This document shows, one piece after another, positions 1 to 45,593 of a stretch of DNA of 45,593 nt. The stretch is from Candidatus Woesebacteria bacterium RIFCSPHIGHO2_01_FULL_39_23 (GTDB lineage: Bacteria > Patescibacteriota > Microgenomatia > UBA8517): contig MGGH01000022.1 of assembly GCA_001792305.1 (NCBI GenBank), positions 15,916 to 61,508 on the forward strand, in the 5' to 3' direction. Made by a program: the position numbers and the translations under genes. Each line of letters starts with the position of its first letter. Position 1 is the first letter of the stretch. Below the pieces are notes generated by a model. The model was not told where the DNA came from. It saw only the letters and a list, made by a program, of their open reading frames with translations, and did not search any database.

Positions 1-487
1 GACCCAACTCATCAAATAGAGGCACGTACTGATCTCCACCTGAAGAAACAGTATGAACATATATTATTCCGCCAGCATTTAGGAACTTTTTAAACTCATC
101 AATTTCTTCAGCGGTTAGATCTTGAGTTGTATTTGTAGCAAAAAACACATCCATCAATAATATTCCACTACTATCTACTAGAGATCCATTGGAAATATAA
201 TTAGTTGGAGAAATAAATTCCACTGGACACTCAACAATTCCGCCAGGACCAAAATTAGAACTATTGAGCAAATACCCTCCAATAGTAGTGCTGCTAACAT
301 TTGGGCCTGCTGGGTGAACCAGTGGAGCACCTGCATCATTGAGCAAAGCGGAAGCGCTCCTGTTTAAGTTGTAACCAGATACCTTAATCGTGTTAGAAGT
401 TTGAGCAAACAATTCTGTTGTGAAAATCCCACTTAATACTACAACCACAAATAACAACACAAACACAATTCTTAGAATATTTCTCAT
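1..487 (-). CDS. Partial secreted protein (C-terminus off window), signal-peptide-like N-terminus MRNILRIVFVLLFVVVVLSGIFTTELFAQTSNTIKVSGYNL...
   Basis: Open frame on minus strand from ATG (485-487) to the window edge; hydrophobic leader; not in ORF track because truncated. Confidence 0.75.
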   Translation of the reverse strand, partial: MRNILRIVFVLLFVVVVLSGIFTTELFAQTSNTIKVSGYNLNRSASALLNDAGAPLVHPAGPNVSSTTIGGYLLNSSNFGPGGIVECPVEFISPTNYISNGSLVDSSGILLMDVFFATNTTQDLTAEEIDEFKKFLNAGGIIYVHTVSSGGDQYVPLFDELG

Positions 488-504
488 AATCCAACACATC
501 AGCA

Positions 505-566
505 AAAGAGAGAAGACCCTCTAAGTTCAAGATAATTTTAAACCTAAGGCAGATTCTTCTCTCTTT
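505..566. promoter_or_regulatory. 12-bp perfect inverted repeat (possible terminator/regulatory stem-loop)
   Basis: AAAGAGAGAAGA (505-516) and TCTTCTCTCTTT (555-566). Confidence 0.6.
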
Positions 567-569
567 ATC

Positions 570-1067
570 TTAACGAGTAACTGATATTATTGCTCCCAAT
601 TCAGCTCCCGGTGCGGCAGCTGTTATCCTTCCGGTTGTTGCATCGAGAAAGATTGTATAACTGGCGTTTCCTGTACTCCCAACTGATGGGTCGTAAGGAA
701 CAGCAGCCATATATGTTGGAACAATTACTTCCAATCCAGCTGCGTTGGTTGCTGCAGCCAAATTGAAACAGTTATCTGGTGCTCCAGTGCTAGTCCCTAT
801 ACAAGTCGCGGCACCAGGAAAATTGCTAGTCGTATCCACACCGTCCGTATCTGGCAAATTGCCATTGTGCTCGGCAGCAAATTGGTAAATGCCATTTGTG
901 AGCTGATATAAATCTGCTCTTCTTTGTGTATTTCTGGCTTCCGCGAATTGTCGGCCAGGATTCACTGCTGCGATAACAACAGCGGCCAAAATACCAATAA
1001 TCCCAATAACTACCAATAACTCAATTAAAGTAAAACCTCCGCCAATTGCTTTCTTAACTTTTGTCAT
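570..1067 (-). CDS. Type IV major pilin-like prepilin
   Basis: Class III signal GGG|FTLIELLVVIGIIGILAAVVIAAVNP; strong SD (GGGGGTGA) upstream. Confidence 0.93.
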   Translation of the reverse strand: MTKVKKAIGGGFTLIELLVVIGIIGILAAVVIAAVNPGRQFAEARNTQRRADLYQLTNGIYQFAAEHNGNLPDTDGVDTTSNFPGAATCIGTSTGAPDNCFNLAAATNAAGLEVIVPTYMAAVPYDPSVGSTGNASYTIFLDATTGRITAAAPGAELGAIISVTR

Positions 1068-1125
1068 TTATTTCTTTTGTTCACCCCCTTCTGAAATTAA
1101 CTCTATACATCCAGTATGCGCATAA

Positions 1126-1362
1126 CTAATTTTTCAAGTCAAGCGGTATCGAACTTCTCTCAAAAATAATTTTATGCGCTTCGTCTAATCTACTTATATT
1201 AAGCCTTGGGTCAGCTGCCCCCACAATCTCCTCATCAATAGTGTTTGAAGCGTTTAAAACCACAAAAACAGTACGAATACTATAGACAACGATTGCCCCA
1301 ATAATAATTATCGTTCCCGCCAGTATTATGTAAAAACGGTCAATTTCCCGAAAATTCCTCAT
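1126..1362 (-). CDS. Small single-TM protein in pilus operon
   Basis: ORF overlaps the 3' end of the PilO-like gene; N-terminal TM helix. Confidence 0.6.
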   Translation of the reverse strand: MRNFREIDRFYIILAGTIIIIGAIVVYSIRTVFVVLNASNTIDEEIVGAADPRLNISRLDEAHKIIFERSSIPLDLKN

Positions 1363-1882
1363 TTGTATATAAAAACGCGCTCATTTTTATTATGAGCTTA
1401 TCCTCAACTTTGGAATCTAACACCTCAATATCAACTGGCTTTAATATTGCCGGAAGCATTTGAACCTTGTTCAATGCCTTTTCGACATCAACACCAGTTC
1501 CTTCAAATTCAAGTAAAACAGGAAGCCCTGTAAATCCCTGTTTGTCTTTGACAGGTTCTTGTGTGACAAAAGAAAACTTCTTAACTATTCCCTCTGCCCG
1601 CAACTCGTCAATTTTTCTGACATATTCAATAAGTCCCTGTTCGTCAATTAATACAGAGCCGAGATCAGATATCTTTGCGTAATTTTCCTGAAGATCAGCC
1701 AGTACAAGACCCGGGTCAACCAAACCTTTGTACTTTATTTCTAGGCTACGAAGTTCACTCAACTTTCGGGAAGAAGAAAGACTGGAGTTTAATAAAAAAA
1801 TTATTCCCAATATCAATAGAATATCTGAAGCGATAAACAAAAGTGTCTTCCAAGCTGGAAGTGATTTTTTAGCAGTTTTCAT
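1340..1882 (-). CDS. pilO: PilO-like pilus assembly protein
   Basis: N-terminal TM plus coiled coil and position directly downstream of PilM/PilN. Confidence 0.65.
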   Translation of the reverse strand: MKTAKKSLPAWKTLLFIASDILLILGIIFLLNSSLSSSRKLSELRSLEIKYKGLVDPGLVLADLQENYAKISDLGSVLIDEQGLIEYVRKIDELRAEGIVKKFSFVTQEPVKDKQGFTGLPVLLEFEGTGVDVEKALNKVQMLPAILKPVDIEVLDSKVEDKLIIKMSAFLYTNEEFSGN

Positions 1883-1886
1883 AAAT

Positions 1887-3311
1887 TTAAATTTGCAACT
1901 TCAGCTGTTTCTTTTTACCTTTTGACAATTCCAAATATCCGAAATTTGCTTCAAATTCCAAATCTTTCTCCTTTTCAAAACTTGATACAGGAATACTTAC
2001 TTTTGAAAATTTACCGCTTTCCTCTAAATTTTGCTTAAAGGTCAAGAGTTCTTGCCTATCCGAAGAATTACCACGAACCAGTATGTTGCCATCTTCCATA
2101 TCTATTTTGTATTCGCTTACAAAAAGACCTTGAGGAGCAGAAGAATAAATAGCATTAATTATCTCCTGGGGGGGAGTTATAGAAGAATTTATTTTAACAA
2201 CTTTGTCTGTTAGAACATTCGTATCCTCTATTCCTTTAATAACACCTTTGTCTTTACCTTTGAGGCCACTTTCATTTTGGTTAGCTCCTTCCAAAACGTT
2301 TATCTCTGAAGTTATTAAAATAAAAACTACAAGGACAACAATAAAATTTGCTAAAATTGCCAAAGTCGAAGCAAAAACCAAGCTTCTAAGCTGTTTCATG
2401 AATTTTTTATTTCTGTGACTCTTTACCCATTCCGATGGCAGAAGATTTATACTAGTTTCGTCAGCTGGCTCCGTAGGATCCTTTAGTTGCAAAGAGAGCG
2501 GTATCATATATTCTTGCAGAACTTTTGAGTCAAAAGCTTTTATTTTTGGCTGCATCCACTCAACTGGAATTTTCAAATTTTTTGAAAGGCCACTATAGAG
2601 CTCTTTTCCTATTTCTATTCCTCCTATTTGCACCTTTTTTATTTCGGTTTCCCCGTAGTGACTGATCATTTGCGTAACTGTCTGCAGAACCGTTCGTTGG
2701 TTAAAAGAAGCAGCCACTGAACTTCCAACTATTTTTTCTCCCTCACGTACCAAAAGAATCGCTTCTCCAAGGTTTGCATATATAACTAGCGCACCACCCG
2801 AGTCTTTATCTGAAACCCTGGCCAAGGAAAGCGATGGCGTCTCAACCACCAGAGGTGACAAACCAGCCATACTTACAGCATCTACAAAGCCTGACAAAAC
2901 GCCTTTTTGAATAGCAACTGTAAGTATCTGGTAACCCAATTCACTTTTTTTTACAACCTTCCAGTCTATTACCGAATCTTTTATTTCGGTTGGTAAAAAA
3001 TCTTGAGCCTCCCAACGCACTGCCTCGTCTAGCTCACTTATTGGAACTTTGGGTAATTCTATGGTTTTTGTAAAGGTCGAAAATTCAGGTACAATAAGAC
3101 CTACTGATTTTTCTTTAATATTTTTGGTTTGCCAAATTTTTTTAATGATTTCAGATAGTGCTTTTACATCTTTAACCTTATAGTCGACAATTATTCCTTG
3201 GGGGATATCTACTGAAGTAAAAAAAATAACTTCGTCTTTTGCTTTATTAAGACTAACTATTTGCAGTTTGCTCGAAGTGAAGTGAACTGAAACAAATTGT
3301 TTGCTACTCAT
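1887..3311 (-). CDS. pilM: PilM-PilN fusion, type IV pilus inner-membrane platform protein
   Basis: N-terminal PilM-like actin-fold region (about 290 aa), then PilN-like SINLLPSEW motif, TM helix and periplasmic domain in the same ORF. Confidence 0.75.
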   Translation of the reverse strand: MSSKQFVSVHFTSSKLQIVSLNKAKDEVIFFTSVDIPQGIIVDYKVKDVKALSEIIKKIWQTKNIKEKSVGLIVPEFSTFTKTIELPKVPISELDEAVRWEAQDFLPTEIKDSVIDWKVVKKSELGYQILTVAIQKGVLSGFVDAVSMAGLSPLVVETPSLSLARVSDKDSGGALVIYANLGEAILLVREGEKIVGSSVAASFNQRTVLQTVTQMISHYGETEIKKVQIGGIEIGKELYSGLSKNLKIPVEWMQPKIKAFDSKVLQEYMIPLSLQLKDPTEPADETSINLLPSEWVKSHRNKKFMKQLRSLVFASTLAILANFIVVLVVFILITSEINVLEGANQNESGLKGKDKGVIKGIEDTNVLTDKVVKINSSITPPQEIINAIYSSAPQGLFVSEYKIDMEDGNILVRGNSSDRQELLTFKQNLEESGKFSKVSIPVSSFEKEKDLEFEANFGYLELSKGKKKQLKLQI

Positions 3312-3381
3312 GGCAGGTCCTTTAATACATTATACACAAAAACTGCCTCCGAAATTATGGTGGTGATATACTGAATCCAGG

Positions 3382-4707
3382 ATGAACAAAGGGCAAACTT
3401 TTTTGGGCTTTTTGATTTCCGTGGCAATTCTTACTATCCTCTCAAGTGCACTTTTCACATTGGTTTTAACCAGCTACGAACTAATTACATTTACCCGCGC
3501 CCGCGTCACTGCAAGGCATTTGGCCCAACAAAAATTGGAAAATATTAGGAACCTGCCATATGAAGATGTCGGCACCCAAGGCGGTATTCCCACAGGAACT
3601 CTGCTTCAAATTGAAAATACCATCAAAAATGGGCTTAATTATAGAATAAAAACAGATATCGTCTATATCGACGATCCTTTTGATTACACTGCGCCCACTG
3701 ATTTACTTCCCACAGATTACAAAAGGGTCCGAATTGACGTTTCTTGGGAAGGATTGGCTAAATCTGATATTAATCCTGTGACAATGATAACGGACGTTGC
3801 ACCCAAGGGATTGGAAACTTCAGAAGGCGGTGGAACGCTTTCCATATTTGTTTTTGATGCAAGTGCTAATCCCCTGGAACAAGCCTCGGTCACAATAATT
3901 GCAAACGATACAACGCCACAAATTAATTTAAACCTTTTTACAAATGAGTCGGGAAGAGTAATCCTTCCCGGAGCGCCAGTATGCAATTCCTGTTACCAGA
4001 TAACTGTAACGAAAAGTAGCTTTAGTACGGACCGAACATACTCGACAACCGAAGTAGCAAATCCCCTGAAACCCCATGTAACAGTACTTGAGGGACAAGT
4101 AAGCGAAGTAAGCTTTGCAATTGCCTCTACTTCCTCTCTATTTCTTTCAACACTTACGGATAGAGAAAACGGGTTTACAGCCTTACCCAACACTGATGTA
4201 ACCTTAAGAGGTGAAAAAATAATAGGGACAGATGTTGCGGATTATCCCGTATATAAATACAACGAAAGTCTAACTACCGGTTCAAACGGACAACTAGTTG
4301 TCGAAAACCTTGAATGGGACAATTATATGCTAACATTACCGGCAACATCTCCCTTTGATATAACAGGCACCAACCCGGTTATTCCATTTACACTTGATCC
4401 TGGCCAAACAATGGACTTTGATCTTGCTCTGACATCGCACAGCAATAACAGTTTACTTCTAATTTTCAAAGACCAAACCAACAATTTACTTCAAAACGTG
4501 AATGTAACAATTACTGACAATATACTCTTTCAAGAAAACAATACCACAGGACTTGTCGATACTCCTGACTTTGGCCAAGTATTTTTTGCAAACCTTGAAA
4601 ATAAAACTTATACAGTTGATGCTGTTATTACGGGTTTCTTGCCATTTAATGGCAACTTTCAAGTAACTGGTCAGAGTGTGGAAGAAATTGTCCTTACGCC
4701 CGAATAA
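3382..4707 (+). CDS. Large minor-pilin-like protein with repeated beta-sandwich (carboxypeptidase regulatory-like) domains
   Basis: N-terminal prepilin-like helix MNKGQTFLGFLISVAILTILSS; repeats such as LSIFVFDASANPLEQASVTI, LLIFKDQTNNLLQNVNVTI. Confidence 0.65.
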   Translation: MNKGQTFLGFLISVAILTILSSALFTLVLTSYELITFTRARVTARHLAQQKLENIRNLPYEDVGTQGGIPTGTLLQIENTIKNGLNYRIKTDIVYIDDPFDYTAPTDLLPTDYKRVRIDVSWEGLAKSDINPVTMITDVAPKGLETSEGGGTLSIFVFDASANPLEQASVTIIANDTTPQINLNLFTNESGRVILPGAPVCNSCYQITVTKSSFSTDRTYSTTEVANPLKPHVTVLEGQVSEVSFAIASTSSLFLSTLTDRENGFTALPNTDVTLRGEKIIGTDVADYPVYKYNESLTTGSNGQLVVENLEWDNYMLTLPATSPFDITGTNPVIPFTLDPGQTMDFDLALTSHSNNSLLLIFKDQTNNLLQNVNVTITDNILFQENNTTGLVDTPDFGQVFFANLENKTYTVDAVITGFLPFNGNFQVTGQSVEEIVLTPE

Positions 4708-4708
4708 T

Positions 4709-5317
4709 ATGAAAAATAGTGCTGGATTTACACTAGTAGAGGTTTTGGTTACAGGCTTTTTGGCAGTAGCCGTCGGAGCAGCCTTAGTTGGTCTTCAGTA
4801 TATTTTGACACAAAACCAACTATCTGTTTTCAGCAATTTCATAAATGTAGACGAGGCAAATTTCGCAATTACAAATCTTGAAAGGGAATTACGATCCGCA
4901 AGATCCGGAGACAACGGAGCTTATCCCCTGGAAATAGCAGGCAACTTTGAAATAGCATTTTTTTCCGACATCGACTTTGACGGTAGAGCTGAACGTGTCC
5001 GCTACAACTTAACCAACTCCACACTTACCAAAGGAGTAATAGAGCCTACAGGTTTTCCAATTACCTACCCGATTGCAAATGAAGCCGTCAAAACAGTGAG
5101 CGACAATGTTCGAAATGGTATTGAGCCAGTGTTTTACTATTACAACGACAGCTGGCCCGTAAACGCTGAGGGAAATCCATTAACACAACCATCACGACTC
5201 TCGAACACAAGACTCGTTGGAATACTCATCAGACTAAACAGCGACTCGTCAAGTCCCGACAAGGATTATATATTGGAATCAACTGTGGCAGTTAGAGAGT
5301 TGAAAGAAAATCTATAA
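4709..5317 (+). CDS. Prepilin-type N-methylation protein (PilW/PulJ-like)
   Basis: MKNSAGFTLVEVLVTGFLAVAVGAALVG; ATG at 4709 preferred over the track start 4676. Confidence 0.85.
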   Translation: MKNSAGFTLVEVLVTGFLAVAVGAALVGLQYILTQNQLSVFSNFINVDEANFAITNLERELRSARSGDNGAYPLEIAGNFEIAFFSDIDFDGRAERVRYNLTNSTLTKGVIEPTGFPITYPIANEAVKTVSDNVRNGIEPVFYYYNDSWPVNAEGNPLTQPSRLSNTRLVGILIRLNSDSSSPDKDYILESTVAVRELKENL

Positions 5318-5322
5318 GAATC

Positions 5323-6726
5323 ATGAATCATAAAGGATCGATTACACCAGCACTTCTTATTATAACAAGCGCTTTTGTCGTAATAATTTACGGAATGCTT
5401 TCTGTATTGTCCCTTCAGCTTGATTCATCACACAGGCAAACCGCCTCAGAGGAAGCATTAAACATAGCTGAAGCAGGAATAAACTATTACCGCTGGCACT
5501 TGGCCCATGATCCTAACGATTTTACTGACGGAACAGGAAACCCGGGTCCGTATAACCATAATTATTATGATCCCCAAGGGAAGCTTACGGGGAATTTCAG
5601 TCTGGACATTACTTCCCCACAAGGTGGGTCCTCTATAGTAGTAATCAGATCCACGGGGAGAACTTTACAATACCCAAGTGTTGAAAGGACAATCACAGTA
5701 CAATATGGAAAAGGGTCATATTCAAAATACGCATTTCTAGTTAATTCAAGCATCTGGTTTGGATCGGGTTCTGTGGTCAACGGTGAAATACATTCAAATA
5801 ACGGTATACGGATGGATGGAATAAACAATTCGAAAGTAAAAAGCGCACAAGAAGAATATATGTGCGGCGGTGAGACCGGTTGCAACCCGCCACAAAACAA
5901 ACCTGGGGTTTGGGGGTCCGGTCCAAACAGTTACCTATGGGAATTTCCTGCCCCATCTATTGACTTTAACTCTATTTCTTACGATCTTGCCAACATGAAA
6001 GACAATGCCATGACAGACGGTTTGTATCTAGCACCTTCGGGATCAGCAGGATATCACTTAGTTTTTCAATCCGATGGTAACGTCACAGTCTACAAAATAA
6101 CAGCAACCAATTATTACCGCGGTTACAGTGTCCCAGGCCAGGGTCTCGGTGTGGGCGGTGGCCAAGGTCAGGGGGGCTGCCAAAAACATTACCAAATTAT
6201 AGTTAGTGAGAGTCCCGTCGGCAGTTACGAAATAGCCCAAACCCCCATAATCTTTTCAGAAAGTAATCTTTGGGTCGAAGGGACTATTAAAGGAAACATT
6301 ACGGTGGTAGCTGCACAATTTCCTATTGCCTCGAATAACACTAATATATGGATATATAACAATTTAGTCTATAGTTCGTATGACGGCTCGAATAGGCTTG
6401 GATTAATAGCAGAAAACGATATTTATTTTGCCAGAGACATTCCAGAAAATTTTAGGGTCGATGGCGCCCTTATAGCTCAAACAGGACAAATTATAAGACA
6501 TGGATATTTTAACTGGTGTGGAGGAACCAATAATGCCATCAGGGGTAGTTTGACGATTAACGGAGCACTTGCCTCGTTTTATAAGTCTTACTGGAACTAT
6601 GGTACAGCGCCTGATTCAGGGTTCATCAATAGGATCATCACATACGACACTAATCTGTTATACAATCCTCCGCCGTATTTCCCCGTAACCGGCGACTTTG
6701 AAATAATTTCGTGGAGGGAAGAGTAA
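5323..6726 (+). CDS. PilX-like pilus assembly protein
   Basis: N-terminal TM, then SEEALNIAEAGINYYRWHL (PilX-type); follows the prepilin genes. Confidence 0.7.
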   Translation: MNHKGSITPALLIITSAFVVIIYGMLSVLSLQLDSSHRQTASEEALNIAEAGINYYRWHLAHDPNDFTDGTGNPGPYNHNYYDPQGKLTGNFSLDITSPQGGSSIVVIRSTGRTLQYPSVERTITVQYGKGSYSKYAFLVNSSIWFGSGSVVNGEIHSNNGIRMDGINNSKVKSAQEEYMCGGETGCNPPQNKPGVWGSGPNSYLWEFPAPSIDFNSISYDLANMKDNAMTDGLYLAPSGSAGYHLVFQSDGNVTVYKITATNYYRGYSVPGQGLGVGGGQGQGGCQKHYQIIVSESPVGSYEIAQTPIIFSESNLWVEGTIKGNITVVAAQFPIASNNTNIWIYNNLVYSSYDGSNRLGLIAENDIYFARDIPENFRVDGALIAQTGQIIRHGYFNWCGGTNNAIRGSLTINGALASFYKSYWNYGTAPDSGFINRIITYDTNLLYNPPPYFPVTGDFEIISWREE

Positions 6727-6728
6727 AG

Positions 6729-7448
6729 TCAAGGGCTTGGTGTTGGTTCTTTGACACAAAGCGTGTTCGAAATAACAGTTCGTTGCGTTACAGTATCACC
6801 GCCTAAACCGCAGTCATAAACCAAATTTGGGTATGGGTTAACTGTGCCAGACGGAGTAAGAGCCGGGGTTGGGGTCCTCGGATACACGCAGTAAGATAAC
6901 CTCCAAAAAGGACAGTCTGGGTCAGGCCCGCTTGGTGACGGGCTACCAAATCCACCACCAGAACTTCCACCCGAACTACTACCCCCTCCGGACTTTCCGC
7001 CTCCCTCACCAGGATTTTGCGTGGGGTAAGGCGTGGAAGTTTCTCCGCTATCAAAATAGGAAATAAGTTTCTCCTCTTCCTCGTCGTCGTCCAAAATTAT
7101 TGTATAGGTCACCCCGTTTTTGGTATAAGTAATCAGATATCCGCCGTCTTCAACTTTTTCCACACCCTCCACAAATTCACCTTCTTTAACCTTGTCTTCT
7201 ATAAACTTAAAAAACGTATTTGTTTTCTCATTATCCCAAGTAGTTTCATCAGATAAACTGCTTGATCTAAGTATTACTTTACCGTTTGTGTAAACATAAG
7301 CCGTGTCGCTACCCTGCTCTACCTTTACACTATCCAAATCATCTTTTTGCCTACTTTGAAATAACAATCTTCCTGAAAAAATTAAAACTAAGATGACTAA
7401 TATAGCTATGCCCAAAAGGACAAACAAGTAATCTCTGGATATTTTCAT
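6729..7448 (-). CDS. Single-TM protein with acidic and low-complexity Gly/Ser/Pro/Thr C-terminal region
   Basis: ORF overlaps the pilC start; N-terminal TM; DDDEEEEK and SGGGSSSGGSSGGG tracts. Confidence 0.65.
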   Translation of the reverse strand: MKISRDYLFVLLGIAILVILVLIFSGRLLFQSRQKDDLDSVKVEQGSDTAYVYTNGKVILRSSSLSDETTWDNEKTNTFFKFIEDKVKEGEFVEGVEKVEDGGYLITYTKNGVTYTIILDDDEEEEKLISYFDSGETSTPYPTQNPGEGGGKSGGGSSSGGSSGGGFGSPSPSGPDPDCPFWRLSYCVYPRTPTPALTPSGTVNPYPNLVYDCGLGGDTVTQRTVISNTLCVKEPTPSP

Positions 7449-8698
7449 TTTCTGATACTACTTTGCAGCGACCCTACAATACTGTAAATAGGAGCTATAA
7501 CTAAAATTACCATAGCTCCGACTGCCACACCAATAATTAGCATCATAATGGGCTCGAGTAAGCTTGTTAATCTCTTGAGGTCGTTTTCTACCTCGTTTTC
7601 ATAAAACCCCGCCATTTCTTCTAACACTTCATCCAGTCTCCCTGTCTTTTCCCCTGCTTTAATAGTCTGAATAACAACAAGAGGAAACGTACCCTTAACG
7701 CTTGAAAGAACGCTTGACAAGGATTCTCCCTTGGACACTCCGGTAGCAAATTCTTTCGCCTTTTTCTTGAGGTTTGGTTGGCTCAAAGTATCTGCAGAAA
7801 CATTTAGAGCTGTCGTTATTTGCACTCCACTTCGAAGAAGTGTGGATAGTGTCCTTGAAAACCTCGCCACATCCACTTTGATCGCAATTTTTCTTAAAAG
7901 TGGAAATTTAATAGTTAGGTGAAAGATTGCATTTCGTGTCTTTTTGAAAAAAAAGATTAGAAAAGCTAAAAAGCCAACTAAAGCAATAACTACAAGTACA
8001 AGCGGGGTATTTTTACCGACAAAATTACCGAAATTTAAAATTGCTGTTGTAAAAAAAGGAAGAGGAATATTTAATTTGGTAAAAACTGATGATATCTTAG
8101 GCAGAACAAACAGAAGCATTAAAAGCCCAACTCCAACCATTGACACAAAAATAACTGCAGGGTACATCATTGAATTTTTAACTTTCTGAGTCAGTTCGTA
8201 ATTTGCATAAAGCTGTCGTGACAAATAATCAAAAGACTGCTCAAGAGTTCCCGACTCCTCTCCAGCCTTAACCATTGTCAAAAACACAGGGTCGAAGTCG
8301 TCTTTATATCCAGAGAGAACCGAAGATATCGTGCTCCCTTTTCGTGTTTGAAACGCAATATCCGACAATATTTTTTGCATTCTCTTGTTCTCAGATTCCT
8401 GCTTTATTATCTCAACTGCTTCAGGAAGAGAAAGTCCGCTTCGAAGCATAACTGCAATAAATCGGCAAAAAGAAGCTTTTTCGGAAACTTTTATACCACG
8501 GCCGAAGATCCCGTGAACATTACTTTCAAGAGATTTAATACTTAATACTTTAAAACCATCAGCCTTTAGAGATAGAGCAGCTTCCTCACGGCTGGCAGAA
8601 TGAATTGTGTCCTCGACAATTTTCCCCCTACTGTCTATTACCTTGGACAAAAATAACGGCATATTAACTCTCCCTGACAACTCGAATAACCTCATCAA
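7445..8698 (-). CDS. pilC: Type II secretion F / PilC family protein
   Basis: FCRFIAVMLRSGLSLPEAVEI...FSRTLSTLLRSGVQITTALNV repeats typical of T2SSF. Confidence 0.93.
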   Translation of the reverse strand: MMRLFELSGRVNMPLFLSKVIDSRGKIVEDTIHSASREEAALSLKADGFKVLSIKSLESNVHGIFGRGIKVSEKASFCRFIAVMLRSGLSLPEAVEIIKQESENKRMQKILSDIAFQTRKGSTISSVLSGYKDDFDPVFLTMVKAGEESGTLEQSFDYLSRQLYANYELTQKVKNSMMYPAVIFVSMVGVGLLMLLFVLPKISSVFTKLNIPLPFFTTAILNFGNFVGKNTPLVLVVIALVGFLAFLIFFFKKTRNAIFHLTIKFPLLRKIAIKVDVARFSRTLSTLLRSGVQITTALNVSADTLSQPNLKKKAKEFATGVSKGESLSSVLSSVKGTFPLVVIQTIKAGEKTGRLDEVLEEMAGFYENEVENDLKRLTSLLEPIMMLIIGVAVGAMVILVIAPIYSIVGSLQSSIRK

Positions 8699-10343
8699 TG
8701 GTGGTTAAACCACTAGAAATTTTATTAACCCCATCCTGAAGCATAGTTATCATCCCCTCTTTAACGGCGGTTGCTTCAAGATCGTCAAGGGAAGATTTTT
8801 GAGTAATCATTTTCCTAATTGTTTCGGATACTTCTAAAACTTCGTAAATACCAATCCTTCCCGAATACCCCGATTTATGACATTCATTGCAACCTATTCC
8901 TTTATAAAATTTTTGATCTTTGAGGTTTAGACTAAATTCCTTCACAAATGGCCCAAGAGTGTTCTCCTCGGGCGTGTATTCCATAATGCAACTTGTGCAA
9001 ATTTTTCGAACCAATCGTTGGGCAATAACAGCGTTGACTGTCGAGGCAAGTAAATACCCTTCAACTCCCATATCCAAAAGCCTTGGAATCGCTCCTGATG
9101 CTGTGTTTGTATGCAGGGTGGACAAAACCAAGTGTCCGGTAAGTGCTGAGTGTATCGCAATCTCTGCTGTTTCATGATCCCTAATCTCGCCAACCATGAT
9201 AATGTCGGGGTCATGCCGAAGCAATGCCCGCAGCCCTGTGGCAAAATCAAGGCCCGCTTTGGGATTTACCTGAATTTGACTAACCCTTTTTATTCCGTAT
9301 TCAATTGGGTCTTCAATTGTACAAATTTTAACTTTTACAGTATTTAATATGTTTAATATTGAATAAAGCGTCGTGGTCTTGCCGGATCCGGTCGGGCCCG
9401 TTACCAAAAGCATTCCGTTTGGCTTGGTAATATTATTTCTTACTATCTCCAATCCCTTGCCGGTTAGCCCCAACTCTTCAAGGCTTAATGGCCTACTGGT
9501 CTCGGGGAGTAACCTCATAACCACATTTTCACCATAAAACCCGGGGATAATCGAAATTCGCAAGGCTACTACGTCATCGTCTATGTTAAATTTATGTCTG
9601 CCATCCTGGGGAATTCTGTGTTCATCGATTTTCAAACTTGAAAGAATTTTAATACGCGCCACAAGTGCCACTTCTATTCCTCGGGGCAAACGAATAATAT
9701 CCCTCAAGATACCATCTATGCGAAACCTAACAACTACTTCTTCGAAGTAAGCCTCGATGTGAATATCTGAAGCCCGCTCGGCCACGGCAAACTCAAAAAT
9801 GGTATCCAGAATTTTAATGATTGGAAGGTCCTCAGCAGCTTTAGCAGGATCTTTTTCAAGTTTGGTTTTGCTTATATTTTCTTCAATTACCTTGTCAAAT
9901 TCTTCTCTGATGTTTTTCTTATATTGTCCGAGTGCCTTCCTCATTTCGTCAGGTCCGGCGTAGAAAGGGACTATCTCAAGACCTGTTTGACGCCTGGCAA
10001 ACTCCACTGCCTCAAAATCTGATGGGTCTTCCATTGCAAGTTTAAGTTTGTCGCCCTCCTTCTCAAATGCTAATATCCTATAACTCCTTGCTGTTTTCTC
10101 TGGTATAAGCTTCAAAATTTCATCGGGAATCACTTTGTGACTTAAACTTGCGTGGATAACATTGAGGTGTTCTGCAACGAGCTGGCCTATAGTAGCCTCA
10201 CTCAAAAACCCTTTAAAAATAAGAATGTCTTCAACACTTCTTCCGAGTTCCTGCGAAGATTGACTTGCTTCATCAAATTCTTTTTCAGGAACCAAACCAG
10301 AATCAACAAGAATCTTTTTAAGCGTCGCGACAGACAGTTTCAT
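8664..10343 (-). CDS. pilB: Type IV pilus assembly ATPase PilB/GspE
   Basis: Walker A GPTGSGKTTTLYS, GEIRDHETAEIAIHSALTGHLVLSTLHTN, CxxC zinc motifs. Confidence 0.96.
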   Translation of the reverse strand: MKLSVATLKKILVDSGLVPEKEFDEASQSSQELGRSVEDILIFKGFLSEATIGQLVAEHLNVIHASLSHKVIPDEILKLIPEKTARSYRILAFEKEGDKLKLAMEDPSDFEAVEFARRQTGLEIVPFYAGPDEMRKALGQYKKNIREEFDKVIEENISKTKLEKDPAKAAEDLPIIKILDTIFEFAVAERASDIHIEAYFEEVVVRFRIDGILRDIIRLPRGIEVALVARIKILSSLKIDEHRIPQDGRHKFNIDDDVVALRISIIPGFYGENVVMRLLPETSRPLSLEELGLTGKGLEIVRNNITKPNGMLLVTGPTGSGKTTTLYSILNILNTVKVKICTIEDPIEYGIKRVSQIQVNPKAGLDFATGLRALLRHDPDIIMVGEIRDHETAEIAIHSALTGHLVLSTLHTNTASGAIPRLLDMGVEGYLLASTVNAVIAQRLVRKICTSCIMEYTPEENTLGPFVKEFSLNLKDQKFYKGIGCNECHKSGYSGRIGIYEVLEVSETIRKMITQKSSLDDLEATAVKEGMITMLQDGVNKISSGLTTIDEVIRVVRES

Positions 10344-10483
10344 GAGAAAATATTCAATTTAGTGTAAACTCCACTTGCTCTTGTTTGCAACTCTCGCAAG
10401 TGATTTTGATCCCCCATTTTGCAATTTTTAGTTATAAATTAAAGTAAAATGGGTATAACACGGGTAGTGATAAAATTGAATTG

Positions 10484-10678
10484 ATGAGTGTTGAGAGAAA
10501 AAGCATTGTTGAGCGAATAACCGAACTCTCTAAAAAACTTGACGTAATCTTCTTTGCAATTGGAGGAGTTGTTTATCTTTTTAGTCCTGGTGTAGGTTTA
10601 GTTATAATTATCGGAAACGCAATAACCTACGTTACTGCTGACCAAATCGAAAAGTGGTACAAAAAGCGCAAAAGGTAA
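10484..10678 (+). CDS. Small membrane protein
   Basis: Short ORF with hydrophobic segments; ATG at 10484 preferred over TTG at 10481; extended -10 just upstream. Confidence 0.55.
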   Translation: MSVERKSIVERITELSKKLDVIFFAIGGVVYLFSPGVGLVIIIGNAITYVTADQIEKWYKKRKR

Positions 10679-10912
10679 TTATTTTCTGTTCTTTCCGCAA
10701 ATTCTACAGTCCTCACCGTGGGTGGCAAAAATATAAACAGCCGAAATACCAACCATTACATAGACCAGTTTTTCAAGTTCAGGGACCGTTCCAAGTAAAG
10801 CGCTTACTAAATTAAAATTAAAAAGCCCAACTAACCCCCAGTTTAAAGCGCCAACAACAGTTAGTGGAAAAGTTACAATGTGCAAGAGCTCCTTTGTCTT
10901 CATATTCATCAC
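10679..10912 (-). CDS. DUF378-like small membrane protein
   Basis: LHIVTFPLTVVGALNWGLVGLFNFNLVSALLG...VYVMVGISAVY; SD GGGGGTGA. Confidence 0.85.
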   Translation of the reverse strand: MMNMKTKELLHIVTFPLTVVGALNWGLVGLFNFNLVSALLGTVPELEKLVYVMVGISAVYIFATHGEDCRICGKNRK

Positions 10913-11137
10913 CCCCTATCCCGTTAGATTATTTATACCAAAATACTATTTATAGATGCAATTTAGAGTATTTTGGGTGAATACTCCTCTTACTCAGGTT
11001 TTCAACCAATGAGAGTTGAAAAATTCAGAAATCGAACTTTATAAAATTGATTTTGAGAAGGGAGATTTGTCCTTTTTTTTACTATGATATCATTAGTAAG
11101 ATTTTGTTTTTATTTATCGAGCTGGAGGTGATAGTAA

Positions 11138-11338
11138 GTGAATAACAATAAAAAATGTGGACACAAATGGCGAAAGGCAGGAATTTGGGATGGAAAAACT
11201 CCAGACGGGAATAGAACGGGTGGAATTATGTACAAATGCGATGTGTGTGGTGAAGAGATCACTGACCAGCGAATTGGCGAAAAGGGCGGATCAATTATCC
11301 AAGGTACAAACGCTTTTGGTGTGCCCACCAAACAATAG
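11138..11338 (+). CDS. Small zinc-ribbon-like protein
   Basis: GTG start after SD GGAGGTGA; CGHKW...YKCDVCGEEITD Cys pairs. Confidence 0.75.
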   Translation: MNNNKKCGHKWRKAGIWDGKTPDGNRTGGIMYKCDVCGEEITDQRIGEKGGSIIQGTNAFGVPTKQ

Positions 11339-11354
11339 AAAGAAAAAACTTTTT

Positions 11355-12605
11355 ATGGATAATTATGTAATTAAACAAGCTGGTATAATATCGAGAAAGA
11401 TTAGAAATTTAAGCAACTATAATAATTCCCAAAATTTAGTTCCAAATGTTTTTTTTGCAAAAACCATACTTTCCGAAGTTGAATTTTTAATAAAAAAAGT
11501 TCCTGAAATATATGAGGTCAATTCGGTTGAAGAACTATATATCTTGGAACTCAAGAGATATCTCGAATTAATAAGTGCTTTTTTGAAAAGGAAGATTGTA
11601 GGCAAACGACAAAATTGGGTAGAAATTAAAGAATTATATTACATCCAAGATGAAGACTTGCTACAGATAGAGAATTGGCTGAGAAGTAATAAGGAATTAA
11701 TTTTTGAAACAAGCAATAGACTTCTTAATTCTGACAAATTTGCAAACGTTGAAACTGTGCAATGGATTCCAAATTCATACAAAATTAAGGAAAAAATAGA
11801 GCGCGAGATGCTTAGATTAGTTGAAATTTTAGTACGTTTTACAAAAGACACGTTTGCTAAAAATGATGACCGTATAGCACAAGAATTTGATAATTATATA
11901 TTTGATTTCAACTATGATATTAGATCGTCAGTTTTTCGTGAGAACTCTAAGGCCGTGCTATTTAATATGAATAATATAGTTAACTTCCAAGAGGGAAAAC
12001 CTATTATTGATTTTGGTCTTTTTGTCGAGCATTTCGGCCACGAAGTATGGGGACATTGTATGAATCAAATCATGACAAGGATTTCGGATTTGCCAGAATT
12101 TCTAAAGATCCCTCAAACTGCTGCAAGTAAGACTATTGAAGAGTTGGTATCAATTTATTTTGAAAAAAAGATATTTGTTGTTTTAGAGGAAAAGCAAGAT
12201 TATTATGAAGAATTTCGTACAAATATTTCTTTCGCAGATTTTATAAAAGAATACAAAACTATCAAATTAATGCTTGATTATTCTAAAAAATTACGCGACT
12301 TTGTTATGTATCAAGTAATAACGTTTAATCAGATATCAGAAACAGACCTCCTCCGAAGAGTTGCTAAGTATTCCTTAAGTGAGGAATACGCGAAGTATTT
12401 GGTTAATACTAACATTAGGGAGTACAACTCAGGAAAAGGGTTTTTTGATGACCTATATTTCTTAAGATATCACTCTTTATTCTTGGATAAATTAATTAGC
12501 AACATTGATAAATCTAAAATAAATAAAGCCGAACGCGCTTTTTTAACAGGATATTGGTCTCCGGATGGACTAAAAGAGTGGATAAATTTGAATATTAATA
12601 AATGA
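11355..12605 (+). CDS. Hypothetical protein with HExxH (HEVWGH) motif, putative zincin
   Basis: Long ORF; start moved to ATG 11355 because the track start 11157 overlaps the zinc-ribbon ORF out of frame; FVEHFGHEVWGHCMNQ. Confidence 0.75.
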   Translation: MDNYVIKQAGIISRKIRNLSNYNNSQNLVPNVFFAKTILSEVEFLIKKVPEIYEVNSVEELYILELKRYLELISAFLKRKIVGKRQNWVEIKELYYIQDEDLLQIENWLRSNKELIFETSNRLLNSDKFANVETVQWIPNSYKIKEKIEREMLRLVEILVRFTKDTFAKNDDRIAQEFDNYIFDFNYDIRSSVFRENSKAVLFNMNNIVNFQEGKPIIDFGLFVEHFGHEVWGHCMNQIMTRISDLPEFLKIPQTAASKTIEELVSIYFEKKIFVVLEEKQDYYEEFRTNISFADFIKEYKTIKLMLDYSKKLRDFVMYQVITFNQISETDLLRRVAKYSLSEEYAKYLVNTNIREYNSGKGFFDDLYFLRYHSLFLDKLISNIDKSKINKAERAFLTGYWSPDGLKEWINLNINK

Positions 12606-13015
12606 CGAATAAAGTTAGATTAAGATGTATCCATTCTTGACTGGCAGAAGTTTATAAAAACAGGAGTTTCTTTACCTTTAGTTGATTTATTGATAGTAAA
12701 TGTTGTTTTTGCCACAATTTTTCACGAGTTTTTTGGACCATTCTTATCATAAACTTAACCAAAACCTAGAGGAGGTTTATAACGCCAAGGTCAAAGGAAC
12801 ATGGTGAAAGTTACTTCAGAACCAGCTTGGACTCTGGAAGACCAAATATCAGTAGATAGTAGTTAGTATCCGTACAAAGTAACTAGATATGCGACACTAG
12901 ATATTCCTCAGGTGTAGCAAAATTCAGACTAAAGTGTATCGGAAGTGTCGCATATGTGTTTACACAATTCGATAATTACAAACTAAAGTAAAATTGGTAT
13001 AAAATAAAGATTGTA

Positions 13016-13321
13016 GTGAAAATTGATATAAAAACAAAAGATCTTGAAATAACTGAATATATTCAAAAACTCGTCCAAAAAAAGCTCGTCTCAAAAATTG
13101 ACCGCGTTACCAAAAATCTTACGGACGACGAAAAAAAAGCAACACTAAGACTCAAAAAAAGAAGCAGATGGGGCTTTAGAGTAAATCTATCTATGTGGCT
13201 TCCCGGAAAACATCATATTTTCAGTGAAGAGATACATAAAGATTTGCAATCTGCGCTTGTCAACCTTCGCGAAGAAGTCATAAGCCAAATAAAAGAGTAC
13301 AAAGAAAAGCACAACAAATGA
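13016..13321 (+). CDS. Ribosome hibernation-promoting factor-like (HPF/RaiA) protein
   Basis: MKIDIKTKDLEITEYIQKLVQKKLVSKIDRVTKNL...; GTG start, extended -10 upstream. Confidence 0.75.
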   Translation: MKIDIKTKDLEITEYIQKLVQKKLVSKIDRVTKNLTDDEKKATLRLKKRSRWGFRVNLSMWLPGKHHIFSEEIHKDLQSALVNLREEVISQIKEYKEKHNK

Positions 13322-13395
13322 AACAATTCAGCTTTACCAATACCAATAATCTTATACTCATTCCTGTAAAACTGAGTAACTTTTAATACTAAACG

Positions 13396-13671
13396 GTGGC
13401 AAAGAATAATTGGTCGGCGGATGTAACTAAAAAAAGCATCGCACTTGATTTGGAAGAGGATGTATTTACTTGGGATAGTCCCAAAAAAATTGCAGAAAGC
13501 TTAATGCAATCCGCTGAAAAAAGCACCCGAAGAAAATCTCCTCCCTTTCAGTCTGCCATGAGTATGCTCAATTTCTACATCAATCGAGCCGGTAAAAACT
13601 TAAAGCCACTAAGAAAAAGCACGCTTGAACAAGCAAAAATTGAGCTCAGAAGGCTATATACAAAACCCTAG
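13396..13671 (+). CDS. DUF3175-like protein
   Basis: NWSADVTKKSIALDLEEDVFTWDSPKKIAESL...SMLNFYINRAGKNL. Confidence 0.8.
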   Translation: MAKNNWSADVTKKSIALDLEEDVFTWDSPKKIAESLMQSAEKSTRRKSPPFQSAMSMLNFYINRAGKNLKPLRKSTLEQAKIELRRLYTKP

Positions 13672-13676
13672 GCCTT

Positions 13677-14033
13677 TTAATATCTCGCCCTGCTTCGACC
13701 TCCACGTCTGTCTCGACCTCCGCGGTTTCCTCCGTCGCGTCTAAATCCACCACGATCATAAGATCCACCTCGATCTTCTCGGGGAGCCATAGGACGGGCT
13801 TCATTTACTGTAATGGTACGACCGTCAAGAGAATAGTTATTAAACTTCTCGACAGCAGCCTTCGCCGCATCCTCAGAACCCATTTCCACAAATCCAAAGC
13901 CCTTTGATTTTCCGGTAAACTTGTCGGTAATAACTGTCGCGGAAACAACCTGCCCAGCCTGCGCAAAAAGTTCGCGAAGAGCATCTTCCGTCGTTCCCCA
14001 AGACAATCCCCCAACAAACAATCTAGTTGCCAT
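13677..14033 (-). CDS. RRM-type RNA-binding protein with Arg/Gly-rich tail
   Basis: RLFVGGLSWGTTEDALRELF (RNP2) and KSKGFGFVEM (RNP1); SD GGAGGTGA; start MATRL preferred. Confidence 0.93.
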   Translation of the reverse strand: MATRLFVGGLSWGTTEDALRELFAQAGQVVSATVITDKFTGKSKGFGFVEMGSEDAAKAAVEKFNNYSLDGRTITVNEARPMAPREDRGGSYDRGGFRRDGGNRGGRDRRGGRSRARY

Positions 14034-14175
14034 TTTTATCACCTCCTTTATTTAAACTGCCTTTACAAACTACCTTCTCTACTAACTATTTTGGGAAATA
14101 ATCCTTGAGAAACTTAAAGCTGTAAAAGGAGCTAACGGGTAACAGTATATATTAAGTCAAAGAGAAATAAAAGAA

Positions 14176-14529
14176 CTACCTTGAAATCAGCTCTATGGTT
14201 GGAATAATGCGGCTTCTGGTTTTCTTATTTTTGGGAAAACCGGTTGGAAGCAAGTATCCTTGCCAATCACCTTCACCTATAAATAATTCCAAATGAAGCA
14301 TGTCTGTCAAGTTTGGATCGTCTTTAACTTCATAAAGTCTATATTCTCCTTTGGAGAGTTTTTGGTCGGTTCTGTGGGTTCGGTGGGTAGAAACTAGTAT
14401 CTCTCCAACTGATCTTGTAAATATCCAAACAAATGTTTTTCCGTCAAGTTTTAAAATCTTTACGTCATTTCTAGTTTCAACCAACGAATACTTTCCTTTT
14501 CTTAAAAGTTTTATCATGTAACTACCCAA
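14176..14529 (-). CDS. Hypothetical protein
   Basis: ORF with coding-like composition. Confidence 0.6.
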   Translation of the reverse strand: MGSYMIKLLRKGKYSLVETRNDVKILKLDGKTFVWIFTRSVGEILVSTHRTHRTDQKLSKGEYRLYEVKDDPNLTDMLHLELFIGEGDWQGYLLPTGFPKNKKTRSRIIPTIELISR

Positions 14530-14623
14530 TTAGATCTAGGTGTACCAAGCTATCTTACACCCTTTAAGTAAGTTTCTAACAAAAAACATATTCCCCTCAC
14601 TCGCTAAGTATATTATGGTTAAT

Positions 14624-15280
14624 TTATTCTTGTTCCGCTATCTTTGCGAGGGATTTCCAATTTCCCTTCTTAGCTAGAGAGTAATCAACAGTATCTCCCG
14701 TGTATTTGAAAACTTCACCACTTGCAACATTTAACCGATAAAGGCTTGTTCTTTTAATCCTAGACACACTTTCTTCCTTCTCATCTAGTCTCTGGCCGAG
14801 TCTTAAAAAGAGTACCAGATCTTTTTCATCTTCATCGGTATTTAAAATATCATCTATTAGTAATCGGTCTAAATATATTGCCTCGGGATCGGTCGCCTTT
14901 ATCTTTGTTGAAAACCTTCTTAGAATGGGGGCTAAGTTTCCCAATAGGTCTGTGTCTAGTAACCCTGCGAACTTTCCGCGTGGAAAATTTCTTAGTAAAA
15001 CAAATATTTCCATAGACGATATAATATCCGCATAATCCATAGTTGATAAATCTAATTCGGGCGACCAATTTTCTTCTTTTATGTATTTTCTGTCTCCCTC
15101 GCCTCTAAATTTATACCGAACAATTGAAGTTTTTATAGAGTCCCCGTCTTTACGAGCCAACAATCCTTTACCTGTAGAGTAATAAGCATAAACAGAAACA
15201 TCTTTGTCATATTCGGTCTTAGCATCATGAAGAGGGGGATCCTTATGATGGCCTTCGTAAGTCTCACCAGTCTCATCCAT
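14624..15280 (-). CDS. Hypothetical protein
   Basis: 218-aa ORF. Confidence 0.65.
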   Translation of the reverse strand: MDETGETYEGHHKDPPLHDAKTEYDKDVSVYAYYSTGKGLLARKDGDSIKTSIVRYKFRGEGDRKYIKEENWSPELDLSTMDYADIISSMEIFVLLRNFPRGKFAGLLDTDLLGNLAPILRRFSTKIKATDPEAIYLDRLLIDDILNTDEDEKDLVLFLRLGQRLDEKEESVSRIKRTSLYRLNVASGEVFKYTGDTVDYSLAKKGNWKSLAKIAEQE

Positions 15281-15432
15281 AACGTCAATAAAACTAAATC
15301 CTATAATTATTTTACTTTAACTGGCTACAGTTTACAACTTTTTGAAACCGACCAGGCTCCTTAAATTAAACTACTCCAGGAGTAAAATGATTTGACACAT
15401 GTAGTAGACCACTCCAATGCCAAAAAACCTAC

Positions 15433-16011
15433 TTAAACCATTAGTCCGTTTTGATATCGACCAATTGATTTAAGCCAATCAACAAACTCAGCATATCTTT
15501 TCTTAAATAAAAGTTTCGAATATTTGTAATGAAGTTTATCTTCTAGAATCGGCATTCTTCGATTCCATTCGGGAATATACTTGTCTCTCTCTGCTTCGGA
15601 GATCAACCCAGCATCAAATCGGTCAAAAGCGTATTTCCAGCGGGGAATGGAAACTAAGGCGATTTTATCGGCGTCGTAAAGTAGTTTAGCTTCGCTGTTT
15701 TGTTGCTCTTGACCGAAAGAATGGCTACTTATGATGTTAAGTATTTCCTGGATTTCTTCTTGGTTTAATCCCAAATCTAAAAACTCTTTAATTAACAACT
15801 CTTCCCCTCTTGTATTGTCTTTAAATACGTCATGCCACCAAGCGGCAACTTCGAGAAGTCCATTTTTAAGCTCTATAACTTCTGCGTCTTTGATGTCAAA
15901 TATATTGCAGACAACCTCTGCGTGATGATCTAGGGTATGGTAAACATCAAATGGGTTCTCTAGAAGTAGCTCTTTGGCTCTATTTATTGCCTTGATATAC
16001 AAATTATTCAC
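15433..16011 (-). CDS. HD-domain phosphohydrolase-like protein
   Basis: YHTLDHHAEVV...AAWWHDVFKD...LLYDADKIAL pattern; GTG start. Confidence 0.85.
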   Translation of the reverse strand: MNNLYIKAINRAKELLLENPFDVYHTLDHHAEVVCNIFDIKDAEVIELKNGLLEVAAWWHDVFKDNTRGEELLIKEFLDLGLNQEEIQEILNIISSHSFGQEQQNSEAKLLYDADKIALVSIPRWKYAFDRFDAGLISEAERDKYIPEWNRRMPILEDKLHYKYSKLLFKKRYAEFVDWLKSIGRYQNGLMV

Positions 16012-16012
16012 T

Positions 16013-16078
16013 AACTCATTCTACCAAAAGTTCGAAAAAAAGCGTTTTGCCAACCAGTACTCCCCGCGCCTGAGAAAA
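16013..16078. repeat. Copy A of an imperfect ~65-bp direct repeat
   Basis: aactcattctaccaaaagttcgaaaaaaagcg...ccaaccagtactccccgcgcctgagaaaa; matches 18582-18649. Confidence 0.9.
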
Positions 16079-16219
16079 GAGCTAAAACTAAAGAAGAAAA
16101 AGACCGGGCAGAAAACGAACTACACAGCCACTAAAACGGAACAGGTTTCTTATTAATCCATAAAGCAAGAAGATTGTAGCTAAATTCCCGTTTTACGGTT
16201 TTTATAGTGTTTTACCTTG

Positions 16220-18376
16220 TCAATTAAGCGTAAGTACAATCTGAGGAATTTGAGAAGAATTACCCTCACCTGACGTGTAGTCGCCGCCGTCTGTGGATGT
16301 CGAATTAATTCTAAAACTATAAACCCCGTCACCAGTTATGTAACTTCCTATATTAACCTCGTACCATATACCTTTTTTTACCCTTCCCAAACTACCGAGA
16401 AAAGTTCCGGCAGAAGGCGCTGTATTCCAAGTCACAGAAGATTGACCCCAGTTGGTATCTGAAGAATAGAAATATCCTCCAATATTAGAACTCCCGACAC
16501 TATAAAGCCTCAATTTTGCGCTGATAACTTGGCTGCCGTTAACTCCCGTTATGTTAAATTTCACCAGGAAGTTTTTAACAGGACTATTATCAACTTCCAA
16601 TGTTGCAAGTGAACCGTAATTAGCGGAAGGATTTGCTTTATAAATTGAGGCATCGTCTGTTGGATTAAAAATCAAAGGTGAAGGAGTAGGAGTTGGTGTT
16701 GGTGTTGGAGTTGGTGTCGGTGTTAGTGTTGGTGTTACGGTGGGGGTAGGAGTCAACGTTGGCGTCGGACTTGGAGTTGGAGTTTCAACGGGCGTAGGTG
16801 TTGGACTCGGAGTGGGTGTTGGACTCGGTGTAGGAGAAGGAGCTGAACAGTCTTTGACTACACTATAATTATCAATCAACACCCCATTCGCATTATAGAA
16901 TTGGTAAGTAATATCAGATGTAGTTGCCGTAATAAGCATTGCCCCGCGATCCTCGTTATAACGCACGATAGAAGTGGCTTCAGGCGGCAAAGTTCCCAGA
17001 TTATCAAACGTATATAAAGATGCCCCTCCTGCTCCGTTTACAAAATAAGGAATTCCATTAACATCAATGCGTTCATAAAGATGGTCATGCCCGTTTAAAA
17101 CTACATCAGCACCCCAAGATGCAAATGGCCAGCGCATGGTGGTGGTGGAGCCATGACGACCTGATGAGTAGGGTGGGTGATGGAAATAAACCACATCATA
17201 GCAGGAGTTGGATGCGACCAGCTTGGTTTGCAACCAGTTTGCCTGAATCGAACTTATGCTCCTACCGTCGGGTTCTCCGGTATCACTATCTATGGCATAT
17301 AAATGGACCAAGCCCAGATCGACATCATAATAGCGTTCGTTATTGGGTAAGGTGAAGTAGTCGAAATACGCACCCGTACAACCTAGGATGTCACAGGTAA
17401 TTGTGTGCCAATCGTGATTCCCTAATGATGGCCAAAAACGGTTGATTGCACTACCTAAGCCAAAAGACCCTTGATAATTTCCAATATACTGACTGTAGTA
17501 TTTCCCGATATTTGCGTCAATCGTTGTGGCTTCACCATCCGGATAATTGTTGTCGCCGGTTGTAATCACATGGTCCGGATTCCAAGAATTTACAAGATTT
17601 GCGACTCGAGCTTCATTGGCATCGTCTGTACCAAAATCACCGATTACGGCAAAGCGTATTGTTCCTTCGGGGAAGGGTGTAGGAGAGGGGGTTGGAGTAG
17701 GAGTAAAAGTGGGGGTCGGAGTGGGGGTCGGAATGCCGCTGGGTAAAAAACTTATGACAAGCAGGGGGGCATTGGAAGCTTCCCCGTTATACGATTCAGC
17801 AGTTCTTCTTCCTGTTCCTTCAATCGTGATAACCAAAGAGTTACCGCTGATCCAGCCGGGTCTATTAACTATTTCTTGGATAATACCACCTAAATCTGGA
17901 GTAATCTTTTTTTCACTGATTACTGTCCAAGGCGGTATGTTATCCCAAGATATGGATGTATTAGTTACGGGACGAGAGGAGATATTTGTAGTTTGATTTA
18001 CGAATGTTACAGGGTTATCAGAGCTTTCACCCCTGATTGTTACATATGTCGAGCCGCTTTGTGACTCGTCAACCTCAAACTCTATATAGGCACTGGTAAT
18101 AATTGCTCCCTGCGGAATTTGCAGATTATTAAAGCGCATTCCTACCAATTGAAGTACAGAACCCTCAGCCCCCAACTCCAAATCGCTACTAGAAAGGCCC
18201 ACAGAGCCGCTACCAATCGCCTCTTCCGCATCGTCAGATGATGAATTCACACGGCTTGAGATTGTTGTGGGATCTGGAGTTTGAGAAAGGATTTTCGAAG
18301 GGCGGAGGAAAACAAAATAAAGTAGTATCAGTAAAGGTAAGAAAACAAATTTTGATTTAAGCGAAAATGTTTTCAC
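16220..18376 (-). CDS. Secreted metallophosphoesterase flanked by PT-rich linkers and DNRLRE/CBM-like beta domains
   Basis: [17 protein letters not shown]...[11 protein letters not shown]...SLGNHDWH...[10 protein letters not shown] metallophosphoesterase motifs; (PT)n linkers; N- and C-terminal WNTAP/DDASIY-type domains; GTG start. Confidence 0.9.
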
Positions 18377-18448
18377 AACTAGAGCAATTTTAGGGCGTTA
18401 ATATACAATTAGCAATGAGACGTTGTACTTATAATATCCGACACTAAC

Positions 18449-18575
18449 CGATACCCCCTAAACTGAACCAGTTATTTCATATATTATTTAGGGTATGCCG
18501 GGTATCGCTAGCGAGATCAAGCAGTCACCCACACAATGTTTAACATTCGTATTTTTTAAAAATACGAATAAACAT
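18449..18575 (-). ncRNA. Candidate structured RNA or 5' leader (two hairpins)
   Basis: Hairpin 18536-18575 (12-bp perfect inner arms plus 6-bp outer arms) and stem CGATACC/CCTAAA : TTTAGG/GGTATCG at 18449-18507, downstream of a promoter-like repeat. Confidence 0.35.
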
Positions 18576-18581
18576 GCTCAT

Positions 18582-18649
18582 AACTCTATTCTACCAAAAG
18601 TTCAAAAAAGAAGAGTATTACCAGCCAGTACTCCCCGCGCCTGAAAATA
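18582..18649. repeat. Copy B of an imperfect ~65-bp direct repeat
   Basis: aactctattctaccaaaagttcaaaaaagaag...ccagccagtactccccgcgcctgaaaata. Confidence 0.9.
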
Positions 18650-18716
18650 GTATACTGTGAGGTTTCGAGGCTGTTTTAACGGTCTTTAAGAACGCTTGTT
18701 ATAATAGTAACACTAT

Positions 18717-19040
18717 ATGAAACTTGGCATTATTCTTTCAACCAACAGTGGAGAAACTAACTGGAATGCTTTAAGACTTGCAAACTTAGCTTTATCCAAA
18801 GGTGATACCGTCTCTATTTTTCTTGTCAGTGAGGGTGTGGAGTACCAACAGTCAAGTTCTCCCAAGTTTAATATCAAAGAACAAGTTGAAAAGTTTTTGT
18901 CATCCGACAAGGCAAAGATTCTCGCCTGTGGTACATGCCTCGCAATCCGCAAACAAGAGAGTGACCAAGAATGTCCTGAAGGTAGACTTGAAGATTTTTA
19001 CGATTTGGTTGCTGAAAATGATAAGGTGCTTACCTTTTGA
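18717..19040 (+). CDS. DsrE/DsrF-like sulfur-relay family protein
   Basis: MKLGIILSTNSGETNWNALRLANLALSKGDTVSIFLVSEGVE...ILACGTCLAIR. Confidence 0.85.
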   Translation: MKLGIILSTNSGETNWNALRLANLALSKGDTVSIFLVSEGVEYQQSSSPKFNIKEQVEKFLSSDKAKILACGTCLAIRKQESDQECPEGRLEDFYDLVAENDKVLTF

Positions 19041-19725
19041 AAAGGATAAACCTATAAAAAAGATATTACTGATTGCCATTTTTTTATTCACTTTGTTACT
19101 AACACCATCTGCAACCTTTGCTCAGGGCATGATGGGTAACTGGACGAGTTCACCATCATCCGTGACCTCTGACGACCACACTGCTCGTGAAGAAATTGAA
19201 GGAAAAGAAATCTGGGATAAACTCCAAACAAAACAGCTTGAATGTAAGAATCTTACAGATGAGAACTACGGTTCATTAGGTGAATACTACATGGGACAGA
19301 TGATGGGAAACTCACACGCGGCAATGAATACGATGATGGAGCGGATGATGGGCAAGGAGGGTGAAGAACAAATGCACATTGTTATGGGAAAAAGACTAAG
19401 TGGTTGTGATACTTCTGCTCAACTTCCGCAGAATGGAGTAGGTTTTATACCGATGATGTGGATGATGGGAGGAGGTGGTAATCCTATGATGGGAAGTTTA
19501 GGTATTAATCCGATGGGTTCCTTTGGATGGGGTTTTGGCTTGACTTTTATGATTCTGTTCTGGGGTCTTGTTATTCTAGCCATTGTCGCCTTGGTTAAAT
19601 GGGTTGCAAGTAAAGGGAAGAGCCAAACACAAGAGAAATCCGCCTTAGATATCCTCAAAGAGCGCTATGTTAAAGGCGAGATCGACAAAAAAGAGTTTGA
19701 ACAGATGAAAAAGGAACTCGCCTAA
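19018..19725 (+). CDS. Met-rich secreted/membrane protein with C-terminal SHOCT domain
   Basis: Signal peptide-like segment; repeated MMG motifs; TM; SALDILKERYVKGEIDKKEFEQMKKEL SHOCT; ATG 19018 preferred. Confidence 0.8.
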   Translation: MIRCLPFEKDKPIKKILLIAIFLFTLLLTPSATFAQGMMGNWTSSPSSVTSDDHTAREEIEGKEIWDKLQTKQLECKNLTDENYGSLGEYYMGQMMGNSHAAMNTMMERMMGKEGEEQMHIVMGKRLSGCDTSAQLPQNGVGFIPMMWMMGGGGNPMMGSLGINPMGSFGWGFGLTFMILFWGLVILAIVALVKWVASKGKSQTQEKSALDILKERYVKGEIDKKEFEQMKKELA

Positions 19726-19745
19726 GTGCTTTCCCGTACCTGAAC

Positions 19746-20375
19746 TTACGGCTGCTTACCTTTCCAGATCCAAATCATAGCTTCCTTGAAAATAACGATC
19801 CACCAGAACAGCCAAAATACCCACGGAAAAAGCCACCAAACCCAGATCCACCACACCCACCAAATAAGCCAAAACTGCCAGGCCAGGAAAAGCCATGGGA
19901 TGAACCAAAAAACAGGTACCCAGAACCACCAAGGCCAAGGCCAGCCAAATCCCCAGAATTTAAACCGTGCCCATTGCCACCCTACAAAAACCCACACAAA
20001 AATCCACAAGACTCCAGCCAAGAAGCCCGTCACCCACCACCACGACAGCCAGTTACTCACTCTCGCGTCACCCTGATAATCTTTTGCTTTACTCTCCAAG
20101 TTGCTAACTTTATTTGGCAAATCCTGCAACTTCAAGAGCTCTTCTTCCAAAATATTCTGCGTCTCTTTTGTTGGTGGTACTTCTCCCTCTGGTTTTTGGT
20201 TGATAACTGTAGTTGACTGCGTAGGTTGGGGTAGTGGACTATGTATTCCCTGAAGTTCCATCTGACCGAATTCAGTTTTTATTTCCGCAGTTTGTCCCCA
20301 TACTTCACTTCCAAAAAAAGCTACAGTAAATAGCAATATCCCTACTAGACTAGTCATCCAAGCAAATTTTGTCAT
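19746..20375 (-). CDS. Extremely Trp-rich membrane protein
   Basis: Signal-like N-terminus, then about 100 aa containing about 31 Trp; strong purine-rich SD. Confidence 0.8.
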   Translation of the reverse strand: MTKFAWMTSLVGILLFTVAFFGSEVWGQTAEIKTEFGQMELQGIHSPLPQPTQSTTVINQKPEGEVPPTKETQNILEEELLKLQDLPNKVSNLESKAKDYQGDARVSNWLSWWWVTGFLAGVLWIFVWVFVGWQWARFKFWGFGWPWPWWFWVPVFWFIPWLFLAWQFWLIWWVWWIWVWWLFPWVFWLFWWIVIFKEAMIWIWKGKQP

Positions 20376-20478
20376 TTTTTTCGCCCCCTCCCTTGGTTGA
20401 GGGAAGTATAAACTTCTCCGGCAAAAAATGCTAGAGTTTTTCTAAAAGGTCAATCCGCCCTTTTTGGGCTTCCGAATA

Positions 20479-21072
20479 TCATCTTGTTTTTTTAAATATT
20501 CCCCATTCATGATGGTCCTCAATCATTTCCAGTCCAAACTCCGGAAGTTTCGCGTATCCTTTTTTCGCTTCCTCCCACAAAAGATCATCGGCCACCCAGT
20601 AGCCACCTATTTTTACTTTGGGGACCCACAAATTCAGTTCAGCTGTAATTGTTTCGATATTGTGTGCTGAATCCTGATGTAAAATATCAATCACATTGTC
20701 TGCAATCAAAAAGCCCGCATCCTGGCTTCGCATTCTAATTAGGCTACAAAAATCATCGACCTCGTTAACTCGAATAGCGTGAGTGCATTTTCTGTAAACT
20801 TCGATGTAGTTTATTTTCGACCAGTATTCATTATTCTCAGGTGAGTTTGTTCCTTCGAGTGATGCTTCTTTCCTCCAAGCGTCGATGCCCAGCGCAAATC
20901 CCGTTCCCTTTTGTTTGTGAGCAAGCGCCATTGGGATAAAACTTCGGCCTCCAAAAACCCCTAACTCACAAGTGATTTGTGAATTACTCTCAATAACCAA
21001 ATCAAAAAGCCGCTGCGCTTTTTTTGGTGTACACCAACCAGGAAGAGACTCAACTATTTTGCCCAATTTCAT
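20479..21072 (-). CDS. Class I SAM-dependent methyltransferase-like protein
   Basis: ITCELGVFGGRSFIPMALAHKQKGTGFALGIDAW. Confidence 0.75.
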   Translation of the reverse strand: MKLGKIVESLPGWCTPKKAQRLFDLVIESNSQITCELGVFGGRSFIPMALAHKQKGTGFALGIDAWRKEASLEGTNSPENNEYWSKINYIEVYRKCTHAIRVNEVDDFCSLIRMRSQDAGFLIADNVIDILHQDSAHNIETITAELNLWVPKVKIGGYWVADDLLWEEAKKGYAKLPEFGLEMIEDHHEWGIFKKTR

Positions 21073-21339
21073 ATTCCCATTACCTATATTACTTCATCAA
21101 ATTCACCTTTCATCTTTTTCCGATTAAAAAACAGTCCTTCCCTTGACGGACCAAGCCAGAACCTGCTACCTCACGCTAAATCCGTAAATGGATTATAATT
21201 AACTTCCCACAAGCGATTCCCCTAAACCCGCTTCCTTCTGAAGAAACTGTCGCAACATCGATTTTTGAAACGTTACGCGATAGTCAGCAGGTTATACTAA
21301 AAACGTCTATGCTCACAGACTGGGGTGATTTCCAAGTTA

Positions 21340-21831
21340 CTACTCAATAATAACTTGATCTGTTACACCTTTTTCCCCAACTTGGAATTTTCCTTTCAAA
21401 GGTTTAATAACTTCCTTATTAAATATTTTTTGTTTTAGAATTTTCAGCACAGCCCGTGTGTCATCAATAATATCGTACCTATGAAGATAGCCAATTGGGA
21501 TCCATTTCAAGACCCCCTCTGAACAATCTGGTAACTTCTCTTTAGTATAAATTCCGTCGAAGTAAACAATTCTGTACCCTCTGGGCCAATAAGGACCACT
21601 GTCATATATAAAGTCTGCGACCATACGGAAATTCTTTACTTCGTTTTGACTAATTCCTGTTTCTTCAAACAATTCTCGAAGGGCGGCAATGGTAACATCT
21701 TCACCCCTTCCAATATGACCGCCAATTCCAGTCCACCTGTTTGGTGCAAATTTTGCACCGGCAAACCGTTTAAGAAGAACTATTTTTGTTCCACTTGGAT
21801 TAAGGAGTAAAACATTAGTATATTGATCCAT
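21340..21831 (-). CDS. Nudix hydrolase
   Basis: Nudix box GGHIGRGEDVTIAALRELFEETGI. Confidence 0.92.
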   Translation of the reverse strand: MDQYTNVLLLNPSGTKIVLLKRFAGAKFAPNRWTGIGGHIGRGEDVTIAALRELFEETGISQNEVKNFRMVADFIYDSGPYWPRGYRIVYFDGIYTKEKLPDCSEGVLKWIPIGYLHRYDIIDDTRAVLKILKQKIFNKEVIKPLKGKFQVGEKGVTDQVIIE

Positions 21832-22215
21832 CTAGTAATTCTATCAAAAAATGTAGTTTTCTTAAGATTTCAAACACATGGGTTCACTAAGTGGAATGAT
21901 TTTAGAACAGCAAATTGGATGGAAATCGTTGAATTCCCCGATTATATTCTCAAAGAAACACAACAGTTGCTTGCTTCCTAAGCAATGCTTTATTTGCAGT
22001 ATCCTTTCGCAAGTAAGTCAGTGCTCACTTTGCACTTTATATTATTAGGGTCTCTACTATCACGCCTCCAGTTGCCTGTTTCAACTGCTCTTTGGCAACT
22101 GTCCATATCTTTGTATTTAGCTGAGGTAAAACAATTTTCAAGGCTATACATAACGAGGTAATGATAAACTGACTTACAAAAACGACTTTTACACTGGGTG
22201 TGTTATGGCCTTAAT

Positions 22216-22848
22216 TCAATTACATGTACAGATTTTATAAGGGCCTCCCGCTGTTACATTGTCCATCTGTGCGTAAGTAGTGTCACTCGGGCAGCTACAT
22301 GAATCAGGAACAATCACCCCGGATGTTTTAATGCCGTTTTTCACAGAGTTACAGGGGGTTGCCATTTGAGCAGATGTAGCAAAACAGGTGGATTTTGGAA
22401 CCGTTCTTACCGTCGGATTTCCAATAGGATTAGGGCTTATTTTGGGCAATGTGATATATCCCATCTCAGATAGTATAAAGATAATAAATATACCCAGAAC
22501 AATTAGAATTGGAATTAATTGCATTATCTTAGATGGTTCTGATCTTACCTGTGCTGACTGATCACTTTCTTTCTTCTTTGTGTCATCTTCCAATCCACCA
22601 AATACAATGTAAAGAAAACCTCTCCAAATCCATTTTAACAACAAAAAATACAAAATCAGTGCTACTGCAATAAAGATAATATAGTTGGGATATAGGTCAA
22701 AAATGTCTTCCTGTATTAAGCTATTACAAACGACTATTCCTTTTCTTAATATAAATAGAGCTGCAATCAGTAACGGCAGTATTAAGAAAAATACTTTCGC
22801 CAACCTGTAATACCATTTTTGTTCTAAGGTTGATTTTTTTATTGCCAT
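22216..22848 (-). CDS. Multi-TM membrane protein with Cys-containing C-terminal domain
   Basis: Several hydrophobic segments; C-terminal VPDSCSCPSDTTYAQ...YKICTCN. Confidence 0.7.
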   Translation of the reverse strand: MAIKKSTLEQKWYYRLAKVFFLILPLLIAALFILRKGIVVCNSLIQEDIFDLYPNYIIFIAVALILYFLLLKWIWRGFLYIVFGGLEDDTKKKESDQSAQVRSEPSKIMQLIPILIVLGIFIIFILSEMGYITLPKISPNPIGNPTVRTVPKSTCFATSAQMATPCNSVKNGIKTSGVIVPDSCSCPSDTTYAQMDNVTAGGPYKICTCN

Positions 22849-23058
22849 AGCTATTGGTTACAGACAATTATTTTTTATATTATACACCAATAGAAAGGGA
22901 AGGTTTTGTCCTTCCCGTTCTATTCTGCTCGCTAAGTGGGATGATTTTAGAACAATTCTACAAACTAATTTCTGATAATTTACACAATAACACAATGCCC
23001 GCATTTCTTGGACTCTTTCTTTGCAGTATAATCACAAGAGGATGGAGGTGATTCATAT

Positions 23059-23301
23059 ATGAAAACAATGACATGTAAACAATTATACGGACCATGTGAT
23101 GCGCTTATCCATGGTGCAACTGCTGAAGAAATGATGGAGAACAGTAAAAAACACGCGATGGAAATGGTTGCTAAGGGAGATAAAGTACATATTGACGCTA
23201 TGGAAGTTATGAAAAATCAACATATGAACATGAACCCTGAAGCAGTAAAACAATGGATGGAAAAGTTTCATGCAGACTTTGCTACACAGCCGAAAGATTA
23301 G
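23059..23301 (+). CDS. DUF1059-like small protein
   Basis: MKTMTCKQLYGPCDALIHGATAEEMMENSKKHAME; SD GGAGGTGA and TATAAT upstream. Confidence 0.85.
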   Translation: MKTMTCKQLYGPCDALIHGATAEEMMENSKKHAMEMVAKGDKVHIDAMEVMKNQHMNMNPEAVKQWMEKFHADFATQPKD

Positions 23302-23331
23302 TAATTTCTTACAGATTTTAAGGCTAACTTG

Positions 23332-23403
23332 CTCCCCCGGTAGGACTCGAACCTACAACCTCGTCCTTAACAGGGACTCGCTCTACCATTGAGCTACAGG
23401 GGA
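23332..23403 (-). tRNA. tRNA-Asn(GTT)
   Basis: Cloverleaf: TCCCCTG/CGGGGGA acceptor, loop CTGTTAA, T-arm GTAGG-TTCGAGT-CCTAC. Confidence 0.95.
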
Positions 23404-23456
23404 TTGTAAAAGTGCAAGCTAGATTTTATCACTGAGCACAGCTTAAATCCAGCCCT

Positions 23457-24290
23457 TTATTTCTTTAAATTAAGAAGATAATGGTTTGTTTCGTGGAGCT
23501 TAAAACCAATCTTTTTATAAAGACTGTTTGCGGCAACTCTTCTGGGATTAGTAGTCAACTCAACTACCTCTACACCCTGGGATTTAGCCCATCTGATCAG
23601 ATCCAAAAGAATATTCTCGCCATATCCCTTACCCCTATATTTCTCGTCTACAATCATATCTTCGACAACTGCCTGTTTGCGAAGAAGGGTCTGCCGGGGA
23701 AATATCCAGCCCAAACCCACTAACTTACCTTCCTTTTCAATTTTGCTCACATATCCATTCAGCACTGCTTTATAAATATTTTGCTCATCAACAACAGCGT
23801 TGGGATCAAGTTGAAAAATTAACTTTTTTATCTTAACAAAATCCCAAACAAATTTTTGCTTTAAGAATTTTAAAACCTTTTGATTTGAATCAAACGCCAC
23901 TGTTCTTAAAGTTTTTAACCTTCTCCAAACAATATCCGAGTTTTCGTCATCGTTAAGTTTGGGTTCGCCGTCCAATTCGACTAAATAAGACAGGTTGGTT
24001 ACCGGGAACTTGTAAACCTTATAAAACGATGTCCCGGTAAAAGAACCCATTAAGGTATATTCTTTACACCCTACTCCCAACTCTTCTTTTACCTCTCTCA
24101 AAAGCGCTTTTTCAGGAGTTTCACCTTTCTGCAAAAATCCGCCAAAAACATCCCACTTGCCATAAAACGGTTCTTCTTTGAGTTTCCTTTTTCCTAAAAG
24201 AATTTTTTCGTCTTTAATTATAATTGCGTTTACTGTCACTTTGGGATTTTCGAACGAACAAAGAAGACAGTCACATTTTTTTAGACGCAT
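23457..24290 (-). CDS. Nudix hydrolase-GNAT acetyltransferase fusion
   Basis: GGFLQKGETPEKALLREVKEELGV Nudix box, then VVEDMIVDEKYRGKGYGENILLDLIRWAKSQGVEVVELTTNPRRVAANSLYKKIGF GNAT core. Confidence 0.9.
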   Translation of the reverse strand: MRLKKCDCLLCSFENPKVTVNAIIIKDEKILLGKRKLKEEPFYGKWDVFGGFLQKGETPEKALLREVKEELGVGCKEYTLMGSFTGTSFYKVYKFPVTNLSYLVELDGEPKLNDDENSDIVWRRLKTLRTVAFDSNQKVLKFLKQKFVWDFVKIKKLIFQLDPNAVVDEQNIYKAVLNGYVSKIEKEGKLVGLGWIFPRQTLLRKQAVVEDMIVDEKYRGKGYGENILLDLIRWAKSQGVEVVELTTNPRRVAANSLYKKIGFKLHETNHYLLNLKK

Positions 24291-24334
24291 GAAGGAAATT
24301 GTATTAACTTAACCAAAAATTAACAACCGCTAAA

Positions 24335-25414
24335 TTATTCCAGATAATCCTGAAGTTTCTTGCGACGACTTGGGTGCTTGAGCTTTCGAAGCGCTTTTGC
24401 TTCTATCTGACGAATTCTTTCCCTTGTGACACCGAACACTCTTCCAACCTCTTCCAAAGTCATTTGTTTGCTGCCATCCAAACCAAAGCGAAGCTTTAAC
24501 ACTTTTGCCTCACGTTCTGTCAAGGTAGACAAAACTTCGTCCAAATGGTCTTTCAAAAGCTGTTTTGATGCCTGGTCTACTGGCGAAAGATGGGCTTCGT
24601 CCGGAATAAAGTCCCCCAAAACACTTTCCCCATCATCGCCCACTGGCGTCTCTAAACTTGTCACCTCCTGAGAAATCTTGAAAATTTCTCGGACTCTGTC
24701 CTCAGTCAATCCCATTTCCTCAGCAATCTCCTCAGGGGTTGGCTCCCGGCCTAATTCCTGCATAAGCTTGCGACTGGTGCGATAGAGTTTATTTATCGTC
24801 TCGACCATGTGCACAGGAATTCTTATTGTTCTTGCCTGGTCTGCTATCGCGCGGGTGATTGCTTGTCTTATCCACCAAGTAGCGTAAGTCGAAAATTTAT
24901 ACCCTCTGCGCCAGTCATATTTCTCAACAGCGCGAATTAGCCCCTGGTTACCTTCTTGAATAAGATCGAGGAGTGAAAGCCCGCGTCCGATGTATTTTTT
25001 GGCAATTGAGACAACAAGCCTGAGATTGCTCTCGGTCAGCTTGTCTTTGGCTCGTTTTTCGCCTTTTTCGTATCTTTTAGCAAGCTCTACCTCTTCTTCT
25101 GCATAAAGAAGGGGGACTTTCCCAATCTCGCGAAGGTATTGTCTAACAGGGTCTGTGGACTCCCCACCTTCGAGTTTTGAAAGAATCTCAATTTCTCTCT
25201 CAAGCTTTTCCTGTGACTCTCTACTAGTCTCAAGTTCCTCGGCACTAACCGATTCAAACACGTCAACACCCTCTGATAACAACTTATCGTAAAAGGTATC
25301 GAGTTCATCAATCCTTTCTTCAGCATCAGGAAAGGCCTCAAGAATATCCTCTTGTGTTAAAAATCCCTGCTCCCGGCCTTTTTTAAGAAGCTCTTGTGTG
25401 ACTTTTTTTACCAT
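24335..25414 (-). CDS. rpoD: RNA polymerase primary sigma factor
   Basis: [69 protein letters not shown]. Confidence 0.97.
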
Positions 25415-25441
25415 GGATACAAAAGAAATTATATCGCAAGT

Positions 25442-27214
25442 TTACTCTTCTTCAAGAGAAGCTCTCTTTCGAGCCAGATTATTAAACTTTTCCTTAACTT
25501 TTCTAAGCTTAATCTTTTCACCTTTCTTTTCGTAAAGAGCAATCTGTTTAATAAGTTCCACTTCCTGCCTTTTGATTCTTAACAGTTTGAGTTCTTTTTT
25601 TGTTCCATTAAATTCTCTTAGCAACTTATCTTCACCCGCTGACTCTTCCTCAGTAAACACTGCAAGTGAAAACCCGTCAAGTAACTCCTTAGGTAAAGAC
25701 TTGGCAAAACCCGAGAGTGTAAATTTTTTATTGGTATTTAGATACTTTTTCAAGTAGAAAAGTATCTTGGTCCACAAAGGTGTTTGGAAAAGATTCGAAA
25801 CAGAACTTACAAGAAGAGAGTTTGGATCTATTCTTGTACCTAGCGAGAAAACCTCTCTTTCCAGCAGCTCTTCGCGGCTTTTTGCTGGAATTCCAATGTG
25901 TGTATCCTCAATTAACTCGCTTTTTACGCCTTTGGCTCTTTCTTTTTTTTCAACTTCTTTAATTACCACTTCCATAGAGACATCAAGTTTTTGAGCAACC
26001 ACTTTTATGTAGTGGGCTCGAACTATCTCATCGGCGATACTACCCAAAATTGGCACTATTTCTTTGCTAATCAGCGATTTCTCTCTCCCTCCAATTTTGC
26101 GGTATTTTGAAAAAACCGAATCTATCAAAAAGTCCCAAATAGATATTGCTTCGTTAATGGCATTTTTGTAAAAATCAGCATCGCTTCTGGCTGCCTCATC
26201 TGGATCCTTGTATTTTCCAAGACGCGCAACTTTGATATTTAATCCAAGGTTTTGGGCAGTTTCTATCCCCCGCCTTGCGGCCAAGTTTCCAGCGATATCA
26301 GAATCAAGTGCTAAAACCGCTTCGCTCGTTATTCTTGTAAGCAGTCTTACCTGGTCCTCGGTAAAAGCTGACCCTTTGATTGCAACAACATTTTTAACAC
26401 CCACTTGCCATGAAGAAATTGCATCAAGCTCCCCCTCGACAATGACCACCAAGCCTTGTTCTTTAATCTTCTTTCTGGTTAAGTGGAACCCATAGAGAAG
26501 CTTGGATTTGTGGTAAACTTCCGTTTCGGGAGAGTTAATATATTTGGCCAACCTTTCGCTGTCTTTGCCCGGCAATATCCTCCCAGCCAAGCCGACAACA
26601 GCGCCCCTTGCGTCCGTCAGAGGGAAAATCACCCTTCCTCTAAACCGATCAATATAACTACCCCGAACCGCAACGACCAATCCAGCCTTCTCCAAATCAA
26701 AGGGTTTGAGGGATTTTTTCTTTGTCAAAAAACCATATAAGGCTTGAGGCACATCCGGGGCAAATCCCAAACCAAACTCCTTGATGGTCGCAAGCTTCAA
26801 ACCACGAGTTGTTAATAGATAATCTAAGGCGTTTTTGCCGAAGTTGTGATTTAAAAGTATAAATTTATAAAATTCACTTGCGAGTCTGTTGGTTTCTACC
26901 AGCTTTTCCTTATAACTTACATTGCTGTCTTCAACCCTTTCAAGCTTTACACCAACCCTGTCGGCTAACATTTTTAGGGCCTCGTAAAATTCCAGACCTT
27001 CTTGTTTTTGAATAAAAGAAATCGCATCCCCACCAAGACCACAGCCAAAACACTTCCAAATAGACAATTCCGGTGAGACCATGAAAGAAGGGGTTCTTTC
27101 CTGATGGAAAGGGCAATTTGCCTTAAAATTCCTTCCCGCACGAGCCAAGGTTACATATTCACCAATCAATGAAACTATATCGATCTTGGATTTTATCTCC
27201 TCAACCTGATCCAT
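25442..27214 (-). CDS. dnaG: DNA primase
   Basis: CPFHQERTPSFMVSPELSIWKCFGCGLGGDAISFI zinc finger; VVIVEGELDAISSWQVGVKNVVAIKGSAF Toprim. Confidence 0.97.
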   Translation of the reverse strand: MDQVEEIKSKIDIVSLIGEYVTLARAGRNFKANCPFHQERTPSFMVSPELSIWKCFGCGLGGDAISFIQKQEGLEFYEALKMLADRVGVKLERVEDSNVSYKEKLVETNRLASEFYKFILLNHNFGKNALDYLLTTRGLKLATIKEFGLGFAPDVPQALYGFLTKKKSLKPFDLEKAGLVVAVRGSYIDRFRGRVIFPLTDARGAVVGLAGRILPGKDSERLAKYINSPETEVYHKSKLLYGFHLTRKKIKEQGLVVIVEGELDAISSWQVGVKNVVAIKGSAFTEDQVRLLTRITSEAVLALDSDIAGNLAARRGIETAQNLGLNIKVARLGKYKDPDEAARSDADFYKNAINEAISIWDFLIDSVFSKYRKIGGREKSLISKEIVPILGSIADEIVRAHYIKVVAQKLDVSMEVVIKEVEKKERAKGVKSELIEDTHIGIPAKSREELLEREVFSLGTRIDPNSLLVSSVSNLFQTPLWTKILFYLKKYLNTNKKFTLSGFAKSLPKELLDGFSLAVFTEEESAGEDKLLREFNGTKKELKLLRIKRQEVELIKQIALYEKKGEKIKLRKVKEKFNNLARKRASLEEE

Positions 27215-27222
27215 TAAGGCAA

Positions 27223-28695
27223 TTATATCCTAAGGGAGCAATCAGAAGCTTTAAAAACCACTGCAACATTGTCTTTATAAACTTCCTTAAAGCCCTTATC
27301 TGTCAGCTCTTCTTTAAGTTTAAACGGTTCTTCCTTCTTAAATAAAATGCTATCGATTTTTCGAGCTAAAACAGAATACAAAGACTCTTTCTTGTCAACA
27401 GGAACCAGAACCGTACCTATACCATATTTATCAAACACCCTCTCAAAACCCATATCTCCAGATAGGACACCAGAATACTCCTTCATTGCCCAGTTAGCTT
27501 CCTTGGGCACACTTACATTCCATCGCCAGCTCGGCATCCGCCCGTCAATAAAAACTTTTGCTTCAGGCATCTTCCAGATAAGATATCCTCCCCAACCGTA
27601 ATCATTAAATACTCGACCACATACTCCATTTTGCTTTAGATAATAAATTGCCTCTCGGGGGTAAAAAGTGTCCTCGTTAAAGGACTCGGCCCCTCGAAGG
27701 GCGAAAAAGGCTTGAAGTAAAAATATTGCCAAACCACCGGCTATAGAAAATTTCAAAACTTTTCGTAAGCGAACTTGACCAAGTTTAATGTTACGTAAAT
27801 CTTCAATAAAATAATTCATCGCTTCAATCGTAATTGGCATCGCAATTACTACCCACAACGGCACATGACGCACACTTGAGAGGGCTTGAAACAGAAAAAC
27901 CAAATACAAAACCTTTTTCTCTAAAACGATTTTTCTTCTGTATATCCACAAAAAGACTCCCGACAAGGCAATCATTGCCATAAATGGGAGGTTAAACGAG
28001 AAAACAGCTGGCATCCACTCATTTATACTCCAGCGAAGGTTCGTGTCTGTAAATTGCATCCAGGCTTCTCTCCAAATACCAAAACCGTAAGGATTAATTA
28101 AAGTTGCTAAAGTACTGACAGTAACAATTAAAATATCCGCCATTAAGATTGATTCCAACCGTATACTTCTGGTTAAGACAAACACCCAAAGCACTGCCAC
28201 CCCGACAGCGTAGCTTCCGTGCATGTTAGCCCAAAAAATAATAAAAAAAGGAACCAGAAACCTGAATTTTTTCCAGAGGTTCTGCTTTCTAATTAAAAGA
28301 AATAAAAGGGATAAATAAAGCCAAGACTGAACTTGCGGTCTGACTCCAAAAAAAGGAAGGACTGAGGCTGTCGACAATAAAAATAGCAAAATATTGCCTT
28401 TCCCGGAAAGGGAAATTGCTGTAAAAGCGACTAAAGTAAAAATTATTGACAACCCCACCATGCCCATTTTGTTATAGAAAAAGTAGATCAGAGTGTTTGT
28501 CAGCCATTCATGATCTACAAAATGAAAAGATGACATGGTGTAGGAAAAAGGGTCCGTTTTTGGCACACCTATAGAAGTAACTATTTCGCCCATTCGGTAA
28601 TGCCACCCAAAATCCGGGTCTAAAAATACAAAGGCTTTGTACACAAAAACCAAAAAAACAAAAAATAAAATTATTAGTTTGATAATCCTATACAT
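27223..28695 (-). CDS. Multi-TM membrane protein (possible glycosyltransferase-like)
   Basis: Polytopic ORF; start MYRIIKL at 28695 preferred over track start, giving an 8-nt overlap with the upstream gene. Confidence 0.8.
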   Translation of the reverse strand: MYRIIKLIILFFVFLVFVYKAFVFLDPDFGWHYRMGEIVTSIGVPKTDPFSYTMSSFHFVDHEWLTNTLIYFFYNKMGMVGLSIIFTLVAFTAISLSGKGNILLFLLSTASVLPFFGVRPQVQSWLYLSLLFLLIRKQNLWKKFRFLVPFFIIFWANMHGSYAVGVAVLWVFVLTRSIRLESILMADILIVTVSTLATLINPYGFGIWREAWMQFTDTNLRWSINEWMPAVFSFNLPFMAMIALSGVFLWIYRRKIVLEKKVLYLVFLFQALSSVRHVPLWVVIAMPITIEAMNYFIEDLRNIKLGQVRLRKVLKFSIAGGLAIFLLQAFFALRGAESFNEDTFYPREAIYYLKQNGVCGRVFNDYGWGGYLIWKMPEAKVFIDGRMPSWRWNVSVPKEANWAMKEYSGVLSGDMGFERVFDKYGIGTVLVPVDKKESLYSVLARKIDSILFKKEEPFKLKEELTDKGFKEVYKDNVAVVFKASDCSLRI

Positions 28696-30100
28696 AATAT
28701 CTACCGATATACGACTCGATTGTTCCCAAAATAACCAACGCTTGAATGACAACAACAAGCCACTTGGCTTTATTAGTCTCAAGCCAAAGGAATTTTCTTT
28801 TGGCTGCCGACTGCAACGCCAAAAACAAAGGTAACAATAAGGGCAAAAAGTACCTACCTTGGACTCCCAAAACAATCGGCACCTCAATATTTTTGGGTGT
28901 GTCGAAAATGTACATACTTGCAAAAATAAGGACGAAGGAAACCAAAACTGTATAAAAAAGTGAAGGTGATAAAAACTTACTTAATTTAATCTTCCCCACA
29001 TCCTGACCCACTAAAATAACTGCATTGAAAAGTATTAAAGCGTACACGCTCAATCTAAGAGAATATCCACCCCAACCGGTAATCCCGAGCATCGTCAATA
29101 AATATCCGTCAAAAAAAATAATAATTGAGTAAAGCATTGAAGAGAAAAAATGTGTTGGTTCTGACAAAATCCTTTGAACTTGAAAACTCGTGTCGTAAAC
29201 ATAACCGGAAGTATTTCTAACGGTAGACTCTGTTTCTAAAAAATACTGTTCCTTAAGACTTGCATCCATCTCGATTCTCTCAAGCTGGTAAGATAAAGTA
29301 AAAATATGCGTTAAGTAAAAAATAACACCCAGTACCAAAGCCAAAAAAGAGATAAGAATAAAAAATTTCTGCTTTATACCCATTTTAAAGTAAACCAAAA
29401 ACAGAGAAGCCAAAACTATTGGCAAATAAACAGGTTTTATGAAGGCTAGTGGACTAGCGATAATAAAAAATGTAATTATTTCCTTCCAACTAATTCCCTC
29501 TTTTCTTCTACAATTTAGCCTAATAGAGTAAGCAGACATAAGAAAACTTGACGACAAAATTAAGCCATCATAACCGACAGAGCTATAAAAAAGTGTGGCT
29601 GTTGGAATCAGCCCTAAGAAAAAAACTGTCTTTTTTGCAAGAGGTATCGTCTTGATAGCCAAACATACTATAAGTACCGATACTAAAAGATTTGATATCC
29701 TGCCTAAATAAAAACCTAAAAGTTGGTTGTTTACCGTGTCCCCCAGTTTTATCCCTACAGCAGCAATGGCATGACCCAGGGGAAAAGTATTACAAAGACC
29801 GTTTACACTCACAAGCCCTGATGTTTCGGGCTCTCTATAGTTTAAAATTCTACTGAAATCAAATTTTTGGTCTTTATGAAAAGCAATCCTCCCTAATTCG
29901 GAGTAACCTATTAAACTAATTTTCTTCTCACTTATTTTCAACTTTCCGTCCACACAACCCCACACTCCTTCGGCAATTGCCCCCGCCCTAATATAATGCC
30001 TTTGCTCATCCATTACTTCAAAAGGCGGAATAATAAAAACCGTTATCAAGCCCCAAGCCAAAGCGACAAATAAAAAGACTTTGTGTATTTCCAATTTCAT
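28688..30100 (-). CDS. DUF2142-like polytopic membrane protein
   Basis: FIIPPFEVMDEQRHYIRAGAIAEG...PLGHAIAAVGIKLGD...PTATLFYSSVGYDGLILSSSFL. Confidence 0.8.
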   Translation of the reverse strand: MKLEIHKVFLFVALAWGLITVFIIPPFEVMDEQRHYIRAGAIAEGVWGCVDGKLKISEKKISLIGYSELGRIAFHKDQKFDFSRILNYREPETSGLVSVNGLCNTFPLGHAIAAVGIKLGDTVNNQLLGFYLGRISNLLVSVLIVCLAIKTIPLAKKTVFFLGLIPTATLFYSSVGYDGLILSSSFLMSAYSIRLNCRRKEGISWKEIITFFIIASPLAFIKPVYLPIVLASLFLVYFKMGIKQKFFILISFLALVLGVIFYLTHIFTLSYQLERIEMDASLKEQYFLETESTVRNTSGYVYDTSFQVQRILSEPTHFFSSMLYSIIIFFDGYLLTMLGITGWGGYSLRLSVYALILFNAVILVGQDVGKIKLSKFLSPSLFYTVLVSFVLIFASMYIFDTPKNIEVPIVLGVQGRYFLPLLLPLFLALQSAAKRKFLWLETNKAKWLVVVIQALVILGTIESYIGRYYV

Positions 30101-30141
30101 CTCTTGATAATATCAAATTCGAGGTAATATATACTTGGCCT

Positions 30142-30840
30142 ATGAAAATTACCGTTGTAATAGCCGCGTTTAATGAAGAAAAAAGGTTGGGGGCCATTTT
30201 AGGCGACCTAAAGGCCGAAAAGGCCATAAAAGAAGTTATTGTTGTAGACGACGGATCAAAAGACGAAACTTCCAAAGTTTCAAAAAGATATAAAGCCAGG
30301 CTGATAAGAGTCAAAAATAATACCGGTAAAGGAAACGCCATGAAACTAGGCGCAACAATGGCCTTTGATTCAGGAGCTAATGCTGTGATTTTTATGGACG
30401 GCGACGGCCAACACAAAACCCGTGACCTTCATTATTTTGTCGATGCGCTGACAATTGGAGGGTTTGATGTGGTTTTTGGCTCCAGAAATTTGAGTCTTGG
30501 AGTACCACTCTTCAGATACTTAGGAAATAAATTCGCATCGGTACTTATAAACTTACTTTTTGGTATTTACGTTTCAGACTTAATTTGCGGCTTCCGAGCC
30601 ATCAATAAACGGGGGTTCAATAAATTAAACTGGGAATCGAAGGGTTACGGTGTCGAGACTGAAATGGTAATTTTGACTGGTATCAGAAAATTAAAACATT
30701 GTGAAGTCCCGGTGGAAGTCGCTTATTACGACTCCTTCAAAGGTGTTACTTTCTTTGACGCGTTGGTTATTTTAAAAGACGTATTAAAATGGAAACTGTT
30801 TGGGTGGAAAAACTTTGCTAGAAACCATATTAAACCCTAA
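30142..30840 (+). CDS. Family 2 glycosyltransferase (polyprenyl-phosphate sugar synthase-like)
   Basis: VVIAAFNEEKRLGAIL...VVDDGSKDET...FMDGDGQHKTRD. Confidence 0.92.
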   Translation: MKITVVIAAFNEEKRLGAILGDLKAEKAIKEVIVVDDGSKDETSKVSKRYKARLIRVKNNTGKGNAMKLGATMAFDSGANAVIFMDGDGQHKTRDLHYFVDALTIGGFDVVFGSRNLSLGVPLFRYLGNKFASVLINLLFGIYVSDLICGFRAINKRGFNKLNWESKGYGVETEMVILTGIRKLKHCEVPVEVAYYDSFKGVTFFDALVILKDVLKWKLFGWKNFARNHIKP

Positions 30841-30858
30841 CTAAATTTCTACATATAA

Positions 30859-32148
30859 TTGACTACAATGATAAAAGTTAGCTTAGCCAGGTTGAAGTTA
30901 TTCACGATAAAGCGCCCGGTAAAACACCCATTTGTACACCAAAATAAGTCTGTTAACAAACGCTTTGTAAAACCTTCGCTTATTTGGTATTATCCACACC
31001 TTAAATTATGGCAGGGAGGAACCAGATATATTGCCGATCTAAGCGCTAAGTTAAAAGATAAATATAAAATTAATATAGTTACCTCTTCCACAAACCAGCA
31101 ATTAACAAAATATTTTCAAGATAAAGGAGTGTTTATTATAAATCTAAACATACCATCTACTAACAGCCCATTTTTTTGGATACTTTCCCCACTATGGATT
31201 GTAATTGCTATTATTAAAACCCTCTCAATCAAAGCGGATATTTATGTTGCCACTCTTTTCCCCTCAACAGTAATAATGGCATTTTGTTCATTAATTAAAG
31301 ACTTGCCTTTAATACACTTTTGTTATGAGCCGGTTCCCTGGATCCATAACAACAATTACATTTCACAACATAAACTCATTAACAGGTTTATATTTACCGT
31401 TATTTCAATTTGTTTTAAAAAGATTGATGTCTGGTCTACAAGAAAAGCAAAGGTTACAATTACATTAGATGAGTACAAATCTAAACTGATAAAAGATGTT
31501 TACCAAGTTAACCCGAAAGTAATTTCAGTTGGCATAGATTCTAGACATTTCAGACCGATCAATAATAAAAATAATATATATTTTAACCGCTATAAGGATA
31601 AAATGATTATACTTCACAGCACAGACTATACCCCCATAAAAAGGACTAATGAAGTACTTAGAATATTTTCCATTGTAAAAAAGGTTGTAAATGATTCTCA
31701 CCTTTTAATTACTTCAACAAGAACAGGAGTGCGAGAAGAAAAAGAATTAATAACATTATCAAGGTCGCTTGGCATAGATTCATCTACAGAGTTCCTGGGA
31801 ACTATCGAATATAATAAATTACCACATATTTATAATATTGCTAAGTGCTATCTGTCTCTATCCACCGAGCCAATGACCGCAACCAATCTGCCAGTAAAAG
31901 AGGCACTCATGTGCGGTACTTTCGCTGTTAGAACTAAAACTGGAACCGATGATGTTATAAACAACAAAACAGGTTATATTGTTGATCCCAATAACCAGAC
32001 CGATCTTGTGCGTAAAATATCACTACTTCTTAACAGGCCAGATAGATCAATTAAGGAAAAAATAAAGATCAGAAACACAATAATAAATAAATACAGATGG
32101 ATAAATGTCGCGCAAAGATTTGAGAGGCACATAAAGCCTTATCTTTAA
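30859..32148 (+). CDS. GT4-like glycosyltransferase
   Basis: WQGGTRYIADLSAKL...EFLGTIEYNKLPHIYNIAKCYLSLSTEPMTATNLPVKEALMCGTFAV. Confidence 0.85.
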   Translation: MTTMIKVSLARLKLFTIKRPVKHPFVHQNKSVNKRFVKPSLIWYYPHLKLWQGGTRYIADLSAKLKDKYKINIVTSSTNQQLTKYFQDKGVFIINLNIPSTNSPFFWILSPLWIVIAIIKTLSIKADIYVATLFPSTVIMAFCSLIKDLPLIHFCYEPVPWIHNNNYISQHKLINRFIFTVISICFKKIDVWSTRKAKVTITLDEYKSKLIKDVYQVNPKVISVGIDSRHFRPINNKNNIYFNRYKDKMIILHSTDYTPIKRTNEVLRIFSIVKKVVNDSHLLITSTRTGVREEKELITLSRSLGIDSSTEFLGTIEYNKLPHIYNIAKCYLSLSTEPMTATNLPVKEALMCGTFAVRTKTGTDDVINNKTGYIVDPNNQTDLVRKISLLLNRPDRSIKEKIKIRNTIINKYRWINVAQRFERHIKPYL

Positions 32149-32949
32149 ATGAAACACACCTTTGTAATTTTAGCGTATAAAAAATCTCCGTATATAGAAG
32201 AATGTATTAAATCAATCACAAGTCAATCAGTGAAAAGCAACTGTATTATTTCAACATCTACACCCTCCAAGTTTTTATTAGAAATCGCACATAAATACAA
32301 AATAAGAATAAAAGTCAATAAAGAGTCGAACGGAATAGCGGATGATTGGACGTTTGGCTACAACGTAGCTAAAACTGATTACGTCACACTAGCCCACCAA
32401 GACGATATTTACTTACCTCGATATCTGGAAGAGTGTTTAACTTCTGCGCAAAAATATCCAGAAAATCTTATTGTCTTTACAGATTATACTGAAATCCGCA
32501 AGGAAGAAATTAAAAACAACCTCAATTTGCTAGTAAAAAGAATTATGCTGCGACTACTGATGCTTGGAAAAAGTTCTATCAATTCTAGTTTTACTAAAAA
32601 GGTGCTCATATCTTTCGGTAGTCCGATTTGTTGCCCAAGCGTAATGTATCATAAAAACAAAATTGGTAAGCTTAAATTTGGCAACTCGTTTCAAATAAAT
32701 ATGGATTGGAAAGCATGGTACGATTTCACTTACAAAACTGGTGACTTTGTATATATTAGTAAAGCTTTAGTAAAACACAGAATCCACAAAAAATCCCAAA
32801 CCTTCTCCGGGATCCTGGTTGACAAAAGACAACAGGAAGATTTACGGATGTTTTCTAAGTTATGGCCTAAACCAATCGCAAGGATTATATATAATATTTA
32901 TAAACTCAGCTACAAATCAAACACTAATTCATCTCCTGGAAAAAATTGA
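32149..32949 (+). CDS. Family 2 glycosyltransferase
   Basis: FVILAYKKSPYIEECIKSITSQS...YVTLAHQDDIYLPRYLEECL. Confidence 0.88.
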   Translation: MKHTFVILAYKKSPYIEECIKSITSQSVKSNCIISTSTPSKFLLEIAHKYKIRIKVNKESNGIADDWTFGYNVAKTDYVTLAHQDDIYLPRYLEECLTSAQKYPENLIVFTDYTEIRKEEIKNNLNLLVKRIMLRLLMLGKSSINSSFTKKVLISFGSPICCPSVMYHKNKIGKLKFGNSFQINMDWKAWYDFTYKTGDFVYISKALVKHRIHKKSQTFSGILVDKRQQEDLRMFSKLWPKPIARIIYNIYKLSYKSNTNSSPGKN

Positions 32950-35325
32950 GAATGACCCGAAAGCCACGATATAACTTATTACTCCAAGCCAGTAAGCCGT
33001 ACTTATTCCCACCCCAATCGCGACAATAATCGCCAAGACCGACCCCATTACCGAAAATGCTCCATTGATCGACCACAACCATGGTTGGGAATTTTTAAAC
33101 TTACCCTCTGAAGCTCTCATCCCAACTCCAAACGGCATGCCCATGAAAAACCCTAATGACATAATGCTAATTAACGAAAATAGTATCTTCACAGTTTGAC
33201 TTTCGTTTCCTAACGATCTAATTCCGCCTGGTATCACCCAGCCCGAGACCACTAAAGCCGTCAACACTGCCAATAAAACAATCAAACTTCTTCTTTTAAC
33301 CATTTTCCCGACAAAAAACGCCTGAAAATAACTACCCAGACCCCCTGAAAGGAGTAACCCAAAAAGCACAACCGCCAAACTTAAAGTAGGTGTCCCAAGA
33401 AAAATCATGAGTCTTTGCATCTGAGATATTTCGACTAACATGTAGCCTAAACCTATCCCGGCAAAATAAATTGAAACATTCGTTGGCCCAAGGCTTAACC
33501 TTTTTCTCCCCATGACTGATGGCACTAATACAAATAGTCCACATAAAATGCTGACTAGTACAAATAACCGAACTAATAATTTGCTGGAATCCCCCAAAGC
33601 CGTACTCATCCGTGTTGCGTAATCACCACCCAAATTTAATTTCATCAGCTGGAAGAAAAACGGGTTGTCATCTGTCGGAGCTTTGATGTTTTCCTTAAAC
33701 TGATTATAAAAATCGTCACCCGTGGACTTATCCAACAGTTTATCGTACATTGCACTTGTACTCTCGTTTGGCGCATATAACATACCAAAACCTAAATCAT
33801 TACTTACTTTTTGAATTTTTTTGATGTCCGTGTCTGAAAATCCGTCCTTGCTGACAAGTAGTGTCGCCACACCATCGGGATCGAGATTGGAATACTTAGT
33901 GACTTTTTGCCATACCACAATCACGTTATTTTTCGGCTTGTCTACCCCAATTTCACTCAAGCCCGTTTTTGCCAAATCTACCAGTCGATAAACTTCAACA
34001 GGGAAGTCGTTGTAATACCACCTTGAGACCGTCAAAACACCAAGTGGCTTCAGGTGCTCCAAAAATAACTTCCACGCTTGGGTTGTATAAAGCCCATTCT
34101 CGGTGAGTGAATATGCACCAGTGGACGTTGCCGCCCAAGTATCAATCAAAGATAGTTGTATCAGGTCATACTTTCTATCGGACTCTGCTACAAAATTTCT
34201 CCCGTCACCAACAACCATTTCGACTTTAGGATTTTTATCCAAGTGCCCTGTAAAATTACCAAAAACAGTATTTACGGCATGAAAAATTTTTTCATTAATG
34301 TCCACTCCGACTATTTTCTTTTGGTCAAAAACGAGCCCTGTAAGAACATCTCTCCCCCCTCCCATCCCTATCACCAGAACTTCCGCATCGGTCTTTAAAT
34401 AGTGAGCAACGCTTGTAATGTCATATTTTAAAAAATCCAGTTTACTTAAATCCCCGTCAAATTTTGTCAGTGCTGTTCCAGCACCAGAGTCGATTAAAAG
34501 ATTTAGTTGATTCACTAAACTACCAGAGTATTTATCGCTTAGCCCCCAACCCAGTGGTTTTTCTAATCTATCCTTGTTACCCACTACCGTTATCCTTGAG
34601 TATGAATTCCACCCCTCCCATACCGGTTTTGGAGTAAGTCTGCCTTTGCTTATTCTTATCTGTACCAAAGGTTCTCCCTTCAGATTTGAAATAGCCGAAA
34701 CTAACGACAAAATAGTAAAAACTGCGATAAGCAAAATGTTTATTTTAACCAAATTACTCCCTGTCTTAACTCCAACGAAAGCCAGGGCACCAAAGCACGA
34801 TATTGCCGCCACCAACCAGCTTGCGGCCACTCCGTCTAAAAAGTTCATTACAAAAAGCAATAATAAGCACCCCAGAGCCGCCCCGCCTAGATCAGCAGCA
34901 TACATTTTCCCGGGGTCGCGACCCAACTTGGTCAATGCAAGCGTTATTACCATGCCACCAAATACAAACGGAATCGAGGAAAATAAAAAGGCGATAAAAA
35001 TACTGATTGGTGCTAAAGCATAAAGAGTGATTCCTAAACTTGAACTCAATGAGAAAAATAATGATCCCAAGACTGCGGATTGTCTTATCTGACTCTGGTT
35101 AAAACTGCTCATCTTCTTAAATACCAGTACGGCACCGGCAGACAACCCAAACATAGCTAGGCTAACAGCCATAAAGGCAAAGTGGTACATCATGGTTACG
35201 CTAAATATCCGAGTCAAAAGAATTTCATACATCAGCATAGCCATAGACATGAAGAAAATCCCTATACCATCTGTTTTAATTAAATTGTTTTTACCACCAA
35301 AAACTTTTGTATGATTTAAAGCCAT
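32929..35325 (-). CDS. Polytopic membrane protein with spermidine synthase-like domain
   Basis: TM bundle, then VLVIGMGGGRDVLTGLVFDQKKIVGVDINEKIFHAVNTVFG...VVGDGRNFV, then a second TM bundle. Confidence 0.88.
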   Translation of the reverse strand: MALNHTKVFGGKNNLIKTDGIGIFFMSMAMLMYEILLTRIFSVTMMYHFAFMAVSLAMFGLSAGAVLVFKKMSSFNQSQIRQSAVLGSLFFSLSSSLGITLYALAPISIFIAFLFSSIPFVFGGMVITLALTKLGRDPGKMYAADLGGAALGCLLLLFVMNFLDGVAASWLVAAISCFGALAFVGVKTGSNLVKINILLIAVFTILSLVSAISNLKGEPLVQIRISKGRLTPKPVWEGWNSYSRITVVGNKDRLEKPLGWGLSDKYSGSLVNQLNLLIDSGAGTALTKFDGDLSKLDFLKYDITSVAHYLKTDAEVLVIGMGGGRDVLTGLVFDQKKIVGVDINEKIFHAVNTVFGNFTGHLDKNPKVEMVVGDGRNFVAESDRKYDLIQLSLIDTWAATSTGAYSLTENGLYTTQAWKLFLEHLKPLGVLTVSRWYYNDFPVEVYRLVDLAKTGLSEIGVDKPKNNVIVVWQKVTKYSNLDPDGVATLLVSKDGFSDTDIKKIQKVSNDLGFGMLYAPNESTSAMYDKLLDKSTGDDFYNQFKENIKAPTDDNPFFFQLMKLNLGGDYATRMSTALGDSSKLLVRLFVLVSILCGLFVLVPSVMGRKRLSLGPTNVSIYFAGIGLGYMLVEISQMQRLMIFLGTPTLSLAVVLFGLLLSGGLGSYFQAFFVGKMVKRRSLIVLLAVLTALVVSGWVIPGGIRSLGNESQTVKILFSLISIMSLGFFMGMPFGVGMRASEGKFKNSQPWLWSINGAFSVMGSVLAIIVAIGVGISTAYWLGVISYIVAFGSFSIFSRR

Positions 35326-35415
35326 CTATTCGTTAAAAGAAATCATAAACCATTAGTGCTGGTATTTCTTTGGTAAAAGTCTTCAAAAGAAAGAATGTTG
35401 TATGTTGTCAAGTTT

Positions 35416-35441
35416 GCGGAGGGTACAGGGGTCGAACCTGC
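35416..35441 (-). pseudogene. tRNA-Ser 3' fragment (T-arm plus acceptor 3' strand)
   Basis: Minus strand GCAGG-TTCGACC-CCTGT-ACCCTCC-G; 24 of 26 nt match the 3' end of tRNA-Ser(CGA). Confidence 0.85.
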
Positions 35442-35443
35442 TA

Positions 35444-35824
35444 TTAATTATTATTGACAGTATTAGGTTTAAGTACAACTTTTATTAAATCTTTATCGAA
35501 AGGCCTAATCGCCCTTCTATTAAATAGGCATTTTGTAAAAAGATACTCCTCGCCAGATTCTTTATAAACATAAAGCCAATCATAAGCATCGTGTTGTGTT
35601 TTTTTAACAACATAACCCATTGAATTTGAGTGAACACGTCTTAGATCTACATCTTTTTTACTAGAATATTTAATTTGCACTCTTTTTAAACCACTCCCTG
35701 AATCTATTACTAAATCGTAATGCGCAGACTCCGTTAGTGGGATTGAAACATCGTATCCATACTTAGTAAAAGTCGATATTGCCTGTGAAACAGCCATATC
35801 CCCCTTTCTTTGAGTTGTTCTCAC
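35444..35824 (-). CDS. PD-(D/E)XK endonuclease, group I intron-associated (I-Ssp6803I-like) family
   Basis: KGDMAVSQAISTFTKYGYDVSIPLTESAHYDLVIDSGSGLKRVQIKYSSKK. Confidence 0.75.
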   Translation of the reverse strand: MRTTQRKGDMAVSQAISTFTKYGYDVSIPLTESAHYDLVIDSGSGLKRVQIKYSSKKDVDLRRVHSNSMGYVVKKTQHDAYDWLYVYKESGEEYLFTKCLFNRRAIRPFDKDLIKVVLKPNTVNNN

Positions 35825-35871
35825 AAATTAATAATACTGGTATTGTATACCAATGTAAAGCCTCAAAAAGG

Positions 35872-35960
35872 CGGAGACGAGAGGATTCGAACCTCTGGTA
35901 ACCCTTGTAGGCTACACCGATTTTCAAGATCGGCCCGATCATCCGCTCCGGCACGTCTCC
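35872..35960 (-). tRNA. tRNA-Ser(TGA)
   Basis: GGAGACG/CGTCTCC acceptor, CCGAT-CTTGAAA-ATCGG anticodon arm, long variable arm. Confidence 0.95.
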
Positions 35961-35963
35961 GTG

Positions 35964-36049
35964 CGGTAGGGACAGGATTCGAACCTGCGCGTCCCTTTCG
36001 GGACAAAGGTTTAGCAAACCTTCGCCTTAGACCACTCGGCCACCCTACC
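35964..36049 (-). tRNA. tRNA-Ser(GCT)
   Basis: GGTAGGG/CCCTACC acceptor, AAGGT-TTGCTAA-ACCTT anticodon arm, long variable arm. Confidence 0.95.
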
Positions 36050-36113
36050 AAGTCGCTTGATTATACCAATATGAGAGTTGAAATTAAACAAAAAAGTGTA
36101 TAATGAATTTAAG

Positions 36114-36665
36114 ATGGCACAAAAAGAAAAACTTCAAAAAAAAGCTGCTACTCTTAAAAAACCTCAGCCAGAAGAGAACGAGCCGTTGGTCAAACAAGAA
36201 AAGATTTTGTTTACCTGGGCTGCACCCTCGAGGCCGTTTAAACGAAGAAATAAAGATTTTTATGCGACAGTAATCGCAATCGCAGCAATAGTTGGGCTTA
36301 TTGTTTTTTTGATTGACGGCTGGCTTCCTGTAATCCTTATTATTTCACTTGTTTTTCTTTTCTATGTAATGTCTTCAGTGGAACCGGAGGCTGTTAAGCA
36401 CGGTATTACGACCTGGGGTGTTAGGGTCGGAGGCGACCTGGTAGACTGGTTCAATCTGGGACGATTCTGGTTTTCAAGAAGATTTGACAACGACCTACTT
36501 ATTATTGAAGCAAATGCAATTGGCGGCAGAATTGAGCTTGTAATTAACCCAAAGGAAAAGACTAAAATAGAAAAGGTTCTCTCAAGATACCTAATTCATG
36601 AAGAGATACCACCATCCTCTTTAGACAAAGCCTCAAACTGGTTCTCTAAAAAACTCCCACAGTAA
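36114..36665 (+). CDS. Hypothetical two-TM protein
   Basis: MAQKEKLQKKAATLKK...; TM hairpin; ATG 36114 preferred; TATAAT 9 nt upstream. Confidence 0.75.
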   Translation: MAQKEKLQKKAATLKKPQPEENEPLVKQEKILFTWAAPSRPFKRRNKDFYATVIAIAAIVGLIVFLIDGWLPVILIISLVFLFYVMSSVEPEAVKHGITTWGVRVGGDLVDWFNLGRFWFSRRFDNDLLIIEANAIGGRIELVINPKEKTKIEKVLSRYLIHEEIPPSSLDKASNWFSKKLPQ

Positions 36666-36713
36666 CCCAAGATTTTTAGATTAAATTCTGGTAAAATAGC
36701 CGTGTAAGTAAAT

Positions 36714-36786
36714 GCGTTCGTAGCTCAACGGACAGAGCGTCACGTTGCGGACGTGAAGGTTGTGAGTTCGATTCTCACCGGACGCA
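36714..36786 (+). tRNA. tRNA-Arg(GCG)
   Basis: GCGTTCG/CGGACGC acceptor, TCACG-TTGCGGA-CGTGA anticodon arm, T-arm GTGAG-TTCGATT-CTCAC. Confidence 0.92.
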
Positions 36787-36792
36787 CAGTAA

Positions 36793-36877
36793 GGAGGGTT
36801 GGCAGAGAGGACAATTGCGCGGGTTTCGAAAACCCGAGGGAGCAATCCCTACACAGGTTCGAATCCTGTACCCTCCG
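36793..36877 (+). tRNA. tRNA-Ser(CGA)
   Basis: GGAGGGT/ACCCTCC acceptor, CGGGT-TTCGAAA-ACCCG anticodon arm, long variable arm. Confidence 0.95.
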
Positions 36878-36881
36878 CCCA

Positions 36882-36908
36882 GTGCCCATAGTTTAATGGA
36901 GAAAACAA
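36882..36908 (+). pseudogene. tRNA 5' fragment (acceptor 5' strand plus complete D-arm)
   Basis: GTGCCCA-TA-GTTT-AATGGAGA-AAAC with U8, A14, G18G19, A21 consensus; no TGGGCAC partner downstream. Confidence 0.75.
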
Positions 36909-37355
36909 ATGATTAAAAAAGAATTACTTATATCAGGATCTTGTATCTACAAAAATTATGCAGGTAAAACCTTTTGGTTTATAGTTAAAAACGACGAAGA
37001 CAGCGGTTGGGAGCTACCCAAAGCTAGTGTTAGGCGCGGCGAGTCCTCCGTACGTACAGCCATCAGGGTCGCAGCCGAGCGGGGAGGTATGAAAGTGAAA
37101 GTAATTGAGGAGGCGGGAAGAGTAACGGGGGCTGTAGTTGTTTCGGGTAAACCGATTAGCCAGAAAACAATCTTTTATCTCATGGCACTTAAAGGGTTAG
37201 AAGGTGAAGCAATAGGCTATAGCAGTGAAACCTGGCTAGACTACACAAAAGTTGTCAAAAAACTGCATCTAAAAAGAGACAAAAGCATTCTCAAGTCTGC
37301 AAATAAATTACTAAAACATATTGCAAAATCAAAAACCAAGAAAAAAGATTTTTAA
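36909..37355 (+). CDS. Nudix-like protein with degenerate Nudix box
   Basis: FWFIVKNDEDSGWELPKASVRRGESSVRTAIRVAAERGG. Confidence 0.75.
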   Translation: MIKKELLISGSCIYKNYAGKTFWFIVKNDEDSGWELPKASVRRGESSVRTAIRVAAERGGMKVKVIEEAGRVTGAVVVSGKPISQKTIFYLMALKGLEGEAIGYSSETWLDYTKVVKKLHLKRDKSILKSANKLLKHIAKSKTKKKDF

Positions 37356-37442
37356 GGTGAGGTGCCGGAGTGGCCGAACGGGTTCGCTTGGAGAGCGAAT
37401 GTAGCCGCAAGGTTACCGTGGGTTCGAATCCCACCCTCACCG
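37356..37442 (+). tRNA. tRNA-Ser(GGA)
   Basis: GGTGAGG/CCTCACC acceptor, TTCGC-TTGGAGA-GCGAA anticodon arm, long variable arm; followed by CCA. Confidence 0.95.
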
Positions 37443-37447
37443 CCAAT

Positions 37448-38296
37448 ATGAATCAAAAAGGATTTATAAACATTTTATTGATTGTAGTTATCGCTGTGCT
37501 TGCTGGTGCTGGTGTCTTTCTTATTGCAACTCGGCAAACTACACCATCTACACCAATCCCAACCCCAAGTGCTACCCCCATCCCCACACCTTCACCAACT
37601 CTTACACCAACACCCACTCCTGTACCAAACGGCGAAAAGATAATTAGGAAAGTGGGCGAAAAGGAAATTTCCTTCTTGATACAAAAAATTAATCCAGATA
37701 ACGTTGAAGGCCTTTGGTTTGAAGTATATCCGATTGAAAGGCCAAATGATCCTGGCACTCCGAAAACTTTATATGTCGGCGATGATATAGGGTATGCCTG
37801 CGAGGGCGTATCAGAAAAACTTATAAGCATCAATTTTGCTGCTCAGACAATAACTTTTAACAAAGTTGTTGGGCAACCGCCTTATGATGGTGGATGTCCA
37901 ATTTGTCTTGCCGGTAACTCGCTCATTGACACGCCGTCTGGGTTAATTCCGGTAAAAGACTTACAAGTTGGCATGTTGATTTGGACAACCGATAAGGCTG
38001 GTTATCGTATTTCTGGAATTGTTACCAAAACCTCAAAAGTACCTGTACCGCCAACCCATCAAATGGTTCATTTGGTTCTTAAAGACGGCCGAGAATTGTT
38101 CGTTTCCCCCAAACATCCAACCGTTGATGGACGCGCTGTTGGAGAACTCGCACCAAGCGATGTATACAATGGCGTTTCTGTTGTAAGCACCGAGCGCGTT
38201 CCTTACGATGAAAAAGCAACATACGATATACTGCCGTCTGGCGATACTGGATTCTATTGGGCCAACGGTATTCTTATGGGTAGTACGCTTCGCTAG
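37448..38296 (+). CDS. Membrane-anchored protein with PT linker and C-terminal Hint (hedgehog/intein) domain
   Basis: N-terminal [55 protein letters not shown]...VLKDGRELFVSPKHPT...YWANGILMGSTLR; ATG 37448 used because the track start lies in the tRNA. Confidence 0.85.
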   Translation: MNQKGFINILLIVVIAVLAGAGVFLIATRQTTPSTPIPTPSATPIPTPSPTLTPTPTPVPNGEKIIRKVGEKEISFLIQKINPDNVEGLWFEVYPIERPNDPGTPKTLYVGDDIGYACEGVSEKLISINFAAQTITFNKVVGQPPYDGGCPICLAGNSLIDTPSGLIPVKDLQVGMLIWTTDKAGYRISGIVTKTSKVPVPPTHQMVHLVLKDGRELFVSPKHPTVDGRAVGELAPSDVYNGVSVVSTERVPYDEKATYDILPSGDTGFYWANGILMGSTLR

Positions 38297-38525
38297 AAGC
38301 CGCCAAAGAAAAACTTAAAACGTCCAATCCGAAAGGGTCGCTTCTCCGCCAGAGACGGACAGGTGCGGCGGACGGGGAGTATGGGGGGAATTCTGCCCGC
38401 CCTACAAATTTTTGGGCGAAATCTGTTCGAATTTTTTCGAACGCACACCGCGGCAAAATAAGAATGGGACAGGAGATAAGGAAACCTTAAGAATTGTCAA
38501 GACAGGGGAACGGACAGGTCAGGTT

Positions 38526-39521
38526 ATGAATACAAAAAAAATACTACAAGGAATTTATAGAGCGGTGATATTTATTTTAGGAAGATATGGAATTGGAGGA
38601 TTTCATCTAATAAGAGTTGCTCATTGTTTTGTACGTAGAAAATTGATATCGAATTTTATCTTCGTTCAAGGACATAAAATGTTTTTAGATTCTAAAGATT
38701 CATTGAACTTATCTATTAATAATGGTGTCTTTGAAAAATTTGAAACCGAACTTATTAAGAAGGAAATTAAACAGGGTAATATTGTTTTAGATATTGGTTC
38801 AAACATTGGATACTATACTCTAATATTTGCCAAGCTTGTGGGGTATAATGGGAAAGTTTTTGCTTTCGAACCAGATCCCACAAATTTCGCTATACTCAAA
38901 AAGAATATTGAAATTAATGGCTATAAAAATGTTGTGTTGATAAACAAAGCAGTTTCAAATATAACGGGAGGGCTTAAATTGTTTTTGTGCGAAGATAATA
39001 AGGGAGATCACAGGATATACGATTCAAAAGACGGTAGAAAATCTATTGAAATAGAAAGTGTAAGAATAGATGATTATTTTAAAAATCTAAATAACAAAAT
39101 CAATTTTATTAAAATGGATATTCAAGGAGCGGAATATGATGCTCTTAAAGGGATGTGCCGTTTTCTAAATAGAAATAAAAATGTAAAAATAATTACTGAG
39201 TTTTGTCCTATAGGACTTAAAAGATCAGGTGTAAAACCAATTGAATTCTTAAAATTGCTTCTTAGATATGGGTTCAAAATTAGCGAGGTAAATGAAGCAA
39301 AAAATAAAGTTATTCCAATTGATACACCTAGTTTGTTATTAAATGAATTAAAAGAATATACATTTAAAAAGGAGAATTTTACAAATCTTTTATGCGAAAA
39401 GCCATTATCGAAGCCGAGTCGAATACACGTACGATCATGGGAGTGGACACGATTAGAAATCATGCGTAGCCGCAAGGTTACCAGAGGTTCGAATCCTCTC
39501 ATCTCCGCTAAGCCGCAATAG
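38526..39521 (+). CDS. FkbM-family methyltransferase; ORF C-terminus reads into a tRNA remnant
   Basis: VLDIGSNIGYYTLIFAKLVGYNGKVFAFEPDPTNFAILKKNIEINGYKNV...IKMDIQGAEYDAL; start ATG 38526 preferred. Confidence 0.85.
   Translation: MNTKKILQGIYRAVIFILGRYGIGGFHLIRVAHCFVRRKLISNFIFVQGHKMFLDSKDSLNLSINNGVFEKFETELIKKEIKQGNIVLDIGSNIGYYTLIFAKLVGYNGKVFAFEPDPTNFAILKKNIEINGYKNVVLINKAVSNITGGLKLFLCEDNKGDHRIYDSKDGRKSIEIESVRIDDYFKNLNNKINFIKMDIQGAEYDALKGMCRFLNRNKNVKIITEFCPIGLKRSGVKPIEFLKLLLRYGFKISEVNEAKNKVIPIDTPSLLLNELKEYTFKKENFTNLLCEKPLSKPSRIHVRSWEWTRLEIMRSRKVTRGSNPLISAKPQ
39440..39507 (+). pseudogene. 5'-truncated tRNA-Ser remnant (anticodon AGA)
   Basis: CACGA-TTAGAAA-TCATG, variable arm GTAGCCGCAAGGTTACC, T-arm AGAGG-TTCGAAT-CCTCT, CATCTCC-G; no matching GGAGATG 5' strand. 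Confidence 0.85.
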
Positions 39522-40194
39522 TCAATCCCCAAATGTTTTTAAAGCCTCCCTTTTTTAAAACCCTGGCTGCCTCTTTCATTGTCGAGCCTGTTGTATAAAC
39601 ATCGTCGAATAGAATAATCAGTAATCTGTAATCGGTGGTTAAAGACTGGTGAGAAACAATCTCAAATGCATCTTTAATGTTTACACTGCGTTCTAACCTA
39701 TTTAACCTTGTCTGATGCTTGGTATCAATGACCCTTTTTAAAAGATCGGGTTCAAACCTACAATCCATCTTTAAAGCAACAATTTTTCCAAGCTCGGCTG
39801 CTTGATTGAAACCACGCCAGTTTTGACGCCGTCTATGGAGAGGAATTGGAACTAAAAGGCAATTACTTAGTTGGCTTACGGTTAATTGGTTTGTTTTTAA
39901 ACGTTCCACTGTTAACAAAGCCAGTTCTTTCGCAATATCCGAGGCAAAATTAAACTTAATCTTTAAAATCGCACGTCTTATCACACCTTCGTATTTCCAA
40001 ATCGAAATTAGTGCCTTTAGTGGTATTTTATCTTTACAAAAGGTATGGGTCAATCCGTTTCTGGTTGGTAACCCACAGCCAGAACATAAAGAGTAAGAGA
40101 GTGCCACTTTTGTAAGACAAAATTTACAGATGTATTTACCGAATCTTCCACACTCTAAGCATTTTTTAGGAAAGAGTAAATCGAGAAAATCCAC
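39508..40194 (-). CDS. comF: ComF-family phosphoribosyltransferase
   Basis: CLECGRFGKYICKFC, CSGCGLPT, LVPIPLHRRRQNWRGFNQAAELGK, LFDDVYTTGSTMKEAA. Confidence 0.94.
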   Translation of the reverse strand: MDFLDLLFPKKCLECGRFGKYICKFCLTKVALSYSLCSGCGLPTRNGLTHTFCKDKIPLKALISIWKYEGVIRRAILKIKFNFASDIAKELALLTVERLKTNQLTVSQLSNCLLVPIPLHRRRQNWRGFNQAAELGKIVALKMDCRFEPDLLKRVIDTKHQTRLNRLERSVNIKDAFEIVSHQSLTTDYRLLIILFDDVYTTGSTMKEAARVLKKGGFKNIWGLTIAA

Positions 40195-40211
40195 TAACTT
40201 ATTATTCTACT

Positions 40212-40238
40212 AAAAAACCCCGATATAAGATCGGGGTT
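40212..40238 (-). terminator. Rho-independent terminator after ssrA
   Basis: Minus strand AACCCCGA-TCTTATA-TCGGGGTT followed by TTTT. Confidence 0.9.
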
Positions 40239-40247
40239 CGACTTTAG

Positions 40248-40648
40248 TGGAGACGGAGGGATTCGAACCCTCGTCCGAAAAGTTAATCAACAAAACCTCT
40301 ACAAGCTTATCTGTTTTAATTATTTCCTTTAATCTAAAAAAACAGCAAATGAGACTAAAGTAATACCTTAATACTTCATCTTTGGTTTAAGGTCAAAAAC
40401 CAAAAACTAATTCAGGCGGTTTATGCCCGCGAATACGGCCTGAAAGCGAAATTTCGCGAACACCGGCTTTAAGCGTAAAGCATATTCAGAGCTGGTCTTG
40501 CGACCAAGCTGGCCAAAAACGCCTCTGCGCGATCAGCCAGACGTCTCGTATAGTTGACGTTTGGTTTTCGATCCATTTTTACAAGTTCGGATCAAACTTG
40601 GCTTGCAGTCTTGTCAAAGTACTTTCCGTCGAAACCTATATCGTCCCC
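40248..40648 (-). ncRNA. ssrA: tmRNA
   Basis: GGGGACG/CGTCTCC acceptor, GGTTTCGACGG 5' motif, T-arm GAGGG-TTCGAAT-CCCTC, adjacent to smpB. Confidence 0.95.
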
Positions 40649-40666
40649 ATTTACCCTGCCGTAGCT

Positions 40667-41050
40667 TTAGCGTAGGCGGGTTTCCTTTTCAAGGTCGCGT
40701 TTCTTTATGGCTTCTCTCTTTTCAAACTTTCGTTTTGCTTTTCCAAAAGCTAATCCAACCTTGAAAATACGACCCTTAGTATACACCGAAAGAGGCACAA
40801 GTGTCAAACCTTTTTGCTTCATTTTTGTCGCGACCGAGACAATTTCACTTTTGTGAAGAAGTAGTTTCTTTGCTTTTGTAAACATTGGAGAAATTAGAAA
40901 AACTTCCCCACTCAATATTTTTGCGTGAGAACCGGAAAGGTTTCTTAAAGCTTTAAGCACTTTTACGTCTTCGCCAACCAAAACAATTCCAGCTTCAAAT
41001 CTATCAAAAAGTTTGTAATCAAATCTGGCCTTTTTATTTATTATCCTCAT
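40667..41050 (-). CDS. smpB: SsrA-binding protein SmpB
   Basis: NKKARFDYKLFDRFEAGIVLVGEDVKVLK...KREAIKKRDLEKE. Confidence 0.95.
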   Translation of the reverse strand: MRIINKKARFDYKLFDRFEAGIVLVGEDVKVLKALRNLSGSHAKILSGEVFLISPMFTKAKKLLLHKSEIVSVATKMKQKGLTLVPLSVYTKGRIFKVGLAFGKAKRKFEKREAIKKRDLEKETRLR

Positions 41051-42897
41051 TGAAGGTGTTTAAGTTCCAATGTATAAAGATTTGGTCCTGTCAATAGCAG
41101 TATTTTTCGGGAAGATTCTGAAACAAAAATGTCTTTAACATTTCCCAATTCTCCAGTGGAATACTGTGCTACGAACCCACCTTCCTTATCAAAAACTACA
41201 ATTTTATTGGAACCGGAATCCAAAAAATATAAGTTTCGGTTCTCTTCACTGGTGGTAATCTTAAAAGAATTTTTAATGTATTTAGATACAAGAGTGCTGT
41301 CCACCGACAACCTCCTTCCTGAAGCGTACCTATAAACCGCGCCATTTCTGTCCAATAACCAAATCGAACCGTCTATTGCCCAGGAAACTATATCTGAAAA
41401 ATCTTGGCCTTCCGATTCCGTTAGCCAAGTTTGCCCGGAACCAAGGTTATCACCCAACCCAAGATACCTTAAAATCTCGGAACCCGACTTATCCAGAATA
41501 TAAACATTCCCAGCATAGGCTTTTATCAGTGCATTTCCCCCAAAATCTTCCTCCGCAACTTTTTTGCTCCCCGTCTCATCCACTTTATAAATAGCATCCT
41601 TTTTAAGTACATATACCCTTTCCAAGTACCCTGCCAAATCAATCGACCCGGAAACTTCGTCCGGACCACCAGTAATCTGGGTACTCTTTGTATTTATATC
41701 TATTCGAAGAAGTTTCCCTCCACCTTTATCTAAAACATGAAGTGTATCGTGAGATAAGCTGCCCATCTCCCCCTCAAAACCGTCTGAAGAAAGTGTCAGA
41801 TCAAGAAAAAGCTCAGGCTCCGTGTCATACTCCCCTAAAACCTGACCTGAAACACTATCGAATCTACTTATTACCTCCCCATATTCACTTTCAGGAATTT
41901 GGAGTTTTTCAAGGTTAGGCAGGCTTTCCTTAACTGACAACACCAACTCTCTTGAGCGGTCTGGATTAAGGCCGTAGAGAGATAATGCTTCCTCCAATCT
42001 GTGATTAATATCAGAGACTATAGTTTCGTACTTTAGTTTTTCGATCTTAAGTGTACGTTGCCTCGAGCCGTAAAAGACGCTAATAACAAGCAAAAAGATA
42101 AGTATTATTGCGATCAGAAAAGCCGATTTTCTCTTCTTCTCGATTGCAATATCAGTAACACCAGCTTCAACCACAATTTTTCTCTCCGGCAAAAGTCTAA
42201 TAAAAAAATCCAACACAAACACAACGAGCCCACGGAACATGCGAAAGAGAGTTTTGAAAACTCCAAAGTTTATAGCCAATTCATGGGGTTTTGTTTTTTC
42301 TTGGTAATATTGTTCCCTACTAACCGTAAAAACCAAACAACTTGTCTTTTCTTGCCCTGAACTCAAAACTGCAAGTAATCTTTCTATAGATGACTCTGGA
42401 CTCTCTTCCTCAAGGCTGGCTTTTATTATCCCTTTTCCCCACTTTGATACAACATTAGAAGTTGTAACCATAAACGAGTCATCTGATTTTATGGGTCCTG
42501 AAATACTAGTTACCTCCCCAACAGAGGCAGCAACTGTCACAAGCTTCCCGTCTCTTAAGAGAAAGGTCTTTAGTTTTCCTTTTAAAACTATACTCACCAC
42601 TCTGTCGTCCAACAAAACCAGAGCCAAATCGTCGTCAGATGTAATTTTTGTTTGTTTTGTGGAAAGCTCAAGTATTTCTTTTAACCTCAGTAATTTCGGT
42701 CTTACCACTTCATCTCCCCTTAATTGCTCTTCTATGAATTTAAAAAATATTTTCGCTTTATTTTCTGCTTCTTTTCCTTTAAAGCTGGTTAGACCAAGAT
42801 ATACAAAAAACTTGAAGTTACCAAAACTTAACTCATAGAACTGGGACCAATAAAGAGGTTTATTGGAGCTTATTTTGGCAGATTTGATTTTAAGCAT
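41047..42897 (-). CDS. Membrane protein with cytoplasmic N-domain, TM and beta-propeller-like C-domain
   Basis: Central TM SAFLIAIILIFLLVISVFYG; C-terminal repeats IDLAGYLERVYVLKKDAIYKV, IKAYAGNVYILDKSGSEILRY. Confidence 0.75.
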   Translation of the reverse strand: MLKIKSAKISSNKPLYWSQFYELSFGNFKFFVYLGLTSFKGKEAENKAKIFFKFIEEQLRGDEVVRPKLLRLKEILELSTKQTKITSDDDLALVLLDDRVVSIVLKGKLKTFLLRDGKLVTVAASVGEVTSISGPIKSDDSFMVTTSNVVSKWGKGIIKASLEEESPESSIERLLAVLSSGQEKTSCLVFTVSREQYYQEKTKPHELAINFGVFKTLFRMFRGLVVFVLDFFIRLLPERKIVVEAGVTDIAIEKKRKSAFLIAIILIFLLVISVFYGSRQRTLKIEKLKYETIVSDINHRLEEALSLYGLNPDRSRELVLSVKESLPNLEKLQIPESEYGEVISRFDSVSGQVLGEYDTEPELFLDLTLSSDGFEGEMGSLSHDTLHVLDKGGGKLLRIDINTKSTQITGGPDEVSGSIDLAGYLERVYVLKKDAIYKVDETGSKKVAEEDFGGNALIKAYAGNVYILDKSGSEILRYLGLGDNLGSGQTWLTESEGQDFSDIVSWAIDGSIWLLDRNGAVYRYASGRRLSVDSTLVSKYIKNSFKITTSEENRNLYFLDSGSNKIVVFDKEGGFVAQYSTGELGNVKDIFVSESSRKILLLTGPNLYTLELKHLQ

Positions 42898-43119
42898 TTA
42901 AAGTACAACTAGAGCCCACAAGAAAAGTGTAGCAACCATCGCGAGGTGTCCTAAAGCAATAACCTTTATAAATTTGTCAAATCCGATTTTTAAGGTCTTA
43001 CCCATCAGCCCTACTTGACGAAACACGACAATAGCAAAAATCAGATAGATGACAAAAACCACAATATACCCCATCTTTACAAGTCCCCAAACTGAGCTGC
43101 CGTCAATGATTAGGTCCAC
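42898..43119 (-). CDS. Small two-TM membrane protein
   Basis: Compact hydrophobic ORF directly upstream of the 41047-42897 gene. Confidence 0.65.
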   Translation of the reverse strand: MDLIIDGSSVWGLVKMGYIVVFVIYLIFAIVVFRQVGLMGKTLKIGFDKFIKVIALGHLAMVATLFLWALVVL

Positions 43120-43126
43120 TATTAAC

Positions 43127-43828
43127 TTAGCTAAGTCTCCCTTCTATACTTTCTATTTCTTCCTCTTGTCGAAGCTCTTGTAATATTTTGGCAACTCTGT
43201 CGGGTTTTGGTATTCCAAGCATTTCAATGTTCTGTATTTCTCCGGCGGTTTGTACCAAAATATCACCGTAGTCAAAAAGCGTTCTTATCGCTCCTCCCAT
43301 CGTATATGTCACGTCTTCAATGTTGTCGAGCTCCGCGTCCGTTACCTTTTTATAAACGAAATTGTGAAAATTAATGTCTACTATTCTCTCGTCTGTTATG
43401 ATGTTGACATTAAAAAACCAGACCAAAAAATTCTCAAACGCATAGGTAAAAACAAAAACGTACCATGCCATAATGGAAATCATTTGAAACCTTGGCGGCA
43501 TGAAAGAAATCGCCGAAAAAACAAACAGTAAACCGGGTGCCAAAATCATCAACATGGTCAAAATTATCCAGGGAATATTTGTAATGGGGTGCCTGCGCAA
43601 AAGTAGTACAACTTTTTCTTTCTTATCTTGTGTCTCAAAATTTAGGTGGTCCGGTATATAACAATACGCAGAAAGCGGATTGTGGTTATGCCCCGGCAAA
43701 GAATGTCTCTTTTCCTCTGATACTTTAAGGTCTTTACTTACCTGAGGATACTGGTCCAGACTTACTTTTATCGGCGGAGATTTTGACAAATCTTTAGGAA
43801 TAGGATCATTAATATAAACGTCGGGCAT
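43127..43828 (-). CDS. PH (YdbT-like/membrane-flanked) domain membrane protein
   Basis: Two TM segments then NVNIITDERIVDINFHNFVYKKVTDAELDNIEDVTY. Confidence 0.75.
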   Translation of the reverse strand: MPDVYINDPIPKDLSKSPPIKVSLDQYPQVSKDLKVSEEKRHSLPGHNHNPLSAYCYIPDHLNFETQDKKEKVVLLLRRHPITNIPWIILTMLMILAPGLLFVFSAISFMPPRFQMISIMAWYVFVFTYAFENFLVWFFNVNIITDERIVDINFHNFVYKKVTDAELDNIEDVTYTMGGAIRTLFDYGDILVQTAGEIQNIEMLGIPKPDRVAKILQELRQEEEIESIEGRLS

Positions 43829-43858
43829 CTTGAGGCTAATTATATCACGAAATTAATA

Positions 43859-45553
43859 TCAGAGCTTTTCTATATTAAACAACGAGCTCTTCAAACCAAT
43901 GTAGCCTGGTGCTCTAAGATTAAATGCTTTTTTAAATTCCGACCCCGGGATTGTCACTGTACCTTTATTGGTTGAAAAGCTGATATTTATTGTAGAACCG
44001 TCATTTCCGTAAACAACAGAAATGTTTGTAACGCTTAAATAGCCTCCGATTGAAGCAAGATCACTTTTGGAATATGGATTTCCTCCCCAACAGTTGGTGT
44101 CAAGTGGTGAAATTTTTGAGGTATCTCCTCCACCATTATATAAAACATGCCAAGCGTTAATGATATCTGCCGTCTCCTCACCTGATAGCCAGGGGCTACT
44201 TCTACCACATAAGGCTCCGCTCCGGGCTTTATACCAACCCTTATAAAACCAGGGCGAACCCGCTTGTTTTTCATAAGCGGTGTCCGGCCAAGCTCCAGAT
44301 ACATCTTTTATTCCGGTCCAACCCCACTGGCTAATTGTAAATCCTCCGGATGTCGAAGCATAATATGTTTTTGCAGGAGAGTTTCCCTGGACAACCACCC
44401 AGCCGCGGGTGGCTCTAACTGCCTCTGCCCATTTACCGCTTTTAAGCTGGGGCTTATACACTTGGCAGGCCTCTGTGGTACAAATACTTCCAGAACCATT
44501 ATTGGTGACAGCTAAAGCGTAACTTCGGGCAGCTACTGCTTGGGCCTTCAATGCCTCAAACCCTCCGGAGTCCCCCCAGGATTCGGGTACCTCATAAATT
44601 CCAAGTAAATAGTTATCCTCAAAAGGAATTCTGCCAAAACCTGTTACACCAATAGTCGCAGGCACAGGATAATTCTTCTGTAATTGGGCGCCCTGGAAAT
44701 AAGCCATTAGTATTGTTTCTGCATCCTGACCCTGCTTACTCCTTCCGTAAGCGCCGTATTGGCTCATACCAGTTCTGTGGGGAGCACCAAAAGAAAAGGC
44801 CGCAAACGCAGGCCGAAACCCGGGGTCACAAAAATTGCTTGATCCCGGCGGGCCTGAGCAAGGCTCAAAAGTCGGCGGAGTGTCTCCTATCGAAGTTTGA
44901 AAACCCCCGGCTTTGGCAGCTTGCAACTCCTGTTGTTTTGCTGATAGTGAAGCCAAATAGCTTTCCGTTTTTTCGACCTCGCCCTCCAAGAATTCTGCCC
45001 TCTCGTCCACTTTTTTTTGCACGGAGGCCAAGTTATTCCTATTTTTTTCGAGAAGTTCCTTGTCGTTTTTAAACTCTATCAAATCCTCACCATATTTAAT
45101 CATAGTTTTCCGGTCACTATCAGCCGCACGCGCTCTGAAACTAATTTCTCTAAAAGCGCTGGATGCGTCCCCGGCTGACAAAAAAGGAAGAATTGGGTCA
45201 TAAACACGCAAAAAAAGGTAATGATTTTTTGCCTTTTCGCGCAAAATTGCCTCAGCATAAGCCAAGTCTTCTTCTCTTCCTTTAATTTGGTTAGAGAGAT
45301 TGGTCAGCTCTTTTGAAATAACCGATATTCTGTTTTTAAGATCTGCTAACTGTTTATTGAGGTTTGAAAGCTCTTGCTTATTTGTCTCATGAGCGGACGA
45401 CAAAGCATCGATCTCCCGCTGAATTTCACTTATTTGACAATCGTAGTCGGATGAAGGGCAATGAGAAGCACCTATGTTGTAAGTTGTATGTTGTAAGTTG
45501 TAAACAAGAAATATAAAGAAAAAAGTAAGCAGTAGGGACTTGGTTTTTGACAT
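43859..45553 (-). CDS. SpoIID/LytB-domain protein with N-terminal coiled coil
   Basis: Coiled coil then GAPHRTGMSQYGAYGRSKQGQDAETILMAYFQGAQL...ALKAQAVAARSYAL...STSGGFT. Confidence 0.9.
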   Translation of the reverse strand: MSKTKSLLLTFFFIFLVYNLQHTTYNIGASHCPSSDYDCQISEIQREIDALSSAHETNKQELSNLNKQLADLKNRISVISKELTNLSNQIKGREEDLAYAEAILREKAKNHYLFLRVYDPILPFLSAGDASSAFREISFRARAADSDRKTMIKYGEDLIEFKNDKELLEKNRNNLASVQKKVDERAEFLEGEVEKTESYLASLSAKQQELQAAKAGGFQTSIGDTPPTFEPCSGPPGSSNFCDPGFRPAFAAFSFGAPHRTGMSQYGAYGRSKQGQDAETILMAYFQGAQLQKNYPVPATIGVTGFGRIPFEDNYLLGIYEVPESWGDSGGFEALKAQAVAARSYALAVTNNGSGSICTTEACQVYKPQLKSGKWAEAVRATRGWVVVQGNSPAKTYYASTSGGFTISQWGWTGIKDVSGAWPDTAYEKQAGSPWFYKGWYKARSGALCGRSSPWLSGEETADIINAWHVLYNGGGDTSKISPLDTNCWGGNPYSKSDLASIGGYLSVTNISVVYGNDGSTINISFSTNKGTVTIPGSEFKKAFNLRAPGYIGLKSSLFNIEKL

Positions 45554-45593
45554 ATGCTTATCCGTTCATTATATCAGCTCTAAACCATTTGCT

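Follow-up and report, generated by a model that had tools for sequence, protein, structure and literature searches.

A tryptophan-packed, predicted membrane module conserved in scattered Patescibacteria

A gene in the window (the whole 45,593-nucleotide stretch of a Woesebacteria contig that was analysed) encodes a protein whose C-terminal part, here called the W module, carries about 30 Trp per 100 residues. With moderate confidence, we read this part as a membrane module not described before and, within the searches made, confined to Patescibacteria. Its Trp would form an indole-specific packed array with a function of its own (a self-assembling platform, a lipid organiser or a ligand cage), and the module would be joined to lineage-specific exposed domains. 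The curated libraries searched contain no protein module like it. No amino acid is rarer or costlier than Trp, which usually accounts for ~1% of protein; very small genomes nevertheless keep this ~30% Trp module, position by position, across several deep lineages. Since the pattern is strictly kept in distantly related ultra-small bacteria, the Trp themselves must matter, presumably in a membrane role. The module thus offers a natural test case for how indole serves in membranes, be it by packing helices, anchoring at the interface or binding ligands, and one more uncharacterised family is now known from this large, mostly uncultured bacterial group.

The gene and its protein in the window

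The protein is read from the minus strand and starts with ATG. Its parts, and the features around its start, are as follows (all on the minus strand of the window).

19746–20375: Trp-rich membrane protein gene, 209 aa; open reading frame with homologues 48–67% identical and purifying selection in the Trp frame
20384–20392: Shine-Dalgarno-like purine-rich stretch GGGAGGGGG just upstream of the ATG, read from the sequence
20295–20375: predicted signal-peptide-like hydrophobic leader, ~residues 1–27 (hydrophobic peak at residues 4–22)
20160–20294: Pro/Gln/Thr-rich linker, ~residues 28–72, predicted to be disordered (pLDDT <50 at residues 37–65)
20064–20159: predicted helical or coiled-coil region, ~residues 73–104, continuing into the first membrane helix (model helices 70–84 and 86–140)
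19755–20063: W module, residues 105–207, 31 Trp, the conserved family core (ungapped 103-column alignment of 6 proteins)
19971–20051: predicted first membrane helix, ~residues 109–135 (...GFxxGILWLFxWVFVGWQW), from hydrophobicity and the periodicity of invariant positions (p=0.004)
19932–19970: loop, ~residues 136–148, proposed to be cytoplasmic, with conserved [R/H]x[K/R] and WxFxWPxP (alignment, charge map and the inter-helix break in both models)
19788–19931: uncharged Trp-packed helical stretch of 48 residues, ~149–196 (model helix 149–206; helical periodicity p=0.007)
19749–19787: C-terminal tail with FKExxIWxW and basic residues (invariant F, K, E, I and W columns)

The whole protein contains 33 Trp, of which 31 lie inside the 103 residues of the W module, and the original prediction of about 31 in roughly the last 100 residues, like the peptide quoted with it, was correct. 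At 1.2% Trp, at least 31 in 103 would arise by chance with a probability of ~2e-34 (binomial); no other frame of at least 90 codons in the window exceeds 9 Trp per 103 aa. A tandem array of TGG as the source of the module was rejected on inspection of the DNA. The predicted order of parts, from a signal-like leader through a Pro/Gln-rich region and a short coiled coil to a Trp-packed C-terminus, is borne out by hydrophobicity and by the structural model, and a comparable N-terminal leader opens every homologue. GAGG-type sites also lie upstream of the starts at two homologue loci (L004 and L007).

Searches of Pfam, NCBIfam, PHROGs and PADLOC returned nothing meaningful (the Pfam search covered the window protein and four homologues), and we found no paper on a Trp-rich family in this bacterial group. 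The earlier statement that no named family is known with this composition agrees with these results and with those for PDB sequences, among which the only match was CrgA, an actinobacterial cell-division protein that is likewise a short, Trp-containing membrane protein. The W module matched it at E=1.2 (12.6 bits), and a longer, compositionally biased profile at E=0.0056; we treated both as chance matches without significance, and rejected kinship with CrgA.

Homologues and selection on the W module

The original prediction had made the existence of homologues a test of the protein, and five were found: one each in Woesebacteria, WWE3 and Kerfeldbacteria and two in the Saccharibacteria group. 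The homologue from the window's own family (Woesebacteria record MGGJ01000007) is 48% identical, with E=2e-59. Over the W module the six proteins align in 103 columns with 0 gaps; 44 of the 103 columns are invariant, and 24 of these 44 are Trp.

Because Trp has a single codon, the evidence for selection comes from the non-Trp positions. In the Trp frame, every pair of sequences gave pS of 0.56–0.95 and pN of 0.12–0.29, a ratio of 0.20–0.37. Four of the five remaining frames had pN/pS of ~1 or above. The complementary frame −1, which mirrors the third position, had ratios of 0.37–0.61, always above those of the Trp frame, and is broken by a stop in 2 of the 6 sequences. At invariant Gly, Pro and Ile codons the third base varies between genomes, as a coding frame predicts. 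By this codon comparison, the open reading frame at 19746–20375 is shown to be a genuine gene under purifying selection, and its product is probably translated. The pattern favours the Trp frame and not the opposite strand, which had been raised as a possible refutation. It agrees with the suggestion of real expression, and the Shine-Dalgarno-like GGGAGGGGG does precede the ATG where a strong site had been noted.

We therefore give next to no weight to the explanation that the frame is an artefact, an accidental opening beside or opposite a Gly-rich or other gene. Such Trp-rich shadow frames do arise from Gly-rich repeats: 120 stretches on viral contigs (L025–L144) matched the W spacing at the DNA level, and those inspected resemble shadows of Gly-rich repeats. 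Against this origin stand the ungapped conservation across several lineages, the near-saturated synonymous change and low pN/pS in the Trp frame, the stops in most of the other frames, and the leaders and ribosome sites that the homologues possess. The codon test refutes a shadow-frame or antisense origin. On many viral contigs TGG-rich DNA reads as long Trp-rich shadow frames, so that a Trp-rich open reading frame alone is poor evidence of a gene.

Conservation within the module is selective. Pairwise residue comparisons preserved Trp in 89% of cases (91% in the core), where BLOSUM62 would predict ~54%, and I/L/V in 44%, where it would predict ~25–37%; Pro (89%), Gly (73%) and Phe (70%) were also conserved, the Pro and Gly as in packed helices. 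Since aliphatic residues swap freely and indole does not, the module differs from a generic hydrophobic anchor, and indole seems to be specifically required there, not just hydrophobicity. The conserved positions recur at ~95–100 degrees (p=0.004 for helix 1, p=0.007 for the long segment). The alignment thus shows selection on the Trp residues of the module, and a helical pattern.

Predicted membrane arrangement and possible roles

A leader and a hydrophobic anchor are present in both the hydrophobicity profile and the AlphaFold models, and the product would accordingly be of the general kind of Sec-exported, membrane-anchored surface proteins. The model of the window protein has helices at 86–140 and 149–206 (mean pLDDT 73.6), and that of a Saccharibacteria protein repeats this layout of two helices after a beta-rich domain, with the helices linked in both through a WPWP loop; both models were built on 4–6 sequences only, with pTM of 0.30 and 0.40, respectively. 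Foldseek found no match in the PDB to the model of the window protein. Together, model and periodicity point to an alpha-helical W module, which speaks against the suggested interfacial sheet, if a beta sheet was meant. Among the roles originally proposed, an envelope anchor fits best.

The second helix is drawn as 58 unbroken residues, 48 of them uncharged; this is too long for one ordinary span and at odds with three simple spans. Residues ~149–196 may be a single very long helix, as modelled, or a pair of membrane helices joined by a tight turn. Homologues tolerate D or G at module positions 66–67 and P at position 70, and this tolerance may mark a turn between two spans. The charge map places basic residues in the inter-helix loop and at the C-terminus. 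Under the positive-inside rule, this distribution would suit an N-out, C-in topology.

The W module is the most conserved part of the six proteins, and what precedes it differs between branches. In the first architecture (the window protein and that of the other Woesebacteria genome), the leader is followed by the Pro/Gln/Thr linker, the coiled coil and the module. In the second (WWE3, Kerfeldbacteria and the two Saccharibacteria-group proteins), it is followed by a predicted Ig-like domain of ~105 aa, a variable linker (Ser/Thr-rich in three of the four proteins) and the module. The alignments thus show modular proteins, with differing N-terminal parts on one module. The ~105-aa Cys domain lies at these positions of the homologue loci.

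L005, 1253–1567: ~105-aa Cys domain
L006, 7530–7844: ~105-aa Cys domain
L007, 7578–7892: ~105-aa Cys domain
L017, 1897–2211: ~105-aa Cys domain

This domain has two invariant Cys and the motifs FPFGHxNE, QDVRxQLPI and CSTRGP. Pfam gave no match to it, and among 68 genomes it occurred only fused to the W module, bar one marginal match (E=0.025, in genome G741); we regard it as an undescribed domain, predicted to be extracytoplasmic. Because the beta-rich model of the long homologue gave only weak, mixed Foldseek matches, many of them to beta-sandwich domains, "Ig-like" describes the model and does not assign a family.

Our working model, preferred but still tentative, is that the protein forms a membrane platform that holds its exposed N-terminal part, being Sec-exported and anchored by a helical, probably self-assembling W module. 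Guided by the leader, the linker and coiled coil at the N-terminus would end up outside. The ~100 residues of the module would then enter the membrane as helix 1, a basic cytoplasmic loop and the long Trp-packed segment, most likely two further spans, leaving the basic C-terminus inside. Indoles of neighbouring helices and subunits would stack, making the Trp array a device for packing and for contact with the lipid interface, and the module would become a rigid, probably oligomeric platform for the exposed part, a coiled coil in the window's branch and the predicted Ig-like domain with its two invariant Cys elsewhere. The topology, the oligomerisation and the function of the exposed part are those we infer. 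Designed WALP/GWALP transmembrane peptides are helices held at the lipid interface by Trp (PMC7072424); they have few Trp, at their ends only, whereas the W module has them throughout the segment.

It is unlikely, in our judgement, that the module is instead a carrier or sensor that binds a flat hydrophobic ligand (heme or another porphyrin, a quinone, a carotenoid or a sterol-like lipid) between stacked indoles. The exact conservation of Trp would suit such a role, and known proteins have Trp-rich membrane regions that bind tetrapyrroles, WWD (PMC10746174) and TSPO (PMC4926414). However, none of the module's invariant residues is His, Cys or Met, Pfam gave no match to heme-handling or TspO models, CrgA at E=1.2 was the only match among PDB sequences, and the stretches examined hold no heme-related neighbour. 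Nor did the proteins belong to either known group. TspO/MBR (PF03073) resembles the W-module protein in being a small, Trp-rich, helical bacterial membrane protein, but it has far fewer Trp and lacks a Sec leader with an exposed domain; it has five membrane helices (PMC8243069), against two helical stretches after the leader and 2–3 spans at most in the W module, and neither the TspO_MBR profile nor a PDB sequence of it was matched. The WWD-domain heme-handling proteins (CcmC, CcmF, CcsBA) also have a Trp-rich region at the membrane, and a pair of conserved periplasmic His, which bind heme, flanks it (PMC10746174); the six-protein alignment of the W module has no invariant His, and no cytochrome c assembly profile of Pfam or NCBIfam matched.

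Still less likely, we think, is a membrane-active surface effector: on contact, its W module would be exposed or set free and would insert into the membrane of a competitor or host cell. Three points would favour an effector: some Patescibacteria live as surface-attached symbionts, many Trp-rich peptides disrupt membranes, and the N-terminal parts differ between branches. Yet no immunity-like or export partner lies alongside the gene at the six loci, no defence or phage family was matched, there is one copy per genome, and so hydrophobic a module, once exported by a Sec leader, would settle in the membrane of its own cell. We rate as equally improbable a pore or mechanosensitive-type channel with a Trp-lined gate or lipid contacts: the small size, the several spans, the kinks at Gly and Pro and the invariant Gln, Lys and Glu of the module might suit one, but the long segment is nearly devoid of polar residues to line a pore, and no channel family matched. 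The redox or UV-protective layer originally suggested, in which the Trp array would be a chain that conducts by hole hopping or protects as an antioxidant or UV shield, is very improbable. The Trp are spaced i+3/i+4/i+7 along the long helix, which would favour such a chain, but the loci lack a redox cofactor partner, and the patchy distribution is tied to no visible redox gene.

Distribution and gene neighbourhood

The window's genome is of Patescibacteria type (0.85 Mb in 37 contigs), and all the named homologue records are Patescibacteria. A scan of ~85,000 species genomes returned at least four loci, in Woesebacteria, WWE3, Kerfeldbacteria and Saccharibacteria; this count is a lower bound because the scan used two exact peptide patterns, which the sixth member, from a genome of the same order as the Saccharibacteria record, would have escaped. 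The family is rare and patchy: it occurs in 2 of 50 genomes of the window's family, 2 of 295 of the Saccharibacteria order and 1 of 380 sampled across the phylum, with one copy per genome. A second genome of the genus, the only one examined besides the window's own and 98% complete, lacked a homologue. With 1 in 380 sampled phylum genomes, the protein is not a basic envelope part of the group. No relative was confirmed among viral contigs, plasmids or phage records, nothing matched in PHROGs, and a phage- or plasmid-borne family was rejected. When a tree was built from the W module, Kerfeldbacteria and Saccharibacteria-group proteins fell together (97/98) and WWE3 had a long branch; with six short rows, the tree does not settle transfer against loss.

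In the window, the gene is convergent to genes for a DsrE-like and a SHOCT-domain protein and co-directional with methyltransferase and NUDIX genes. A conserved operon was sought across the six loci and no recurring neighbour was found; DUF4349, NAD(P)H-hydrate dehydratase, ATP-grasp, amidohydrolase and glycoside hydrolase neighbours vary from genome to genome. The start of the gene overlaps the end of the DUF4349 gene in WWE3, and its stop overlaps the start of the NAD(P)H-hydrate dehydratase gene in Saccharibacteria, so that it joins different operons. Such unconserved neighbours suit a self-contained protein. Several neighbours are of surface type (fn3/carboxypeptidase-regulatory-like, CBM96, GH113, collagen-binding), which lends slight support to an envelope role.

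Two further features of the window were observed. The convergent DsrE-like gene (18717–19040, plus strand) is followed, within 18717–19725, by the gene of a short membrane protein that ends in a SHOCT domain and has many MMG/MMW-type Met clusters; its Met-rich part could bind metal. At 16220–18376 (minus strand) lies a gene for a secreted-looking calcineurin-like phosphoesterase with a CBM96 carbohydrate-binding module. At locus L004, a C-terminal segment of similar appearance (12260–13150) is found close to the Trp-rich gene.
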